Shown here: one piece after another, positions 1 to 59,152 of the stretch | Layout: each line of letters opens with the position of its first letter | How positions within the stretch are numbered: the stretch's first letter is position 1 | Origin: Pararcticibacter amylolyticus | Lineage (GTDB): Bacteria; Bacteroidota; Bacteroidia; Sphingobacteriales; Sphingobacteriaceae | DNA length: 59,152 bases | Direction: 5' to 3' | Assembly (NCBI RefSeq): GCF_003130405.1 | Contig: NZ_QEAS01000008.1 | Coordinates: 217,082-276,233, forward strand | Made by a program: the position numbers and the translations under genes | Notes under the pieces: generated by a model | Database searches by the model: none | Told to the model about the DNA's origin: nothing | What the model saw: only the letters and a program-made list of their open reading frames with translations

Positions 1-1
1 T

Positions 2-187
2 TTTGCTTATAACTCATCCGGCGGTGGTGGTGGCGGAGGTTTCAGTGGCGGAGCCGGAACATTTGTATATCAGGTGCCTGGAGGAGGGGGCTCATTTAAT
101 GTCGGCATCCGGAAAGATAACAAAGATGGTAACTCTTATGGACAGACAGGCCATGGCCGCGTAGTTATTAGTTGGAAAACTCCTTAG
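2..187 (+). CDS. Glycine-rich protein, C-terminal end only
   Basis: Open from the window edge to a TAG at 185-187, giving about 61 residues with no start codon in view. It begins with a run of seven glycines, continues with a second glycine-rich stretch, and ends in a short hydrophobic beta-strand-like segment (GRVVISWKTP). This composition matches the C-terminal part of secreted glycine-rich domain proteins of Bacteroidota, where Gly runs are followed by a GxG-VxI strand. Most of the gene lies outside the window, so function cannot be stated. Confidence 0.6.
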   Translation, partial: FAYNSSGGGGGGGFSGGAGTFVYQVPGGGGSFNVGIRKDNKDGNSYGQTGHGRVVISWKTP

Positions 188-287
188 TTTATCCCTTTAA
201 ACGCCTGAAATATTGCACACTCTTATTTTGTTTATATCCACTAATGGCTATAGTCCGTCTGACCATGCGAACCCAAATAATCCTTTA

Positions 288-496
288 ACACCGATAGGTA
301 AGCTAAGTGAGACAGCGTTCTGGGAGATTATTGACCAGTCAATGGAGGTCGTCAGAGCTTCAGCGATCAGGTTAGCTTGCTTGTAAAGAAAATAACCGAA
401 TTGAGTGAGGAGCAAATAGTTGAATATGAGTATATATTTAGAGAAGTGCTGGCTGGGTCAGAACTAGTCAGTTTTAATGTTACTCAACAGAAGTGA
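288..496 (+). pseudogene. DUF4240-family fragment broken by a frameshift
   Basis: Two overlapping frames together give the start of a DUF4240 protein. The first carries LSETAFWEIIDQSMEVVRAS and stops near 390. The second, from about 360, carries SDQVSLLVKKITELSEEQI and then EYEYIFREVL before a stop at 494-496. The F-W-E-I-I-D-Q motif and the LSxEEI-x-E-x-IFxEL motif are the family signature; members are typically longer than what is left. A frameshift near 360 and loss of the 3' part make this a relic. DUF4240 genes often sit among immunity-type genes, which suits this neighbourhood. Function of the family is not established. Confidence 0.6.
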
Positions 497-655
497 CTTG
501 ATATGCAGTTTTCCCGTAAGGATGGGCGGAGCCCAATATGCAACTTTATCTGCAGGGTCTTTTGGAGTAAAAGCAGCTGGATAATTCGCTTCATCGTCGA
601 GCTGAAAGATAAACAAGAAATCCCGGTCTTCGACTTCGGTTTTTCGCAATATCAT
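464..655 (-). pseudogene. GNAT acetyltransferase, N-terminal fragment
   Basis: The ORF starts at an ATG at 655 and encodes 63 residues. The first 42 (LRKTEVEDRDFLF, then DDEANYPAAFTPKDPADK, then AYWA) look like the N-terminal strand, helix and AAFTxKDPxDKxAYWA segment of GNAT N-acetyltransferases. The acetyl-CoA binding R/Q-x-x-G-x-G/A motif that should follow is absent. After AYWA the reading becomes unrelated, and the 3' end overlaps the DUF4240 relic on the other strand. A normal GNAT is 150-180 residues, so this is a truncated, surely inactive copy. Confidence 0.55.
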
Positions 656-719
656 ATCGTTATCGCTTATAATCTCTTTGCTTTTTCCTGTGAATAATAG
701 ATTTTTGGCATTGTACGAA

Positions 720-1775
720 TCAAATAACAGCTTCCAGGTTGTAGAGCATTAGCCCGCCATCGCTATGGTTTACCAAAATGCTGTTATTGGGCAACAATTG
801 AACATCCGACACTTCGCCCTCGTAGTCTTCAATTTGTCCAGCTTCTATAGCTAAAGCATCGTCAAAATTAAATGGGACAATCTTACATCCTTCCAATAGT
901 AATTCGCCGAAGCAAGTCATTGTAGTGCGCTTAATCAGCAATAGTCTTCCAAAACGTGTGATCGCCAGCAAAGTATCATCGTTCAAGTATAAGACCTTGT
1001 AATTAAGGCTATCCTCGTTTTCAGCAGGATATTCGTCCCGGCCTTCAAAAAGCTGCTCCTGGGAAATTTCAGCGATTAGCTTACCCAGGGGAAATGACCA
1101 TACTTTAATGCCTTCATTGTAATGCGGTGCCGTGGCAAACTCTTTTCCTGATGGGGAGAATGCACCAAAAATCTGGTCGTTACAATCAGTCAATTCAGTT
1201 ACGTGCAATTGTTCATTAGAACATTGAATGCTAAACAGGCGGGTATCGTCCTGACCGGCAGCCAGACCAAGAAAGACGGTATCTGGTGATGGGGTGGCAT
1301 GAAAAGAGTAATTATATTCCTGGTGGCCATCGAGCTTATACTTGTGTAAAACCTGGAAAGTGCGGGTATCCACTAAAAGCAGCCAATCGCTTTCGGACAA
1401 TGGTGCAACAAATAGGACGCTGTTACCCTGAAAGTAGCAACCTGTACCCAGAAAGGAATGCCATACCTCATGCAGAAATGTAAAAAGCAATTCTCCCTCT
1501 ATTGAAAAGAGACGCACCGTATTGATATCAGCTATGCTATAAAGTTGGGCGTCTTCCCTAACCGTTAAAGTTGGATATATGTAGTCGCGTGTATGCAAAT
1601 CTACCTCCCTTTTCCAAAGTGCATCCAGGGTGTAATTGACTGCAACGATCTGTTGACTGTCCTGAAATGTTATCACGATCAGATTATCTCCCACTATAAG
1701 GGCCTCTTTAACTTTCTTATCAGTGGAAAAAGTTCTTGCTATTGGCAGATGAAATTGTTGAAAGGACTGCGTCAT
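720..1775 (-). CDS. WD40/beta-propeller-like protein
   Basis: This 351-residue protein has no signal peptide or membrane segment and is probably cytoplasmic. It is built of repeating short beta-strand units of about 40-45 residues, for example DALWKREVDL, GELLFTFLHE, FQVLHKYKLDG, FGAFSPSGKEFATAP and IKVWSFPLGKLIAEI. The last two closely resemble a WD40 blade (phase SPSGKxxA followed by IKVWxxxxGK). Such propellers are binding scaffolds; no enzymatic motif is seen. It stands alone on the minus strand between relics. It could be an immunity or accessory protein of a lost system, but that is only a guess from context. Confidence 0.6.
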   Translation of the reverse strand: MTQSFQQFHLPIARTFSTDKKVKEALIVGDNLIVITFQDSQQIVAVNYTLDALWKREVDLHTRDYIYPTLTVREDAQLYSIADINTVRLFSIEGELLFTFLHEVWHSFLGTGCYFQGNSVLFVAPLSESDWLLLVDTRTFQVLHKYKLDGHQEYNYSFHATPSPDTVFLGLAAGQDDTRLFSIQCSNEQLHVTELTDCNDQIFGAFSPSGKEFATAPHYNEGIKVWSFPLGKLIAEISQEQLFEGRDEYPAENEDSLNYKVLYLNDDTLLAITRFGRLLLIKRTTMTCFGELLLEGCKIVPFNFDDALAIEAGQIEDYEGEVSDVQLLPNNSILVNHSDGGLMLYNLEAVI

Positions 1776-1813
1776 AAGACTATTTTTGAATCAGAATAAA
1801 AGAACAGCCGGCT

Positions 1814-1915
1814 TTATGTTTTGTTGACGGCATCGTCTTTAAGCGTTTTAAAAACTCCCATTTGTTCAATAAACTTAGTCCAAAACCGCTCAGCTATATC
1901 TTTGGGGAAACTCTT
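1814..1915 (-). pseudogene. Relic sharing the 3' end of the TIR-type gene at 24 kb
   Basis: Positions 1855-1908 match positions 23977-24033 almost base for base. Both encode the stretch IAERxWTKFIEQ near the end of an ORF, with different last residues. At 24 kb this tail follows a broken TIR domain; here the upstream part has no TIR similarity. It is therefore a leftover 3' end of a related gene, not an independent gene. The surrounding ORF of 67 residues (up to 2017) has nothing recognisable in its first half. Confidence 0.45.
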
Positions 1916-2011
1916 CCTTCTCTTGCCTATTATGACTGATTGTGAATGTACATTGTACCTCGTCAATGGAAGAAGGAAATCACACCATTTCAAGTTTATA
2001 ACCCCCATATA

Positions 2012-2078
2012 AGACAATTCTAATTCACTTCATAAGAACCCATAAACAACATTCCAGCGATTATCCGGACGATTCCAA
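2012..2078 (+). pseudogene. Relic of the 3' end of a DUF4375 gene
   Basis: The sequence matches the end of the intact DUF4375 gene (32917-32982): the stretch encoding IHFIRTHKQNFSDCPDDSR is recognisable with about ten substitutions. Only the last 60 or so bases survive here and no reading frame leads into them. It lies directly after the TIR-tail relic, so two gene tails from elsewhere in the island are joined here, on opposite strands. Confidence 0.55.
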
Positions 2079-2190
2079 CCTTTAGATTTACGGTGAAACA
2101 ATCGACGGATTTCTGTGAAAGGGCGATTGCTTACATCCGTTTTTTAAAAAAATAGGTAGATTGCACCCTGATATCCAATTATAAGTCTGA

Positions 2191-2784
2191 ATGAAAGTAT
2201 CTGAAGTAGATGCGATAATTTTTGCCCGGTTAAAAAACGGGGATAAAGATGCTTATCTTGCTATTTACAACAGATATCATTCCCCGGTGTATTATTTTAT
2301 TCTTAAATATGTTAAGATTCCGGATCTGGCAGAGGATATATTGCATGATACATTTCTTAAACTTTGGGAGGTCAGGACAAAGATCCGGCCTGAAATAGCA
2401 GGTATTGGCTACCTCTATCGTATAAGTCGTAATCTGGTATTCAAAATGATGAAAAGAATTTCGACGGACGGAGAATTGAGGAAACATGTGATAGAAGCCA
2501 TCAGCGACTTAGCTGTTCAGATTACCGGCGACCAGGTGGAATGGAAAGAATATTCCGGTCTCCTGGAAGACGCAATATCCCTGCTTCCTCCTCAGCGCCA
2601 GAGAGTTTTTAAACTGTGCAGGCTGGAGGGAAAAACGTATGAGGAGACTGCGAAACTTCTGGGTCTCTCAAAAAATACGGTTAAAGAACATATGGTATTA
2701 GCTGTAAAATTCATTAAGGAGTATTTTTACAAGAATGCTGATATCATTTTAGGCCTTCTTCTCTTAGGTATAAAGAATAAATAA
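2191..2784 (+). CDS. ECF sigma-70 factor, partner of FecR
   Basis: A 197-residue extracytoplasmic-function sigma factor. Region 2 lies at about residues 20-65 (YNRYHSPVYYF, then DLAEDILHDTFLKLWE), and region 4 at about 125-175 (LPPQRQRVFKLCRLEGKTYE, then AKLLGLSKNTVKEHM), containing the helix-turn-helix for the -35 element. It is followed after 58 bases by FecR and then by SusC/SusD. This is the standard order in which an outer-membrane transporter signals through FecR to release the sigma factor and raise transcription of its own locus. The C-terminus (IILGLLLLGI) is hydrophobic, as is common in this subgroup. The ATG at 2191 gives the full family length. Confidence 0.92.
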   Translation: MKVSEVDAIIFARLKNGDKDAYLAIYNRYHSPVYYFILKYVKIPDLAEDILHDTFLKLWEVRTKIRPEIAGIGYLYRISRNLVFKMMKRISTDGELRKHVIEAISDLAVQITGDQVEWKEYSGLLEDAISLLPPQRQRVFKLCRLEGKTYEETAKLLGLSKNTVKEHMVLAVKFIKEYFYKNADIILGLLLLGIKNK

Positions 2785-2842
2785 ATATTTTTTTCTTCAG
2801 CGATCCACCCTGTTTTACGAAATACGGATATAGTATTTCAGT

Positions 2843-4057
2843 ATGGAACAGGAAACCCGCTTTGAACTTCTTTTGAATAAGTATCTGGCGAATCAATGCA
2901 GTGCTGAGGAAGCCGACGAGTTATTTAATTATATAGGACAGGATAAGTCAACCAGGCTGTTGGTAAGGGAAATGGCTGCAGAATTCAGAAAGGCTCTGGA
3001 TATTCCTCATGAGCTGCCTGATGATGTCAGTCGCAGGGTATCAGAAAGGTTAAAGAAAGAGATATCCGGGCCGGAAATTCGTATTGACAGAAAATCGCGG
3101 CTGATTAAGTGGCGCGTAGCGGCAAGTATAGCATTTCTTCTTTTATCCGGAAGCCTTTACCTGATATATCATACAAAAACTAATCCCGGACAGTCTGAAG
3201 TTTCGGTTACCCGCACAAACGATATCAGGCCGGGAGGAAACAGGGCGATATTAACCCTTGCTAACGGGTCGAAAATAAACCTTAGTGATCGTCAGAACGG
3301 AACTATTGCCAGCCAGGGAAGTTTGTCAATACTTAAATCGGCCCGTGGTCGGATCATTTACCAACTACAGGAGACGCCGGGAAACGGGGCTGGCAGCATA
3401 CATGGATACAACACCATTGAAACTCCAAAAGGAGGTCAGTATCAGGTGGTGTTGCCGGACGGGAGCAGTGTGTGGCTAAATGCAGCTTCATCTCTTCGCT
3501 ATCCTGCGGCGTTTACAGGCGATAAACGTGTGGTAGAGTTAGATGGAGAGGCTTATTTTGAGGTCTCTGCCAGGGGACGAAAGGAAGGTGCCGCCAAAAT
3601 TCCTTTTATTGTGAAGAGTAAAGGGCAGGAGATTGAAGTTTTGGGGACGCATTTTAATGTATCGGCCTATAAAGATGAGGAGAGAACCTCTACCACTTTA
3701 TTAGAGGGAGCAGTGAGGGTTAAAAATGAGAAAAACAGCGTAGTAATTAAACCGGGGCAGAAGGTCATATTTAATTGGAATAACAACCGGTTGGATGTAA
3801 AGAGTGCCGATACAGAAGAGGCTATCGCCTGGAAGAACGGATACTTTATGTTTACAAATGAGAATATTGAAAGTGTGATGCAAAAGATAGCGCGGTGGTA
3901 TGATGTTGAAATTGAGTACCGCTCGGATGTTTCCGGAAAGAAGCTTTGGGGATCCATTTCAAGGTTTGAAAACGTTTCCCAGGTATTGAAAATGCTTGAG
4001 ATGACTAAAATTGTTCACTTTAAAATAGAAGGAAGGAGGGTAATTGTCATGACATAG
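2843..4057 (+). CDS. FecR-family anti-sigma factor
   Basis: A 404-residue inner-membrane protein. Residues 1-75 form the cytoplasmic sigma-binding part. A single membrane span follows at about 90-110 (WRVAASIAFLLLSGSLYLIY). The periplasmic FecR domain includes TPKGGQYQVVLPDGSSVWLN and LDGEAYFEV, and a C-terminal DUF4974 domain begins near AWKNGYFMFTNENIESVMQK. It should hold the upstream sigma factor inactive until the N-terminal STN domain of the downstream SusC-like receptor binds it on substrate uptake. Length and domain order are complete, with no damage seen. Confidence 0.93.
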   Translation: MEQETRFELLLNKYLANQCSAEEADELFNYIGQDKSTRLLVREMAAEFRKALDIPHELPDDVSRRVSERLKKEISGPEIRIDRKSRLIKWRVAASIAFLLLSGSLYLIYHTKTNPGQSEVSVTRTNDIRPGGNRAILTLANGSKINLSDRQNGTIASQGSLSILKSARGRIIYQLQETPGNGAGSIHGYNTIETPKGGQYQVVLPDGSSVWLNAASSLRYPAAFTGDKRVVELDGEAYFEVSARGRKEGAAKIPFIVKSKGQEIEVLGTHFNVSAYKDEERTSTTLLEGAVRVKNEKNSVVIKPGQKVIFNWNNNRLDVKSADTEEAIAWKNGYFMFTNENIESVMQKIARWYDVEIEYRSDVSGKKLWGSISRFENVSQVLKMLEMTKIVHFKIEGRRVIVMT

Positions 4058-4112
4058 TTTTATCTTTTTCAGACTATGCTTTCCCTTTGGGGATTTTCTG
4101 ATGAAGGTAAAA

Positions 4113-4143
4113 ATACCAGGAGCGGTTGCAACGCCCCTGGTAT
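4113..4143 (+). promoter_or_regulatory. Perfect hairpin in the leader of the SusC gene
   Basis: An 8-base arm ATACCAGG and its complement CCTGGTAT enclose GCG/CGC pairs around a GTTGCAA loop, giving a long stable hairpin between FecR and SusC. There is no T-run after it, so it is unlikely to be a full intrinsic terminator. It may act as an attenuating or mRNA-stabilising structure that lets the SusC-SusD part be expressed at a different level from the regulators. The function is inferred from position only. Confidence 0.5.
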
Positions 4144-4215
4144 AAGCCTGAATTCAGACTGTAAGGTTAATAAATTAATAATCTGTCCAACTATAAACTC
4201 ATAACCTAATTTCAA

Positions 4216-7200
4216 ATGTATGAAATTTCTTCTTTCGGAACAGGAGTCCGGTATGGAAACCTGTTTCGTAAAATTTTACTGATTATGAAACTTGTTGTTG
4301 TTTTGATGGTCGTATCCTTTCTTCAGGTTAGTGCTGCCGGTTATGGCCAAAAAATAACGTTAAACCACAAGAAAGCTTCCCTTGAACAAGTATTGCGCGA
4401 AATAAGAAAGCAGACGGGATTCTTTATTTTATGTGATGGTGAGATTCTTGAGAAAGCAAAGCCACTTAATGTGAAATTTGAAAATACCGAAATTGAAAAG
4501 GTGTTGTCCATTTGCCTGCAGGATCAGCCTTTTGATTATGCTATTGATAATAAGACGGTCATTATAAGCTGGAAAAGTGGCGCGGGGAAAGAATCCGGCG
4601 AAGCTTCAGCAAGCAGGATAACCACGATAAAAGGGCGGGTTACAGACCAGCGCGGTGAGCCCTTGCCGGGTGTAAGCGTCAAAATTAAAGGGGAGCCAAC
4701 AGGGGTCGTAACAGATATACAAGGAACCTTCAGTATTAATGTCCAGTCAGATAACCAGGTACTGGTATTTACTTATGTCGGTTTTGCCCCCCGGGAAGTT
4801 CCGGTGAAAGGTAAAAGTACTATTGAAATTTCTTTAAAGGAGCAGGTTACTTCACTTAACGAGATAGTTGTAGTAGGGTATGGCACTCAGAAAAAAAGTG
4901 ATGTAAACGCAGCGATTGTTTCGGTAAAGCCGGAGCAGATCGACAGGACTGCCCAGCCCGCTATTGATCAGATGCTGCAGGGGCAGGCCGCCGGACTAAC
5001 GGTTTTTAATAGTTCACAGCCCGGAGGCGGTGTTTCTCTTTTTATAAGGGGGCAAACTTCTACGGGCGCCGGGAACGGGCCTCTCGTAGTGATTGATGGT
5101 TTCCCTGTCATCTACGATGCTGTTGAACCGGGTAGCGGAAACAAATACAACATGGGAGGCCGCGGTGCACTGAACGATATCAATCCTAATGATATTGCTT
5201 CTATCGAAATATTGAAGGATGCTTCAGCTACTGCAATTTATGGGGCAAGAGCAAGTAACGGCGTTATTTTGATTACCACCAAGAGGGCAAAAGCCGGGGT
5301 TAGTGTTGATTATAGCTTTAACACTTCTTATCAAAGTATTGCTAAAAAGCCGGAATTGCTAAATGCCAGAGAGTATATGACCGAGCAGAATAACTATTTG
5401 TATGAGTTATATCTTTTGCAGAACAACCTGCCTCCTTATGGTAACAAAAATCCTTCTGACGTTCCTCCTTTTGTCGCAAGAAACACAGAACAGGCAATTG
5501 CCGCTGCGGGGACCGGCACCAACTGGTATGACCTGATTACGCAAACCGGGAATATCAATCAGCACAATCTTTCAATCAGCCAGGGCAATGACAACATTAA
5601 AGCATTGTTTTCCTTTAATTATTTTAATCAGAAAGGAGTTGTAAAAGAATCCGGACTCGAGAGATATTCGTTCAGACTTAACCTCGATCAGAAAATTACA
5701 AAATGGTGGGATTATGGTATTTCTGCCACTTATGCTTTTACAAAAGCAAAAAACTCGCAGTTGGGTGGCGGCAGGGACGCGGATGCCGGGATCATCGAAA
5801 CCGCTTTAAATTATAGTCCTCTGATAAAAGCTGAAAGAGATCCTTTGACCAATAAGTGGATTGAGGACCCCAATCAGCCCTTACTGGGAAACCCGCTCTC
5901 CTTTCTCGATATCAGAGACGAGACCGAGCCAAGAAGACTGCTGGGAAGTATTTTCTCTAATGTCTATCTTACAAAAGATCTGTGGGTCAAACTTAATATG
6001 GGGGCCGACATAAGGAATAGTTTGAGACAGGGCTACTTTCCCAAGACCACCAGGTATGGAAGCCAGGTGAACGGGGAAGCAATTATAAACAGAGCCGAGC
6101 GGAATGATTATGTATTGGAGGGTACACTGAACTACAGGAAAGATTTTGGTACGGTGCACAATATCCAGGCCGTTGCCGGTTATTCTTATCAGAATTATAA
6201 TGGCAGAGGTTCAGGTACAAGGGCACAGAATTTTTCTTCTGACCTGCTTGGATGGGACGCATTGCAGGCTGGATCCCAGCGGCCCAGCGTTAGCTCTTAT
6301 CGTGACAGGCATGTTCTCGCTTCTTATTTTTCAAGAATCCAGTATAGCTATAGCAACAAGTATTTACTTACCTTCTCCGGAAGAGTAGATGGGAGTGACA
6401 GGTTTGGTGCAAATAACCGGTATGCATTCTTCCCGTCAGGGGCATTTGCCTGGAGGGTAATAGAAGAGCCCTTTATGAAGGGAAAAAAACCTGTGTCAGA
6501 CCTTAAGTTGCGGCTTAGTGTGGGTAAGGTAGGAAACGAAAATATTCCCAATGATGCAGCCTCAGAATACTTCGGCTTTAATAACGTAAACTATTATTTC
6601 AATGGTAATCTAAATACCGGCGTGAGTTTAACAAAGCTGGGAAATCCAAACCTCAAGTGGGAGAGTACAACAGAATACAACCTGGGGATTGATTTTGGTT
6701 TCTTTAACAATCGTCTTGCAGGAAGCGCAGATGTATATTACAAGCAGGTAGATGATTTACTCAGTAACAGATCATTGCCTCAAAGCTCGGTAGTTGGATC
6801 TATTCCCTGGAATGTGGGAACTACGCAGGGAAAGGGGCTTGAAATAACAATTAATTCTATCAATATTGTGAAGCCTTTCAGATGGAGTTCTGCTTTAACT
6901 TATACTTCTTACCAGGACAGATGGAAGAAACGGGACCCGAAGGTTATGCTGCAGCCATATCAGGGAGAGACTGACGAGCTGACTTCCGTTTTTACGCTCA
7001 TTCCTGATGGTATTAAACAACCCGGGGAGAGTACCCCGGCAATGCCAGGGCTGCTGCCCGGTCAGCAAAAGTATAAGGATATAAGGGGGCTTGATGCCGA
7101 AGGTAATTTAACAGGGGTTCCTGACGGAAAAATTAACCAGGCTGACGTACAATTGCTCGGTACTACTGCTCCTGATTTCTCATTGGGCCTGAACAATACG

Positions 7201-7656
7201 TTCGAGTATAAAGGGTTTGATCTTAATTTCTTTTTCTATGGCTCTTTTGGCGGTTTGAAGTGGCCTAGTACCCGTATGGAACATAGTGTGTATGGCAGTT
7301 ACGGAACCCAGCGGTTTAAAGATAACTTTAATTTTCTGAAAGAGGTTCAGGACCGGTGGACTTCTTCCAATACCGATACAGAGATGCCCGGCGGAGAAGT
7401 GAACAGCTTTGATGCTTATGGAGCACCTTATTGGGAAAAATCAAGTTACCTGAGGCTTAAAACCATTACGCTTGGTTATAATCTGGCCAGAACTCTCATC
7501 AGGAGTAAGTTCCTGAGATCTTCAAGATTATATGTCGGTGCTCAAAATCTGTTTACAATTACCGACTATAAAGGACTTGATCCTGAAACCGAATATGACC
7601 GGGCGTCATATCCTCAGCAACGTACCTTCTCTCTTGGGTTAGATCTTAAATTTTAA
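4216..7656 (+). CDS. SusC/RagA TonB-dependent receptor with STN signalling domain
   Basis: An 1146-residue outer-membrane transporter. The signal segment lies at about residues 19-40 (LLIMKLVVVLMVVSFLQVSA); a shorter start at the internal Met near residue 24 is equally possible. The STN domain (about 46-118) receives or passes the signal to FecR. A carboxypeptidase-regulatory-like beta domain follows at 137-208 (IKGRVTDQRGEPLPGVSVKI). The TonB box region EIVVVGYGTQKKSDV and the plug domain come next, then the barrel ending in an aromatic C-terminal strand (FSLGLDLKF). With SusD it imports oligosaccharides. The STN domain and the upstream sigma/FecR pair agree with trans-envelope autoinduction. 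The next gene starts at the base after its stop. Confidence 0.95.
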   Translation: MYEISSFGTGVRYGNLFRKILLIMKLVVVLMVVSFLQVSAAGYGQKITLNHKKASLEQVLREIRKQTGFFILCDGEILEKAKPLNVKFENTEIEKVLSICLQDQPFDYAIDNKTVIISWKSGAGKESGEASASRITTIKGRVTDQRGEPLPGVSVKIKGEPTGVVTDIQGTFSINVQSDNQVLVFTYVGFAPREVPVKGKSTIEISLKEQVTSLNEIVVVGYGTQKKSDVNAAIVSVKPEQIDRTAQPAIDQMLQGQAAGLTVFNSSQPGGGVSLFIRGQTSTGAGNGPLVVIDGFPVIYDAVEPGSGNKYNMGGRGALNDINPNDIASIEILKDASATAIYGARASNGVILITTKRAKAGVSVDYSFNTSYQSIAKKPELLNAREYMTEQNNYLYELYLLQNNLPPYGNKNPSDVPPFVARNTEQAIAAAGTGTNWYDLITQTGNINQHNLSISQGNDNIKALFSFNYFNQKGVVKESGLERYSFRLNLDQKITKWWDYGISATYAFTKAKNSQLGGGRDADAGIIETALNYSPLIKAERDPLTNKWIEDPNQPLLGNPLSFLDIRDETEPRRLLGSIFSNVYLTKDLWVKLNMGADIRNSLRQGYFPKTTRYGSQVNGEAIINRAERNDYVLEGTLNYRKDFGTVHNIQAVAGYSYQNYNGRGSGTRAQNFSSDLLGWDALQAGSQRPSVSSYRDRHVLASYFSRIQYSYSNKYLLTFSGRVDGSDRFGANNRYAFFPSGAFAWRVIEEPFMKGKKPVSDLKLRLSVGKVGNENIPNDAASEYFGFNNVNYYFNGNLNTGVSLTKLGNPNLKWESTTEYNLGIDFGFFNNRLAGSADVYYKQVDDLLSNRSLPQSSVVGSIPWNVGTTQGKGLEITINSINIVKPFRWSSALTYTSYQDRWKKRDPKVMLQPYQGETDELTSVFTLIPDGIKQPGESTPAMPGLLPGQQKYKDIRGLDAEGNLTGVPDGKINQADVQLLGTTAPDFSLGLNNTFEYKGFDLNFFFYGSFGGLKWPSTRMEHSVYGSYGTQRFKDNFNFLKEVQDRWTSSNTDTEMPGGEVNSFDAYGAPYWEKSSYLRLKTITLGYNLARTLIRSKFLRSSRLYVGAQNLFTITDYKGLDPETEYDRASYPQQRTFSLGLDLKF

Positions 7657-9135
7657 ATGAGAAAAGAAATGAAGAATTTATATATGTATCTCCTTTTAGT
7701 GTTGACGAGCGTTCTGCTTGCATGCGAAAAGGATTTGAACCCTGAATTATCCGGGTCTATAAACACTGAAAATTTTTACAAAACGGGTCAGGATTTTAAT
7801 GCTGCCACCACTGCAATCTATCATGAATTGCGGTTAGGTGGCTGGGCTCCCTACTTATTTTCCGACGGCAGCTCCTTGGTTATGGATGAAGTTGCAACGG
7901 GAGAATGGACCACAAAATGGGGATGGACGAACTTTCTGAATGGTAACTGGGTAATTGGCGAAGCAATGTCCGCCGGATTTTACGGATGGTTGAACCCCGC
8001 GGTAACGAGATGTACTTATACTCTGGCAAAGATGGAACAATCCTCCCTGGCACCAGAAATAAAGAAAGGGTATATAGCACAGGTAAGAGCGTTAAGGGCT
8101 TTCTTTGTGTACGACCTCACACGTCTGTATGGTCCGCTTCCTCTTATTACTGAAGGGGAGAGGGCGTTAAACCCGGATCCGGACTATAAACCGGCACGGC
8201 CTTCCCAGGGTGAAGTGGATCAGTTCATTAAAACAGAGTTGAGATCTGCAGCCGATGACCTTCCGGTAGAGCAGGCAGAATATGGAAGAGTGACGAAGGG
8301 GGCAGCTTTGCACTATCTCCTTAAATTCTATATGTATAAAAAAGACTGGCAGAACGCCCTTCAGGTAGCCAATGAAATTATCGGGTTAAATTATTACCGC
8401 CTTGAACCTAATTACAGGGATATCTTTTCCGCCCAGAACGAAAAAAACAGGGAGTTGATCTTTGTCGTCGTTGGCGAACCACGTGAGGAATACGGTAATC
8501 ATACATACGTAAATATTATCCCCGGAGATTATCCGTCTCCTTCAGGAAATTCGCTCGACGGATGGAACGGACACCGTATGCCCTGGGCATTCTATGATAC
8601 TTTTGATCCTCAGGATAAGAGAAGGCAATCTCTAATTGTTCAGTATACGAGCCGCTCAGGAAGTCAGATTAATCTCAGGACTTCAGGTGATATTGGTGCT
8701 CTGCCTCTGAAATATCCTATAGACCCACAGGCGTTTGGTATATGGTCGGGAAATGACAAGGTGCTGGACCGTTATGCAGAAGTCATCTTGTTTAAAGCAG
8801 AAATATTGAATGAGCTCAACGGACCTACCCAGGAAAGTATAAATCTGATAAATGATGTAAGGAGACGGTGTTTTGATAATTACAATGGTTCGTCTCATGA
8901 GCTTAAATTATCATCTTTCGCAAACAAGGAGGCTTTGAGAGACCGCATCCTGCAGGAAAGGGGATGGGAGTTTTGGTATGAGGGCAAACGTCGCGATGAC
9001 CTGATCCGTATGGGGAAATATCTGGAAACAGGAAGGCAAAATGCCACCAGCTTCAGTGAGAAGAATCTTTTATTTCCCATTCCTCAATGGGCTCTTATTG
9101 AAAACTATAATTTAACACAAAACCCCGGCTATTGA
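7657..9135 (+). CDS. SusD/RagB-family glycan-binding lipoprotein
   Basis: A 492-residue surface lipoprotein starting immediately after the SusC stop. The signal peptide ends in the lipobox LLACEKD (Cys at about residue 23). TPR-like helices typical of SusD follow: YIAQVRALRAFFVYDLTRLY with the family A-x-R-A-x-x-F/Y pattern, and the C-terminal RDRILQERGWEFWYEGKRRD and FPIPQ motifs. It caps the SusC barrel and captures the sugar polymer or oligomer on the cell surface. The downstream glycosidases suggest galactose- or arabinose-containing plant glycans. Confidence 0.95.
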   Translation: MRKEMKNLYMYLLLVLTSVLLACEKDLNPELSGSINTENFYKTGQDFNAATTAIYHELRLGGWAPYLFSDGSSLVMDEVATGEWTTKWGWTNFLNGNWVIGEAMSAGFYGWLNPAVTRCTYTLAKMEQSSLAPEIKKGYIAQVRALRAFFVYDLTRLYGPLPLITEGERALNPDPDYKPARPSQGEVDQFIKTELRSAADDLPVEQAEYGRVTKGAALHYLLKFYMYKKDWQNALQVANEIIGLNYYRLEPNYRDIFSAQNEKNRELIFVVVGEPREEYGNHTYVNIIPGDYPSPSGNSLDGWNGHRMPWAFYDTFDPQDKRRQSLIVQYTSRSGSQINLRTSGDIGALPLKYPIDPQAFGIWSGNDKVLDRYAEVILFKAEILNELNGPTQESINLINDVRRRCFDNYNGSSHELKLSSFANKEALRDRILQERGWEFWYEGKRRDDLIRMGKYLETGRQNATSFSEKNLLFPIPQWALIENYNLTQNPGY

Positions 9136-9198
9136 GCCATTGGCCGGCGACCGGACTGGTTGCCGGCTATTTTGACCTGATTACAGAAGAACAAGAAA

Positions 9199-10203
9199 AT
9201 GAAACATCTTAGAAATGAAACCATCAACGCAGTAAAGGCTTGCATGTCTTTAATCGTTATAACCTTAATTACGTTGTCTACTGTTGCTTGTAAGAAAGAG
9301 GATGGAGGTGATCCTGCACCCGTTGTTGTTGACTCGACAAAGCTTCTTTATCCGATTGCGTATTCAAGTCTCAGTGCCCGGGACCCCTTTATTCTCGCAG
9401 ATGAAGAAACAAAAACCTATTATCTGCACGTGAATAATAAGCCTTCCTTTAAAGTATACAGCAGCAAAGATATGGTGAACTGGAGAGATGAAGGCTCATC
9501 TTTTAATGCTGCGTCAACATTCTGGGGAAAGGAAGATTTCTGGGCTCCCGATCTGTATAAATACCAAGGGAAGTACTATATGTTTGCAACATTCAGCGGC
9601 ACCGGCAGCAAGCGGGGGACTTCTATTCTTGTTGCGGACAGCCCGCTGGGTCCTTTCCAGCCTCTGGTTAATAATGCAGTCACTCCATCATCCTGGATGT
9701 GCCTTGACGGGAGTTTATATGTCGACGGACAGAATCAACCCTGGATCGTTTTCTGTCACGAATGGCTGGAGGTAACAGACGGGCAGGTTGCAGCACAGAA
9801 GTTATCATCTGATCTTAAAACTACTATCGGCGATCCTGTAGTGCTTTTTAAGGCAAGTGACGCGCCCTGGACCGGGACGATATCCTCTCAGGGAGTAACC
9901 GGTTATGTAACGGATGCTCCTTTTCTTTATAAAGCAAAAAACGGAGAGCTTTTAATGTTATGGTCAAGCTATACAAAAGCGGGGAAGTATGCAATCGGTC
10001 TTGCCAGATCGGAAAGCGGAACTATCGCTGGTCCGTGGACGCAGGATGATCAGCCATTAAATGATGATGATGGCGGGCACGCTATGATTTTTACCGATTT
10101 TAAGGGTGTTTTGAGGATTTCTTATCATGCGCCTAATACAGGTGCACATCCCGTGATTTATCAATTAAGTGAGAACAACGGAAAATTAAGTATTGTGAAA
10201 TGA
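9199..10203 (+). CDS. GH43-family glycoside hydrolase, lipoprotein
   Basis: A 334-residue predicted lipoprotein (lipobox STVACKK), likely on the outer membrane or in the periplasm. The five-bladed GH43 propeller is recognisable: ARDPFIL with the presumed base Asp62, WAPDLYKYQGKYYMF, CLDGSLYVD with the pKa-modulating Asp170, and GYVTDAPFLY where other GH43 enzymes carry the acid Glu. Here that position is Asp239. As I remember them, related GH43 members carry VTDGPFL at this place, so this may be a subfamily feature and not a defect. GH43 enzymes usually cleave arabinose, xylose or galactose linkages. Its stop overlaps the start of the GH36 gene by four bases. Confidence 0.85.
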   Translation: MKHLRNETINAVKACMSLIVITLITLSTVACKKEDGGDPAPVVVDSTKLLYPIAYSSLSARDPFILADEETKTYYLHVNNKPSFKVYSSKDMVNWRDEGSSFNAASTFWGKEDFWAPDLYKYQGKYYMFATFSGTGSKRGTSILVADSPLGPFQPLVNNAVTPSSWMCLDGSLYVDGQNQPWIVFCHEWLEVTDGQVAAQKLSSDLKTTIGDPVVLFKASDAPWTGTISSQGVTGYVTDAPFLYKAKNGELLMLWSSYTKAGKYAIGLARSESGTIAGPWTQDDQPLNDDDGGHAMIFTDFKGVLRISYHAPNTGAHPVIYQLSENNGKLSIVK

Positions 10204-12365
10204 GATACGATGTCAGTCTATTACTATTTTTTACCATGGGACTCATCTCAATTGCGGAATGCTCTGTAGCCAGGGACAGCACGCAAATAATAACAGAAAC
10301 GAAGTCAAATGCACTGGTATTCCGGGTGGGGGAAGACAGAAAGCTATATCAGAGCTATCTGGGCGGAAAGCTGGCTAATCGGGAGGAATATCAAAAAATC
10401 GGAAGGAGGCGGAATCAGGTTTATATTCCTGCGGGAACGGATAATTTATTTGAGCCGGCAATCCGGCTGGTCCACAATGATGGGAACCCCTCGCTTGAGT
10501 TGGAGTATGCTGACGCCACCAGCAACAGGAATGGAGATATCATATCAACAAGTATCCGGTTAAAAGACCCGCGTTATCCGGTAGAGGTTTTACTTCATAT
10601 AGAGGGGTATTATAACGAGGACGTTTTTCGCTACTGGACGGAAATAAGACATCAGGAGAAGAAACCTATTCCTCTCAGTAATTTTGCTTCCTGTATGCTG
10701 CATTTCGATGCTCCGCACTATTGGCTTACACAGTTTCATGGTGACTGGGCGTCGGAAATGAAAATGAAAGAAAGTGAATTGACCAGCGGTATTAAGATTA
10801 TTGACAGTAAACTTGGAACCCGGACGCAGATGTATCAGACGCCGGTGTTCTTCCTTTCCTTAAATAAACCTGCCACCGAGAACTCAGGAGAGCTGATAGC
10901 CGGAACATTAGAATGGACCGGTAATTTTCAGTTTGCTTTTGAAGTTGATGAGTTAAATTCATTACGGGTTATTGCAGGTATGAATCCTTATGCATCAGAA
11001 TACTGGTTAAAGCCGGGAGAGAATTTTGTTACCCCGGCTTTCACTTTCGCATATAGTAATGCCGGTAAAGGTAATGCCAGCAGAAAGATTCATGACTGGG
11101 CAAGGAATTTTGGAGTTCTCGACGGAACAAAACCCCGTATGACCTTACTGAATAACTGGGAAGCCACGTTCTTTGATTTTGATGAACAAAAGCTTTCTCA
11201 ATTATTCTCTTTTGCCTCCGAGCTGGGAACAGATCTTTTCCTGCTTGACGATGGTTGGTTCGGGAATAAATATCCGCGAGATAATGACCGGCAGGGATTG
11301 GGCGACTGGCAGGAGAATATAACAAAGTTGCCGCATGGTCTGGGGCATCTTGTGAAGGATGCGGGGAGCAAGGGTGTGAAGTTCGGAATCTGGCTTGAAC
11401 CCGAGATGGTCAATCCGAAAAGTGAACTCTACAAAAAGCACCCCGACTGGATATTGAAAGTACCAAACAGGGAGGAACATTATTACAGGAACCAGTTGGT
11501 TTTAGACCTTGTTAATCCTGAGGTACAGGATTTCATTTATGATCTTGTGGATGGATTGCTCACTAAATATCCGGGTATCGCATATATAAAGTGGGATTGC
11601 AACAGGATGATGACCAATACATATTCTCCATATTTAAAAAATAAGCAGACGCATGTTTATATTGAATATGTCAGGAGTTTATATAAAGTGTTTGACAGGA
11701 TCAGGGCGAAGTATCCCCATCTCCCGATGATGCTTTGTTCAGGAGGGGGAGGGAGAACTGACTACGGAGCGCTGAAATATTTCACTGAGTTCTGGCCGAG
11801 TGATAATACCGACGGTTTAGAACGTGTTTATATGCAATGGGGATATTCGTATTTCTTTCCGTCATTAGCGCTTTCAAGTCACGTTACATCCTGGGGCAAG
11901 CAATCACTAAAATTCCGGACGGACGTCGCCATGATGGGCAGGTTGGGCTATGACATAGACGTTAGTCATCTAAGCAGTGCCGATATCCGCTTTAGTCAGG
12001 AGGCCATTAAAAATTACAAGCGTTTGAGCAGTATAATCTGGCAGGGTGACCTTTACAGGTTAGTGTCTCCGTATGAAGAAAACAGGGCGGTACTGATGTA
12101 CGTATCTAAAGATAAAAGTCAGTCGGTGGTATTTTCCTATAATCTTAATACAAGGTATGCCGAAACCTTTAACAAGGTTGCTTTGGAAGGGTTGGATCCG
12201 CGGAAAAACTACAAAGTAGAGGAAATTAATCTTTTGCCTGATGCAAAATCGGCCTATCCTGACAACGGGAAAACATACTCCGGGGATTACCTGATGAAAA
12301 ATGGGCTTGAGCTATCGTTAAATAGTGCACTCACAAGTGCTGTGTTCGAGATAACAGAGATTTAA
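10200..12365 (+). CDS. GH36 alpha-galactosidase
   Basis: A 721-residue enzyme with an N-terminal export signal (LLLFFTMGLISIAECS; the Cys could be a lipobox), so periplasmic or membrane-anchored. The N-terminal beta-sandwich leads into the GH36 barrel. The nucleophile motif YIKWDCNR holds Asp466 and the acid/base motif WPSDNTD holds Asp535. LLDDGWFG and FGIWLEPEMVNP are also diagnostic of the family. It should release terminal alpha-1,6-galactose from raffinose-type sugars or galactomannan side chains. It overlaps the GH43 gene by ATGA, so the two are translationally coupled, and the operon ends in the terminator just downstream. Confidence 0.93.
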   Translation: MRYDVSLLLFFTMGLISIAECSVARDSTQIITETKSNALVFRVGEDRKLYQSYLGGKLANREEYQKIGRRRNQVYIPAGTDNLFEPAIRLVHNDGNPSLELEYADATSNRNGDIISTSIRLKDPRYPVEVLLHIEGYYNEDVFRYWTEIRHQEKKPIPLSNFASCMLHFDAPHYWLTQFHGDWASEMKMKESELTSGIKIIDSKLGTRTQMYQTPVFFLSLNKPATENSGELIAGTLEWTGNFQFAFEVDELNSLRVIAGMNPYASEYWLKPGENFVTPAFTFAYSNAGKGNASRKIHDWARNFGVLDGTKPRMTLLNNWEATFFDFDEQKLSQLFSFASELGTDLFLLDDGWFGNKYPRDNDRQGLGDWQENITKLPHGLGHLVKDAGSKGVKFGIWLEPEMVNPKSELYKKHPDWILKVPNREEHYYRNQLVLDLVNPEVQDFIYDLVDGLLTKYPGIAYIKWDCNRMMTNTYSPYLKNKQTHVYIEYVRSLYKVFDRIRAKYPHLPMMLCSGGGGRTDYGALKYFTEFWPSDNTDGLERVYMQWGYSYFFPSLALSSHVTSWGKQSLKFRTDVAMMGRLGYDIDVSHLSSADIRFSQEAIKNYKRLSSIIWQGDLYRLVSPYEENRAVLMYVSKDKSQSVVFSYNLNTRYAETFNKVALEGLDPRKNYKVEEINLLPDAKSAYPDNGKTYSGDYLMKNGLELSLNSALTSAVFEITEI

Positions 12366-12373
12366 ATGATCTT

Positions 12374-12408
12374 AAAGGCATTCGCGTTATTTTATTGCGA
12401 ATGCCTTT
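12374..12408 (+). terminator. Intrinsic terminator of the glycan locus
   Basis: A perfect 12-base-pair stem (AAAGGCATTCGC with GCGAATGCCTTT) around an 11-base T-rich loop, located 8 bases after the GH36 stop. The downstream side is only moderately T-rich, but stem length and position make it the evident end of the operon. It also marks the border to the disordered accessory island. Confidence 0.85.
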
Positions 12409-12489
12409 GGCTTTAAAGCGGTTGAATATCTTTCCTGGTAGGGTGGTTGCCATAGTTTTTGGCCTCTCTAACAACTAGTCATTCTTTAG

Positions 12490-12669
12490 ACATGTCCGAT
12501 GAACGGAATTATGATTAAGCAAGGCAGTTATTTCGCAGAATATGAGATGTGTATTGGCAATGTAAATAAGCGCTTAAGGGAAGAAAGAGCTAAAGACAGA
12601 AAATCAGACCGGAAAAGCGCAGGCCTGATTATAAACCGGGAACTTGGTCTTTCTGAGCCAGAATCATGA
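12490..12669 (+). pseudogene. Truncated copy of the 184-aa family gene at 30.3 kb
   Basis: From TCPMNG onward this matches the last 60 codons of the gene at 30307-30861 with few changes, ending in REERAKDRKSDRKSAGLI and a slightly different tail (EPES). The 56 codons from the ATG at 12499 are open, but a stop directly upstream shows that the first two thirds of the gene are missing. Base-level similarity to the intact gene is very high. The stretch after the stop (up to about 12706) is repeated at 14642-14680. Confidence 0.8.
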
Positions 12670-12771
12670 ATCCTGGGGTAATTCTCCTGATTAGGTTGGA
12701 CTGTGGTGGATAGGAAAGCTCAACAGGTGACAAAACAGCACGTTAATATTTCGAACCATCCATTTAATAGC

Positions 12772-13350
12772 TCAAATGCGAATCCCTGAAACTTTAGTGA
12801 CTTCTTTCCGCAACTTTTCCAACGCTTCATCCATACCAACCTCAATAGATTCCCTTAAAGGGCCATCAGCTTTTCCATCAATAAGAAAGTATTGAAGCCC
12901 CGAATTAGGGGAAGTAATATATATCAATCGTTGCGGAGAGCTTAGTTTGTTAAAAACGTATACCTTGAAGTGAAAGTTACCCTTTACCGGTATGCGGTTT
13001 GTTACCCTTCCTGTTTCAATATCTGTAAGTTCTGCTATGGTATCGATAGTGATCGTAGATTGAAGGATACGGATTTGCCTCAAATCCCCTTTGCGCCTTA
13101 TCCAACTTTGTATGTTTGTCCCCTGAACGGTTCGATTCCTATAGTTAAACTTCGAAAGCGGTGGGGTGAGAAATTGCCTGAAGATCTTTACTCTGTCACT
13201 CATTGAAACGCCATGTTCTGTATGCATTTCATTTAGATCCCGCAGGTAAACCGATCTGAAGTCATAAAGCGAATCAGGCCGGAACGAACTTGAAAGTATC
13301 AGCAAGGAGCAGATTGCAAATACCCGATATTTTAAATTTCCTTTTAGCAA
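12772..13350 (-). CDS. Secreted protein of unknown function (paralogue of 28.7 kb gene)
   Basis: A 192-residue protein with a signal-like N-terminus (AICSLLILSSSF). The mature part has no motif I can assign. A 223-residue paralogue lies at 28736-29407 on the same strand. The two share the order YDFRxVYLxDxNEMxxEHGV, RVKIFRQFxxPPLSKF, W-x-R-x-x-GDLRQI, ETGRVxxRxPVKG and YITSPxxGxQ-F-IDGK. The conserved pattern suggests a beta-rich periplasmic or surface protein, probably a binding or immunity-type protein, but this is not established. No co-directional partner is adjacent. Confidence 0.65.
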   Translation of the reverse strand: MLKGNLKYRVFAICSLLILSSSFRPDSLYDFRSVYLRDLNEMHTEHGVSMSDRVKIFRQFLTPPLSKFNYRNRTVQGTNIQSWIRRKGDLRQIRILQSTITIDTIAELTDIETGRVTNRIPVKGNFHFKVYVFNKLSSPQRLIYITSPNSGLQYFLIDGKADGPLRESIEVGMDEALEKLRKEVTKVSGIRI

Positions 13351-13568
13351 TAGTATTGTCTGTTTGTTATCTGAAAATATTCATTTCCATGCGATTTACA
13401 CATAGTCAAAATTAATAAACTTATCGAACACCGATGACTTTTACAACGTGATGGTTCGATTAAATCTCAACTTTGGTGAATGATTTCACAGGCAGTTGTG
13501 TGATCACGATCATTTTTCTACCGGACTGATAGTTTTTATTATTGTATTACCAAAATCAATTACCATAT

Positions 13569-14423
13569 ATGTCTGAGAGTGGTAGTAAAAATCCGGGACC
13601 GCGGCAATCAGGTCAATACGATAAAATTTTGCGCGAAAACCTTGAAGTAACCCTTCCTGTTTTTATCAAAGAAGTTTTGGGTATTGAAGTGGCAGAGAGT
13701 GAAGAGTTGCCCGATGATATCCAGCACACCAAAGAGCGAAAGCCCGACGCCCTTAAGAAGATTACTACTGTCAGCGGCGAAACCTTCCTGCTTCATATAG
13801 AGTTCCAGGTAGAAGACGAGGGTGAGATGGTATTCCGAATGGTAGAATATTACATTATGCTCATGCGCAGGTACCACCTTCCGGTGCGGCAATATGTGAT
13901 CTTTCTTCGCGACAAGAAGCCTTTGATGGCAAAATATCTCCATACAGAAAGGCTTAAATTCAGTTATGACCTTTTGGAGATTTCTTCGATGAATTACAGG
14001 CTGTTTTTGAATGCCGCAAACCCTGAAGTGAAGATGCTGGCCATCCTGGCAGACTTTGCCAACAACGATAGTTATTCGGTTGTTAAAGAGATCGTGGAAG
14101 ATATCAGAGGAGGCGAAGAGAGTGATTTTGCAGAAAGCAGATATTTCAAACAATTACGTATCTTTGTACAGTTACGTCGCAGCATAGAGCCACAATTTGA
14201 GCGAGTTATGGAAGCAGTAAGCAAATTCTTTAAAGAAGAGAGAGACTTTCTTTTTCGTAGAGGTGAAAGCAAAGGCATGGAAAAAGGCTTAGAAAAGAAA
14301 TCATATGAGGTAGTAGCCAATCTTATCCGCGAATTTCATTTTTCCGATGAGCAGGCAGCCAAAGCAGCAGGTACCTCTGTAGAGTTTGCCAGAGAAGTAC
14401 GAGCTTCATTGGACAAAGCCTAA
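13569..14423 (+). CDS. Rpn/PD-(D/E)XK nuclease-family protein
   Basis: I chose the ATG at 13569 over an upstream TTG; it gives 284 residues. The N-terminal half holds the PD-(D/E)XK core of the recombination-promoting nuclease (Rpn, YhgA-like) family: KPDAL (Asp60), then LLHIEFQ (Glu78, Gln80) on the next strand, followed by RMVEYYIMLMRRY. The C-terminal half is helical and charged with a GESKGMEKGLEKK linker and a short helix-turn-helix-like end (FSDEQAAKAAGTSVEFAREV). Family members cleave DNA and have been linked to recombination and phage defence. Fragments of close relatives lie at 14431-14530 and 30862-31136. Confidence 0.8.
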   Translation: MSESGSKNPGPRQSGQYDKILRENLEVTLPVFIKEVLGIEVAESEELPDDIQHTKERKPDALKKITTVSGETFLLHIEFQVEDEGEMVFRMVEYYIMLMRRYHLPVRQYVIFLRDKKPLMAKYLHTERLKFSYDLLEISSMNYRLFLNAANPEVKMLAILADFANNDSYSVVKEIVEDIRGGEESDFAESRYFKQLRIFVQLRRSIEPQFERVMEAVSKFFKEERDFLFRRGESKGMEKGLEKKSYEVVANLIREFHFSDEQAAKAAGTSVEFAREVRASLDKA

Positions 14424-14430
14424 AACCTGT

Positions 14431-14530
14431 GCAAACAGTAAGTCAGTTTTTCAGGGAAGAGAAAGATTTTCTCTTCAAAAGGGGCGAGGCAAAAGGTGCT
14501 GAAAAAGAGCGGGTCATGGCCGAGGTATAA
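14431..14530 (+). pseudogene. Relic of a Rpn-type nuclease C-terminus
   Basis: Directly after the Rpn stop, one frame reads VQTVSQFFREEKDFLFKRGE followed by AKGAEKERVMAEV and a stop. This parallels EAVSKFFKEERDFLFRRGES of the intact neighbour. Only about 33 codons remain, so a second related gene was lost here, probably by recombination with the upstream copy. Confidence 0.7.
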
Positions 14531-14589
14531 TCCGAAATTAACAATGTCAAATTTCGGAAAATAAGAATGTACAAAATCAGACCCTAAAA

Positions 14590-14642
14590 GTGCAAGCCAA
14601 ATTATAAACCGGGAACTTGATCTTTCTGAACCAGAATCATGA
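14590..14642 (+). pseudogene. Second relic of the 184-aa family 3' end
   Basis: About 50 bases match the last codons of the gene at 30.3 kb and of the copy at 12490-12669 (reading KLIINRELDLSEPES-like sequence with one disrupted frame). The bases after the stop, up to about 14680, repeat the sequence that follows the 12.6 kb copy, so the duplicated unit extends past the gene into its downstream flank. Confidence 0.65.
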
Positions 14643-14694
14643 ACCCTGGGGCAATTCTCCTGATTAGGTTGAACTCTCTATAATAATATTACCT

Positions 14695-14770
14695 TTGACT
14701 CTACACAACCTTATAAATAGAGGAAGGACTCTACGAACAACTTATAACAAAACTGCTCGCCGATAGGAAA
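14695..14770 (+). pseudogene. Relic of the 5' end of the DUF3427-helicase gene
   Basis: The leader CTACACAACCTTATAAAT and the following 45 bases match the start of the gene at 33029, but the ATG has become ATA and the match ends after about 15 codons. The rest, 14770-14948, is non-homologous to that gene. Its last frame reads ALKTETTQEGIEAYLTVPDE then NKKFVRNEIQV and stops at 14946-14948. That looks like the C-terminal end of another, unidentified protein. Confidence 0.6.
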
Positions 14771-14982
14771 GAAAACTTCGCCTGTATAAAAGCTTTTTCA
14801 CAACTATTAACTCCATTGATGTTACCCAGAAGGTGCTCGAACAGTTCACCACGCCCTGAAGACAGAAACCACCCAGGAAGGAATTGAAGCATACCTCACC
14901 GTTCCCGATGAGAACAAGAAGTTCGTGAGGAATGAGATTCAGGTATAACCATCAATTGCGCGCGTATCCGAACAAGCCTGCA

Positions 14983-15492
14983 TTAAGCGTCAATTACATT
15001 TTTATTGACAAAGTAAGTAGCAAGGTCAACGGAGGAAAATTGATGATAGCCTGCCTGCCGTAAGAGTGTAACCAGTTGCCCGCGATGATACGTTGAATGA
15101 TTAACGACATGGGCAAATGTTTGATAGTAAGGCATCTGTCCAGTATTGCCATTCGGATAGATAAAACTAACTGATCGCATAAGATCCTCTTCCGGATGGC
15201 TTTTAATATAAGCTTCCAAATCATTGGAGGCTGCCTTCCAGATGTCCGTTAATTCATTTTTAGTACCCGTAAAAGTTGCCGAAAGGTACACCGGATCTGC
15301 TGATTTAGTCCAAAAATCAACCCAGATCTTTTCAGCGCTGGCTATGTGCACAGCGGTTTGTTTGATACTGCAAAAGCTGCTGACATTGACCTGTTCCCAT
15401 TGCTCAACAGTGATCTGGCTTAGCCAGTCCATTACCTTTTGATCTGCCCAGCTATTGTAAGCTGCCAGATCAGTAAAATATTGTTTCAACAT
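14983..15492 (-). CDS. DinB-family metal-binding protein
   Basis: A 169-residue four-helix-bundle protein of the DinB/YfiT-like family. The three metal-binding histidines are in place: His49 (QTAVHIASAEKIW) and His132/His136 (NHSTYHRGQLVTLLRQAG). Family members are often thiol-dependent S-transferases or metal-dependent hydrolases; the substrate here cannot be told. It lies 11 bases downstream of the SnoaL-like gene and below the AraC regulator on the same strand, so the three probably form one operon. Confidence 0.85.
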   Translation of the reverse strand: MLKQYFTDLAAYNSWADQKVMDWLSQITVEQWEQVNVSSFCSIKQTAVHIASAEKIWVDFWTKSADPVYLSATFTGTKNELTDIWKAASNDLEAYIKSHPEEDLMRSVSFIYPNGNTGQMPYYQTFAHVVNHSTYHRGQLVTLLRQAGYHQFSSVDLATYFVNKNVIDA

Positions 15493-15503
15493 GGCTTATT
15501 TGC

Positions 15504-15923
15504 TTAGGCCTGCGCTAAAGTGGCAAGAAGTTCGGGTAAAGTGGTGATGCCCCAGTGTTCAAGATATTTGCCATCTTTCACCCTTACCATGTCGATCACC
15601 TCAATGCTGACTTTCTTTCCCGTCGCGGGAACACCTAACAACGTTCCTGTTTGCGTACCGCTAATCACTTTGCGGGTAGTCACCATATCGCCTTCCGCTA
15701 CCTGTTCATGTATGGTCACTTTTATGTCGGGCATGGCCGGGCGTAAAATCTCATTAAAGAACCAGATCATACCCTTCGGCCCGTTATCCATACCAGCCGG
15801 GGCCGACCGGTTAACAAACTTGCTGTCCATAAGTGCGTTGAAGCTGTCGATATTTCCCTGTTCGATCACCTCTTTATTAAAGCGACGCACAACTGCTTTA
15901 TTGTTTTCTATCATGGTTTCCAT
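15504..15923 (-). CDS. SnoaL-like/ester cyclase-family protein
   Basis: A 139-residue protein of the NTF2-like SnoaL fold. The N-terminal helix NNKAVVRRFNKEVIEQGNID, the segment GPKGMIWFFNEILRPAMPDI, and the end strand VRVKDGKYLEHWGITTLPEL are typical. SnoaL relatives are polyketide cyclases, but the many short soil-bacterial members have no proven substrate. The family Asp/His positions (HEQVAEGDMV and EHWG) are kept. It is the middle gene of the AraC-SnoaL-DinB set. Confidence 0.85.
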   Translation of the reverse strand: METMIENNKAVVRRFNKEVIEQGNIDSFNALMDSKFVNRSAPAGMDNGPKGMIWFFNEILRPAMPDIKVTIHEQVAEGDMVTTRKVISGTQTGTLLGVPATGKKVSIEVIDMVRVKDGKYLEHWGITTLPELLATLAQA

Positions 15924-15995
15924 TGTTATTGTTGTTTTGATGATACAAAGGTACCAACCGGCTGTGGGTACAGGTTAGGGCCTAACGTTCAGTTG

Positions 15996-16868
15996 TTATG
16001 GCATAACGTTCAACTGTTGTATTTGGTAATCGCTTGGGGTGGTACCGAAATGGTTACGGAAAGCCTCCGAAAAGCTGGAATGATTTTGATAGCCAACCTT
16101 CAGATAAATGCCCGAAGGGCTTTCACCTGCAGATCTAAGCAGTTCCGCAGCCATTTCAAGCTTCCTGGTAAGCATCCATTTTTGAGGGGTGGTATGATAG
16201 ATCTCCCTGAACCGTCTTTTAAAGGTGGAGGTGCTCATATGGCAAAGGAACGCCAGTTCACCAACCGTGATCAACTGACCGATGTGGCTTTCCACTACTT
16301 TTTTTATCTGCAGTTGTTCCTTATCTTTCGTAATGATCTGAATAGCCCGGAACCGCCCGGCGTCTGAATGCAAAAGATATAAAAGCAGCTCTTCGAGTTT
16401 GATCAGCCTTACCGCAGCCGGTAACTGGCTTTCCCCATTCATCAAGGCCTGAATGGAGTCGATAAAATGCTTGATCAAGCTATCCTGCTTAAAGATAAGG
16501 AAGGGCTGTTTACCGCTTAAAGGGATCACCGATTGCAGCAAATGGTCATATTTAATCAGGAAGCGGTTAAATATCTCGTTGCTGAAGTAAAATAAGATAC
16601 TGCTGAAATGCTGCCCACCTGTTAAAAGCTCTGATGTAAGCACGTTTCCGGTTGACAGCACCACCAGTTCGCCGGCATTCACCACAGCCGTGGCATCCGG
16701 GTAAACAACCGTCTTTGTACCACTGACCAACAGGTTGATCATATTTTGATTTAAAACGATTCTGTTCTTAACGGAATCCTGATCGGAGGTATAGCAACGG
16801 ATCACTACCTCATCTGCACCAGTGGGAGAACCATCTAAAATATCATCAGGTAAATAAAACGTATTCAT
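15996..16868 (-). CDS. AraC-family transcriptional regulator
   Basis: A 290-residue regulator. The N-terminal half resembles the ExsA-type sensor domain of AraC proteins (VVIRCYTSDQ, then GELVVLSTGNVLTSELL). The C-terminal about 100 residues form the two-helix-turn-helix DNA-binding domain: VGELAFLCHMSTSTFKRRFR and GIYLKVGYQNHSSFSEAFRN, with the GYQNxSSFSxAFRxxFG signature. It is encoded 72 bases upstream of the SnoaL-DinB pair and transcribed in the same direction, so it probably controls them. The inducer is unknown. Confidence 0.88.
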   Translation of the reverse strand: MNTFYLPDDILDGSPTGADEVVIRCYTSDQDSVKNRIVLNQNMINLLVSGTKTVVYPDATAVVNAGELVVLSTGNVLTSELLTGGQHFSSILFYFSNEIFNRFLIKYDHLLQSVIPLSGKQPFLIFKQDSLIKHFIDSIQALMNGESQLPAAVRLIKLEELLLYLLHSDAGRFRAIQIITKDKEQLQIKKVVESHIGQLITVGELAFLCHMSTSTFKRRFREIYHTTPQKWMLTRKLEMAAELLRSAGESPSGIYLKVGYQNHSSFSEAFRNHFGTTPSDYQIQQLNVMP

Positions 16869-16991
16869 AAAGCCACCGCCTTTTCATAACGTTCCCGCGA
16901 AGCTTTGATCCCGGGCATGTTGGTATTGGCACAGTTGTAAAGATGCATATTTTTAAAGTCACAGAGAGCATTTTCTGAGATATACCGTCGA
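16864..16991 (-). pseudogene. 3' end of an unidentified gene abutting the AraC start
   Basis: One minus-strand frame reads RRYISENALCDFKNMHLYNC, then ANTNMPGIKASRERYEKAVA, and stops at a TGA that overlaps the AraC ATG. The composition and the coupled stop/start suggest the true C-terminus of a protein once in operon with AraC. At 16992 it is joined directly to an HxlR fragment, so its 5' part is deleted. I do not recognise the family. Confidence 0.4.
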
Positions 16992-17115
16992 TCATTTATC
17001 GCCAACGCGGTTCAAAATATCTTTCACCGGGCAATTATCACGTTGATTCTCACAATTTCTTGAAATTTCTTTTTTGATATCTGCCTCATTTTTAGTAACA
17101 GTTACTTGCGGATAA
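16992..17115 (-). pseudogene. HxlR-family regulator, N-terminal fragment
   Basis: The minus strand reads NEADIKKEISRNCENQRDNC then PVKDILNRVGDK and a TGA. The C-x-N-x-x-x-x-CPV-x-x-x-L-x-R-x-GDK pattern is the beginning of the HxlR winged-helix regulators, where a W and the recognition helices should come next. Only about 40 residues remain. There is no in-frame ATG at the expected place, so both ends are lost. The fragment is fused to the tail of another gene at 16992. Confidence 0.5.
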
Positions 17116-17458
17116 GTGTCTGACTTGTCGCGGTCATGGATTCGGGGAGTGATGGTTTGGTGATCAAAGCCTGGTCAACCATTTATGGGTGCAACCAGAT
17201 CGATTCCTTATTGCTTAGTGAGATCACCTTGCGTCTTCCGGACTATCCAATTTACAGCAATGATAGTTATTCTGTTCACCTAATATCTCAGTCACCCTGG
17301 CAAGATTAGGCTTTAATGTTTCTTTGTTCATTTTAACAGGAAAGGCTCCCCGATTAAGAAGTGAATTGTTGCCGGCAATCGATTCAGTTATCTCATAGAG
17401 ATTATTACGACAAAGGAGCGAGAACAACGGTGGAACTGTTTTCCGATAGGGTCGAATA

Positions 17459-17683
17459 ATGTCAAAATCCAACTTGCCCTCTCCTGAATTTTCTTATGAT
17501 GGAATGTTTACTGTTACGCTGAGGCGACGGCAGTCGCCAGGGAAAACTGTGGGAGAAACTGTGGCAGAAACTGTGGGAGAAACTTCAGCAAAGATACTGG
17601 CAGTATTGGAGGAAAATCCATATATAACACGAACGCAACTATCCGAGTTTACCGGCTTATCAGTGCGTGGGGTTGATATATAA
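17459..17683 (+). pseudogene. C-terminal fragment of an AlbA_2-type transcriptional regulator/helicase
   Basis: The 74 residues read LPSPEFSYDGMFTVTLRRRQ, a repeated GETV linker and a winged helix (SAKILAVLEENPYITRTQLS, EFTGLSVRGV). This is the C-terminal end of RecG-like regulators with a Schlafen AlbA_2 domain; whole proteins are 400-500 residues. The preceding frame (AGARTTVELFSDRVE-like) joins it only after a frameshift at about 17456, and the C-terminus is cut inside the winged helix. A more decayed copy lies at 23446-23640. Confidence 0.6.
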
Positions 17684-17689
17684 TACTCC

Positions 17690-17740
17690 CACGTAATTCA
17701 TTATTATTGTCTAATTAATAGGGTCGGATATAATAATATG
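17690..17740 (+). repeat. Leader sequence shared with the gene at 43.1 kb
   Basis: These 51 bases, ending in the ATG of the next gene, align without gaps to 43085-43135, about 38 of 51 identical. ATTATTATTG is identical in both and AATAATATG is identical at the start codon. The two following genes encode different membrane proteins. The leader is AT-rich and may carry the promoter and ribosome binding site, copied together with cassettes. Confidence 0.6.
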
Positions 17741-18391
17741 GAAATGATCTTTTCTCTTACTCTTTTTGTGCTTTTGGTATATCCATTTATCACCCTCGAA
17801 GTAATCCGACGGAATAGGAGCAAACCAATAATGTGCGAGAGGATTTTAAAATTTTGTATAAGCACCACAGCGATTATCGTCCTGGCGCTGGCGCTGGATA
17901 TTTCTACTACTTCTGAACTGGTGGACTGGATACTGGCCTCTTCTATATATTTTACGTGTTGTATTCTTATATGGACGGCGATTTACGACAGGAATGGCTT
18001 GCTTAAAGGTATTGGAATCCTATGCTCTGTTGTGGTGTTCGGCTTAGCCCTTTTAAGCTGCACTATAGGGATTCTCGGGCTTGGGTTGATAATGGGAGAG
18101 GTAATTCCCGATAACCGCATCAGTTTGCAGGATGGGATTATAGTTAAAGAATATTACAACGGCAACGCTATTTCCGATTCGCGGGCAACGACTATAGAGG
18201 TTTTTCAAACAATTCCCTGGTTGCCCGTTGTTGAATGGCGTAAAGTGAAGAAGAGATACGAATGGCTGGAGTTAAAGGATAACGTTCAGGCTGATTTTGA
18301 TGCTTCTAAACAGATCCTTACTTTGAAGGGCATTGAAACAACACCAGGTACAAAGCAATATAAACACTGGCAAGACATAATCATTTTCTAA
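17738..18391 (+). CDS. Membrane protein with soluble C-terminal domain, unknown function
   Basis: A 217-residue protein. Four hydrophobic segments occupy about residues 3-22, 41-58, 66-84 and 88-118, followed by a soluble domain of about 95 residues rich in charged and aromatic residues (EVFQTIPWLPVVEWRKVKKR). I do not recognise the family. It starts with the leader shared with the membrane-protein gene at 43133. Size, topology and position among immunity-type relics would fit an immunity protein for a membrane-active toxin, but that is only an inference. Confidence 0.55.
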   Translation: MEMIFSLTLFVLLVYPFITLEVIRRNRSKPIMCERILKFCISTTAIIVLALALDISTTSELVDWILASSIYFTCCILIWTAIYDRNGLLKGIGILCSVVVFGLALLSCTIGILGLGLIMGEVIPDNRISLQDGIIVKEYYNGNAISDSRATTIEVFQTIPWLPVVEWRKVKKRYEWLELKDNVQADFDASKQILTLKGIETTPGTKQYKHWQDIIIF

Positions 18392-18445
18392 ATACAAGTC
18401 ATTTCTTGCTATTTGCCATAGTATTAGCGGCGTTGATGGCTATCC

Positions 18446-18482
18446 TGAAAAGCCTATATCAATCAGCAGGCCGCCGGTAGAA
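18446..18482 (+). pseudogene. Short relic of the DUF3427 region
   Basis: A stretch containing AAAAGCCTATATCAATCA matches 20804-20840 in the DUF3427 relic (encoding GKAYINHQTTGRK). Only about 35 bases are recognisable, with indels around them. The remainder of 18392-18669 shows no gene or clear structure. Confidence 0.35.
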
Positions 18483-18669
18483 AAATAGTAAAGCAAGTAA
18501 ACACTGTCAGGATTCAGACCTATTTGATACCGGTAGGCAATTCGTCGGGGAAGAACAAAGGGACAGCACGAAGCAGAAATATGGTACATCATGTTAGTAA
18601 TATTCTCTAGTTTTAATTGCTTCAGTTTGGGGACAAATCTTTAGTCGATTTGGGTATGAATGCTAAGCG

Positions 18670-18856
18670 ATCCTCCGAGCCGGTAGTTTCGCTCCGGTTG
18701 GCTCCTGATTGGCTTCGGAGTTCAAACGCTTTTGAAACGCTTTCGAGACGCTCTTGCGACGCTTTCGATTCGGAATTTTGGCGACGCCTCGGCGTCGGGT
18801 GAGCGACGCTGTAGCGTTACAGATCAGAGTCCAGTCAGGAGCCTATCAGGAGCCAG
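18670..18856 (+). repeat. Tract of 17 degenerate 11-bp tandem repeats
   Basis: The sequence can be cut into seventeen consecutive 11-base units that resemble their neighbours, for example AACGCTTTTGA, AACGCTTTCGA, GACGCTCTTGC, GACGCTTTCGA, and later TCAGGAGCCTA, TCAGGAGCCAG. The left end (GGCTCCTGATTGG) is an inverted copy of the right end (CAGTCAGGAGCC), so the transcript could fold on itself. Eleven is not a multiple of three, so this is not a coding repeat. It lies just before a terminator. A tract of the same build lies at 58854-59029. Confidence 0.8.
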
Positions 18857-18897
18857 TGTGCAGCCTTATGTAGTTTGCATGAGAAAGAAAAATATCA

Positions 18898-18922
18898 GAG
18901 CCACAATTGCGTGGCTCTTTTT
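18898..18922. terminator. Intrinsic terminator
   Basis: The inverted repeat GAGCCAC-AATTGC-GTGGCTC is followed by TTTTT on the plus strand. The minus-strand side is followed by TGATATTTTTC, so it may work in both directions. It would end transcription of the minus-strand gene pair 19912-18959 and anything coming from the left. Confidence 0.7.
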
Positions 18923-18958
18923 ATGGAGAAATAACTACGTTCAATATGATATCTACCA

Positions 18959-19303
18959 TCAGAAAAATACCCCCAGCAATCTCGGTATAAGAATAACAAA
19001 CAGAGATATCAGACAACAGACAATGCCGATAAGATACTTTGTCCTTTTTTCAAGCTTGTAAAATAACGGGGAGATTGTGCTAATCATGACCGCTCCAAAA
19101 TATAGAATCGCGGTAATTTTATTTCCAGATACGAAAGCATTGAATACATCGTCGTTTTCAATCATCCTTCTTAATGCTTTTTCGTCATAATATCCCCTTT
19201 GAAGTAATAGTAATATGGATAAAGGTCCTGCCATAGGCATGAACATAAAGAAGCATAGTTGTAAAAAACAGATACACCATGAAACGATATATGTAATTTT
19301 CAT
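18959..19303 (-). CDS. Small membrane protein, unknown function
   Basis: A 114-residue protein with three hydrophobic segments at about residues 4-34, 63-82 and 88-113. A charged central loop (LLQRGYYDEKALRRMIENDD) separates the first two. No family is recognised. It starts 18 bases after the stop of the secreted-protein gene on the same strand, so the two are probably co-transcribed and the membrane protein may protect against or assist the secreted partner. The terminator at 18898 follows it. Confidence 0.55.
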   Translation of the reverse strand: MKITYIVSWCICFLQLCFFMFMPMAGPLSILLLLQRGYYDEKALRRMIENDDVFNAFVSGNKITAILYFGAVMISTISPLFYKLEKRTKYLIGIVCCLISLFVILIPRLLGVFF

Positions 19304-19321
19304 ATCCTTATTTATAAGTTA

Positions 19322-19912
19322 TCAATCTGGACAATCTTTACTTAATGTACTTAAAGAGGCGCGTCCTTCTATTACAGCTTTTACATTACTCCAATTAGGA
19401 CGGAGGACCTGCATCTCTTTAATTGACGCATTTCCACCATTCGAATTTGTGAAATTTTCAATCATCATTTGAAAAGAACTCCATAATTGATCTCCAATTG
19501 AAAACGGCGCTGCACCATCCGCTACAGATATAGCCTCAGCGAAGGATTGAAAAGCAGCGGCATCCCAACTTGTTAGCCTGTCAACGCCCCTTGTATAAAA
19601 AGTATAAGAACCATCGACATTTGCAGTGAGCCCAAAGTCCCGATGACCACTCACCGGATGTTGTCCATATTTAGGATCAAAAATAGTTAAACATGTCCAT
19701 TTGTCGCTTTGGTAATCACTTACTATAACAGAACTATTGTCAGGCCCTGCCATATCAATGGCAATTACTGCTCCAAGCGGATTTTGAGAATTCCATAAGG
19801 CAGATAGTTTATACCTCTTGTTGGAAAGAGAATCGCAGTTTTGCGAGGTCTGACCAGGTGTTTTTATAGCAGTAGATAGAAGAATTAGGATTATCTGAAG
19901 ATACTTTTTCAC
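19322..19912 (-). CDS. Secreted protein resembling a polymorphic-toxin C-terminal region
   Basis: A 196-residue protein with a signal peptide (LQIILILLSTAIKTPGQ) and a GTG start at 19912. The segment GQHPVSGHRDFGLT, then DGSYTFYTRGVDRLTSWDAA, then DQLWSSFQMMIENFTNSNGG resembles a region I have seen near the C-terminus of Rhs/polymorphic toxin proteins of Bacteroidota. Such proteins are usually far larger, so this is either a stand-alone domain or a displaced toxin tip given its own signal peptide. No catalytic motif can be named. The membrane protein immediately downstream is a candidate immunity partner. Confidence 0.45.
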   Translation of the reverse strand: MKKYLQIILILLSTAIKTPGQTSQNCDSLSNKRYKLSALWNSQNPLGAVIAIDMAGPDNSSVIVSDYQSDKWTCLTIFDPKYGQHPVSGHRDFGLTANVDGSYTFYTRGVDRLTSWDAAAFQSFAEAISVADGAAPFSIGDQLWSSFQMMIENFTNSNGGNASIKEMQVLRPNWSNVKAVIEGRASLSTLSKDCPD

Positions 19913-20115
19913 GCGATTAAATTAATCAATTTTATAGATGATCAAGTAACCTCAACTTAGTTCATATACTGCTTGTTATCAGTGTTAATACCTTCCACTT
20001 CAACATAAGATCTCATATATTTGCATTAAAGTAAACTTACGGAGTTTGAGCTTACTAATAGAATGTGTACTATTGTTCTCAAGGAACCTTAAAGAATAAA
20101 CATGACCAGGAACCA

Positions 20116-20499
20116 ATGATTCATTCAGCATTACGAGCTATCAAAAAGGCACTTAGTGCCAAAACGCTGGCCGTTCACTTTCTTATAGTATTCATAACAG
20201 CCTTGGCAATATGTTCGCTCTTATATGTCTTTGTAATACCAGTGTTATACTGGATGTCTTTCGGAGAAGGAGCAGAGTCAGAACGAATAGAAAGCTTGCC
20301 TGTAAATATTTTCATTGGTAACTGGGGGGCATTGATTGTGGTCTTACTTGCCTGCGTAACAGGAACCTACTTGCAATTAAACAGAAACTTGTACAGTCAG
20401 GCCAAATCGTTCTTACTGACAGGGATATTACTTATTGTAATATATTTATTCCGGTTTCAGATTGGCGATGTGGTAATTAGCATTTTTCAGACCTTCTGA
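20116..20499 (+). CDS. Small membrane protein, unknown function
   Basis: I chose the ATG at 20116 (127 residues) because the upstream extension to 20065 has no membrane-protein character. Three hydrophobic segments lie at about residues 20-44 (FLIVFITALAICSLLYVFVI), 68-86 and 98-116. The loop after the first is acidic (GEGAESERIESLPVN). The family is not recognised. It stands alone, with the DUF3427 relic starting just after its stop. Confidence 0.5.
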   Translation: MIHSALRAIKKALSAKTLAVHFLIVFITALAICSLLYVFVIPVLYWMSFGEGAESERIESLPVNIFIGNWGALIVVLLACVTGTYLQLNRNLYSQAKSFLLTGILLIVIYLFRFQIGDVVISIFQTF

Positions 20500-20501
20500 T
20501 C

Positions 20502-21029
20502 TTGAGAGTAGATTTTATTGAAAAGGACATTGATCCTGGCTTCCCCTTCCCGTTAAAGGTACACAGCAGGTATAACAGAGACCAGATTCTGGCAGCATTA
20601 GGGCTCCATCAGTTTGAAAAAGCGAGCTCAAACAGGGAAGGAGTAGCATATAACAAATAAGTAAACGCCGAAGCCCTCTTCGTTACCCTCAAGAAGACAG
20701 AAAAAGAATACTCTCCGACTACGCTGTACGAAGATTACGCTATTAACGAAAGCCTGTTTCACTGGCAGAGCCAGAACCGCGCATCAGCAGAAAATCCATC
20801 TGGAAAAGCCTATATCAATCATCAGACTACAGGCAGGAAGGTTTTGCTCTTTGTAAGAGAGCAGAATGACGACGAATATGGATTTACTATGTCTTACGTT
20901 TTCCTGGAAGAGGCAAATTTTAAAAGCTATACCGGAGCCAAGCCTATGAATATAGAATGGCAGTTAGCTGAGCCTATCATTCTCCGCGTTTTGCGGGAAA
21001 AGTACTATAGCCGCATCCGCAATGAATGA
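20502..21029 (+). pseudogene. DUF3427 domain: C-terminus of a PLD/helicase defence-type protein
   Basis: One frame carries KVHSRYNRDQILAALG, FVTLKKTEKEYSPTTLYEDY, AINESLFHWQSQNR, AYINHQTTGRKVLLFVREQN and LREKYYSRIRNE, the whole DUF3427 domain. That domain ends DEAD-box helicases with an N-terminal phospholipase D-like nuclease. A TAA at 20658-20660 interrupts it in frame, and the helicase and nuclease parts are missing upstream. The 5' end of the same kind of gene is found separately at 14.7, 28.6 and 33.0 kb. It is a clear relic of a very large gene (about 1000 codons when intact). Confidence 0.8.
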
Positions 21030-21438
21030 TAAACTGAAACCGCAAACGGATCCAATGGTCTATAGAATGGTGGGATTGAGTCGATTGCGACATGGGAGAA
21101 AACGTCTCCGGCTAAGAATACAGAATGTCCTTATACTTATCCAGGCCGCATGCATTGTCCGGTTGCGGAAAAATATTTACAAAAAGCATATTTACTTTGG
21201 GGGTAATATGCCTAGTTAGGGTACATACAGTATAGCCTTAGAAGCCAAAGGGGAGCTAAGGAATAAAAAGAACAAATTGTAATGAAAGCCTTTCAAATAA
21301 TTAAATTAAAAAGTACTATATGAATCACCTGCCTTTTAAAGTACCCCCATCATATTTGGCTATGAACCTTAATTCATTTTGCGGTTTAAGTAGAATTAAA
21401 AAAGCAAAGGATACAGGAATGAGAAAAAGAATGGCGAT

Positions 21439-21753
21439 GTGGTCACTTGTGCTAATGCGTATTTTGCTACCAAGGTTCTGAAGATTGATACTATACCAAT
21501 GGCAAAGAAAACTGAGGTAAGGTTTATGCTTTATAATACAGGTCACCGGATCCTAACAGTAAACGATATAGTTTCAGACTGCCAGTGTACTAAACCTGAG
21601 TGTGAAATAAGAGATATTCTACCCGGAGACTCCTCAACCGTAAAAGTTAATATATTACCTACTTTGGCCGGGCCGATAATGCAAAAAATAACGGTATATT
21701 CGAATGCCTGCAACAGTCCTGAAATACTGATTATCAGAGCTGTTGTAATATAA
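21439..21753 (+). CDS. DUF1573-domain protein
   Basis: From a GTG at 21439 this encodes 104 residues with the DUF1573 pattern: FMLYNTGHRILTVNDIVSDC with the QCTKPE cysteine motif, PGDSSTVKVNILPTLAGP and KITVYSNACNSPEILI. The domain is an immunoglobulin-like fold usually exported as a lipoprotein. Here no signal peptide precedes it in frame, although an ATG in another frame at 21420 starts MRKRMAMWSLVLMRILL. A frameshift near the start may therefore have separated the export signal. It is followed after 25 bases by a TlpA-like protein, a common pairing. Confidence 0.65.
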   Translation: MVTCANAYFATKVLKIDTIPMAKKTEVRFMLYNTGHRILTVNDIVSDCQCTKPECEIRDILPGDSSTVKVNILPTLAGPIMQKITVYSNACNSPEILIIRAVVI

Positions 21754-21778
21754 TAGAACGATAGAACAATATAACAAT

Positions 21779-23326
21779 ATGCAATCTTATAATGAATCAC
21801 TTCAGCCTTTTTTGAAGAGACGTAAATCTTTTTGCCTCCTTTTCCTTGTTGCTTTTACCATAGTGTACTCCGTTAAGCCTGGAAAGTGTCAGAGTCGATT
21901 AACATCAGGCTCTGACGAAGAGTTCAATAAGATTTATTTCAATGCTATCGTTCCAGTCGTATCATGCCAGATAATAAATGCCCCCGGGCCGACTCCGGAA
22001 GATTTAACAATATCATACACTATCGTAACGCCGTTCCCGGAATTCCATTCGGATAGAACTGTCCATGTGGATCGCAATGGCCGTTTTTCTATCGAACTGG
22101 AATATTCATTTCCATACCAGCAGATCTGGCTTACTATCGACAAGTATTTCTATTCCGCAATACTGGCAAACAAAGGTTTGTCTATCACCTTTGATCTTAC
22201 AAAATTGAAGCGCAAGCCAGTGGAGTTTTCTGGCGAAGGAGTGTCATATCGGGGGCCTGACGCTGCGTTAAATGAATGGCTGGGCCGGTCGATGCTGTAT
22301 ACCGCAAATGAAATGGATAAAGTTCCTGAAGATCTGCCGCTGGACTCTTTGTATAAGATAAAGGGAAGAATCGATCATGCTTTTGCAACAGAAAACCCAT
22401 CGGGGTTTGAATGGTTGTCAGAAAACGAACGGATGTCCAACTATTACAGTAGACTGCTTCACGCCGCTTATATTTCCGGCAAACAGCCGATATTATGGGA
22501 TGCAATTAAAGCACACAAGCCTTATCTGATATCAAATAATGGAATGACGTTCGTCAGATCGTTATACAGCTATTATGTAAACGTTGCGTCTAAACTCAAT
22601 TTGAACAATTACAGTGTCAGGAAAGAGGTGAGGGAACTGGATAGCCTTTTTGGAGAACCTCTGGCAAATCTTCTAAAATTGCAAATCTTCCGTGATGATC
22701 CTAAAGACAACGCGCTGATATTAAAAGATCTTATCGCTGAAACCCAAACACAATGGGTCAGAGAAGTTTTAAAGAAGCGGTACGAAACCGCATGTAAGCA
22801 TTTGAGGGAAGTCGATAGCATTCTGAAAGATGCCAAACCTTTAGCCGGCAATTTACTGGTAGGAGAACATCCGGAGTCGCTTTCCTTTGGAGCGCAGCTT
22901 TCTATACTACCGGACATGGAAGCAAAGGATTTTCTCGCGAAGCTTAAACGCGCCTACCCGGGAAAAACTATAATCCTGGATCTTTGGGCAACATGGTGCA
23001 AGCCGTGTATCTCGCAAATGGCCTACAGTAAAGAACTGTACAGATTATCATCGGACCTTCCTGTTCAGTTCGTCTATTTATGCAGCAATAAGGATTCAGA
23101 TATAAGCAAGTGGAAAAACAAAATTGCTGAATTCCGGCAGCCAGGAATTCACTTCTTTACCGGGCACAAACTGGTGGAAGAGCTAATGGCGATGGTAAAT
23201 ACAGCCAGCTTTCCTACTTACATCTGCCTGGCTCCTTCAGGAAAGATTGTGCCAAACGCAATCAAGTCAATGTCTGCAACTAATATAGACGATATAAAGC
23301 GCCTGGTTAATGCAGATGAAATATAA
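21779..23326 (+). CDS. TlpA-like thioredoxin-fold protein
   Basis: A 515-residue exported protein (signal at about 17-37, CLLFLVAFTIVYSV). The large N-terminal part (about 40-370) has no clear domain beyond an initial beta-rich segment. The C-terminal about 120 residues form a thioredoxin fold with the active site LWATWCKPC (Cys407, Cys410) and the cis-Pro region ASFPTYICL. It should reduce or isomerise disulphides in the periplasm, or tether a substrate. It forms a pair with the DUF1573 gene and ends at a small terminator. A second large TlpA-like gene lies at 52557. Confidence 0.85.
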   Translation: MQSYNESLQPFLKRRKSFCLLFLVAFTIVYSVKPGKCQSRLTSGSDEEFNKIYFNAIVPVVSCQIINAPGPTPEDLTISYTIVTPFPEFHSDRTVHVDRNGRFSIELEYSFPYQQIWLTIDKYFYSAILANKGLSITFDLTKLKRKPVEFSGEGVSYRGPDAALNEWLGRSMLYTANEMDKVPEDLPLDSLYKIKGRIDHAFATENPSGFEWLSENERMSNYYSRLLHAAYISGKQPILWDAIKAHKPYLISNNGMTFVRSLYSYYVNVASKLNLNNYSVRKEVRELDSLFGEPLANLLKLQIFRDDPKDNALILKDLIAETQTQWVREVLKKRYETACKHLREVDSILKDAKPLAGNLLVGEHPESLSFGAQLSILPDMEAKDFLAKLKRAYPGKTIILDLWATWCKPCISQMAYSKELYRLSSDLPVQFVYLCSNKDSDISKWKNKIAEFRQPGIHFFTGHKLVEELMAMVNTASFPTYICLAPSGKIVPNAIKSMSATNIDDIKRLVNADEI

Positions 23327-23329
23327 ATT

Positions 23330-23356
23330 GAGCCTTTAATATGCTGGCTCTTTTTA
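23330..23356 (+). terminator. Probable intrinsic terminator
   Basis: The arms GAGCC and GGCTC around an 11-base loop are followed by five T residues, just after the TlpA stop. The stem is short, so it would be weak. Confidence 0.5.
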
Positions 23357-23445
23357 ATTGGCTCTTAGCTTTAGTCAGTTTTAAGTTAAAGTCGCTTTAC
23401 TTTTCCATTAACTCCCTTCAGATATGAGCTGGTCAAAATATCCAC

Positions 23446-23640
23446 TTCAGGCCTCCCATGGAATTTTCTTCTGAGGAACGTTTACTGTTACGCCAGGACA
23501 ACTACAGTCATCATAAAATGAGAGAAATTCAAGAAAGATACTGGCAGCTTTGCAGGGAAAACCCTATATAACCCGACTACAACTATCCAGGTTTACCGGT
23601 CTATCAGTGCATGGGTTTGAGCATCAGGAACTGAAGAAGC
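23446..23640 (+). pseudogene. Decayed second copy of the AlbA_2-type regulator C-terminus
   Basis: The bases for GTTTACTGTTACGC, AAAGATACTGGCAG and ACTATCC-GTTTACCGG-TATCAGTG repeat those of 17459-17683 in order, with several indels and stops. The winged-helix end (ITRLQLSRFTGLSVHGFEHQ then ELKKHM) extends a little further than the first copy. No usable reading frame remains. Confidence 0.65.
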
Positions 23641-23680
23641 ACATGAACTTCCGGGTGATTTTTATTACAAAAGGATTCAA

Positions 23681-23944
23681 TCATCTCTTCAATACATTGA
23701 ATAATATTCTCCAACCTACGAATAATAACAACAAAGAGACTGTTATATCAAACGTGACAATAAAAGCTTTTTCTGAAAAACTTTCAGGAGCTATCGCCTC
23801 ATGAATAGCGAAAGGTAGCATATTAAAAACACTCGGAGGAGTTAGTACCATCCATAGAAAGAGGCTTGCCACTATTAAAGCTAAGATAAAAGCCCATACT
23901 TTTATCTTAGAATCATTCATCTTCGATACTACCCGAACCTTCAT
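23681..23944 (-). CDS. Small two-span membrane protein
   Basis: An 87-residue protein from the ATG at 23944 (a second Met at residue 9 is also possible). It has two hydrophobic segments, VWAFILALIVASLFLWMVL and FDITVSLLLLFVGWRILFNV, joined by a loop of about 30 residues. It has no recognised family and stands alone between relics. The clean topology makes it a likely real gene, but the function is unknown. Confidence 0.45.
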   Translation of the reverse strand: MKVRVVSKMNDSKIKVWAFILALIVASLFLWMVLTPPSVFNMLPFAIHEAIAPESFSEKAFIVTFDITVSLLLLFVGWRILFNVLKR

Positions 23945-23969
23945 AAACTCTGCTACCGCCGAATTATTC

Positions 23970-24216
23970 TAAAAGCTAACCCCCACTTGTTCAATGAACT
24001 TAGTCCAAAGCCGCTCAGCTATATATTTGGGAGTGAGCTCTTCATTGATCCGGTCAAGGCTTCTTCAATTTCGTTATCAAGAAGCCCTCCTGCAACGATC
24101 TCACTGTCCACCCATATTTCTAAACCGCTATTTCGTTTAATAACGGCCAAATGAGTGTGAAGCCGTTCGATAACGTCTTCATCAGAGTGGCTATAGGAAA
24201 TAAATGCTCTGGACAT
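23970..24216 (-). pseudogene. Broken TIR-domain gene
   Basis: From the ATG at 24216 the protein begins MSRAFISYSHSDEDVIERLH, the classical first strand and box 1 of a TIR domain, and continues with EIWVDSEIVAGGLLDNEIEE (the BB-loop region). The next part of the domain, including the catalytic-Glu helix expected after a strand of the I-x-L-L-V-S-P type, is missing. The frame then changes and reads INEELTPKYIAERLWTKFIE before stopping at about 23970. So the middle of the gene is deleted with a frameshift. TIR proteins in defence systems consume NAD+; this copy cannot. Confidence 0.6.
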
Positions 24217-24314
24217 ACTACTTATATTTTGCAATAATATCCATATTTTTTCTTTCTTTTTACTAAAATAATTAGCTATATTTACTTCGTCAGAAACAAC
24301 AAAACCTTGCAAAA

Positions 24315-24626
24315 ATGATCAATCTCCCATCCAACTGGTCCGTTCTCGAAGCCTACGACGACGAAGAAACCGGAGAACAAGGATACATGTACGTAAACAG
24401 CCCCGAAACCCATTACGTCATTATCGAATACAGCTCCGTCTTCGATTACCCTTACGGGATAAGCTTCGTGCAGGTAAAAGGTCGCGCAGCGATGATAGGC
24501 ATTGAAAGCGGCGCCTACACAGCACATGCAACAACAAAAGAAGAAGCATTTGCCCGGGCCAGAGAAATGATGCAATTCGTAGACGGGAAGCTCAGTCAGA
24601 TTGAAATGGCGGCTTATCTCGATTAA
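24315..24626 (+). CDS. Conserved-looking hypothetical protein
   Basis: A 103-residue acidic protein without signal or membrane segments. It has alternating beta-strand patterns (TGEQGYMYVNSP, THYVIIEYSSVF, YGISFVQVKG) and ends in a helix with KEEAFARAREMMQFVDG. The fold could be a small alpha/beta domain; I do not recognise it. Codon use is regular and C-rich compared with its neighbours, supporting a real gene. It is divergent from the TIR relic. Confidence 0.5.
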   Translation: MINLPSNWSVLEAYDDEETGEQGYMYVNSPETHYVIIEYSSVFDYPYGISFVQVKGRAAMIGIESGAYTAHATTKEEAFARAREMMQFVDGKLSQIEMAAYLD

Positions 24627-24922
24627 TCACAATACCGCGTTTCACTTATAACATTTTCCGGTGAAACCAGTTATAATTGTACATTGCAGATGTATATTCA
24701 AGGGAGATCCGAAGATACAACATGTTCCATATCTTGAGCCAAAACACTAAACCTGAAATGTTTGTGCTGAAGTAACTTCGTACGCACGGATTCAGGTATA
24801 GGTTCACATAAATGATTTGCAGAAAAGGCTGGAATTGTAGCCTAACTATCCTCAAAGTTTTGGTCATTCACACAATAACTATTACCTTCAAAACAAAATT
24901 TTGAGCAGTCTCGAATGCGAAT

Positions 24923-25756
24923 ATGATGGATTTTTCCAAAATTAAGGTTGGTAACACTTATGACAGGCCACAACTGGCAAAACTGTGGGGTTATCAGAGC
25001 CATCAAGCTTTCAGTAGGGGAGTGTTCACTCCTGTCAATACCAATCGCATTATTCTTTTCGTTACGAAAGAAAAGCCCGCCACATCAACTCAATATAACG
25101 ATTATATTATCGACCACTTTCTTTATTGGGATGGAGAAGAAAAAGGCGGCAATAACAACCGGATCATCAACGCACATCAGAATGGTGAAGAAATTCACTT
25201 ATTCTATAGATACAGGCATCATCAGCCGTTTATCTATATGGGAATCGTTCAGTACATCGATCATGAACCCTTTAGCCATAAACCGTTTGAATTTATCTTT
25301 AAGATCCTGGATAGTGAACATAAAGACAAAACTGGAGCCGAAGAACCACAGTTGCCTTATACCGAGAGGAACACAGAGAAAAGAAATTTAGTATTGAGCC
25401 GCATTGGACAAGGTAAGTTCCGTATGAGTCTTTTCGATCTCTGGGACGGCTGTGCAGTGACCGGAATAAAGATACCAGAGATTTTGAGGGCCTCACACAT
25501 TAAGCCTTGGAAGAGTTCTACCAATTACGAGAGATTAGATCCGTTTAATGGTTTACTACTAAGTCCGACGATTGATTTATTATTTGATCACGGATTCGTT
25601 TCCTTTAAGGACGACGGAGCCATCCTCTTATCAAAAAGAATAAAAGAACAGTCGGCATTGCTTAACATAACAGAAGGAGGTACCAGCTTGACTAAGATTT
25701 ATGAAAGCAACATTCCATATCTCGATTATCACAGAAGGCAGGTCTTTCTAAAGTAG
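24923..25756 (+). CDS. HNH endonuclease with N-terminal recognition-type domain
   Basis: A 277-residue protein. Residues about 8-115 form a domain beginning KVGNTYDRPQLAKLWGYQSH and including SRGVFTP and IILFVTKEK. This domain accompanies HNH nucleases in restriction-like proteins and probably recognises DNA, perhaps modified bases. The C-terminal part is an HNH_2 nuclease: CAVTGIKIPEILRASHIKPW supplies the Cys/His motif, and LDPFNGLLLSPTIDLLFDHG the Asn and His of the finger. A modification-dependent or defence nuclease is likely. No methyltransferase is adjacent, which fits a stand-alone type IV-like role. This is inference. Confidence 0.75.
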   Translation: MMDFSKIKVGNTYDRPQLAKLWGYQSHQAFSRGVFTPVNTNRIILFVTKEKPATSTQYNDYIIDHFLYWDGEEKGGNNNRIINAHQNGEEIHLFYRYRHHQPFIYMGIVQYIDHEPFSHKPFEFIFKILDSEHKDKTGAEEPQLPYTERNTEKRNLVLSRIGQGKFRMSLFDLWDGCAVTGIKIPEILRASHIKPWKSSTNYERLDPFNGLLLSPTIDLLFDHGFVSFKDDGAILLSKRIKEQSALLNITEGGTSLTKIYESNIPYLDYHRRQVFLK

Positions 25757-26209
25757 GAGGACTTGAATAAACGAGCAAATCTCAAAGGTCTATTCCCAAT
25801 CTTTTCATCCAGTCCTCCTCGGCAAAGTGATCTGAAATCAAACCCGAATCATAAATGAAACACAATACGACTCATGGTTCTTACGATGCCGTTTTATTTC
25901 ATCCCCGGCAGAAGAGAAAATGGCAACGAATCCCCCAGCATGACCAGCATAAATGCTACATTTTGCAACGGGACCGAGGAATTGTACGCACGTCGCCAGT
26001 AATATTATTTTCGCGGGAAACTTAACCGCTTTAAAATCCATGGGAATACACCAACAATCCGATGATCAAACTTTATCATCAAAACACGGGTCAACATCGG
26101 CCCAAGCACGTTTGTCAATCTAAGGTCCCACCGGATAACATAGAGATTCATTTACTCATTCATTATTTGTTAAATATTTCTTTAATTTGTTTTACCCAAA
26201 AGGCTGTTA
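25757..26209. other. Intergenic stretch without recognisable gene
   Basis: The 450 bases between the HNH and sce7726 genes contain only a 67-residue minus-strand ORF (25838-26041) with no recognisable features. The last 60 bases before 26210 are strongly AT-rich (several TTTG and TAAATATTT motifs) and probably hold the sce7726 promoter, but no spacing matches the consensus convincingly. Confidence 0.5.
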
Positions 26210-27082
26210 ATGAAAAAAAACCTGATAGACGATTACTTCAGATCTATCGCTGCGATATTTTCAGTCCCAACTTTTAAAGAGATTTTCAAAAGCGGACAAA
26301 GTGATTACGTCGCAGAAACAATATTTCACTATCGTTCCAGGTTAAGTTTCAGGAAGGAGGTAACAATGAAAAAGGTGCTCGGAAAAGCCTATAAGCACCT
26401 GATGCATAATTACCGGAATGAATACATATACAAAAACCATATCGCAAACAACCTTTTATTAGAACGTCACAAACTTAACGAAGCCGTTATGCTCAACGAG
26501 CTACGCGTAGGAGCCTCTATCGCAGATATAGTCATCATCAACGGCACTAATACCGTGTATGAGGTAAAAACCGAGCTCGACTCACCTTACAAGCTTAAAA
26601 AGCAGATCAGCGACTACAGAAAGTTCTCGCCTAAAATATATCTCGTCACGCACCATTCTTTGGTCGGTAAGTATGAGAAAATTCTAGGTGATGACAGCGT
26701 AGGGCTATTGTCACTTTCCTCCGATTCAGGCCTTTCTGTTATAAAGGAAGCAGTTGAGGAATTCTCGCTGTTAGATAGTAAAACTATGATGAATACCTTG
26801 CGGAAGGACGAGTATTCAAATCTGCTCTTGGAAGCGTTTGGTGATGTTCCGAAAGTCGCCAACATTAAGTTCTATCGTGCCTGCCTCGCTTTGATTGAGA
26901 AGTTAGATCCGCACTTCGTTCATGCTTTATCGCTCAAGCAATTAAGAACCCGTGCATTCCATGAGGAGAGAATGATTCAGTCAAGGGAAACGCCGGAAGA
27001 AATTAAGCATATCTGTCTCACCATTAATCCCAATAAAACAGAATTTCAAAATCTATATAACTTTTTAAACCTCACAATGTAA
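26210..27082 (+). CDS. sce7726-family protein, PD-(D/E)XK nuclease-like
   Basis: A 290-residue protein. The central NELRVGASIADIVIIN, then NTVYEVKTELD, is the sce7726 signature and has the layout of a PD-(D/E)XK nuclease: Glu97, Asp106, Glu118 and Lys120. The helix before it (KAYKHLMHNYRNEYIYKN) is also typical. Members are cytoplasmic and normally paired with an sce7725 gene; they are suspected defence or mobile-element proteins, but no function has been shown. Its stop overlaps the start of a truncated sce7725 gene (TAATG), so the pair is preserved in arrangement though the partner is broken. Confidence 0.82.
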   Translation: MKKNLIDDYFRSIAAIFSVPTFKEIFKSGQSDYVAETIFHYRSRLSFRKEVTMKKVLGKAYKHLMHNYRNEYIYKNHIANNLLLERHKLNEAVMLNELRVGASIADIVIINGTNTVYEVKTELDSPYKLKKQISDYRKFSPKIYLVTHHSLVGKYEKILGDDSVGLLSLSSDSGLSVIKEAVEEFSLLDSKTMMNTLRKDEYSNLLLEAFGDVPKVANIKFYRACLALIEKLDPHFVHALSLKQLRTRAFHEERMIQSRETPEEIKHICLTINPNKTEFQNLYNFLNLTM

Positions 27083-27252
27083 TGTATTTCCCTTATTTTC
27101 GATGTAAACAGTTTGAACTCCTTGCCTTACGGGAGTTAAGCGGACGCTTAGGCCATTCAGGAAAAATATCACCAGTTCCCGAGCCGGTCAAAAAGTCTTC
27201 ACCAACCGTGGCGGGTTGTGTTCTTAATCCCAGATTTAAAGATGGAATGTAA
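27082..27252 (+). pseudogene. sce7725-family gene, truncated after about 40 codons
   Basis: The ORF has 56 codons and starts inside the sce7726 stop. It begins MYFPYFRCKQFELLALRELS and continues KISPVPEPVKKSS, the N-terminal barrel strand pattern of sce7725 proteins. Intact members are around 300 residues. The last dozen codons are unrelated, then a stop and the TAC promoter follow. The partner of sce7726 has therefore been cut off by the arrival or rearrangement of the TAC operon. Confidence 0.7.
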
Positions 27253-27268
27253 ATTTTTGAAATAAATA

Positions 27269-27299
27269 TTGAAAACAATTAAGCAATAGCTTAAGTTTG
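27269..27299 (+). promoter_or_regulatory. Promoter and candidate operator of the TAC operon
   Basis: TTG at 27269-27271 and TAAGTTTG at 27292-27299 are separated by 20 bases, matching the Bacteroidota TTG-N19/20-TAnnTTTG promoter. An inverted repeat TTAAG-CAATAG-CTTAA (27279-27294) lies in the spacer and runs into the -7 element, where the HigA-like antitoxin could repress. The -7 element ends only one base before the ATG at 27301, so the mRNA would be nearly leaderless or translation would begin further in. Confidence 0.6.
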
Positions 27300-27300
27300 T

Positions 27301-27711
27301 ATGGATAGAAAAGCAATAGTTATCACTCGGTCAGAAGATGGAAAACGGTGCATAGCCGTCGACCAATCTAATTATGAGGTGATCCTTGCTTTCCTCGGTG
27401 CTGACAAAAGGCATAAGAGCAAGTTTAGAGATATAGCTAATGTCATTTTGAATGGACTCAGGAATACTGAGCTATACGACAAAGAAGAGCCGGATGCAAA
27501 GTCTAAAGGAGTTCGGGCGATGAAGTTTTTTAAAGGACAAGAGAATGCTCGCATATACTGCAGGGAGGTTACAAGGGAGGATAAGACTTTTGTAATTATA
27601 GCATCTGAACTATTAGAAAGCAAGAAAACGCAAAAAATCAATCAAAAAATTTTAAACATCATTCATAGAGTAGCAAGTTATGACTACAAAGAAATCATCG
27701 ACCCCAGCTGA
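27301..27711 (+). CDS. HigB/RelE-like toxin of a TAC system
   Basis: A 136-residue basic protein. Segment KGVRAMKFFKGQENARIYCR then EVTREDKTFVIIASELLESK has the core beta-sheet layout of RelE/HigB mRNA interferases, with conserved basic and aromatic residues (RIYCRE). A length above 110 residues is usual for the variants found with HigA-type antitoxins in Bacteroidota. The following antitoxin gene begins 32 bases before this stop, and a SecB-like gene completes the operon. Expected role: ribosome-dependent mRNA cleavage when the antitoxin is lost. Confidence 0.75.
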   Translation: MDRKAIVITRSEDGKRCIAVDQSNYEVILAFLGADKRHKSKFRDIANVILNGLRNTELYDKEEPDAKSKGVRAMKFFKGQENARIYCREVTREDKTFVIIASELLESKKTQKINQKILNIIHRVASYDYKEIIDPS

Positions 27712-28135
27712 GATTAAAAGATCTTTTGATGAGTTGTTTAACAGCTTCACCAAAGAAGAATTAATTGATCAGGAGGCGAGATTATTAGCCTTTCATTTTT
27801 TGAGTGAAGTTGAACATGCACTCGAACAGCAAGGCCTGAACAAAAAGGCTTTGGCTGAGCGGATAGGTACATCTGCTAGTTATATAACCCAACTCTTCAG
27901 AGGTGATCGCCTCCCTAACTTTACGATTCTTGCCAGGATTCAGGAGGCTTTGAGCTTAAAGTTTGAAGTGAAGGCCAAGGAAACTAATGCAGATATATCG
28001 AAAACGAAATTTGAATTTCCTGAGGTGGAAAATCCGTATGGATTCGTAGGCGTTTACAAGAATTTAACTCCAGATTACGGCAAACACACTTCCGTTGCAT
28101 TGCGAGTTGATTATAATGAACAAAAGATAGCGTAA
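27680..28135 (+). CDS. XRE-family antitoxin (HigA-like) of a TAC system
   Basis: A 151-residue protein with a helix-turn-helix at about residues 45-100: LEQQGLNKKALAERIGTSAS then YITQLFRGDRLPNFTILARI. The C-terminal tail of about 45 residues, ending near ENPYGFVGVYKN, is longer than in plain HigA proteins. In known toxin-antitoxin-chaperone systems such a tail is the chaperone-addiction region, bound by the SecB-like protein. The start lies inside the toxin gene and the stop overlaps the next start (TAATG), so all three are coupled. It probably represses the promoter at 27269. Confidence 0.85.
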   Translation: MTTKKSSTPAEIKRSFDELFNSFTKEELIDQEARLLAFHFLSEVEHALEQQGLNKKALAERIGTSASYITQLFRGDRLPNFTILARIQEALSLKFEVKAKETNADISKTKFEFPEVENPYGFVGVYKNLTPDYGKHTSVALRVDYNEQKIA

Positions 28136-28587
28136 TGAAAGCAAAGATTTCTCCACTTTCCTGGTTAAATTTTGCTTTGCTTCAAAGCAATTTTCAATTT
28201 GTACAACCAGAAGTCAAACCCAAAAAGAAAAAGATAAATCCCGCCGATTTTTTCAGAAATTACGTTATAGATATCGATTTTGATATTCAGGATACCAACC
28301 CGGATGAATTTCAAGTCTTTACTAAAATAGATATCAATACAGATGAGAGTTTGATTGCTGGATATAAAATTTCTGTCGAGGGAGCAGGGGTATTTAGGAT
28401 CAATCCTAACGAGGCACTGTCAGAAGCACATCGCGATAATCTGAGAAATTATTCTGCTGTTAATCTTTTAATTAATCGCTTGAGGACTCATATACTTCAA
28501 ACCACAAGTTTGTCTGTATTTGGTCCTTATGATCTTCCTCCGATTGATATTACGGATTTGTTTGTCCAAAAGTCTGAAAGAGTGTAG
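28135..28587 (+). CDS. SecB-like chaperone of a TAC system
   Basis: A 150-residue protein with the SecB fold pattern: alternating beta segments (VIDIDFDIQDTNPDEFQVFT, KISVEGAGVFRIN) and two C-terminal helices, with the diagnostic NLLINRLRTHI and GPYDLPPIDITDLF near the end (compare the PPxxxxPIxF-type motif of SecB). It overlaps the antitoxin stop by one base. In tripartite TAC systems this chaperone folds and protects the antitoxin and links toxin activation to protein-export stress. This gene is intact. Confidence 0.8.
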   Translation: MKAKISPLSWLNFALLQSNFQFVQPEVKPKKKKINPADFFRNYVIDIDFDIQDTNPDEFQVFTKIDINTDESLIAGYKISVEGAGVFRINPNEALSEAHRDNLRNYSAVNLLINRLRTHILQTTSLSVFGPYDLPPIDITDLFVQKSERV

Positions 28588-28602
28588 TAATAAACAAGAT
28601 TT

Positions 28603-28677
28603 CGACACCTTTGAATCTCACGACCTTATGAGAACCTCATAGAGAGCCAGGGAAAACTGCTCGAAGCCATGGAATAG
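28603..28677 (+). pseudogene. Relic of the DUF3427-helicase N-terminal region
   Basis: Bases encoding NENLIESQGKLLEAM then TAG match 33288-33330, and the preceding CACCTTTGAATCT matches the leader of that gene at 33003-33015. The start of the gene is therefore joined directly to codon ~85, an internal deletion copy. Confidence 0.65.
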
Positions 28678-28735
28678 TCCTAATCTGTAAGTTGTTTACA
28701 AAAAATGAGGGTGAAAGGTCACTTATCCTAAGTCT

Positions 28736-29407
28736 TTAGATGTGAATTCCGGAGATTTCAAACACCTTCTTTTTTAGCTTTTCCTGGGCCTCATAAGCGC
28801 CCAGGACAATAGTTTCCCTTACTGATTCATCATACTTCCCGTCAATACAAAATGATTGAAAGCCTAAATCGGGCGAAGTAATGTAGATCATGTTTCTCCG
28901 GGAGCTTTGTTTGTTAAAAACATATATGTTAAAGTAAAAAGTGCCTTTCACAGGGGTACGGTCAGCTACTCTTCCCGTTTCAAGGTCGGTGCTTTCTATG
29001 ATTGTGTCAAGAGGAATAGCACAACGGAAAATATGGATTTGCCGCAAGTCGCCGGTCTGCCTCGTCCAGGTTTGAACCGTCATCGAGTGAAAGGTTTGGC
29101 TTTTATATTTAAACCTGGAAAGGGGAGGATTGAAAAACTGCTGAAAAATCTTTATCCGCTCATCGATCAAAACACCATGTTCTTCGCGCATTTCATTTTG
29201 GTCGTGCAAATAAACCTTGCGAAAATCGTAAGGTTCAATCGGCGAGAATGAAATGGACAGAATCTGTAGGCTGCAGATGACGGGCATCCTGCTTGATATA
29301 AATCTGCTCAGAAGTTCCTTAAGTTGTCTGGTGGATAGGACCTGTATAAAAGTCAGACTCAAGAACGCGATCCAGGTTCGGGCATTTTTATTTACTTCCA
29401 TATCCAT
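28736..29407 (-). CDS. Paralogue of the 12.8 kb secreted protein
   Basis: A 223-residue protein with about 30 more residues at the N-terminus than its paralogue. Conserved blocks include YDFRKVYLHDQNEMREEHGV, RIKIFQQFFNPPLSRFKYKS, GDLRQIHIFR, TGRVADRTPVKGTF and MIYITSPDLGFQSF. The N-terminus holds two hydrophobic stretches (WIAFLSLTFIQVL, then MPVICSLQILSISFS), the second at the place of the paralogue's signal peptide, so a shorter start at about 29296 is possible. The function is unknown. Both copies are on the minus strand next to DUF3427 and 184-aa family relics, so the gene belongs to the duplicated material. Confidence 0.6.
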   Translation of the reverse strand: MDMEVNKNARTWIAFLSLTFIQVLSTRQLKELLSRFISSRMPVICSLQILSISFSPIEPYDFRKVYLHDQNEMREEHGVLIDERIKIFQQFFNPPLSRFKYKSQTFHSMTVQTWTRQTGDLRQIHIFRCAIPLDTIIESTDLETGRVADRTPVKGTFYFNIYVFNKQSSRRNMIYITSPDLGFQSFCIDGKYDESVRETIVLGAYEAQEKLKKKVFEISGIHI

Positions 29408-29537
29408 AACGAAAGAAACGTAAAAGTAATGATTTTCTGTAAAATCAATTGTTATCTTCGGGGTGTGATTTCCAGCCGCTTTTCTGTTCCCTTTCGTTAT
29501 ACGATTATTAAATTACCGGATCAACCGGGTTACGAAT

Positions 29538-29981
29538 ATGAAAACCAGCAAACTTATAATATTACTTGCGGCTTTTTCCATTATTGCATTCGCATCATAT
29601 CGCCTCGGTGCAAAAAAGATGGCCAGTGCTGGCAACTTGATAAAAAACAACATTCAGTTTTCTGGAAAGATACTCTCCTATAGTAGATCTCATAACCACT
29701 CCTATGGGATTGTTAAAATAAAGGTGATTGAATCAAACAGGAGAGAATTTACCGGATCTGACAGCTTAGGCGTATTTCCTTATAGGATACAAGGAGATTA
29801 TGCTGAATTTTACGGATACATCCCTAAAGCAATTTCTATCGGCGATCTTATCGTTCTCAATTCAGACGAGCAGACTTTTACTTACTATAAAAGCGGGAAA
29901 ATAGAGGCAGAAACAATGATCTTCATTACTGCGGAAAACGAAAATATACAATATGTCAGAGCTAATACCGCGTTTAAATAA
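29538..29981 (+). CDS. Membrane-anchored or secreted protein, unknown function
   Basis: A 147-residue protein with an N-terminal hydrophobic segment (KLIILLAAFSIIAFASYRLG). A soluble part of about 120 residues follows, with beta-strand alternation (FSGKILSYSRSHNHSYGIVK, DYAEFYGYIPKAISIGDLIV). The pattern resembles a small OB- or barrel-like domain, but no family is recognised. The following ORF starts 29 bases before its stop. Confidence 0.5.
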   Translation: MKTSKLIILLAAFSIIAFASYRLGAKKMASAGNLIKNNIQFSGKILSYSRSHNHSYGIVKIKVIESNRREFTGSDSLGVFPYRIQGDYAEFYGYIPKAISIGDLIVLNSDEQTFTYYKSGKIEAETMIFITAENENIQYVRANTAFK

Positions 29982-30204
29982 ACGTGTTAAAGTATTATTC
30001 ACAGAAGATAGCGCCCTGAATTATGCGGCGTACCTGTTGGCCGATGAAAACGGTATATCTATCAAGGTCGCAAAATATAGAGGTACTAATCGGGTAGACC
30101 CGATTGAAAATAACGAATACGGTTATTCTTCCTTGATTAAAGCAACCCGTAAATGCAAAAGTATTATTCTCATTCTGCTAATACCTCGTTTTTTCCTACT
30201 TTAG
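29953..30204 (+). CDS. Short ORF, probably part of a broken gene
   Basis: This 83-residue ORF has a soluble start (RVKVLFTEDSALNYAAYLLA, then KYRGTNRVDPIENNEYGYSS) and loses sense after codon 68. From about 30165 another frame reads YYSHSANTSFFPTLAMATAE then AVLGGAVLSLLPANKA and stops at 30270-30272. Together they look like one protein split by a frameshift, or two joined fragments. I do not recognise either part. Confidence 0.35.
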   Translation: MSELIPRLNKRVKVLFTEDSALNYAAYLLADENGISIKVAKYRGTNRVDPIENNEYGYSSLIKATRKCKSIILILLIPRFFLL

Positions 30205-30306
30205 CAATGGCAACGGCAGAAGCAGTTTTAGGCGGCGCAGTTCTATCCTTGTTACCGGCAAACAAAGCTTAATTCTGACTAATACGACCCACAAAATTAT
30301 AGATTA

Positions 30307-30861
30307 ATGAAAGTAGGAAGGCAATTTAATACGTTAACGTTCGAAGAATATATGTTCTTCATCGATAACCATAAAAAGTATTCTGACTTTAATACACTGG
30401 GCTTATATAGGTCTTTGATAGAAAATCCCAGGTTGGATGAAAATCAAAGGATATTAGTCAGGGATTACGCAAATAAGAAATTCGAAAAGACGTTTCAGTT
30501 TCTACAAGTGAAAGATCCCTGGACTTTTATTAAAGTTAAAACCTTAGGGTTGGAGCTCACAAAGAGTGACAAGGATGAATTGTGGCGAATGATTGTGATT
30601 AATCAGGAAAAAATACTACGCGATAAAAGAATAAAGCATCGGAATTTCGGTGAGTATTCAAAGCATAACTGCGGATATGAGACATGTCCGATGAACGGAA
30701 TGATGATTAAGCAAGGTAGTTATTTCGCGGAATATGAGATGTGTATTGGTAATGTAAATAAGCGCTTAAGGGAAGAAAGAGCTAAAGACAGAAAATTAGA
30801 TCGGAAAAGAGCAAGCCTGATTATAAACAAGGAACTTGATCTTTCTACGCGAGAAAAGTGA
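30307..30861 (+). CDS. Intact member of a repeated 184-aa family, unknown function
   Basis: A 184-residue soluble, basic protein (MKVGRQFNTLTFEEYMFFID at the start). The C-terminal third has CGYETCPMNGMMIKQGSYFA then EYEMCIGNVNKRLREERAKD, with spaced cysteines (C-x4-C ... C) that could bind a metal, and a highly charged tail. Truncated copies of exactly this third lie at 12490-12669 and 14590-14642. No known domain is recognised. The repeated presence of its 3' end suggests that it belongs to a mobile or recombining cassette. Confidence 0.6.
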   Translation: MKVGRQFNTLTFEEYMFFIDNHKKYSDFNTLGLYRSLIENPRLDENQRILVRDYANKKFEKTFQFLQVKDPWTFIKVKTLGLELTKSDKDELWRMIVINQEKILRDKRIKHRNFGEYSKHNCGYETCPMNGMMIKQGSYFAEYEMCIGNVNKRLREERAKDRKLDRKRASLIINKELDLSTREK

Positions 30862-31136
30862 AGAGATGCAGTTCCCTGGATGTGCATATATACAACCACA
30901 ATTTGAGAAGGTTGTGCAAGCAGTAAGTCAATTTTTAGAGAAGAAAAGGATTTTCTTTTCCAAAGAGGTGAGGCTATAGGTGAAGCCAGAGGAGCAGCGA
31001 AAGAGCGACCAAAGCCGAAGTTAAAATGCGCGAAGAGAAACGTGACATTGTCCTGAATCTCAAGAAATTGGAAATTTCGGTGACAGATATTGCAAAAGAC
31101 ACTGGCCTAACTCCCGATGAAATAGAAGGGTTATAA
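30862..31136 (+). pseudogene. Relic of a Rpn-type nuclease C-terminus
   Basis: One frame reads IQPQFEKVVQAVSQFLEKKR, then frameshifts. A second carries MREEKRDIVLNLKKLEISVT then DIAKDTGLTPDEIEGL with stop at 31134-31136. This equals the C-terminal helix, GEA-rich linker and end helix-turn-helix of Rpn proteins as seen in 13569-14423. The nuclease core is missing. It lies just after the intact 184-aa family gene, the reverse of the order at 13.5-14.6 kb. Confidence 0.7.
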
Positions 31137-31205
31137 TCAAAACTTCCCTTTCAGAATATCCTTTGATCGTAAAAATGCAATTTATTTATTCCTTATCTTC
31201 ATTGT

Positions 31206-31604
31206 ATGAAATCTCCTGCCATTATACTCCTTTTCATCCTGTTATATACCAGTGGGTATTCACAGCGGCCATCCGTCGAGGAAGCTTTGAAGAATATGGC
31301 TAACGTTCAAATGCCTCACATTCAAACAAGTCCGGATATGACAAAGTACGAAGGCAAAGACATTTATGTGTGTGATACAATAACCGATTACAAAATTATC
31401 AATGACTCACTGAAACTTTTCTACCTTGGAAATCAGTCAGGAAAGTATAACATGACTATTGTGATTAAGAGTAGCACAATAAAAGTATATCCTGGCTGGA
31501 AAGGGCACCGCCAATGTTTCAAAGGTTTGGTAACGCGATACGAAGGTAAACCAGCCATAATAATAACACAGAGCGGTCAAATTGGCGTCTTTGTAGAAAT
31601 CTAA
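31206..31604 (+). CDS. Small secreted protein, possibly OB-fold
   Basis: A 132-residue protein with a clear signal peptide (IILLFILLYTSGYSQ). The mature part, MTKYEGKDIYVCDTITDYKI, LKLFYLGNQSGKYNMTIVIK, and KGLVTRYEGKPAIIITQSGQ, resembles periplasmic or nucleic-acid-binding OB barrels (BOF-like), where a strand GKxVxVxG is followed by NxxxxVxI and xVxGxVxxYxGxPxIxI. I infer the fold from this pattern. Role unknown; it stands alone. Confidence 0.55.
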   Translation: MKSPAIILLFILLYTSGYSQRPSVEEALKNMANVQMPHIQTSPDMTKYEGKDIYVCDTITDYKIINDSLKLFYLGNQSGKYNMTIVIKSSTIKVYPGWKGHRQCFKGLVTRYEGKPAIIITQSGQIGVFVEI

Positions 31605-31751
31605 ACTTGAAAATTTGTAAAGCCAGGAATCAGAATCGAATCCACTTGGAAAAGTCGAGGCATTTCCTGGAAGTTTTTCTTTTTTTGGGGAGCAGGCTGA
31701 TGCAGTAGAGTTAGCTATCTTAGCTATATCAAATGTTAAAATTTTACGTTC

Positions 31752-32336
31752 ATGAACAGCATTGTACAAAGCTTCACGACAATTCTCATCAAGCAGAAGG
31801 AATTAAAATATCACTTCCCTAACATACTGAGAGAGCCTGCCAGCTTACAACATATAGCAAAGGCAGAAGATGCTTTAGGCCTAACCTTCAATGCCGAATT
31901 GAGAGAGCTTTATTTGTTTGCAGACGGAACTAATATTGACAGCGTAACACCATCGGGCCTTACGGGACTGATACCAATCCACAACTTCTTATCATTAGAG
32001 GATGCTGTTAGCTATTACGCTCAAAGTATGGAGTTTCAAGAAAGCTTTCATAATTGGACTATAGATTTTCAGCCCGGTAAGCAATTGTTTCCGTTTTTAG
32101 AAGATGGAACAGGAAATTGTTATTGGGTGGATTTGAATGAAGAAACACCGAATTATGGCAGGATATTCTGGACAAATACTTTCGGTTCTGACCCTGATTA
32201 TACTTATAGTTCTTTAACAAATATGTTTGAGGTCATCGCTGATGCATATCGTATCGGTATTGTGTTCCTGGACGACAACGGATATTTAAATTGTGATTTT
32301 AAAGCATTTGACGAACTTTCTGAAAAAAAGCAATAA
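31752..32336 (+). CDS. SUKH (SMI1/KNR4) family immunity protein
   Basis: A 194-residue cytoplasmic protein of the SMI1/KNR4 superfamily. IAKAEDALGLTFNAELRELY then LFADGTN matches the I-x-x-x-E-x-x-L-G-x-x-x-P-x-x-L-x-x-x-Y/F start, and GTGNCYWVDLNEETPNYGRI with FWTNTFG the D-x-x-G-N-x-x-x-x-D centre. SUKH proteins neutralise many nuclease toxins of the polymorphic-toxin and Rhs type. No toxin gene is next to it, so it is an orphan immunity gene. A DUF4375 gene follows in the same direction. Confidence 0.85.
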   Translation: MNSIVQSFTTILIKQKELKYHFPNILREPASLQHIAKAEDALGLTFNAELRELYLFADGTNIDSVTPSGLTGLIPIHNFLSLEDAVSYYAQSMEFQESFHNWTIDFQPGKQLFPFLEDGTGNCYWVDLNEETPNYGRIFWTNTFGSDPDYTYSSLTNMFEVIADAYRIGIVFLDDNGYLNCDFKAFDELSEKKQ

Positions 32337-32436
32337 ACTACTATTTGTCTTCCTCTAACAGAGCATACACAATGCTGTTTTCAGAAGCCGTAACATTGTC
32401 GCAGATTTACAATCAGAAATTTCGTTTAATTTGAAC

Positions 32437-32982
32437 ATGCGTATCCTTCCAACATCGCTCGATCCCTCCGAGTATCTCTATTTAACTGTCAGCAAAATTG
32501 ATAAAACCCACGATAGCCGTCTAATTCAGGTTATTTTCCATAATATTCGTGAAAAGATAAGGTCACTTGACGAACATGAGTTCCGGGCCGTGTCTTCACT
32601 GTCAAAGGCAAGACAGGCAATCTATGTGATTTGGCATTTACAGTCTGAAGTAAATAACGGAGGCTTTAATCAGTTCTATTTTAATCCTACGGGAAAGTAT
32701 GCACATCTGGCACCACAAGCACTCTCGCTTGTAGGAGCAAACAGATTCTCCCAGCTTGTAGTAAAAGCAAATATGACATACGAAGATTATTACGACAAGA
32801 TAACCAACCAACAGGATGGTACAATTGAAGGTTTCAGCAAATCGTATGACAACAACCCCCTAAATGAGTTAGACAGGCAATTCTACCAGTTATATGGTAA
32901 AGAAGACCTCAACTCAATTCTCATTCACTTCATAAGAACCCACAAACAAAATTTCAGCGATTGTCCCGACGATTCCCGCTAA
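32437..32982 (+). CDS. DUF4375-family (DMP19-like) protein
   Basis: I chose the ATG at 32437 over a TTG two codons earlier; the protein has 181 residues. The DUF4375 core is SKARQAIYVIWHLQSEVNNG then GFNQFYFNPTGKYA, with the W-x-L-x-x-E-V-N-N-G-G-F-x-Q-Y/F-F-x-N motif, and ends LDRQFYQLYGKEDL. These proteins are frequent in immunity-gene clusters and are thought to protect against toxins; the partner is unknown. The last 60 bases are duplicated as a relic at 2012-2078. Confidence 0.83.
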   Translation: MRILPTSLDPSEYLYLTVSKIDKTHDSRLIQVIFHNIREKIRSLDEHEFRAVSSLSKARQAIYVIWHLQSEVNNGGFNQFYFNPTGKYAHLAPQALSLVGANRFSQLVVKANMTYEDYYDKITNQQDGTIEGFSKSYDNNPLNELDRQFYQLYGKEDLNSILIHFIRTHKQNFSDCPDDSR

Positions 32983-33028
32983 AAATCTCCCCAAAAACCG
33001 ATACCTTTGAATCTACACAACCTTATAA

Positions 33029-33388
33029 ATGGAGGAAGGACTCTACGAACAACTCATAACAAAACTGCTCGCCAATAAGCTGGAAACCCAGTTGCCGGAA
33101 CAGTATTATATTAAAAGCAGCGTACTGGACAAGGAAGAAGCAGCCCGGTATCTCAGCATGTACCTGGCCGGCACGATAAAATACGCCCTCTCCGAATATA
33201 AAGACGAAAACGGCCTTAGCAGGCAAATTGAGCTCAGCAATAAAATCATACAGTTGCTGATGCAGGAACTACCCAGACTTTACCTTAATGAGAACCTCAT
33301 AGAAAGCCAGGGAAAACTACTTGAAGGTTTTTTTTATGGGGAAAAAATTCGAGGGTATATTTATCTCGCCGTAAATGCGGTTAAGTAA
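33029..33388 (+). pseudogene. DUF3427-type helicase gene, N-terminal fragment
   Basis: The ORF has 119 residues. Residues 1-105 (MEEGLYEQLITKLLANKLET, then IKSSVLDKEEAARYLSMYLA, then QIELSNKIIQLLMQELPRLY, ENLIESQGKLLEGF) correspond to the beginning of phospholipase D-type/DEAD helicase proteins that end in DUF3427. The HKD nuclease and helicase parts should follow but are absent; the last 14 residues are unrelated. The matching C-terminal domain is stranded at 20502-21029. The leader before the ATG is repeated at 14.7 and 28.6 kb. Confidence 0.65.
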
Positions 33389-33443
33389 GCCTCACCCCGA
33401 AAGGTGCGGGGGTATTATAATAAAATTGAAGATACAGACATAG

Positions 33444-33948
33444 AGCAAAAGGACGACCGTTGAGGAGTTTATCAAATTTTCACTCAGTGTGCAGAATCGC
33501 AGGAAGGCGAGGGGCAGGGCTTGCCTTCGAAAATAACCTTGCTGTAATTTTCTCAGCAAACAGGATTCATTATTCCCATGGGGCTGTAACTGAAAGAAAT
33601 AATAGGCCTGATTTTATTTTTCGAGGAATCAAATATTATAATGATCCTCACTTTAACACGTCGTTGCTCACAATGCTGGGTTTAAAGACAACTGCAAAAG
33701 ACAGATGGAGGCAGGTGTTGTCAGAAGCAGCGAAAATTCCCCATAAGCATTTAATCACTCTTGAACCGGCAATCAGCCGGAACCAGACTGAGGAGATGCG
33801 GGTCAACCACCTTCAACTCGTAATTCCCTCGCCCTTATATTCCACAGATACTTCTGAACAGCAAAAGCAGCTGATTTCACTGAAGGATTTTATAACAATT
33901 GTTGACGGCAAGCAAAAGCAGTATAGTGACACTACGTTGTTGTTTTAA
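33444..33948 (+). pseudogene. EcoRII C-terminal-like restriction endonuclease, fragment
   Basis: Before a frameshift near 33510 the frame reads TVEEFIKFSLSVQNRRKARG. After it comes AGLAFENNLAVIF, then ERNNRPDFIFRGIKYYND, LTMLGLKTTAKDRWRQVLSE, HLITLEPAISRNQTEEMRVN and LQLVIPSPL. This is the catalytic C-terminal domain of EcoRII-type nucleases, with the PD-(D/E)XK residues in PDFIF and the KTTAKDRW segment. Intact enzymes have an N-terminal effector domain and a paired cytosine methyltransferase; neither is visible. The ORF from 33460 starts out of frame, so the gene is dead. Confidence 0.75.
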
Positions 33949-34006
33949 GTCGTGAAATATCCAAAGAAATTTTGTCATTTCTCAGGGGAACCATGGGGAG
34001 CATGTA

Positions 34007-34314
34007 CTAACGTGTGTGGAAAAGATAGTGACATCGCAGGATATTTTTAGGGGTTATGTCAACTATCGAACCATCCGGCGACCGCCACACCGCATGATAT
34101 TCTGCTTCGAGCATGAAAGGATGCTGCCATAACTGCCAGCGTACGATCATCTTCCCGCCATCGCGGAATATTTTAGCGGCTACATTGTCGAAGCATTCAT
34201 TACGTGTAGTACCACCTTCGGGAACTACAGCAATGGACACGGGATTCCCTGTTGGCTTTAATCTAGCTAAAAGGACAGGTACATTTTCATTTGTGATTGC
34301 GGGACAGTAACCAT
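34007..34314 (-). pseudogene. Fragment of a conserved unknown protein
   Basis: Open from about 34314 without a good start (the first GTG is at 34240). The sequence reads DDGYCPAITNENVPVLLARL, then IAVVPEGGTTRNECFDNVAA, then EAEYHAVWRSPDGSIVDITP. The P-E-G-G-x-x-x-N-E-C-F-x-N-V and E-A-E-x-H-A-V-W-x-x-P-D-G-x-x-x-D-x-T-P motifs look highly conserved and recall proteins I have seen annotated only as hypothetical, sometimes with SEC-C zinc motifs. The 5' end is cut by the Gabija-like operon end. Function unknown. Confidence 0.45.
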
Positions 34315-34321
34315 CGTCATA

Positions 34322-35443
34322 TTAGCTAGGAGTGTATTTGGTGAATGATGAATATTCGGTTTTATCATTAAAATCAAAAATTACAGCGACGCTGCTTCTA
34401 GCCCTGGTCAAAGCCACATAGAATTTCGATCGGCTCGTTGGCGCAAGAACAGTGCTACGGCTCTTCAACCAGTCGAGTATGGGTTGGGTCGGATAGATCA
34501 ACACTCGCTCGAATGACAGCCCCTTGGACTCTCCGAAATTCATGACCTCGTACTGTTGATCGACAGCCTGGGTAACCTTATCCCGCAGTTGTATCGGTCG
34601 GTATTTGGCTAGATATCCGGCTACATCGGCCGGCCGTATAAAAAATAAGCCATCATGCCCGGTAACCGTAAAGTTGCCAGAACTTGTTGGCTTAAAATCG
34701 GGAAAAAGGGAATTGGAAAGATCGCAGATAGCTTTAATACAGCGATGGTTGACCATTAAAGAAGTGTCATCTGTCGTTAGACCTAAAGAATGGTCTTCAA
34801 AAAAATGTACGATCTCTGACTTTTTAAATTGTTTATTTTTAGCAGCGTTGGCGGTCGAATAAGTGCCTTGACGAGGGTCGCCGACCAGCAATATCTCTGC
34901 CTTGCAATTGAATAATAGCTTTAAGAATTCCAGATCGTAACCAGCCAGGTCCTGTACCTCATCTATGAAAATATTCGTGTAGATATTTGTAAGCCGCTCG
35001 ATCACTGCGCCATCGGAACGTTCGTTACAACGCACCACGAACTTGGCTAATTTATCAGAGTAGACCTTCATCCCGGGAGTAAAGTAATGTCGTTCGAACT
35101 CCTTTTCACTGAAATAGATGGGTTTGCCAAAACGGTCTTCACCTTTTTTACCGGACTGCCCGCTTACCAATAACAAACCATTGATCCGTTTCTCTAGCAA
35201 ACAGCCCTGAAAAGGGCGTACCCCATGCTGCAATAAAAAACTGAACCAGGTTTGAACAGTGATATTAGGCGGGATACAATGATTGAGTTCTACGATCTTA
35301 TTTCGTATCTCCTGCTCATTGGCTTCTGTGAACGTCGTAATGAGCACCCGTTTACCTTTAACTTTAAGCGCTTCCTTGACCAGGTGTGTTGTTTTGCCTG
35401 AACCTGCCGCCGCTACGATCAAATTATTTGTCCCGGTTGTCAT
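34322..35443 (-). CDS. UvrD/PcrA-like helicase, GajB-like
   Basis: A 373-residue superfamily 1 helicase-type protein. Walker A AAAGSGKTT at residues 11-19, motif II IFIDEVQDL, motif III LLVGDPRQGTYST, and motif VI YVALTRARSSVAVIF are all present. It starts inside the stop of the OLD nuclease gene (ATGA overlap). An OLD-family nuclease followed by a UvrD-like helicase is the layout of Gabija anti-phage systems, where GajB senses DNA termini or nucleotides and activates GajA. It is shorter than the known GajB of about 490 residues, mainly in the 1B/2B subdomains, so a sister system is also possible. Confidence 0.8.
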   Translation of the reverse strand: MTTGTNNLIVAAAGSGKTTHLVKEALKVKGKRVLITTFTEANEQEIRNKIVELNHCIPPNITVQTWFSFLLQHGVRPFQGCLLEKRINGLLLVSGQSGKKGEDRFGKPIYFSEKEFERHYFTPGMKVYSDKLAKFVVRCNERSDGAVIERLTNIYTNIFIDEVQDLAGYDLEFLKLLFNCKAEILLVGDPRQGTYSTANAAKNKQFKKSEIVHFFEDHSLGLTTDDTSLMVNHRCIKAICDLSNSLFPDFKPTSSGNFTVTGHDGLFFIRPADVAGYLAKYRPIQLRDKVTQAVDQQYEVMNFGESKGLSFERVLIYPTQPILDWLKSRSTVLAPTSRSKFYVALTRARSSVAVIFDFNDKTEYSSFTKYTPS

Positions 35444-37083
35444 TGGATCGCTTCTAAAATATAGTCGGGCAATTCGATTTCTTCATTGCTGTTAAAGACC
35501 TTTAAAGCACAATCGGTCTTGTTCGCTTTCATGTAGCGGTGCAAATCTTCGATATCGGTATAGCTGGTACCTAAAACGGTATTCATTTTTGCCAGATTGT
35601 TGCTTGCGACGATCCTGGGTTCAAGTGTATTAAAATTAAACGGTTTTGCATCTGAAGTCCCCCGCCTTGTGTCAACCGTTTTGTCATAATATATCTTGAT
35701 GTTTGCCTTTTCGTTGGGGCCTAAATAGTCTTCATACTTCTTTTCCAGAGCTGTAATATCACCGTCGTTATCGGTAATCACAACTACCGGTTTTCCTACT
35801 TTTTCGGCGATCTCCAGGAAGCGTAAGAAAGAGGTACCGACCGAAATGACATCAATTCCTTTTTCAATAGGAAGCTTACCATTATGCTTTTCCCGGAAAG
35901 CACGCTGCACCACTAACTCATCAGAATCGCCTTCTACCAGGATGGCCTTCTTACATAAGATCAAACGCAAGGTGTCATAACCGGCCAGTTTTCGGAAAAA
36001 ATCCTGGGTCTTCGGATTAAGGTCGTTCAACCTAGCCGCCTTTTGGTTGTTTAATAATATCAGATGCTCCAACCCCAACTTATTCGCTACAAAACTGCTG
36101 TGGGTTGAAATGAGCAATTGTTTTTCAGATTGTTCAGTTTGAATATCATCGATCAGTTGGTTTAGTTTGGAATAGGACAAATGATTCTCCGGTTCTTCCA
36201 GTAAGATCATATTGGCCTGTTTGGCTTTATTATGCCCCAGGGCTAATTTGGTTTTGATGATACACTGCTCTCCCTTACCTATGTAATGAAAAGGCACATC
36301 ATCCAAATAGGTCATCAGGCTGCTTTCCCAGGCATTTTTGGAGGAAAGCTCGACCGAAAGTTCGATCTGTTTTTCAGTGATCTTAGCCGCTTTCCTGATC
36401 TTTTCATTAATTGTTTGAATAGCAGACTGAGCCATAAAATATTCTTTCATCTGCCGGTGCGACTGAGAAATCTTGACGATCTCTTCATCGTCCAAAAACT
36501 CTTTGATGATACGTGAGACGTAAATGTCTGACCCGTTTTGATACCTATTGCTCGCAGAATCTATCAAGGCAGATTTAATAGGTATCGTCCGAGGGGTAAT
36601 ACTTTCATCCCTAGCAAAAGATGACCAGTGCACTTCGTAGTATTCAACAGGCAAGGTTTTAATTCCACCTGCCTGCACCAACTTTTCATATTCGTCTTGG
36701 TATTTATCATTGAACTGGATCTTAAGCGATACGCCGGCCTGTTTTGCACGTTCTCTATTCCCATTGCCTTCAAATTCAGCGATGTCGTCACCAGCCATGA
36801 CCACTTCGATAAGAATATGCGGTAACAAGGCATTTTTACCTTTTGCCTCCAGCTCTGTGATATAGGTGGTAATTACTTCGCTGTTAAAAATATACTGCGT
36901 GAGTTCATTCTTTAGATAACGCCCATGCAATAAGCCAGTCAATGCCAAATGTATGGCCTCTAATATGGTAGATTTTCCGGCTTCGTTATTGCCGACCAAA
37001 ATATTTATCCCTTGGTTCAGCGGTAGCTTAAACAGGCCTTTAAAACATTTAAAATTCTCGATAATAACTTTTTGTATATGCAT
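35440..37083 (-). CDS. OLD-family ATP-dependent nuclease, GajA-like
   Basis: I chose the Met at 37083 (MHIQKVIIENFKCF, 547 residues), because the 14 residues upstream are not part of the conserved ABC-type first strand. The N-terminal ATPase has Walker A GNNEAGKST (residues 31-39) and MILLEEPENHLSYSKLNQLI (signature and Walker B). The C-terminal TOPRIM nuclease has AILVEGDSDELVVQRAFREK and VVVITDNDGDITALEKKYED. This is a class-2 OLD protein, which in Gabija nicks phage DNA when nucleotides are depleted. It is the first gene of a two-gene operon with the UvrD-like helicase. Confidence 0.87.
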   Translation of the reverse strand: MHIQKVIIENFKCFKGLFKLPLNQGINILVGNNEAGKSTILEAIHLALTGLLHGRYLKNELTQYIFNSEVITTYITELEAKGKNALLPHILIEVVMAGDDIAEFEGNGNRERAKQAGVSLKIQFNDKYQDEYEKLVQAGGIKTLPVEYYEVHWSSFARDESITPRTIPIKSALIDSASNRYQNGSDIYVSRIIKEFLDDEEIVKISQSHRQMKEYFMAQSAIQTINEKIRKAAKITEKQIELSVELSSKNAWESSLMTYLDDVPFHYIGKGEQCIIKTKLALGHNKAKQANMILLEEPENHLSYSKLNQLIDDIQTEQSEKQLLISTHSSFVANKLGLEHLILLNNQKAARLNDLNPKTQDFFRKLAGYDTLRLILCKKAILVEGDSDELVVQRAFREKHNGKLPIEKGIDVISVGTSFLRFLEIAEKVGKPVVVITDNDGDITALEKKYEDYLGPNEKANIKIYYDKTVDTRRGTSDAKPFNFNTLEPRIVASNNLAKMNTVLGTSYTDIEDLHRYMKANKTDCALKVFNSNEEIELPDYILEAIQ

Positions 37084-37624
37084 GGTGATCGGTTCAATAA
37101 GTAAAAGTAGGAAATAATATTCCATCTTTTATCTAGCCTTTTTGATCACCAGATCCGCTTTAGAAGATCTAACAAATGCCGCTCGAGCACCATTCCGACA
37201 ATATCGTTCAGGCATTGAAAACGGACTAAGCGTCCATCCATTCATCGATTTAACAAGAAGTGACAATGTTTAAATGAGCATTAAGACCCTGAAATAATCG
37301 GGTAACCGCTAATCGATAGAAGCAGACTGAAAATATGGTAAACTTTTACTGTTCCACCGTATGAGGATCTTAAACTTTTAATTCCTGCTCTTCAAAGATG
37401 GAAGTGATGATCGTGGCATAATCTTCTTTGGCGATCTTTCTTGTTAAAGTATCTTTGACGATCTTGTGAATGATTGGTACTTGGGGGCAAAACAATAATT
37501 TTATTTTGATGCCCCGTCTCTTAAATGCACATTCCATATCCGAGCTATACACAGGGATAATTCAAATACGAAAAATTTTCTTCTGATGCTATATTGTTTT
37601 AAATTGTTGATAGATTAGCATTGT
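37084..37624. other. Intergenic region between Gabija-like and YobI-like genes
   Basis: The 540 bases hold one minus-strand ORF of 60 residues (37370-37552), starting MYSSDMECAFKRRGIKIKLL and ending HKIVKDTLTRKIAKEDYATI ... EEQELKV. It looks protein-like and could be a small regulator of the Gabija-like operon, or the tail of a lost gene. The rest shows no gene. The promoters of both divergent large genes must lie here; I see no clear consensus element. Confidence 0.4.
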
Positions 37625-40600
37625 ATGATTAAATTTATTCGCTATTGTCTGGCGTATTTTAAAAAGGCATCCCCTCAACCAGTTAGCCAAATCGATTCTC
37701 TTGCACCTAAAATCTTAACAAAGCCAGAAGATCTGAAAAAGGTCCAGCCATATTTAGATGCGCTTAAAAATGCTATTACCGATTCTGAAATTACAAATAT
37801 TGCGCTTACTGGTGGCTATGGCTCAGGTAAAAGTACAATTATCAGGACCTTCCAGAGTCAATTTCCCCAATACTATTATTTGAATCTGTCTTTAGCTTCC
37901 TTCAAGGATATTAAGGATGAAAAAAATGGGTCAGGGGAGAACAGTGGTAAGAATCTGGAGCGACAACTTGAAGTAAGTATCCTGCAACAGATTTTTTATC
38001 ATGTACGGCCCTCTGACATACCGGATTCAAGGTTCAAACGCATTGTTAATTTAACCACAGCAAAAATTTGGCTTTATGCAGCGTCTCTAGTCTTATGGGT
38101 CGCCAGTTCGCTCGTCCTGTTTCAATTAAAATACGTAAACAAATTGGATCCACAGAACTGGGATACTGAGAAAGAATTTGACTTTTTTGCGCCAATTCCA
38201 TTCATTATATTTTTCACTGGCGTTGGCCTATTTGCCAAATCAATAATAAGGCTTTTTAGTAATTCAAAGATCAGCAAGTTCACGATCAAGGGAGAGCTTG
38301 AACTGGGTGACAAAATCGACAAGTCAGTTTTTAACGAGCATCTGGAGGAGATTATTTACTTCTTCGAAAGAACAACGTATAACGTTGTAGTTATCGAGGA
38401 TCTTGACCGCTTTGAAACCACTGACATTTTTACCAAACTTCGTGAGATTAATATACTTTTAAATAGTTCCATATCGGTTGCCAGAGAGATCAATTTTGTG
38501 TACGCTATCAAAGATGAGATGTTCACCGATAAAAGTGAACGTGTAAAGTTCTTTGAATATATCATTCCGGTTATACCATTTATAAATCCCTCAAATGCAG
38601 GTGAACAGATGGCTCGTTTGATCGGAAATTCATCGCTAGAAGGGGTATTATCGAAGGAATTTACCGAAGATGTAGTCACTTTCATTGATGACATAGATAT
38701 GAGGCTGCTTACAAACATATTTCATGAGTATCAATTGTACCGGTCAAATATAAATGATGATGAGTTGAATCAGGATGAGCTTTTTGCTATGATAACCTAT
38801 AAAAACTTGTTTCCAGACGATTTCGGTGAACTTCATAAACGTAAGGGAAAGCTTTATAGCTTTATCGCAGGCAAGGATAGATATATAGAAGGATTAAAAT
38901 CGGCACACAATAAAAAGATCAACGAAATAGCAAGGAAAATTTCAAATATTGAGAAAGAACAGATTAACGATCTTCATGAGCTACGCAAGATCTATCTTTT
39001 AGAATACTTCAATCAGATCCCAGATGCCGTTGCCTTTATTATTGATGGCCAGCAGAGAAAGATCAGCGATCTTATTGATGAAGAAATATTTGATAAATTG
39101 AGAGCCACTACCAATGTAAATTATCAATTTTATTCTAGTCGCTACTACAGCAACGAATATTATCTTACCAGCACCAATATTGATCTCCCGTTTAGCAAAA
39201 TAGAAGCTGCTGTCAGTCAGTATTTTACTTATGACGAGCGAGTTGAGTTCATTAATGGCAGGGTTGATAACGTACAAAAATTGCTTAAAACTGACATCCA
39301 GAAGTTAAAGGCTGAAATCATAGAAATGGATTCATGGAATCTTAAGAAAATATTTGAATTGGTCAGCATCGATCCATATCTGGAAAGCTTTTCTGATAAT
39401 TATCTCATTCGCAACCTACTTCTGAACGGTTATCTGAATGAAAACTATAGTGATTATATATCACTTTTTCATGCAGTAAACTTGACAAAAGAAGATAATA
39501 CGTTTCTACGGTACCTTAAAAGCGGTATCAGCGCTCCATTCGAGTATAAGCTTACCCGGTTGGAAAACCTCTTTAAGAGAATTTCCCTTAAATATTTCAG
39601 CCGTCTGGCCGTATTGAACTTCGACCTAATGGATCACATGGCAGAAAATTACAGCTCCTGCAAAGAGGCATACAATTCAGTTATCAAACAGCTCTGTTCA
39701 GTATCAGATAAGAAAACTTCATTTATCGATACATATCTTGACAAACGTCGAAATCATTCTGCGCTTTTCATTAATAGGCTTTGTAAAGAGTGGAATGCGT
39801 TTTGGGATGAGGTTGTCCACAAAGGAAATTTCACAACGGATAGAAAGAATGAGTACCTTTTATTGATTTTAGAGCATGCAGATGTGCCTGATATTGTTGA
39901 ATTAGGTACAACTATTAAATCGTATATCGAAAAACATGAACGTATCATAGAATTGCTGAATCACATAGATATAGAAAAGGCTAAAGATATATTGACATCG
40001 TTGAACGTAAAAATAGAATCCCTATCTATGCCTTCTGCACAGTCCCATGAGATATTTGATCATATCTATATTAATACTTTTTACAAGATAACTGCCAATA
40101 ACATCGCTACCATTCTTACCTTTAAGAATCCCGATATCGATGAACAGCAACTTAAAAAGGCCAATTATACGACGGTATTTAGTTCCGGCTGCACGACACT
40201 TACTTCCTATCTTGAATCACATTTAGAAAACTATGTGAAGGGAGTTGTATTGAGGTCTGGAAATAATGAAGAGGCAGAGTCGTCTCTTATAGCAATGCTT
40301 AACCATGAACAGATTACAGAAGGTACGAAAATAGCGCTAATAAGCTCACAATCAACAATACTTTGCCATTTAAGCGATATTGAAAACCAACCAATCCGAG
40401 CAGCACTGATCCAAGGCAACAAAATAAAAGTAAACTGGGAGAACCTGCTGGTTTATTTCGAGCAATTAGATACTAAAGAACTGGATGGTACCCTGGTCAA
40501 TTTTCTTAATCAATCTGAGGCTTTTGAGCCACTTTCAGAGCAAAATATGACAGTAATCACATCTTATGATAAGAATACCGTCAAATCGTTTTTTGTAAAG

Positions 40601-41314
40601 ATTTTGTATTGTAACGAATTATCATATGAGGCATACACCTCCTTAATCAAGAGCTATCCTGTGAGGTGGATCGAGCTATCTTTCGAACACTTGGAAAAGG
40701 ACAAAGTCAAACACCTCGTTGAGAATAACATTTTAAGTTTTGAAGTTGGCAATTACAATAATTTGCGTAGCAAATTCGGCGCAGAAAATTATCACATAAT
40801 GTTTATTGAAAAAAATCGCCTCGATTTTTTCGAGAAAGTCAACGACATAGAAATTGAAAGCAACGAGCTATCCAAACTTTTGCAATCCACAAGCTTTTCC
40901 TTTGAAGAGAAATTAAAACTTATCGAATATGTAAAAGATACAGATGAAAATTTGATTATTGAAAATATCACTATAGCAAGGCAGGTATGCCATATCTTAT
41001 CAAAATCGGCATATATAGAAATATCCTCTTCACTGATGGAATGTCTATTTAAGAGTTCTTCTTCAGTAGAGGATAGGATCCGGCTACTTAATATGCATAA
41101 CAGCAAATGTTCTGATACCGAATTTGAGGAACTTGTTTCTAAATTAGGTGACGATTACAAAGATTTGTTTAAAAAGAAGCATAAGCCAACATTTTCAATA
41201 ACAGAATACAACAGGGACCTTTTCAATACCTTAAAAGACCGTAGGATGATAAAAAGCTTTGATAAAGATTGGAAGGATGAAGGTAAATATCGGGTAATAG
41301 CCAATTACCAGTGA
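37625..41314 (+). CDS. YobI-like P-loop NTPase, membrane-anchored
   Basis: A 1229-residue protein. Walker A GGYGSGKST lies at residues 63-71 and Walker B VVVIEDLDRFE at about 254-264, followed by an arginine/sensor region (NFVYAIKDEMF). Two membrane spans (about 148-168 and 189-208) interrupt the NTPase domain, as in KAP and YobI-type STAND-like ATPases. The following 900 residues are long helical repeats of Ile/Leu-rich segments, likely a sensor. Such large NTPases are found in defence islands. The gene is AT-rich compared with the SusC loci, which suggests foreign origin. Its neighbour is the Gabija-like pair. It is complete. Confidence 0.78.
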   Translation: MIKFIRYCLAYFKKASPQPVSQIDSLAPKILTKPEDLKKVQPYLDALKNAITDSEITNIALTGGYGSGKSTIIRTFQSQFPQYYYLNLSLASFKDIKDEKNGSGENSGKNLERQLEVSILQQIFYHVRPSDIPDSRFKRIVNLTTAKIWLYAASLVLWVASSLVLFQLKYVNKLDPQNWDTEKEFDFFAPIPFIIFFTGVGLFAKSIIRLFSNSKISKFTIKGELELGDKIDKSVFNEHLEEIIYFFERTTYNVVVIEDLDRFETTDIFTKLREINILLNSSISVAREINFVYAIKDEMFTDKSERVKFFEYIIPVIPFINPSNAGEQMARLIGNSSLEGVLSKEFTEDVVTFIDDIDMRLLTNIFHEYQLYRSNINDDELNQDELFAMITYKNLFPDDFGELHKRKGKLYSFIAGKDRYIEGLKSAHNKKINEIARKISNIEKEQINDLHELRKIYLLEYFNQIPDAVAFIIDGQQRKISDLIDEEIFDKLRATTNVNYQFYSSRYYSNEYYLTSTNIDLPFSKIEAAVSQYFTYDERVEFINGRVDNVQKLLKTDIQKLKAEIIEMDSWNLKKIFELVSIDPYLESFSDNYLIRNLLLNGYLNENYSDYISLFHAVNLTKEDNTFLRYLKSGISAPFEYKLTRLENLFKRISLKYFSRLAVLNFDLMDHMAENYSSCKEAYNSVIKQLCSVSDKKTSFIDTYLDKRRNHSALFINRLCKEWNAFWDEVVHKGNFTTDRKNEYLLLILEHADVPDIVELGTTIKSYIEKHERIIELLNHIDIEKAKDILTSLNVKIESLSMPSAQSHEIFDHIYINTFYKITANNIATILTFKNPDIDEQQLKKANYTTVFSSGCTTLTSYLESHLENYVKGVVLRSGNNEEAESSLIAMLNHEQITEGTKIALISSQSTILCHLSDIENQPIRAALIQGNKIKVNWENLLVYFEQLDTKELDGTLVNFLNQSEAFEPLSEQNMTVITSYDKNTVKSFFVKILYCNELSYEAYTSLIKSYPVRWIELSFEHLEKDKVKHLVENNILSFEVGNYNNLRSKFGAENYHIMFIEKNRLDFFEKVNDIEIESNELSKLLQSTSFSFEEKLKLIEYVKDTDENLIIENITIARQVCHILSKSAYIEISSSLMECLFKSSSSVEDRIRLLNMHNSKCSDTEFEELVSKLGDDYKDLFKKKHKPTFSITEYNRDLFNTLKDRRMIKSFDKDWKDEGKYRVIANYQ

Positions 41315-41488
41315 TTTTTTAACAGTCTAAAGGGTACTTCTAATCTTCAGGCTAACTGCGGTAAAGAAAATAGTTTTATCTAGCGATTTTATAAATTATC
41401 AACACATATCGGTATCCGCCCGACTAACCCCATCTTGACCTTCAATTCTTAATAGTCTTACTTTGTCCGCACGATAAAGATAAAAGGA

Positions 41489-41764
41489 ATGGATCAAAGA
41501 GAAAGAATGAGGTCAGAGGTTGAGCGCTGGCGTCAAAGTGGATTATCACAAAAAGAGTTCTGCAAGGAGTTGGGAATGAAAGTAGGGACGTTTGCCTACT
41601 GGGTATCCCGAAGCAAAGAATCAGAAAAGAAGAAAGGATTTATACCGCTGGCTCCCCCTGCCGGATCGGTAGAGTTAATAGAAGTTAGTTACCCTAACGG
41701 AGTGCGCGTCAAAGTACCAGCCTTAGATCTGAAAGTCCTTTCTCAGCTCATCCATTTGTATTAA
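41489..41764 (+). CDS. IS66 TnpA-like protein
   Basis: This 91-residue helix-turn-helix protein begins RMRSEVERWRQSGLSQKEFC then KELGMKVGTFAYWVSRSKES, the standard start of IS66 accessory TnpA proteins, followed by the beta-rich ELIEVSYPNGVRVKVPA tail. It binds the element ends in intact IS66 copies. The open frame is undamaged, but the transposase downstream is not. Confidence 0.8.
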   Translation: MDQRERMRSEVERWRQSGLSQKEFCKELGMKVGTFAYWVSRSKESEKKKGFIPLAPPAGSVELIEVSYPNGVRVKVPALDLKVLSQLIHLY

Positions 41765-41814
41765 TGTTCAGCCTGTCAACAGGAAGAAATCAAAGAACAG
41801 ATCACCTATACCCG

Positions 41815-43050
41815 TAAAAAGTAGTCTTCACATAAAGGCCGTGCTGCCCTTCCTGCACACTTACCGGTAGAGAAATTGAGATCCACCCAGAGGGGGATCT
41901 AACGGATATGGTCTGCATCGGTAAAGAAGTAACCGAAGAACTGGAATGTGAGCCTGCCCGCTTCTTTATCCGCCGCTACATCCGTTATAAGTATACCGCT
42001 AAAAACGAAGAAGGAGTAAAAACCGGAGAGCTTCCCGAACGGGGATCGATAAAGGCATTCCGGGAGCAGGGCTGCTGGCCATGATCCTTACTGATAAATA
42101 CATGGATCATTTGCCGCTCTCCCGGCAAAAGCAGCGCTTTGCCCGGGAGAGCATCCCCATAGCCTCCTCTACCATTGAAGGCTGGGTCAAACAGGCACTG
42201 GAAAGACTGGAACCACTCTACCAGCAACTCAGGTTTGATATCAAAAAGGGTATTTACAGGTCGATGAGACCAGCATCAAGTATTGGAAAGCGATAAGAAA
42301 GGTGCTGCCCATATGGGCTGGTATTGGGTCTACCATAGTCCTTTAGATGGGTTGGTAATGATGGGCTATCAGCCTACCCGGGGTGCGGCAGCCACTACGG
42401 AGATGCTTAAAAGCTTTAAAGGATACCTCCAGAGTGACGGGTACGGCGTATACGAAAAGATAGGTCAGCGAGCCGAGGTAACACCGGTAGCCTGCTGGGC
42501 CCATGCCTGAAGGGAGTTTGAACGGGCACGGGATAATGATAAAACCAGGGCAACTAAAGCCCTCCATCTCATCCAACAACTGTATGCAGTAGAGCGAAAG
42601 GCAAAAGAGGAAGGACTCTGTGCCCAGCAGATCAAAGCGCTTCGCCTGGAAGAATCTCTTCCGGTGATCAATGAACTGGGAAAATGGATCTTTCATGAGG
42701 TAAAGAACACCTTGCCCAAAAGTCAGATCGGTAAAGCCATGCGCTATGCCATGGAGCGCTGGGATAAGTTAAGCGCCTATCTGCAGGACGGAAGCTTGTT
42801 AATTGACAATAACCAAATCGAGAATGCACTGAGGCCCATCTCTCTGGGTCGCAAGATCTACCTCTTTGCAGGAAGCCATGATGCAGCTGCCAGAGCAGGG
42901 ATGATCTATTCCTTTTTTGCTATTTGCAAAAAGCATGAGGTGAATCCGCTGCAGTGGTTGAAACACGCCCTGCAAAATATGATGACGATTAACCATAAGA
43001 ACATTCGAGACCTCTATCCGCAGAATTATAAGAAACTAATCGAGTCCTAA
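41815..43050 (+). pseudogene. IS66 TnpC transposase, several frameshifts and a stop
   Basis: In order, and in at least three frames: LPAHLPVEKLRSTQ-like start, DMVCIGKEVTEELECEPARF, AMILTDKYMDHLPLSRQKQR, SIPIASSTIEGWVKQALERL, then KGAAHMGWYWVYHSPLDGLV, LQSDGYGVYEKIG, CWAHA followed by TGA at 42508, and the final LIDNNQIENALRPISLGRKI then LFAGSHDAAARAGMIYSFFA. These are the zinc-finger, DDE and C-terminal parts of IS66 transposase. Breaks occur near 42040, 42290 and 42508. The deep part of the DDE domain is still readable, so decay is recent to moderate. Confidence 0.85.
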
Positions 43051-43084
43051 AAGACAGGGTTGGTCGGGCGGATACCTTATTATC

Positions 43085-43135
43085 CACTTAATTAATTATT
43101 ATTGTTCAACCAACAAGGGGAGGTACAATAATATG
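43085..43135 (+). repeat. Leader shared with the gene at 17.7 kb
   Basis: A gap-free match to 17690-17740, described there. Here it begins 9 bases after the right end of IS66, so the element probably inserted just upstream of a cassette, or carried part of its upstream region away. A GGGGAGG stretch lies 10 bases before the ATG and may be the ribosome binding site; the 17.7 kb copy has GGGTCGG at that place. Confidence 0.6.
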
Positions 43136-44041
43136 TATGAAAAATTAGCGAAATACGCTGGGTTATTGCCGCTGGTGGCTGTATTCGTGTACTTGTTTGG
43201 ATATGTAATGCTGAATGCATATCTAAACAATTTTGGAATAACTGAAAACGTAGCCCTGGATGAACGGATTTTGAGTTTAGGTATTTTGTATCTTGTAATC
43301 ATAGCGCCCATAATATTAGTCTGCTTTGCAACATTTAAATTCGGAGATTACAGGAACGTCAATCAGTCTACCTACCCCGAACTAATTGATAACCTTCATG
43401 ATGCTTTTGGTTATTCTTTGCTCTATGCATTGTCATTAGGGGCCTTGCTACTAAAAACGGCAATGGATAATTCGACTATAGTGGTTTTAGGCATACTGGC
43501 AGTTGCTGCCATAATTAATAAAGTACCAATGAAATCAACGGTTCGCATGTACTTAAAAGGTGCATTCATGATCTCGTCTTTTTTTATCTATGTTACTATA
43601 GGCATCAGTGGGGTTGTCTCACCAAAAACCTGGTTTTATCTTGTCGTATTTATGGCTTTCCTAACTTGTATAGGTCTTCGCATATTTAATAAAGAAGGCA
43701 CAACCTATCAGGCAAGCCGAATAGCGATAGTCGTTACTACCCTGCTGGCTCTTGCATCAACAGTTGGCGCAAATTTAATTGGTCATATTCCTGCTCAGTA
43801 TGGGGGCGAAAAGCGTGACAAAATTGTCTACTTCCTGGATATGACTGCTGTTGACAAACTAAAAAGAACACAGCTTAAGCCGTATATAGAAAAAGACAAT
43901 TCGGTAACCATGCAATCCGTCTATCAAAATTCGGATCGGATTTATTTCTTAACGCCAAATCAATACGTTCTTTCTATTCCCAAATCTTTCGTCGAATCAG
44001 AACAGGTTAAAGTCCCTAAATATAATTATGTTGACAGGTAA
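43133..44041 (+). CDS. Multi-span membrane protein, unknown function
   Basis: A 302-residue protein with about seven hydrophobic segments in residues 8-220 (for example LPLVAVFVYLFGYVMLNAYL, ILYLVIIAPIILVCFATFKF, MISSFFIYVTIGISGVV, IAIVVTTLLALASTVGANLI). A soluble C-terminal domain of about 80 residues (KIVYFLDMTAVDKLKRTQLK) follows. No family is recognised. The layout, membrane part followed by a small soluble domain, parallels the protein at 17738 whose leader it shares. An immunity or transport function is possible. Confidence 0.55.
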   Translation: MYEKLAKYAGLLPLVAVFVYLFGYVMLNAYLNNFGITENVALDERILSLGILYLVIIAPIILVCFATFKFGDYRNVNQSTYPELIDNLHDAFGYSLLYALSLGALLLKTAMDNSTIVVLGILAVAAIINKVPMKSTVRMYLKGAFMISSFFIYVTIGISGVVSPKTWFYLVVFMAFLTCIGLRIFNKEGTTYQASRIAIVVTTLLALASTVGANLIGHIPAQYGGEKRDKIVYFLDMTAVDKLKRTQLKPYIEKDNSVTMQSVYQNSDRIYFLTPNQYVLSIPKSFVESEQVKVPKYNYVDR

Positions 44042-44075
44042 TTCGCTGCTAAATCCCATATAGAAGTACATCAAC

Positions 44076-44264
44076 TTACAGCAGATCTTTATATTTCAGC
44101 TTTAGTCTGATACCCAGCCCGGAATCTGCTTTTTTATTGAGATCCATCTTTAATATCTTATTTCCAGGGAGCTGAACTTTTTGAATATGTAACCTCCCAC
44201 AAAAAAGGAACAGTTTAAAGCTAGAATAATTAACTGTCAAAATGTAGATTTCCTCAGGTGTCAA
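44076..44264 (-). CDS. Small ORF, uncertain
   Basis: A 62-residue ORF from a TTG at 44264 (TPEEIYILTVNYSSFKLFLF ... SGLGIRLKLKYKDLL) with 11 bases between it and the preceding small gene on the same strand. It is basic and beta-rich and looks like a partial or complete small protein. No ATG is available. It could be the second gene of a two-gene unit with 44276-44449. Confidence 0.3.
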   Translation of the reverse strand: MTPEEIYILTVNYSSFKLFLFCGRLHIQKVQLPGNKILKMDLNKKADSGLGIRLKLKYKDLL

Positions 44265-44275
44265 ATTGTCCTTCT

Positions 44276-44449
44276 TTAGAATTTCTTAAGTTTATTTTCA
44301 TCTTTTATTTTCTCCATTTCCAGGAGAAAATCCCTCGTATATTTTCTAGCTTGTTCAGAGTCAATACCTGATTTATCGAAAATTGGTCTTGCAGACACCA
44401 TTTTTGGTGGTTCCGTCTTTTTATTATCAGAAGTCTTATTCTTTTTCAT
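44276..44449 (-). CDS. Small charged protein
   Basis: A 57-residue ORF starting at the ATG at 44449: MKKNKTSDNKKTEPPKMVSA then RPIFDKSGIDSEQARKYTRD and FLLEMEKIKDENKLKKF. It has a disordered lysine-rich start and a helix. The shape resembles the small antitoxin-like proteins that precede a toxin gene, and the next ORF (44264-44076) is in the right place for such a partner. This is only suggestive. Confidence 0.35.
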   Translation of the reverse strand: MKKNKTSDNKKTEPPKMVSARPIFDKSGIDSEQARKYTRDFLLEMEKIKDENKLKKF

Positions 44450-44669
44450 CAATCATAAAAATTTAAACATTAAGATACATTTTAATTTGTTGAATAAAAG
44501 CGACAAATCAAGTCGCAAAGAAGATAGCCGCGATATAAACTGATTTATGAAGCCCTTTTGAATGGGGTTATGAAGAAGAATTATATCTCTAGTATCCAAA
44601 GGATCCGGTTCTTTTGTAACAGCGAAGCTTAAGTTATCAACAATCAACTGGTTGTGTGAGTAAATTCGC

Positions 44670-44700
44670 TTGTAGTGTGTTGGCAAATGTCGTACCTTTA
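44670..44700 (+). promoter_or_regulatory. Promoter of the wHTH-HEPN pair
   Basis: TTG at 44670-44672 and TACCTTTA at 44693-44700, 20 bases apart, differ from the Bacteroidota consensus TAnnTTTG only in the last base. The ATG of the first gene follows 23 bases later. Confidence 0.55.
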
Positions 44701-44723
44701 TTAATCCAGATTTAGGTAAAAAC

Positions 44724-45308
44724 ATGTTTGACAAGGAAATTGAAGCAATTGCAAAGTGCACAGAGTTAGTAAAGGATCTTGATGAAGACGCGAAATTTAG
44801 AGTTATAAAATATTTAATAGAAAGGTTTGGCATCGCATCGCAACCCCAAAATTATACTGGCAACAGAAGTGCACCTACCAATGGCGATATAACATTAATA
44901 CAAAATGGGGCAAACGCGGCTTATAGTAACGAAAATGCCTCAGACCCATCTGAATATCCAAGTCTTAGAGACTTGATGATTAAAAACTATCCAAAGAATG
45001 AAAATGAGTGGATCTTGTGTTATTCGTTTTATTCATCAAAATTTGGAACTGACACGTTTACTCGTGATGAAATATTAGAAAAGTACCGTGAAAATAATCG
45101 ATTGAATAAAAGCACAAGTGGAAATTTGAATAATAACATAGCGGCTTGTATAAAAAAAGATTGGATCAAAACAAGTGGAGAAAATTTTATACTGAAACCG
45201 GAGGGTATAAACTATGCAAGGGAAATTTTAGCGGGCAGGTCTACCTCCAAAGAAGTAAAGCAAACAAAGCGTAAGTCAAAACAAACACAAAACGAAAATA
45301 ATGCTTGA
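44724..45308 (+). CDS. Winged-helix-type protein, first gene of a two-gene unit with HEPN
   Basis: A 194-residue protein. The N-terminal helix (EIEAIAKCTELVKDLDEDAK then FRVIKYLIERFG) resembles short coiled dimerisation segments. A low-complexity linker spans about 40-80. The C-terminal part, NEWILCYSFYSSKFGTDTFT, RDEILEKYRENNRLNK, LNNNIAACIKKDWIKTSGEN and FILKPEGINYAREIL, has the pattern of a winged helix (first helix, recognition helix NLNNNIAACIKKDW, wing FxLKPEG). A Lys-rich tail ends it. Its last eight bases overlap the HEPN gene, so the two are coupled. It could be an antitoxin or nucleic-acid sensor for the HEPN protein. Confidence 0.6.
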   Translation: MFDKEIEAIAKCTELVKDLDEDAKFRVIKYLIERFGIASQPQNYTGNRSAPTNGDITLIQNGANAAYSNENASDPSEYPSLRDLMIKNYPKNENEWILCYSFYSSKFGTDTFTRDEILEKYRENNRLNKSTSGNLNNNIAACIKKDWIKTSGENFILKPEGINYAREILAGRSTSKEVKQTKRKSKQTQNENNA

Positions 45309-46140
45309 TGACTTGCAAAGTTTTGTAGACAGTGTAAAGGATTTCACTAATCTTAAAACCTCAGAAAAAGTAGACTACTTCGCACTGTTTTTTTTGGAAG
45401 TAGAAAAGAAAGCTGACTTCAACCATAAAGATATTGTTTTGGCATTTCAGCAACTTAAACTTGTGCCATTATCAAATATCCGACGATATTTAATAAGTCA
45501 TTCAAATAAAGCAACGCCAAAAAGAAGAAAAGTTAAATTTATAAAAACTAAGACAGGTTTTCATATTGAGGGAAATTATAACGTTGAATTAAAGACAAAT
45601 ATAATTGCGCAAGAAGTGCCATTTATTAACTACAGTGTTAATGCTGGCCACTTTGAATTGAAACCTAGCGATATTCCATTTTTAAATGCAAAAATCAAGA
45701 GAAATGCTGAGTTTTTTTCGAAAATTTATTTCTTGCTATATCATCTGGAAAATAGCATTAGAAAATTTTTGACCATTCGATTGAGTTCAATTCTTGGTCA
45801 GGATTGGGAAAAAACCGTGTGTTCTGATATTGATTTGGTTAAAGCTGAAAGAATTCGGTCTGAAATCCATCTGTCAGAGATGCTGCCAAAAAGAGGGGAT
45901 ACTATTTTATACTATTGCATGTGGGACGATTACGGTAAGTTCTTAAAACAGTATCCTAATATATTTGATGATCGAAAAGAGACCGACGAAGTGTTGGCAC
46001 ATTTAAATTCGCTATCTAAAATACGAAACGCTGTAGCCCACAACGCCAGCACGATTCCAAAAGAATATCAGGATGAGCTAACACTATTCCTGAAAAAATA
46101 TATCAAAATAATGAAAAATTATGCACTGGATCAAGACTAA
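45301..46140 (+). CDS. HEPN-domain protein (Swt1-like)
   Basis: A 279-residue protein. The C-terminal half resembles the Swt1-type HEPN domain: FFSKIYFLLYHLENSIRKFL, then SLSKIRNAVAHNASTIPKEY. The R-x4-H motif of HEPN ribonucleases is present as Arg242 and His247 (RNAVAH). The N-terminal half has an all-helix segment (VDYFALFFLEVEKKADFNHK) and a small beta part. HEPN proteins often cleave RNA, and pairs of such a gene with a DNA-binding partner occur in toxin-antitoxin and abortive-infection systems. The motif and the coupling to the winged-helix gene support that reading. This exact pair is unfamiliar to me. Confidence 0.65.
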   Translation: MLDDLQSFVDSVKDFTNLKTSEKVDYFALFFLEVEKKADFNHKDIVLAFQQLKLVPLSNIRRYLISHSNKATPKRRKVKFIKTKTGFHIEGNYNVELKTNIIAQEVPFINYSVNAGHFELKPSDIPFLNAKIKRNAEFFSKIYFLLYHLENSIRKFLTIRLSSILGQDWEKTVCSDIDLVKAERIRSEIHLSEMLPKRGDTILYYCMWDDYGKFLKQYPNIFDDRKETDEVLAHLNSLSKIRNAVAHNASTIPKEYQDELTLFLKKYIKIMKNYALDQD

Positions 46141-46384
46141 CTAAATACTTTTTTAGACATTGGCTTGCATCATATTTTTTCGAGATGATATTGAAATATA
46201 ATATGTCACTTCGTTGTTATATTTCCTCAAGTTAAATTTTAAGATGTGCTCTTCAATCGTATTTTAAATTCTGCAAAACTTCACATGAAATTTGCAGGCT
46301 GCTCTCCTTTTCCGGGCGAGACAGATTCTCATTTAATGGATTAAGTAAGGTGACAATACACCAAACGGTTAGAAATGAGACAAA

Positions 46385-46621
46385 CTATTCTTCTAGATTT
46401 GAGAAATCTAGCAACTGATCAACTGAAGCATTCAATGCCTCTGCAATTTGAACTAAAATGTAAGCTGTCGGATTAGCTCCTTGCCGTTCGTACCGATTTA
46501 TAAATTGTTTATCTTTCCCTATGATAGCTGCTAATTCTCCCTGCTCAAGATTCTTATCTTCCCTTAATTGCTGTATTCGTTTTCCAAGTTTCGTTCTGAA
46601 GCTTTTTTGAGACAAGTTCAT
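46385..46621 (-). CDS. XRE-family transcriptional regulator
   Basis: I chose the Met at 46621 (MNLSQKSFRTKLGKRIQQLR); the ORF reaches further upstream but without conserved sequence. The 78-residue protein is little more than a helix-turn-helix: EQGELAAIIGKDKQFINRYE then RQGANPTAYILVQIAEALNA. It is divergent from the promoter at 46662-46692 and its own gene start is 35 bases from the palindrome AACAAATTTGTT, which it most likely binds. It could repress the structured RNA transcript. Confidence 0.8.
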   Translation of the reverse strand: MNLSQKSFRTKLGKRIQQLREDKNLEQGELAAIIGKDKQFINRYERQGANPTAYILVQIAEALNASVDQLLDFSNLEE

Positions 46622-46655
46622 TGCGCAAACTCCGGAATTAATAAAAATACTGGTC

Positions 46656-46692
46656 AACAAATTTGTTTACTATGCCTAATTTGCTATCTTTG
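46656..46692 (+). promoter_or_regulatory. Strong promoter overlapped by a palindromic operator
   Basis: TTTG at 46662-46665 and TATCTTTG at 46685-46692 are separated by 19 bases, a very good fit to the Bacteroidota housekeeping promoter. The perfect 12-base palindrome AACAAATTTGTT (46656-46667) covers the upstream element, so a repressor bound there would block it. The neighbouring XRE gene is the obvious candidate. Confidence 0.75.
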
Positions 46693-46698
46693 AGTTAT

Positions 46699-46952
46699 GT
46701 AATAGAAACAAATAGAGATATAATATAGGCATTAAAAAGAGTCTTGCAGCTCCACTCTCAGGTCGTTTCTGCAAGAAGCAGTAAAATGCCCCAATACTTT
46801 CGGGAAAGCGTATATTTGCAAATACTGAAGGTGTGGGGCTCTGCTATACACCCGTGGAAACGTAAGACCTGAGAATCTATGGAGCTACGGGATGCAGGTC
46901 CCACACTTTAGTAATTCCTGTATCTTGTGGCACGGCTCGTTAAGAAAACGAG
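46699..46952 (+). ncRNA. Structured, multibranched RNA of unknown class
   Basis: No long ORF is present, but the sequence folds strongly. A closing stem pairs AGCTCCA (46748-46754) with TGGAGCT (46880-46886), CTCAGGTC (46757-46764) with GACCTGAG (46866-46873), and GTTTC (46765-46769) with GAAAC (46857-46861). An inner stem pairs AGCAG (46777-46781) with CTGCT (46841-46845) and GCCCCA (46788-46793) with TGGGGC (46834-46839). Two small hairpins (CTTT-CGGG-AAAG and GTAT...ATAC) lie inside, and CTCGTT/AACGAG forms one near 46935-46952. It starts about 7 bases after the promoter. I do not recognise a known class; no reverse transcriptase is present. Confidence 0.6.
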
Positions 46953-46955
46953 TTG

Positions 46956-47189
46956 ATGAAAAAACAGTTCAAGCAAAAAGAATTTAAGCTCCAGGTATAC
47001 ATAACTAAAAAAGGTAAAGGGACTGTTACTTCCTTTCGTACTTTACCTTCTTGGCTGGTAGCATCGGGTAAAATTCGTTGCAAGTTGCACTTATCTTCAC
47101 TATTATCAGAAAGGCAAGATTATTTGCGAGGTCTCGTTTTCTATCGATTTCTCTTACTGTTTGCTAGGAAACCTAAAAATCCCATCTGA
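46956..47189 (+). CDS. Short lysine-rich ORF after the structured RNA, uncertain
   Basis: Begins MKKQFKQKEFKLQVYITKKG and has 77 residues from the ATG at 46956. The second half is rich in Leu and Arg but without a clear pattern. The first 25 codons look plausible as a small basic protein; the rest may not be coding. The inverted repeat AAGGTAAAG ... CTTTACCTT (47009-47052) inside it could equally be a structural element of the RNA. It may be a leader-controlled small protein, or chance. Confidence 0.3.
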   Translation: MKKQFKQKEFKLQVYITKKGKGTVTSFRTLPSWLVASGKIRCKLHLSSLLSERQDYLRGLVFYRFLLLFARKPKNPI

Positions 47190-47242
47190 AACCTCTCTAA
47201 CTCACCTCAATATCTTTTATCATTTCATTCATCTGTAATTAC

Positions 47243-47413
47243 ATGAAGAAATCTCAGGAGCAGATCTTTCAGTTCGTTAATTCGCATTCCCAGGAGGAAA
47301 GCAAACAATTGTTATGGACATTGCTGAAGTCAGCCGTAGTCGGAAACTTAGGTGATTTGTTGCCTATCGAACGGGAGAATCTGCTTCTTTTATTGAAACG
47401 CCCGGTCAAATGA
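47243..47413 (+). CDS. Small protein, paralogue of the next small ORF
   Basis: A 56-residue ORF, MKKSQEQIFQFVNSHSQEES then KQLLWTLLKSAVVGNLGDLL and PIERENLLLLLKRPVK. Its centre aligns with the ORF at 47557 (LLW-x-L-L-K-S-A-V-V-G-N-L-G against LWRIMRSVVTGEFG, and ER-x-NL). Small proteins of this kind upstream of TonB-dependent receptor genes may be regulators or assembly factors. No known domain is visible. Confidence 0.6.
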   Translation: MKKSQEQIFQFVNSHSQEESKQLLWTLLKSAVVGNLGDLLPIERENLLLLLKRPVK

Positions 47414-47556
47414 TCGATGGTGTTCACGAGGAATATCCATCAAAGTTCGACAGATGATCCTGACTCAACTTCACTTCTCCTTAACTCATTAAAAATGAAA
47501 GCAAGAAACAACCCTTTTTCTCTGATCGCAATAGCCGGAAAGGAGGTTTACATCTG

Positions 47557-47787
47557 ATGTCACCGTTTTCCGAATTTATGATAAACTACGACGAGGAGTA
47601 TAGCAGAGAGTATTTGTGGAGAATAATGAGATCCGTCGTGACCGGCGAATTCGGCTCCTTCTCCCGCAAAGAACGCAGCAACCTCATCTCTTTTTATGAA
47701 GCCCTCGACGGCCTTTTGTCAGACATTTACAAACACAGCAACGCAGCTGAAGAATCCCAAAAGAACGAAGGAGGCCCGGCAGGATAA
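47557..47787 (+). CDS. Small protein upstream of SusC, paralogue of the preceding ORF
   Basis: A 76-residue acidic protein beginning MSPFSEFMINYDEEYSREYL. A strong ribosome binding site AAAGGAGGT lies 8 bases before the start, unusual for this genome. The core WRIMRSVVTGEFGSFSRKER then SNLISFYEALDGLLSDIYKH repeats the pattern of the 47243 gene. Stop and SusC start are 78 bases apart with a GCCGGCCTC-type GC-rich stretch between. Function unknown. Confidence 0.65.
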   Translation: MSPFSEFMINYDEEYSREYLWRIMRSVVTGEFGSFSRKERSNLISFYEALDGLLSDIYKHSNAAEESQKNEGGPAG

Positions 47788-47865
47788 TCCCTGCGTTTTC
47801 CTCTTAATACACAAGGCCGCCCGGCCTCCATAGTCTTTTCTTAACCCTTTAATCATTAATCAAAA

Positions 47866-50800
47866 ATGCTCAAAATCCGAGTACAGGGGATTCTTTTGTC
47901 CTGTTTTAAGCAAAAAAAGAAACATCATAACCCTTCGGCGGAAACTCCCGCCCCGATACAACAACCAGCGTCCGAAAAACTTCTCGGTCAGTACCTGCTC
48001 TGTTTTTACATCCTGATGATCATCCTCTTCTCCCTGATGGCCATCGTCAGCACCTACGCGCAAACTGGCCATTCCATCAAAGGAAAAGTCACCGACGAAA
48101 AAGGCGAAGCCCTCCCCGGAGCACTCATTAAAGTGAAAGGCACCGCACTGGCCACCTCCTCCGGCAAAGACGGCGTTTTCTCCTTTCAGAACATTCCCCC
48201 CGGTGCCGTCCTGGTCATTTCCTTCATCGGCTATCAAACCCTCGAAACCAGCTTGAAGCCAGGGCAGACCTTCCTTCCCGTTTCGCTCAATCCCGATAAT
48301 ACCCAGCTCAGCGAAGTGCAGGTCGTGAGCACCGGCTACCAGCAGCTCCCCAAAGAAAGGGCAACAGGAAGTTTTACTTTTATTGATAACAAGACACTGA
48401 ACCGGGCTGTATCTCCCGACCTGATCAGCCGCCTCAACGGAGTAACCAATGGCTTGCTGGTCGACAAAACGGTAGGCTTCAACATCCGCGGACGCAGCAC
48501 CATCTTTGCCAATACCGCTCCTCTGGTTGTGATCGATAACTTTCCCTTCGAAGGGGATATCAATACCATCAACCCCAACGACGTCGAAACCGTCACTCTT
48601 TTAAAAGACGCCGCCGCAGCTTCCATCTGGGGTGTCCGTGCCGGAAACGGGGTGCTGGTGATCACCACAAAGAAGGGGAGAGCGAATGAGAAAACGAAAG
48701 TGGAGCTGAACAGCAACCTCACTGTAGGTGCTAAGCCAGACCTGTATTACCAGCCGCAGTTGTCATCCGGCGAGTTTATCGACCTGGAAAAAGCGCTTTA
48801 TGAAAAAGGAGCGTATACAACAGCGCTCAATACAGATTACATGGTGATATCGCCGGTGGTTGAACTCCTGCAGAAAGCAAAGCTTCAGCCCGACTTTGCC
48901 GCACAGGCAAACGCGGAAATCGATGCACTGCGCAGCCTCGACATGCGCGACCAGCTGGATAAATATTACTACCGGAACAGCACACGCCAGCAGTATCATT
49001 TCAACATCAGGGGAGGCGGCCCCGCCCAAACGTATTTCTTCTCTGCCGGATACGACAAAGACCTGCCCAATGAGGTAGCCGCCTCCAGTTCGAGGATCAC
49101 CCTGAAGGCAAGCAATTCGTATTCTTTTCTCGCCGGGAAACTTACTCTTTCTCCGGATATTACCTACACCCGCAGTGAAATGAAGAACACCAACGCCGCG
49201 GGTTATTCCCCGTTTTTGCCATACGAGCAGATCGCTGACGAGCATGGAAATGCCCTTCCGGTTCTCATGAACGGATATTACCGCTCAGCGTACACGGACA
49301 CCGCCGGAAACGGGAAACTGCTCGACTGGAAGTTTCGTCCTCTGGAGGAATTGCGAAACGGCAGTTCATGGTCGAATCCGAAGACCAACGACTACCGGAT
49401 CCTCCTTGGAGCGGCTTACAAGATCCTGCCGTCGCTCACTGCTTCTGCCAGTTACCAATACTTTAGCTCGAATTTGCGGGGAGAAGTGTCTTACGGAGCT
49501 AATTCCTTTTACACCCGCGACATGATCAACAAGTTTTCACGGATCAATGCTGCTACCGGAGAAGTGATCAGGCCGATAGAAACGGGCGATATTTATACTC
49601 CGTCGTTTTCTTCAAACCAGGGGAACTACGGCAGGGTGCAGGCCGACTTCAGGAAGCTGATCGCCGGTAAGCATGAGGTATCGGCCCTGGCTGGCTATGA
49701 ACTCAGGGAGGACAAAACAGCTTATAACTCATACACGCTGTATGCCTACAAGCCTTCTACCGCAACCAGCCAGGTGGTGGATGCCATTACCCAGTTTCCC
49801 TACTATTATAACGCGGGCATAACTTCCAGGATCTCCAGCCGGACATCGGAAAGCGGCACGGTAGACCGTTATATTTCATACTATATTAACGCTTCATACA
49901 CCTATGATGAGAGGTACATCGTGTCTGGAAGTTATCGTAAGGACGAATCGAATCTGTTCGGCGTAAAGGCTAACCAGAAGGGAGTTCCGTTGTGGTCGGC
50001 AGGATTTGCATGGAATGCTCATAAGTCGGCCATACTCAGTTCCGACCTCTTTTCTTTTTTACAGCTCAGAGCGACCTATGGATACAACGGTAATGTAGAC
50101 CGTAGTCTGTCGGCATATCTTACGGCTGAGCCTGCCGGGCTGAATACGTTCAACCGTAATTACTATTCCGTTACCAATCCGCCGAATGACGATCTCCGGT
50201 GGGAACGGGTGAGGAATATCAATTTTGCGCTTGAATTTGCAACCCAGGCCCGGCGCTTGTCGGGAAGCGTGGAATATTTTTCCAAGAAGGGGATAGACCT
50301 GATCGGCAGCAGCCCGGTTGCACCGCAGACCGGAAGGGTTTCGTATACCGGAAATACGGCAAATTCCATGACCAGGGGATTTGATCTGCAACTGAACAGC
50401 CTGAATACCAACGGCGCATTCCGCTGGACAACAACGGGAATTCTCAATATTGCGAAAGACCGGGTAAAGGAGTACAAGCTGGATCCTCTGACGAATGCTT
50501 CGATCCTTACCACCCCAATCACTCCGATCGCAGGATATCCCGTAAGATCGGTATTTGCTTACAGGTGGCGTGGCCTGGATGCAACAGGGGAGCCCAGGGG
50601 AGAGTTGAACGGGGAAATCAGTACCGACTATCTGCAGATCCGTAACTCGATGGATTATAATCAACTAAACTTTTATGGCTCGGCGGTCCCTACCTTATAT
50701 GGTAGTTTGCGTAACACCTTTTCCTATAAAAAGGCAGAGCTTTCCTTTGCTCTCACCTATAAATACGGTTATTACTTCCGGAGGAGTTCGGTCAGGTACG

Positions 50801-51141
50801 GGGCATTGAACGCCGGGGCTTATATGCAGCCCGATTTTGATAAACGGTGGCAAAAACCGGGTGACGAACTGCTCACCGATGTGCCGGCATGGATATATCC
50901 TGCGACGGGTAACCGCGATGAGTTTTATCAGTACTCTTCAGTACTGGTCGAAAAAGGCAATCAGATACGCCTGCAGGACATCAGGGCATCGTACACCGTC
51001 AATAAATCCCTTGATATTTATTGCTATGCCACGAACCTGGGAATCCTCTGGAAGGCGAACAGGAGAGGGCTTGACCCCGACGTAAGTGTGGGATACCCGG
51101 CACCGCTGTCGGTCGCATTTGGTTTAAAAGCTGGTTTTTAA
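47866..51141 (+). CDS. SusC/RagA TonB-dependent receptor without STN domain
   Basis: A 1091-residue outer-membrane transporter. The N-terminus is long: about 40 basic or disordered residues precede the hydrophobic signal segment LLCFYILMIILFSLMAIVST. The carboxypeptidase-regulatory-like domain (HSIKGKVTDEKGEALPGALI) is followed by the plug with SEVQVVSTGYQQLPKERATG, the FNIRGRSTI motif and the barrel. The C-terminus VAFGLKAGF is aromatic-ended. No STN domain, sigma or FecR is present, so control must differ from the first locus. With the SusD and TlpA genes following, peptide or glycopeptide uptake is possible, but the substrate is not evident. Confidence 0.93.
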   Translation: MLKIRVQGILLSCFKQKKKHHNPSAETPAPIQQPASEKLLGQYLLCFYILMIILFSLMAIVSTYAQTGHSIKGKVTDEKGEALPGALIKVKGTALATSSGKDGVFSFQNIPPGAVLVISFIGYQTLETSLKPGQTFLPVSLNPDNTQLSEVQVVSTGYQQLPKERATGSFTFIDNKTLNRAVSPDLISRLNGVTNGLLVDKTVGFNIRGRSTIFANTAPLVVIDNFPFEGDINTINPNDVETVTLLKDAAAASIWGVRAGNGVLVITTKKGRANEKTKVELNSNLTVGAKPDLYYQPQLSSGEFIDLEKALYEKGAYTTALNTDYMVISPVVELLQKAKLQPDFAAQANAEIDALRSLDMRDQLDKYYYRNSTRQQYHFNIRGGGPAQTYFFSAGYDKDLPNEVAASSSRITLKASNSYSFLAGKLTLSPDITYTRSEMKNTNAAGYSPFLPYEQIADEHGNALPVLMNGYYRSAYTDTAGNGKLLDWKFRPLEELRNGSSWSNPKTNDYRILLGAAYKILPSLTASASYQYFSSNLRGEVSYGANSFYTRDMINKFSRINAATGEVIRPIETGDIYTPSFSSNQGNYGRVQADFRKLIAGKHEVSALAGYELREDKTAYNSYTLYAYKPSTATSQVVDAITQFPYYYNAGITSRISSRTSESGTVDRYISYYINASYTYDERYIVSGSYRKDESNLFGVKANQKGVPLWSAGFAWNAHKSAILSSDLFSFLQLRATYGYNGNVDRSLSAYLTAEPAGLNTFNRNYYSVTNPPNDDLRWERVRNINFALEFATQARRLSGSVEYFSKKGIDLIGSSPVAPQTGRVSYTGNTANSMTRGFDLQLNSLNTNGAFRWTTTGILNIAKDRVKEYKLDPLTNASILTTPITPIAGYPVRSVFAYRWRGLDATGEPRGELNGEISTDYLQIRNSMDYNQLNFYGSAVPTLYGSLRNTFSYKKAELSFALTYKYGYYFRRSSVRYGALNAGAYMQPDFDKRWQKPGDELLTDVPAWIYPATGNRDEFYQYSSVLVEKGNQIRLQDIRASYTVNKSLDIYCYATNLGILWKANRRGLDPDVSVGYPAPLSVAFGLKAGF

Positions 51142-51151
51142 TGATAATCTT

Positions 51152-52537
51152 ATGAATAGAATATTCACCTTTCTCTCTGTATTTGCGTTGCTTGCGGCCT
51201 CAGGTTGCCGTAATGATTTTTTGGACGTTAAGCCGGATACAAATATTATACAACCGGAAACTCTTGATGATTTCGAGGGTCTGCTGGAGAATACAAACAT
51301 CCTGGGAAGCTCGGCATTGCCCACTCTCTCTGCCGATGAATACGAATTCCTTAGCTATGAGATTTATCAGAGTGCAAGAAGGGCGGCCGAGCGGAACGCA
51401 TATATATGGAACCGTGACATTTTTGGAGGAGAAATAGACGCGGGTGACTGGAGTACGCCCTATGAATGTATCTTTTACGCGAACAGCGTACTTGCGGGAC
51501 TTGCAAAGATGACGCCCTCCCAGAACGAACGCGATCACTTTAACTTCCTTAAAGGCTGGGCTTTGTTCCACCGCGCCTTCGCTTATTATGATCTTGTGAG
51601 CAATTTTGCACAAGCATTTGACGAAGCATCAGCAGATAATGATCCGGGTGTACCTCTCAAAACGAATCCCTCTATTGAGGATATCCAGCCGCGGGCGTCA
51701 GTACGTCGTACTTACGACCTGATACTTTCTGATTTGCAGCAATCGGCCGCTTTACTAAGCGCTGCTCCATCAGCTAACAACCGGAACAGGCCTTCAAAGA
51801 CGGCCTCGTATGCGCTGATGGCCCGGGTTTACCTCAGTATGCGGAAATATGATCTGGCGGAATTACAGGCCGACAGCTCATTGTCTCTCTACAATAAACT
51901 GATTGACTACAATACCGTAAGCCAGACCAGCACCACTCCGTTTGCCATTACAAATGACGAGCTGATCTTCAGGAAAACGACTACTACCGACTACACCAGT
52001 ATTAATCTGAGTCCAGGCAACAGGTATTATACCATCAGCCCCGCGTTGCGGCAGCTTTACCATGCAGACGATCTGCGTCCCCTGATTTATTTCCGGAGAC
52101 AAAACAGCGGCGCTTATACGATGAAAATGATGTACAACGGATCAACTTCGTTGTATTCTTTTACCGGGCTTGCCACCGGCGAAGTATACCTCATTAAGGC
52201 CGAGTGTGCAGTGCGTCGTCATGACCTGTCTGAATCGCTTTCTTTTCTAAATGCTTTGCTGGTCAAACGGTACAAAAAGAGCAGCTTTGTTCCGTTTGAT
52301 ACTGCAAACGAAGATGTATTGCTCGCGCGGATACTCGAAGAGCGTAGAAAAGAGCTGATATGGCGGGGCCTCCGCTGGACCGACCTTAAGCGGCTGAATA
52401 AGGAGGGCGCCAACATCACCCTCACTCGTGAGCTAAACGGGACCCGATATACCCTGCCGCCCAATGATCCCCGCTACGTATTTCCAATCCCGGACCATGA
52501 AATAACCAGGAGCGGGATCCCTCAGAACCCGCGTTAA
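51152..52537 (+). CDS. SusD/RagB-family lipoprotein
   Basis: A 461-residue lipoprotein starting 10 bases after SusC. Signal and lipobox: FLSVFALLAASGCRND, Cys at residue 19. TPR-like core LKGWALFHRAFAYYDLVSNF, then KTASYALMARVYLSMRKYDL, and the C-terminal LARILEERRKELIWRGLRWT with the final FPIPDHEI motif of the family. It covers the SusC barrel and binds the ligand. The helical core is slightly shorter than in the first SusD. Confidence 0.94.
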   Translation: MNRIFTFLSVFALLAASGCRNDFLDVKPDTNIIQPETLDDFEGLLENTNILGSSALPTLSADEYEFLSYEIYQSARRAAERNAYIWNRDIFGGEIDAGDWSTPYECIFYANSVLAGLAKMTPSQNERDHFNFLKGWALFHRAFAYYDLVSNFAQAFDEASADNDPGVPLKTNPSIEDIQPRASVRRTYDLILSDLQQSAALLSAAPSANNRNRPSKTASYALMARVYLSMRKYDLAELQADSSLSLYNKLIDYNTVSQTSTTPFAITNDELIFRKTTTTDYTSINLSPGNRYYTISPALRQLYHADDLRPLIYFRRQNSGAYTMKMMYNGSTSLYSFTGLATGEVYLIKAECAVRRHDLSESLSFLNALLVKRYKKSSFVPFDTANEDVLLARILEERRKELIWRGLRWTDLKRLNKEGANITLTRELNGTRYTLPPNDPRYVFPIPDHEITRSGIPQNPR

Positions 52538-52556
52538 CGCATCAATCAAAAATCTT

Positions 52557-54086
52557 ATGATCAGTATAAAGAGAATCAACCGCATATTACTCACAGTACT
52601 TCCCGCATTCGCGTTCTTCGTAACACATGCATCGGCGGCAACTCCTTTTATTTCTCTAAAGGGCAGGGTTGCCGATCCTGAAATTCAGCAGATGCCCGGC
52701 GGGAAAACCCGGCTTTATGCTATTGTTTCTGAATGTCCCTTCAATGGCATGATATTGTCGGGCAGTGCGAACTTTAAAAGTAAAATGATTGAGCTGAAGG
52801 TGGGTTTCAATGAGCCTTTTACGATGATGATCCCGCTTTTAGCCAGGAGGATGTACATGATCCTCAGGTATGAAGACAATCTGTTGGGCCGGAAATGGGT
52901 AAATGACAATAATAACGTGTACATCTTGGAGAACGGGGACGACCTGAGATGTGTTCTTTCGAAAAATGATATCCGTTTTACGGGAAAGGGATCAGCGAGG
53001 TTAAATTGTCAGACTGACCTGCACCAGGCAAAATTCATTCTTAAAGATCGTACCACCCTGTTCAATGCAGGTCAGTTTAGTGCGATCTATAGTAAACAAA
53101 AGAAAGGCATTGATTCGGCTATTAAGGTGCAAAAGGCGGTCATTAATCGTTACAGAAGCAGGATTGGCCGGGAAATGGCGGACATCCTGACCGCCAATAT
53201 TTATGGCCTGGCATACAACAGCTTTCTGGCAGGCGTCAGGATGACGGGTAGTGTGGAAGAATACAGTGCTTTCCTTGCCAGTGAGCTATATAATGATATC
53301 CGCAACTTTAAAGGTCCCGTTTTGCCGCAAAGTATCCTCGCCGCCGCCCCCTTATATACAGATTTTCTTTTTGAACGGGAACTGACTCTAACCCGCTTAT
53401 TCGACGGCATGCAACTGGAGGCGAACGCTGAACCCCGGCATATTGCAGCAGTTTATAACAGGATTAAGAGTGGTTACTCAGGGGTGATCAGAGATAAATT
53501 ACTTGCGTCGTTCTTTTTGTACTGGAAAACCCGGCCCTCCATTACCAGCTTTCTGGAAGAAGGCCTATCTCTGGCTGGCCAGGATCGGTACAGATTGGTC
53601 CTGATAAATATATCAGAGCAGTTAAGAGTGGGAGCTGATTTTTTTCCATTTGAACTGGAGGACACGCAGGGCAAGCTCGTCAGGCTTTCAGATTTGTCAG
53701 AGAAGTTGCTGATCGTCGACTTTTGGTATACGGGCTGTCCCGGATGTGCGAATTTGAAACGTGCAATGGCAGGAGTATGGCAAACGTATAAAGATCATCC
53801 GGGTGTTCGCTTTGTTTCCATTAGTATTGATAAAGACAGAGAGCAATGGAAAAGAAGTGTTCAGACACATGAATACACCGAGCCGGAAGCAGTTAATCTT
53901 TACACCGGTGGGGCAGGGAAAAACCACCCGGTTATTAAGTCGCTGCAGATCGGCGCTTATCCGAAGATGTTCATAGTAAAAGACGGGAAGGTTTTTTCGG
54001 CTAATCCTCCGTGGCCAAGCGGTCCGGATACGAGTACAGGAACGACCAGGGAATTCATCCAACTGATGCAAAAAGGGCTGCAATAA
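52557..54086 (+). CDS. TlpA-like thioredoxin-fold protein of the SusCD locus
   Basis: A 509-residue exported protein (signal at about residues 10-28, ending THASAA). The N-terminal part (about 30-110) is a beta-sandwich region seen in Bacteroidota TlpA/DUF4369-like proteins. The middle is helical, and the C-terminal 140 residues form a thioredoxin fold with active site FWYTGCPGC (Cys394, Cys397), SISIDKDREQW and the cis-Pro motif IGAYPKMFIVKDG. It lies 19 bases after SusD, so it is part of the operon. It probably reduces disulphides of exported or imported peptides. The operon ends at the terminator at 54093. Confidence 0.87.
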   Translation: MISIKRINRILLTVLPAFAFFVTHASAATPFISLKGRVADPEIQQMPGGKTRLYAIVSECPFNGMILSGSANFKSKMIELKVGFNEPFTMMIPLLARRMYMILRYEDNLLGRKWVNDNNNVYILENGDDLRCVLSKNDIRFTGKGSARLNCQTDLHQAKFILKDRTTLFNAGQFSAIYSKQKKGIDSAIKVQKAVINRYRSRIGREMADILTANIYGLAYNSFLAGVRMTGSVEEYSAFLASELYNDIRNFKGPVLPQSILAAAPLYTDFLFERELTLTRLFDGMQLEANAEPRHIAAVYNRIKSGYSGVIRDKLLASFFLYWKTRPSITSFLEEGLSLAGQDRYRLVLINISEQLRVGADFFPFELEDTQGKLVRLSDLSEKLLIVDFWYTGCPGCANLKRAMAGVWQTYKDHPGVRFVSISIDKDREQWKRSVQTHEYTEPEAVNLYTGGAGKNHPVIKSLQIGAYPKMFIVKDGKVFSANPPWPSGPDTSTGTTREFIQLMQKGLQ

Positions 54087-54092
54087 AGGGCT

Positions 54093-54133
54093 CAACAAAA
54101 AGAGGTTATCGGGCTGATAACCTCTTTTTGTTG
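54093..54133. terminator. Bidirectional intrinsic terminator
   Basis: A perfect 18-base-pair inverted repeat around the loop GGGCT. Arms read CAACAAAAAGAGGTTATC and GATAACCTCTTTTTGTTG. The A/T runs on both arms give a T-tract in each direction. It separates the convergent TlpA gene and the DUF6520 gene. Confidence 0.9.
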
Positions 54134-54147
54134 TAATGGGTTCTGTA

Positions 54148-54489
54148 TTAATTGCCGAAATATTGTCCTCTTTCGGTAGACCGGATGACCCATGGGGTCG
54201 ACATGTTGGCAAATGCTTCCAGCTCAGATACCGTGTAGGAGGCTGCGGTCACGTGGCTTGCACCCTCGGTTGTCACTGTATAGCGGCATGGGTTCGGGCT
54301 TTCTCCTTCGCATAGATCCGGATTGTATCCTTCAGTAAGACGCTGATAACTATTATCATCCGGCTTATTTCCATAAATATCTCCCGCAGCTCTTGCTGCT
54401 TTTGCATTTTCTGCATACCTGAAAGCACTGCCTCCCACCGTTAAGGCAGCAAGGAACAGGCCCAATAAAAATTTACTGAAATTGTTCAT
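54148..54489 (-). CDS. DUF6520-family small exported protein
   Basis: A 113-residue protein with signal (KFLLGLFLAALTVGGSAFRY). The mature part has DDNSYQRLTEGYNPDLCEGE then SPNPCRYTVT, the double-cysteine pattern C-x6-7-PCxY of DUF6520. These proteins of Bacteroidota are generally found next to a MauE/DoxX-like membrane gene, as here, and may carry redox-active cysteines. Function not established. It starts 11 bases after the corrected end of MauE, so the two are one operon. Confidence 0.75.
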   Translation of the reverse strand: MNNFSKFLLGLFLAALTVGGSAFRYAENAKAARAAGDIYGNKPDDNSYQRLTEGYNPDLCEGESPNPCRYTVTTEGASHVTAASYTVSELEAFANMSTPWVIRSTERGQYFGN

Positions 54490-54500
54490 GATGTTTCTCT

Positions 54501-54984
54501 TTAAATTAATGGATGTTTTTTACTGATCTTCAGGCCAAACAGGGCCAACCCTGTAAAGCCCAGGTTGAAAAGGAAATGTCCGCCCCAGCTCATCTTTGTG
54601 AGGAAGCAGGTTGCAGTTGCAGGGAAGGTGTTCTGCCCACAGCAGCATGCTCAAAATATACAGTGTAAAGACGATCATTAGTCCCGTAAACCCATAAAGT
54701 CCCAGCCTGCTGGCCGGAGGTATCATCAGCAATACAGCAATCCCTGCTTCCAGTATGGGTACTGTCCAGGCTATCAGCGGGGCATATCTTCCGATGAAAG
54801 CAACTCTTGCCAGCCCTTTTTCGAACGTTTCGTGATCAGCAATCTTATCGTATGCTGAAATGACGAAAAGGACAAGGCAGAGCATACAGATGACGAACAC
54901 GGTATAGTCCTTTACTTTGCCTGTAAAGAGGGCTCTGATCCTGTTGTTGAATATGTTTGTTTTATTGATGAGTACGTGATACAT
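54501..54984 (-). pseudogene. MauE/DoxX-family membrane protein with a one-base frameshift
   Basis: From ATG 54984 the protein reads four membrane segments (YTVFVICMLCLVLFVISAYD, IAWTVPILEAGIAVLLMIPP, LGLYGFTGLMIVFTLYILSM) up to EHLPCNCNLLPHK. The uninterrupted frame then runs on as DELGRTFPFQPG and stops at 54520. Skipping one base at 54594 instead gives KMSWGGHFLFNLGFTGLALF then GLKISKKHPLI, ending at 54501. That is the expected last segment (M-S-W-x-x-H-x-x-F-N) of MauE. So a single inserted base changes the C-terminus. MauE proteins work with thioredoxin-like partners in periplasmic redox maturation. Either recent inactivation or a sequencing error is possible. Confidence 0.75.
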
Positions 54985-55394
54985 GATCGTATGACTTTCT
55001 TTTACACTGAACTTGATTTGACTGCTGTCGCAACTGGGTTCCTGCTCTGCAGGACATTTCTTTACTTGGAGTCAGAATACTGCGAATCTGCGCTCGCGGG
55101 TGTTTTTGCGTTTCATAGTATATGTCTTTTGTTTTACACAAAAGAAAGTCAAAAACTGCCGGGGCGGACGGGTTGCGAAAAGTGCGAAAAGCAGTGAAAA
55201 AGGGACCTGAAAAGTGGTAATGAGATGCAAAATAAAATGAAAAGTGGCGTGCCGTGCTGCGAACGGCTTTGCGGGGATACCGTTTTTCGACCCCCACTTC
55301 TTTAAAAATATTTTAAGCCTCGTAACGAAGAAGGGTATTTCGATATATTATGGGTTATTCTGTAGATTTGCTAATAGCTCTTGTTTTAAGCAAT
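54985..55394. other. Intergenic region, purine-rich, no gene seen
   Basis: About 410 bases without a convincing ORF; the 111-residue minus-strand ORF at 54962-55297 has no coding pattern. GAAAAGTG occurs three times within 55175-55250. The promoters of the MauE-DUF6520 operon and the antitoxin-like gene should lie here, but no good consensus is evident. Confidence 0.5.
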
Positions 55395-55652
55395 ATGAAA
55401 GTAACTATCGAAGTAGACAGCAAAAATGATTTTGAAAAGTTAACTGCTTTACTTAAATCACTTGATATAAATTCTATAAAAGTCATTTCCACTGAAGATA
55501 GCTTTAGTGCTGTTCCGGTAAAGAAGGGGGATAAAAGGATCGATCCTGAGGGTTTATTCGGTATTTGGGCTAATAATCCAAGATCCCTGGAAGATATCAG
55601 AAAGGGTGTTTCGAATGTCAGGATTAGCCATAGAGTGGATAGGAAAAATTAA
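55395..55652 (+). CDS. Antitoxin-like protein, partner toxin missing
   Basis: I chose the ATG at 55395 (85 residues); the upstream 15 codons are not conserved in character. N-terminal strand KVTIEVDSKNDFEKLTALLK and C-terminal DPEGLFGIWANNPRSLEDIR match the antitoxins that sit in front of PIN-domain toxins (the E-x-LFG-x-W-x-x-NPR-x-x-x-DIR end). After its stop there is no PIN gene; the next gene is convergent. It is an orphan antitoxin, or the last trace of a lost TA pair. Confidence 0.6.
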   Translation: MKVTIEVDSKNDFEKLTALLKSLDINSIKVISTEDSFSAVPVKKGDKRIDPEGLFGIWANNPRSLEDIRKGVSNVRISHRVDRKN

Positions 55653-56824
55653 TCTGATCCCTTCTCCTCAATATCAAAATCCTTCCTTATTTGTTTGTCT
55701 ATGGCAAGCAGGATGCGATGATATTTGACCGCAGAGGAGAAAAGCCTTTTTTTGTCCAGTCGCCCGATGGTGTGAGCACTGATTTCTTCCGTTTGGCTGC
55801 TGCTGTGAACGGCGGCAAAGTCATGAGCCGCCTCTTTTCTGGTCTGGTAATTAAACAAGTTCTGACGGTATCTATAATGAAACTCCAGGCTAAGTTCGTC
55901 AGCGGACAACCGCATCTTTAGTTTAGCCGGTCGGGGAGAGCTGGTGCTTCTGCCGGAGATCAGTATCCGCTGTTCATCCAGGAACAAAAGGATATGGGCA
56001 TTCAGGGTATCTGATCCCGGATCGAAAGCCAGGTGTTTCAATCCGCTAGTATGGCTAAACAGGTGTTTCGTGTTGTCAATCAGCCTGATCTTATCTTCCA
56101 CCTCAACCGGCGCTTCCAGTCTTTTCCGGAAAGAGGCCGTCCAGTGATTGAAGAATCCCATGTGGTTGAAATTATAATGATTCAGAAAATAAAGCAGACG
56201 TTGCTCCCAATTCTTTTTACGCGGATCAGATGCCAGACGGGCGAGTTCCGAAAGGAACACCTGGAGATAATCGTGGTCGCGGTAGGTGATAGCGGGGTAA
56301 GTCCTCTTCACCAGGGCGTTCAACCCGCTGCTAATTTCACGGATCATCCAGAAGCTAATTCTCTTTTTCCGGAGGCCCTGCTCGATGGCAGGCCACGTGC
56401 TTCGCAGCAACGCCCTCATTTTTATCACGCAAAAGTGCGGAACAGCCTGCCAGCTGCCGACGAAGCCCCGGAAACAGTTTTCGCTGAAGTTGACCATATC
56501 GGTAAGGCAATACAGGGCATAGGCAAGAGGGTGGATGTCACCGACTGGTGACATCACCTCCACGATGTCGTGATCATCCCGCCACTGAAGCTTTTCAGTA
56601 ACAAGATTGCTGAGCCTGATAAGCTCTGCATGAAAGTTATTGATATCCCATGCCGCTATTGACTCATTGGGTTCTGACTTGAAAATCTGGTAAACGGCGG
56701 CCTTCAGACGTATGCACTCGGCAGTGATAGCTTCCGTGAGACCGGTAAGTTGCTGCAAGTCTCCGGAATTCAGGGCGTTAAGCTGGCCAACAAGCGATGT
56801 CAGTTTAGCTGATTCATTGAGCAT
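55649..56824 (-). CDS. Large helical protein, unknown function
   Basis: A 391-residue cytoplasmic protein without signal or clear membrane span. Long helices dominate (LTSLVGQLNALNSGDLQQLT, IKMRALLRSTWPAIEQGLRK). The centre has NHYNFNHMGFFNHWTASFRK and the end is highly basic (YRQNLFNYQTRKEAAHDFAA, IDKQIRKDFDIEEKG). I do not recognise the family. Its 3' end overlaps the end of the antitoxin-like gene by four bases. It is divergent from the MocR-like gene, so a regulatory connection is possible. Confidence 0.6.
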   Translation of the reverse strand: MLNESAKLTSLVGQLNALNSGDLQQLTGLTEAITAECIRLKAAVYQIFKSEPNESIAAWDINNFHAELIRLSNLVTEKLQWRDDHDIVEVMSPVGDIHPLAYALYCLTDMVNFSENCFRGFVGSWQAVPHFCVIKMRALLRSTWPAIEQGLRKKRISFWMIREISSGLNALVKRTYPAITYRDHDYLQVFLSELARLASDPRKKNWEQRLLYFLNHYNFNHMGFFNHWTASFRKRLEAPVEVEDKIRLIDNTKHLFSHTSGLKHLAFDPGSDTLNAHILLFLDEQRILISGRSTSSPRPAKLKMRLSADELSLEFHYRYRQNLFNYQTRKEAAHDFAAVHSSSQTEEISAHTIGRLDKKRLFSSAVKYHRILLAIDKQIRKDFDIEEKGSD

Positions 56825-57091
56825 ATCCTCTTTTGTTAAATCTATGTCTTAAAAAAGGTTTTAATCTGTGGATGATCTACAGGCAATTTAAGCAGGCCGG
56901 CCCGCTAAAAAAACATACCAGACCCTGAATTTATAGTATACCAGTAATACTTTTTTAATTCAAGTCGTAATATTGACTAGAAAAGAACTTCATCCGAAGA
57001 AAATATAAATGAATAGTGTCATCCACCGGTTTTTTTAAGGTTTATTGAACCGCTTTCTGCCGAAAGATGAAACGCTTATCAAAATGAAGAA

Positions 57092-58537
57092 ATGAACGAT
57101 CCTGAACAATATTTTGTTTTTGAGTTTGAAAAGGGGATTTCAAAGACGAAGCAACTGGTTAACAAGATCATCACGGCGATTAAGAACAAACAACTTACAC
57201 CCGGTCAGCAGTTGCCTGCCTACAGGAGGCAGCAGAAGCTTACAGGCCTGAGCTATACCTTGATTGTAAAGGCAGGCAAGCAATTGCAATCGGCTGGATA
57301 TGTGGCTGCCGATCAACGGAAACGGATATATGTCAGACAAATAGAAACCGGCAAGGAGATAAGGGGACTAACGGAAGAAGCGTCTTATCCCGTGCGCATG
57401 GTAGAGCCGCTGGATGTTCTGCCGTCCTGCCAGATAAGAAATAAGATCATCCGTTTCGACCTGGACGTTCCATATCCCGACCCCTCGCTGGAAGCAAAAA
57501 AGAAGTCGAAATGCCGCACGGCTTACACCAACTCTTTTCCGGGAAACTATGCCGCACAGGAAGCAAAGGTCGTTTCCCGGATTGCTGAAAACCTGGCCAG
57601 GTTTAGTGGAGTGAGCATAAAACAGAGGCAGTGTTCGGTGATCAGGGGAGCAAATACAGCCTTAACCAGTCTTTTTTCAGTGCTTCATACGGGTGAGAAG
57701 AAGAGGCTGGTGATCCCTCATACCATTGCCCCTTCTGTGTATCGGGCTTGCATGAATTCGCCTTTTAAGGTAGAAAAGCTTGAAAATGCAGATAATTCGG
57801 CTTTTACCATGCGCCTGCACAAAAGGGGGCGGTTTGATGATGTTGCGGCAGTGGTAGTGGAGCCCCGGTTAGACTATTATACCGGCTCTGAGATGTCGAT
57901 GGATGACCGCCTTGCGCTGCTGGATTTAGCAGATAAATATCGTTTTCCGGTGATCGAGGTGGATTATGATCATGAATTTCTGCAGGGACGGCCCTTACCA
58001 TTGTTTGCTGTTGACCAGAAGAACTCGATCCTGGTGAGCTGCGTGAGTAAGATGGACTATGCCCTGTATGACCTGAAGTATGTCTGCGGGCCGGTGAATG
58101 TGGTCCGGTCGCTCCGCAATCTCAGCTATTCCAACAGTATGTGCGACGACTCGTATCTCAGGTCGGTGGATGGTATTTTAAAGGGGTTCTCTGTGAGCGG
58201 CACATCTTTCAGCAGGGTAAATGAGATCGTTTTTTGCGGGGAGGAACTGGTGAAGTACCTTGAGCCCTGGTTCAGGCAGGAAGTGCTGGTTATGTATCCG
58301 GGCTTCGGACCGGCCATATTCCTCCGTTTTCCGAAAGATACCGACATGGTGCAGATGGAAGAAATCCTGAAGAAATGGGATATTGTGATCGGTACCGGGT
58401 TTTGGGGGAGTGGTACGGCTGGAAAGCTGCTCCGGCTGAGCCTGCTGGGGGTGAACCGGAAAACTTCCCTGAAGCCAGCGGCCGAAAGATTGTGCGCGGC
58501 TTATGCCCGGTGCAGGGGGAAGGAGCGCCGTTTGTGA
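57092..58537 (+). CDS. MocR-like GntR/aminotransferase-domain regulator
   Basis: A 481-residue regulator. The N-terminal GntR winged helix (IITAIKNKQLTPGQQLPAYR) is followed by a fold-type I aminotransferase domain. The parts EVDYDHEFL (the PLP-Asp region) and SCVSKMDYALYDLKYVCGP (with the Lys that would carry PLP in SK) are recognisable, though divergent from typical MocR proteins. Such regulators respond to an amino compound or to vitamin B6. No metabolic target gene is adjacent, so the regulon cannot be told. Confidence 0.8.
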   Translation: MNDPEQYFVFEFEKGISKTKQLVNKIITAIKNKQLTPGQQLPAYRRQQKLTGLSYTLIVKAGKQLQSAGYVAADQRKRIYVRQIETGKEIRGLTEEASYPVRMVEPLDVLPSCQIRNKIIRFDLDVPYPDPSLEAKKKSKCRTAYTNSFPGNYAAQEAKVVSRIAENLARFSGVSIKQRQCSVIRGANTALTSLFSVLHTGEKKRLVIPHTIAPSVYRACMNSPFKVEKLENADNSAFTMRLHKRGRFDDVAAVVVEPRLDYYTGSEMSMDDRLALLDLADKYRFPVIEVDYDHEFLQGRPLPLFAVDQKNSILVSCVSKMDYALYDLKYVCGPVNVVRSLRNLSYSNSMCDDSYLRSVDGILKGFSVSGTSFSRVNEIVFCGEELVKYLEPWFRQEVLVMYPGFGPAIFLRFPKDTDMVQMEEILKKWDIVIGTGFWGSGTAGKLLRLSLLGVNRKTSLKPAAERLCAAYARCRGKERRL

Positions 58538-58564
58538 CATGTGTTCAATTTTTTTAACCATATC

Positions 58565-58822
58565 ATGAAGTTAATCTTACGTTTGACAAGAAGTGCTTTC
58601 CAGGCGGTAAGGCTTCTCGCAGAAATTGCAACTGAATTAAAAGACAACCGCAGACCACCCCGCGAGGAGGTGTGGCTCGATAATGTCCAGGCCGCCTCGT
58701 ACCTCAATGTGAGCATCCGGACGATCTACACGTACAAAATTAACGGTACCCTGAAAGCTTATCGCATTGGCCGGCGCGATTACTACCGCCAGTCGGATAT
58801 CTTCCGGATGAAACAATCCTAG
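58565..58822 (+). CDS. Excisionase-type helix-turn-helix protein
   Basis: I chose the Met at 58565 (MKLILRLTRSAFQA). The 85-residue protein ends in an HTH_17/MerR-like domain: EVWLDNVQAASYLNVSIRTI then YTYKINGTLKAYRIGRRDYY, with the LxVSxxTIYxYxxxGxLxAxRIGR pattern. Such proteins are excisionases or regulators of mobile elements in Bacteroidota. No integrase is present in the window; it could lie beyond the right edge. Confidence 0.8.
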   Translation: MKLILRLTRSAFQAVRLLAEIATELKDNRRPPREEVWLDNVQAASYLNVSIRTIYTYKINGTLKAYRIGRRDYYRQSDIFRMKQS

Positions 58823-58853
58823 TTTTTCATTCACTGATCAGCATTTTTTACCA

Positions 58854-59029
58854 GGATGGTTCCGGGACAGTTCCGGGGCAACAGGCGGGAGGCTGCGTGT
58901 TTTCCGCGTGTCTTCCGCGTGTCCTGCTCGTGTCGGCCTCGGGTTTGAGTTGCAGCCGGCTCGCAGCCGAGTCGCAGAAAAGTCGCAGACTTTCCGGAAT
59001 GATCCCGGTACTGTCCCGGAATCATCCCG
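58854..59029 (+). repeat. Tract of 16 degenerate 11-bp tandem repeats
   Basis: Sixteen consecutive 11-base units, nearly all ending in CG, for example TGTTTTCCGCG, TGTCTTCCGCG, TGTCCTGCTCG, CAGCCGGCTCG, CAGCCGAGTCG, CAGAAAAGTCG, GTACTGTCCCG, GAATCATCCCG. The first two units (ATGGTTCCGGGACAGTTCCG) are an inverted copy of the last three (CCGGTACTGTCCCGGAATCA), 19 of 21 positions matching, so the tract can form a long hairpin. It has the same architecture as 18670-18856 though a different sequence. GC content is far above the surroundings. Confidence 0.85.
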
Positions 59030-59041
59030 CCGTTTGTCTTA

Positions 59042-59152
59042 TCCTAGAATGGCTATACACCTTACTGAATAAATCCTGAATTAATTATACACGATGATTT
59101 GTTATTCCTGGTTGAATTATACACTGCAATTTGGTAATCCTGTTTGAACTAT
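59042..59152 (+). repeat. 32-bp tandem repeat running off the window
   Basis: Units begin at 59042, 59074, 59106 and 59138, exactly 32 bases apart, each starting TCCT and containing TATACAC at the same place (for example TCCTGAATTAATTATACACG and TCCTGGTTGAATTATACACT). The fourth unit is cut by the window edge after TCCTGTTTGAACTAT. There are no spacers, so it is not CRISPR. The units grow more alike to the right, so the array may be longer and better conserved beyond the edge. Confidence 0.8.

Follow-up and report, generated by a model that had tools for sequence, protein, structure and literature searches.

Results

A winged-helix gene and a HEPN gene overlap in Pararcticibacter amylolyticus

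The window (the whole 59,152-nucleotide stretch of Pararcticibacter amylolyticus DNA that was analysed) carries two forward-strand genes, here called A and B, and both open reading frames and their 8-base overlap lie exactly where the initial annotation had placed them. The features of the locus, in window positions, are as follows:

44670-44700 (+), possible Bacteroidetes-type promoter, TTG-N20-TACCTTTA, a pattern match only
44724-45308 (+), gene A, 194 amino acids: helical N-terminus, linker, winged helix and basic tail
44724-44834 (+), first 37 residues of A, predicted to form a helical hairpin (modelled helices at 2-16 and 21-35, pLDDT 48-63)
44961-45233 (+), A winged-helix domain, residues 80-170, from the model and profile comparison
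45234-45305 (+), A basic tail, net charge +5 over the last 25 residues
45301-45308 (+), overlap of A and B, 8 bases
45301-46140 (+), gene B, 279 amino acids: winged helix and HEPN domain
45301-45600 (+), winged-helix-like domain at the B N-terminus (residues 1-100), a homologue of the second winged helix in long A proteins
45478-45570 (+), B basic wing region, residues 60-90, net charge +9
45661-46125 (+), B HEPN domain, about residues 121-275, from Pfam, PADLOC and HMM matches
45748-45762 (+), E-x3-R motif ENSIR, B residues 150-154, within the HEPN domain
46024-46041 (+), R-x4-H motif RNAVAH, B residues 242-247, predicted RNase active site

The near-consensus promoter that the initial annotation assigned to the pair is weakly suggested by the site at 44670-44700, where the annotated feature began; it matches TTG-N20-TACCTTTA, which we take to be the Bacteroidetes promoter consensus, and the 59-kb window has 12 sites of this type on one strand and 11 on the other. 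Sigma-70-type sites, on the other hand, are at chance level (7 found in 44042-46400 versus 9.2 expected), and the sites listed include none on the + strand from 44042 to the start of A. No Rfam family was matched in 41000-48000.

Protein A has a winged helix and a nearly invariant N-terminus

The AlphaFold model of A has the helix-helix-helix-hairpin-helix topology of a winged helix, with pLDDT values of 73-88 in residues 91-120 and 131-170 (57 in 121-130). VIA-align Z scores were 10.5 for Hel308, 9.7 for one chain from the retron-Ec86/effector complex and 9.4-9.6 for MarR/MepR and viral F-93, with Z of at least 8 in 151 of 999 aligned chains; the best 50 of these 151, judged by their titles, are mostly winged-helix proteins. 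Model and Z scores together bear out the winged helix that had been read in A, and the fold assignment rests on VIA-align, since Foldseek found no match to the A model at E 0.001 (best 0.035, MotA). The window's A is named by no model in Pfam (searched to E 5) or in PADLOC and NCBIfam (both searched to E 1), and those relatives of A that were scanned against the same three collections gave only zinc-ribbon and other weak matches. Sequence searches of solved structures returned nothing convincing.

The most conserved stretch of the pair is A residues 1-37, which are 92-97% identical across three genera; by the same measure the HEPN domain reaches 65-73%, the A winged helix 58-68%, the B winged helix 43-44% and the A linker 11-27%. 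Synonymous codons in this stretch have drifted as they have elsewhere (43-59% the same, versus 40-57% in the three other domains), so the identity reflects protein-level selection on a small surface, which probably is an oligomerisation or docking site. The idea that the hairpin is a common module was set aside: a search with it matched 2 of 231 genomes in the window's family (the window's own and the already known Mucilaginibacter) and 0 of 195 in a second family, the latter search having no positive control. A 303-aa protein at another locus (L022, 706-1617) has a 50%-identical version of the hairpin and no match to the A winged-helix HMM, and the hairpin may be a reusable module. The charge of the basic tail is +3 and +4 in the two closest relatives (L002 and L003, below) and 0 or negative in several distant A proteins.

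Protein B joins a winged helix of its own to a HEPN domain

The R-x4-H motif claimed for B is present (RNAVAH, R242 and H247). Motifs of the forms R-x4-6-H and E-x3-[KR] are described for HEPN RNases in PMC3710099, and by its R-x4-6-H motif B is predicted to be a HEPN protein of the active-RNase type. Conservation of R-x4-H, which had been set beforehand as a test, was found in all 18 distinct sequences of the window's HEPN family (window included), a set that takes in PDC-M34B-type genes, HEPN genes that neighbour DUF262-like genes and one gene of a cyanobacterial plasmid; E-N-x-x-R is likewise kept in 18 of 18. Pfam matches of the window's B are to HEPN_RiboL-PSP (5e-5) and HEPN_Swt1 (6.5e-4), both under the curated cut-offs, and its relative at L024 matches HEPN_Swt1 at 5.6e-9, above the cut-off. 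The earlier label "Swt1-like" is a fair one, and "RiboL-PSP-like" would be equally apt. PADLOC matches residues 127-256 of B to PDC-M34B at 3.2e-13.

With a mean pLDDT of 49, the model of B is too poor to be trusted. In it the N-terminus looks like helices and then a beta hairpin, and the C-terminus, with pLDDT mostly 32-63, is all helical; structure matches are weak, with the HEPN toxin 7ae8 (Z 5.8) and Csx1-Crn2 (Z 5.3) standing among unrelated helical bundles, and Foldseek with this model gave no match at E 0.001 in the PDB or among viral models.

The initial annotation overlooked the winged helix at the start of B itself, and it did not see the pair as one subtype within a broader modular family (below). 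In hhalign comparisons the B N-terminus aligns with the second winged helix of long A proteins at a probability of 97 (E 1e-10), and the first and second A winged helices align with each other at 93 (E 3e-7). Direct comparison of the B N-terminus with the first A winged helix, the type present in the window's A, is not significant (probabilities 2.8 and 13), so the relationship between B and the first A domain runs through the second A winged helix. Residues 60-90 of B are basic in all 19 proteins tested, with net charges of +2 to +9.

The pair is conserved as neighbours

Conservation of the two genes as neighbours, the other test set beforehand, is complete among the relatives found: A lies directly upstream of B in 22 of 22 cases in which B has the winged helix (two of the 22 are nearly identical, L021 being a near copy of L006), with A-to-B spacings of -50 to +10 bases. 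Close copies stand side by side in Flavobacterium sp. H122 (L002; A 54% and B 60% identical) and Mucilaginibacter sp. PPCGB 2223 (L003; A 62% and B 57%), and this close subtype was seen in 3 genomes. The overlap itself is not conserved, the gap being +5 in L002 and +2 in L003, but close spacing is kept. When the genes of 19 loci were compared all against all (single linkage, E 1e-5), A formed one cluster present in 19 of 19 loci and B fell into two clusters of 12 and 7 loci. Every other gene family recurred in at most 3 of the 19; these comprise two beside a TonB/SusC-type gene, one recombinase-type and one relaxase-type family (named from domain matches or by eye). Since only A and B recur in more than 3 loci, the unit is two genes.

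Four genome samples, two of which contain the window's own genome by design or draw, were searched, and full pairs were found in 4/395, 9/400, 9/344 and 4/395 genomes, respectively, in the order given here (the labels "spurious" and "-like" are judgements from translations):

Phylum sample, B query: 10 of 395 genomes matched; the 10 matches are 4 winged-helix B genes (all with A), 2 PDC-M34-like genes (L007 confirmed by PADLOC, L011 by likeness), 3 other HEPN genes (L004, L008, L009) and 1 spurious (L012)
Order sample, A query: 11 of 400 genomes; the 12 matches are 10 A genes, each upstream of B (one via a second A), 1 with the N-terminus only (L022) and 1 spurious (L023)
Second family sample, B profile: 15 of 344 genomes; the 17 matches are 9 winged-helix B genes, each accompanied by A, 4 HEPN genes next to a DUF262-like gene, 2 PDC-M34-like genes (L037, the same place as L007, and L038 by likeness) and 2 other HEPN genes (L036, L039)
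Class sample, B winged-helix profile: 6 of 395 genomes; of the 8 matches, 4 are B genes accompanied by A, 2 fall on the second winged helix of an A gene, 1 is a winged-helix protein standing alone, with no B in its 3.2-kb locus (L049), and 1 is spurious (L048)

HMMs built from the three close members alone recovered the B N-terminus from another 14 distinct B genes (2e-7 to 1e-22), and they matched the A winged helix of most A genes. They found neither domain in L028, L031 and L034, and missed the B N-terminus in L024 as well. The B N-termini of these four join the other B proteins by profile comparison (probability 96.5, E 1e-9; 3.0 against the close three alone). The C-terminal part of A in L028, L031 and L034 gave probabilities of at most 2.6 against the other winged helices, too low to support homology, and these A genes are tied to the others by their zinc-ribbon front half.

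The window's B had no match in plasmid and phage collections, and four viral_contigs scans, with B, A1, A2 and the L028 B, gave none either; the latter used exact or degenerate short-peptide seeds and so are informative on close copies only. A plasmid or phage home for the close subtype was set aside on these grounds. Plasmid searches with two relatives found a conjugative cyanobacterial plasmid with a related HEPN gene and no A-HMM match (L042); they also found a complete pair on one plasmid of Ochrobactrum (L043). Around the Mucilaginibacter pair (L003) lie recombinase, relaxase and T4SS coupling protein genes, a mobile context.

This distribution bears on whether A and B might be a non-defence pair that acts in RNA processing or regulation. 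Eukaryotic Swt1, which has such a HEPN domain, acts in RNA surveillance according to PMC3710099, which would fit; against this stand the patchy occurrence, with the close subtype in 3 genomes and family pairs at the frequencies above, and the mobile context of L003, and we think such a role improbable.

The pair is one subtype of a modular family

Behind its winged helix B carries one of three kinds of C-terminal module, found in 7, 10 and 5 of the 22 genes. The first is the HEPN_Swt1/RiboL-PSP type of the window (7/22, all with R-x4-H). The second is DUF4145-like (10/22) and has D-x-S-x-H-x-x-R in place of R-x4-H (R-x4-H in 0/10); Pfam DUF4145, which belongs to the HEPN superfamily, matched 7 of the 9 such B proteins scanned (E up to 1, best 6.8e-4). 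The third (5/22) is a second R-x4-H type, of which the L017 protein has a weak HepT match (0.017). A tree of B N-termini (21 rows, with L021 left out as the near copy of L006) requires 3 effector-type changes against a possible minimum of 2, and a test of a single origin for the HEPN_Swt1 type does not reject it (p-AU 0.166); repeated exchange of effectors behind the B winged helix is suggested.

The A proteins vary at their fronts. Four CxxC motifs lie within the first 65 residues of 12 of 21 A genes (L021 again excluded), and in both CxxC-type genes scanned, L006 and L017, Pfam finds a double zinc ribbon (5e-10 and 9e-7, respectively); other fronts are a short beta-alpha stretch (by eye) or, in the window's type, the helical hairpin. 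Long A proteins carry a second winged helix. One locus has two A genes in tandem before B (genome G408, L024, 125-1060 and 1063-2250), the first without and the second with the zinc-ribbon CxxC motifs.

A tentative wider reading, which we hold to be quite possible, is that these pairs constitute an unnamed modular immune family in which control protein and effector share a winged-helix family as common adaptor or nucleic-acid reader, and in which HEPN-superfamily effectors of at least three kinds are exchangeable. The control protein would then consist of a variable N-terminus (zinc ribbon, small beta-alpha stretch or 37-residue hairpin) followed by one or two winged helices.

The sizes of the A proteins matter for another possibility, that the pair is an ordinary type II toxin-antitoxin system, with A a DNA-binding, self-repressing antitoxin that neutralises B and any defence incidental. 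The two genes are closely spaced, L003 lies in a mobile context and the winged helix of A has a fold like that of MarR/PadR-type repressors, all of which would fit. In 12 of 21 pairs (near copy L021 excluded), however, A is longer than 300 amino acids, which is large for an antitoxin; the toxin itself would also hold a winged helix; and a search of the ~165 bases before A found no inverted repeat with arms of at least 8 bases in the window or L002, and a single imperfect 16-base palindrome in L003. We regard an ordinary system of this type as unlikely.

Known defence genes lie nearby

The claim that the pair has defence genes as neighbours is confirmed by PADLOC, which identified Gabija at 34322-37125 (- strand; GajB 7e-141, GajA 2e-221) and, adjoining it, a Tmn gene at 37625-41314 (+ strand, 1e-82). 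Among other genes of the region, a 162-aa open reading frame at 33460-33948 (+) matches the EcoRII C-terminal domain at 2.7e-44; an IS66 transposase remnant lies between Tmn and the pair at 42664-43050 (+; 2.7e-22), and it is the C-terminal end only (profile positions 209-283 of 284). A 302-aa likely membrane protein is encoded upstream of A at 43133-44041 (+), with a weak PycTM match (4.8e-4), and it has no match at 1e-4 in 31 pair and control regions or in L002, L003, L042 and L043.

The Mucilaginibacter pair has a YhcG-type nuclease (PDC-S02) as a neighbour. A 284-aa gene begins 26 bases after its B (L003, 8861-9715); it has an IECKK stretch that looks PD-(D/E)XK-like by eye and no Pfam or PADLOC match at 0.01. 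At L060 a Tmn-like gene, 27% identical to the window's Tmn, begins 127 bases after B.

Such neighbours were weighed against control regions by using 15 of the 16 pair regions fetched (the G099 contig was too short for a control) and 8 genes per locus. PADLOC at 1e-20 matched 16 families in the 120 neighbour genes of the 15 loci, including AbiL, AriA/AriB, Tmn, Mokosh, IetS and AbiG parts, and 82 families in 120 control genes taken from 15 regions elsewhere on those contigs, with Gabija, DpdF, Avs4 and PsyrT among them; at least one control region holds Gabija and other systems. With 82 families in the controls versus 16 near the pairs, this comparison does not demonstrate an enrichment of defence genes around the pair.

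Relationship to known systems

The initial annotation knew of no named system with this combination, which is mostly right, A being unnamed in Pfam, PADLOC and NCBIfam; the HEPN part, however, is already modelled as PDC-M34B. PDC-M34 is a PADLOC candidate two-gene defence system, and in it, as here, a first gene lies directly upstream of a related HEPN gene (L007). The strength of the B match (3e-13) and the shared position of the HEPN gene as second in a two-gene unit would favour membership of our pair, but A has no PDC-M34A match at E up to 1, and three PDC-M34A-type proteins combined into a profile align with the winged-helix domains at hhalign probabilities of 0.1-0.3. Moreover, the L007 protein, which has 192 aa and matches PDC-M34B from end to end at 7e-82, lacks the N-terminal winged helix. 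The PDC-M34 first gene looks, presumably, DUF5343-like. We rejected membership on the missing PDC-M34A match, and consider it highly improbable.

In several genomes (L004/L032, L035, L040 and L041) closely similar HEPN genes immediately follow a gene that looks DUF262/HNH-like by eye. These HEPN proteins were found by the same HMM and share R-x4-H with B, but the partner in L004, L035, L040 and L041 has no A-HMM match, and the arrangement is another two-gene HEPN unit. Table 1 of PMC3710099 lists RiboL-PSP-HEPN as "in operon with ParB".

Tha, a HEPN anti-phage protein of a Staphylococcus prophage, has 301 amino acids and, like B, a C-terminal HEPN domain with R-x4-H, the histidine of which is needed for defence; it is inhibited by Ith and activated by phage tail proteins (PMC11087260). 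It differs from B in that the account of it in PMC11087260 reports no recognisable N-terminal domain and describes no winged-helix partner.

PD-T7-3 and PD-Lambda-5 gave weak single matches (L017 B, 1.6e-5, and L006 B, 4.4e-5, respectively), but to other effector types only, and the window's B matches neither at E up to 1. The HEPN-MNT (HepT/MntA) type VII toxin-antitoxin system also combines a HEPN RNase toxin with a neighbouring control gene; its partner is a nucleotidyltransferase, whereas A is a winged-helix protein. The pair would appear to belong among such HEPN-effector two-gene conflict systems, in which its shared winged-helix design looks unusual. No published description of the pair was recognised in open-licence PMC full text.

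Discussion

We propose, with a probability of about one half, that A and B form a horizontally moving two-gene unit, toxin-antitoxin-like or of the abortive-infection kind, in which A would keep the HEPN domain of B off until a phage trigger appears. B would be the effector, its HEPN ribonuclease domain carried behind a basic winged helix and probably dimeric, with R242 and H247 in the active cleft. A would be its partner and control subunit, having a winged helix of the same family and the constrained 37-residue hairpin, which probably oligomerises A or docks it onto B or a host target. In healthy cells an A-B complex, formed through or on the related winged helices, would hold the HEPN dimer off; a phage-derived trigger, either nucleic acid on the winged helices or a protein, would free or activate the dimer, and the released HEPN domain would cleave RNA, upon which growth would stop. 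What the sequences show is the gene pairing, the domain composition, the conserved motifs, the several effector types behind a single N-terminal domain and the mobile element around one close relative; RNase activity, complex formation, restraint of B by A (the "senses and holds" role raised in the initial annotation), the trigger and a part in defence are inferred.

The opposite sign of control is possible but less probable, namely that A is an activator: the winged helices of A and B would bind the same foreign nucleic acid, and assembly on it would join the HEPN domains as an RNase. Both partners have winged helices of one family and that of B has a basic wing, and many relatives' A proteins look reader-like, with four CxxC motifs in 12 of 21, the double zinc ribbon and the second winged helix. 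The window's own A, however, has neither zinc ribbon nor second winged helix. Moreover, the usual gene order of toxin-antitoxin systems is antitoxin first and toxin second, closely coupled, and the close coupling of A and B in that order matches it equally. From sequence we somewhat favour A holding B off over A switching it on.

If A does hold B off as proposed, the pair would be a compact two-gene system whose control and killing proteins share one domain family. Members of its family occur here in several Bacteroidota families as well as on a plasmid of an alphaproteobacterium, and the near-invariant 37-residue N-terminus of A would offer a precise handle on what the system touches.
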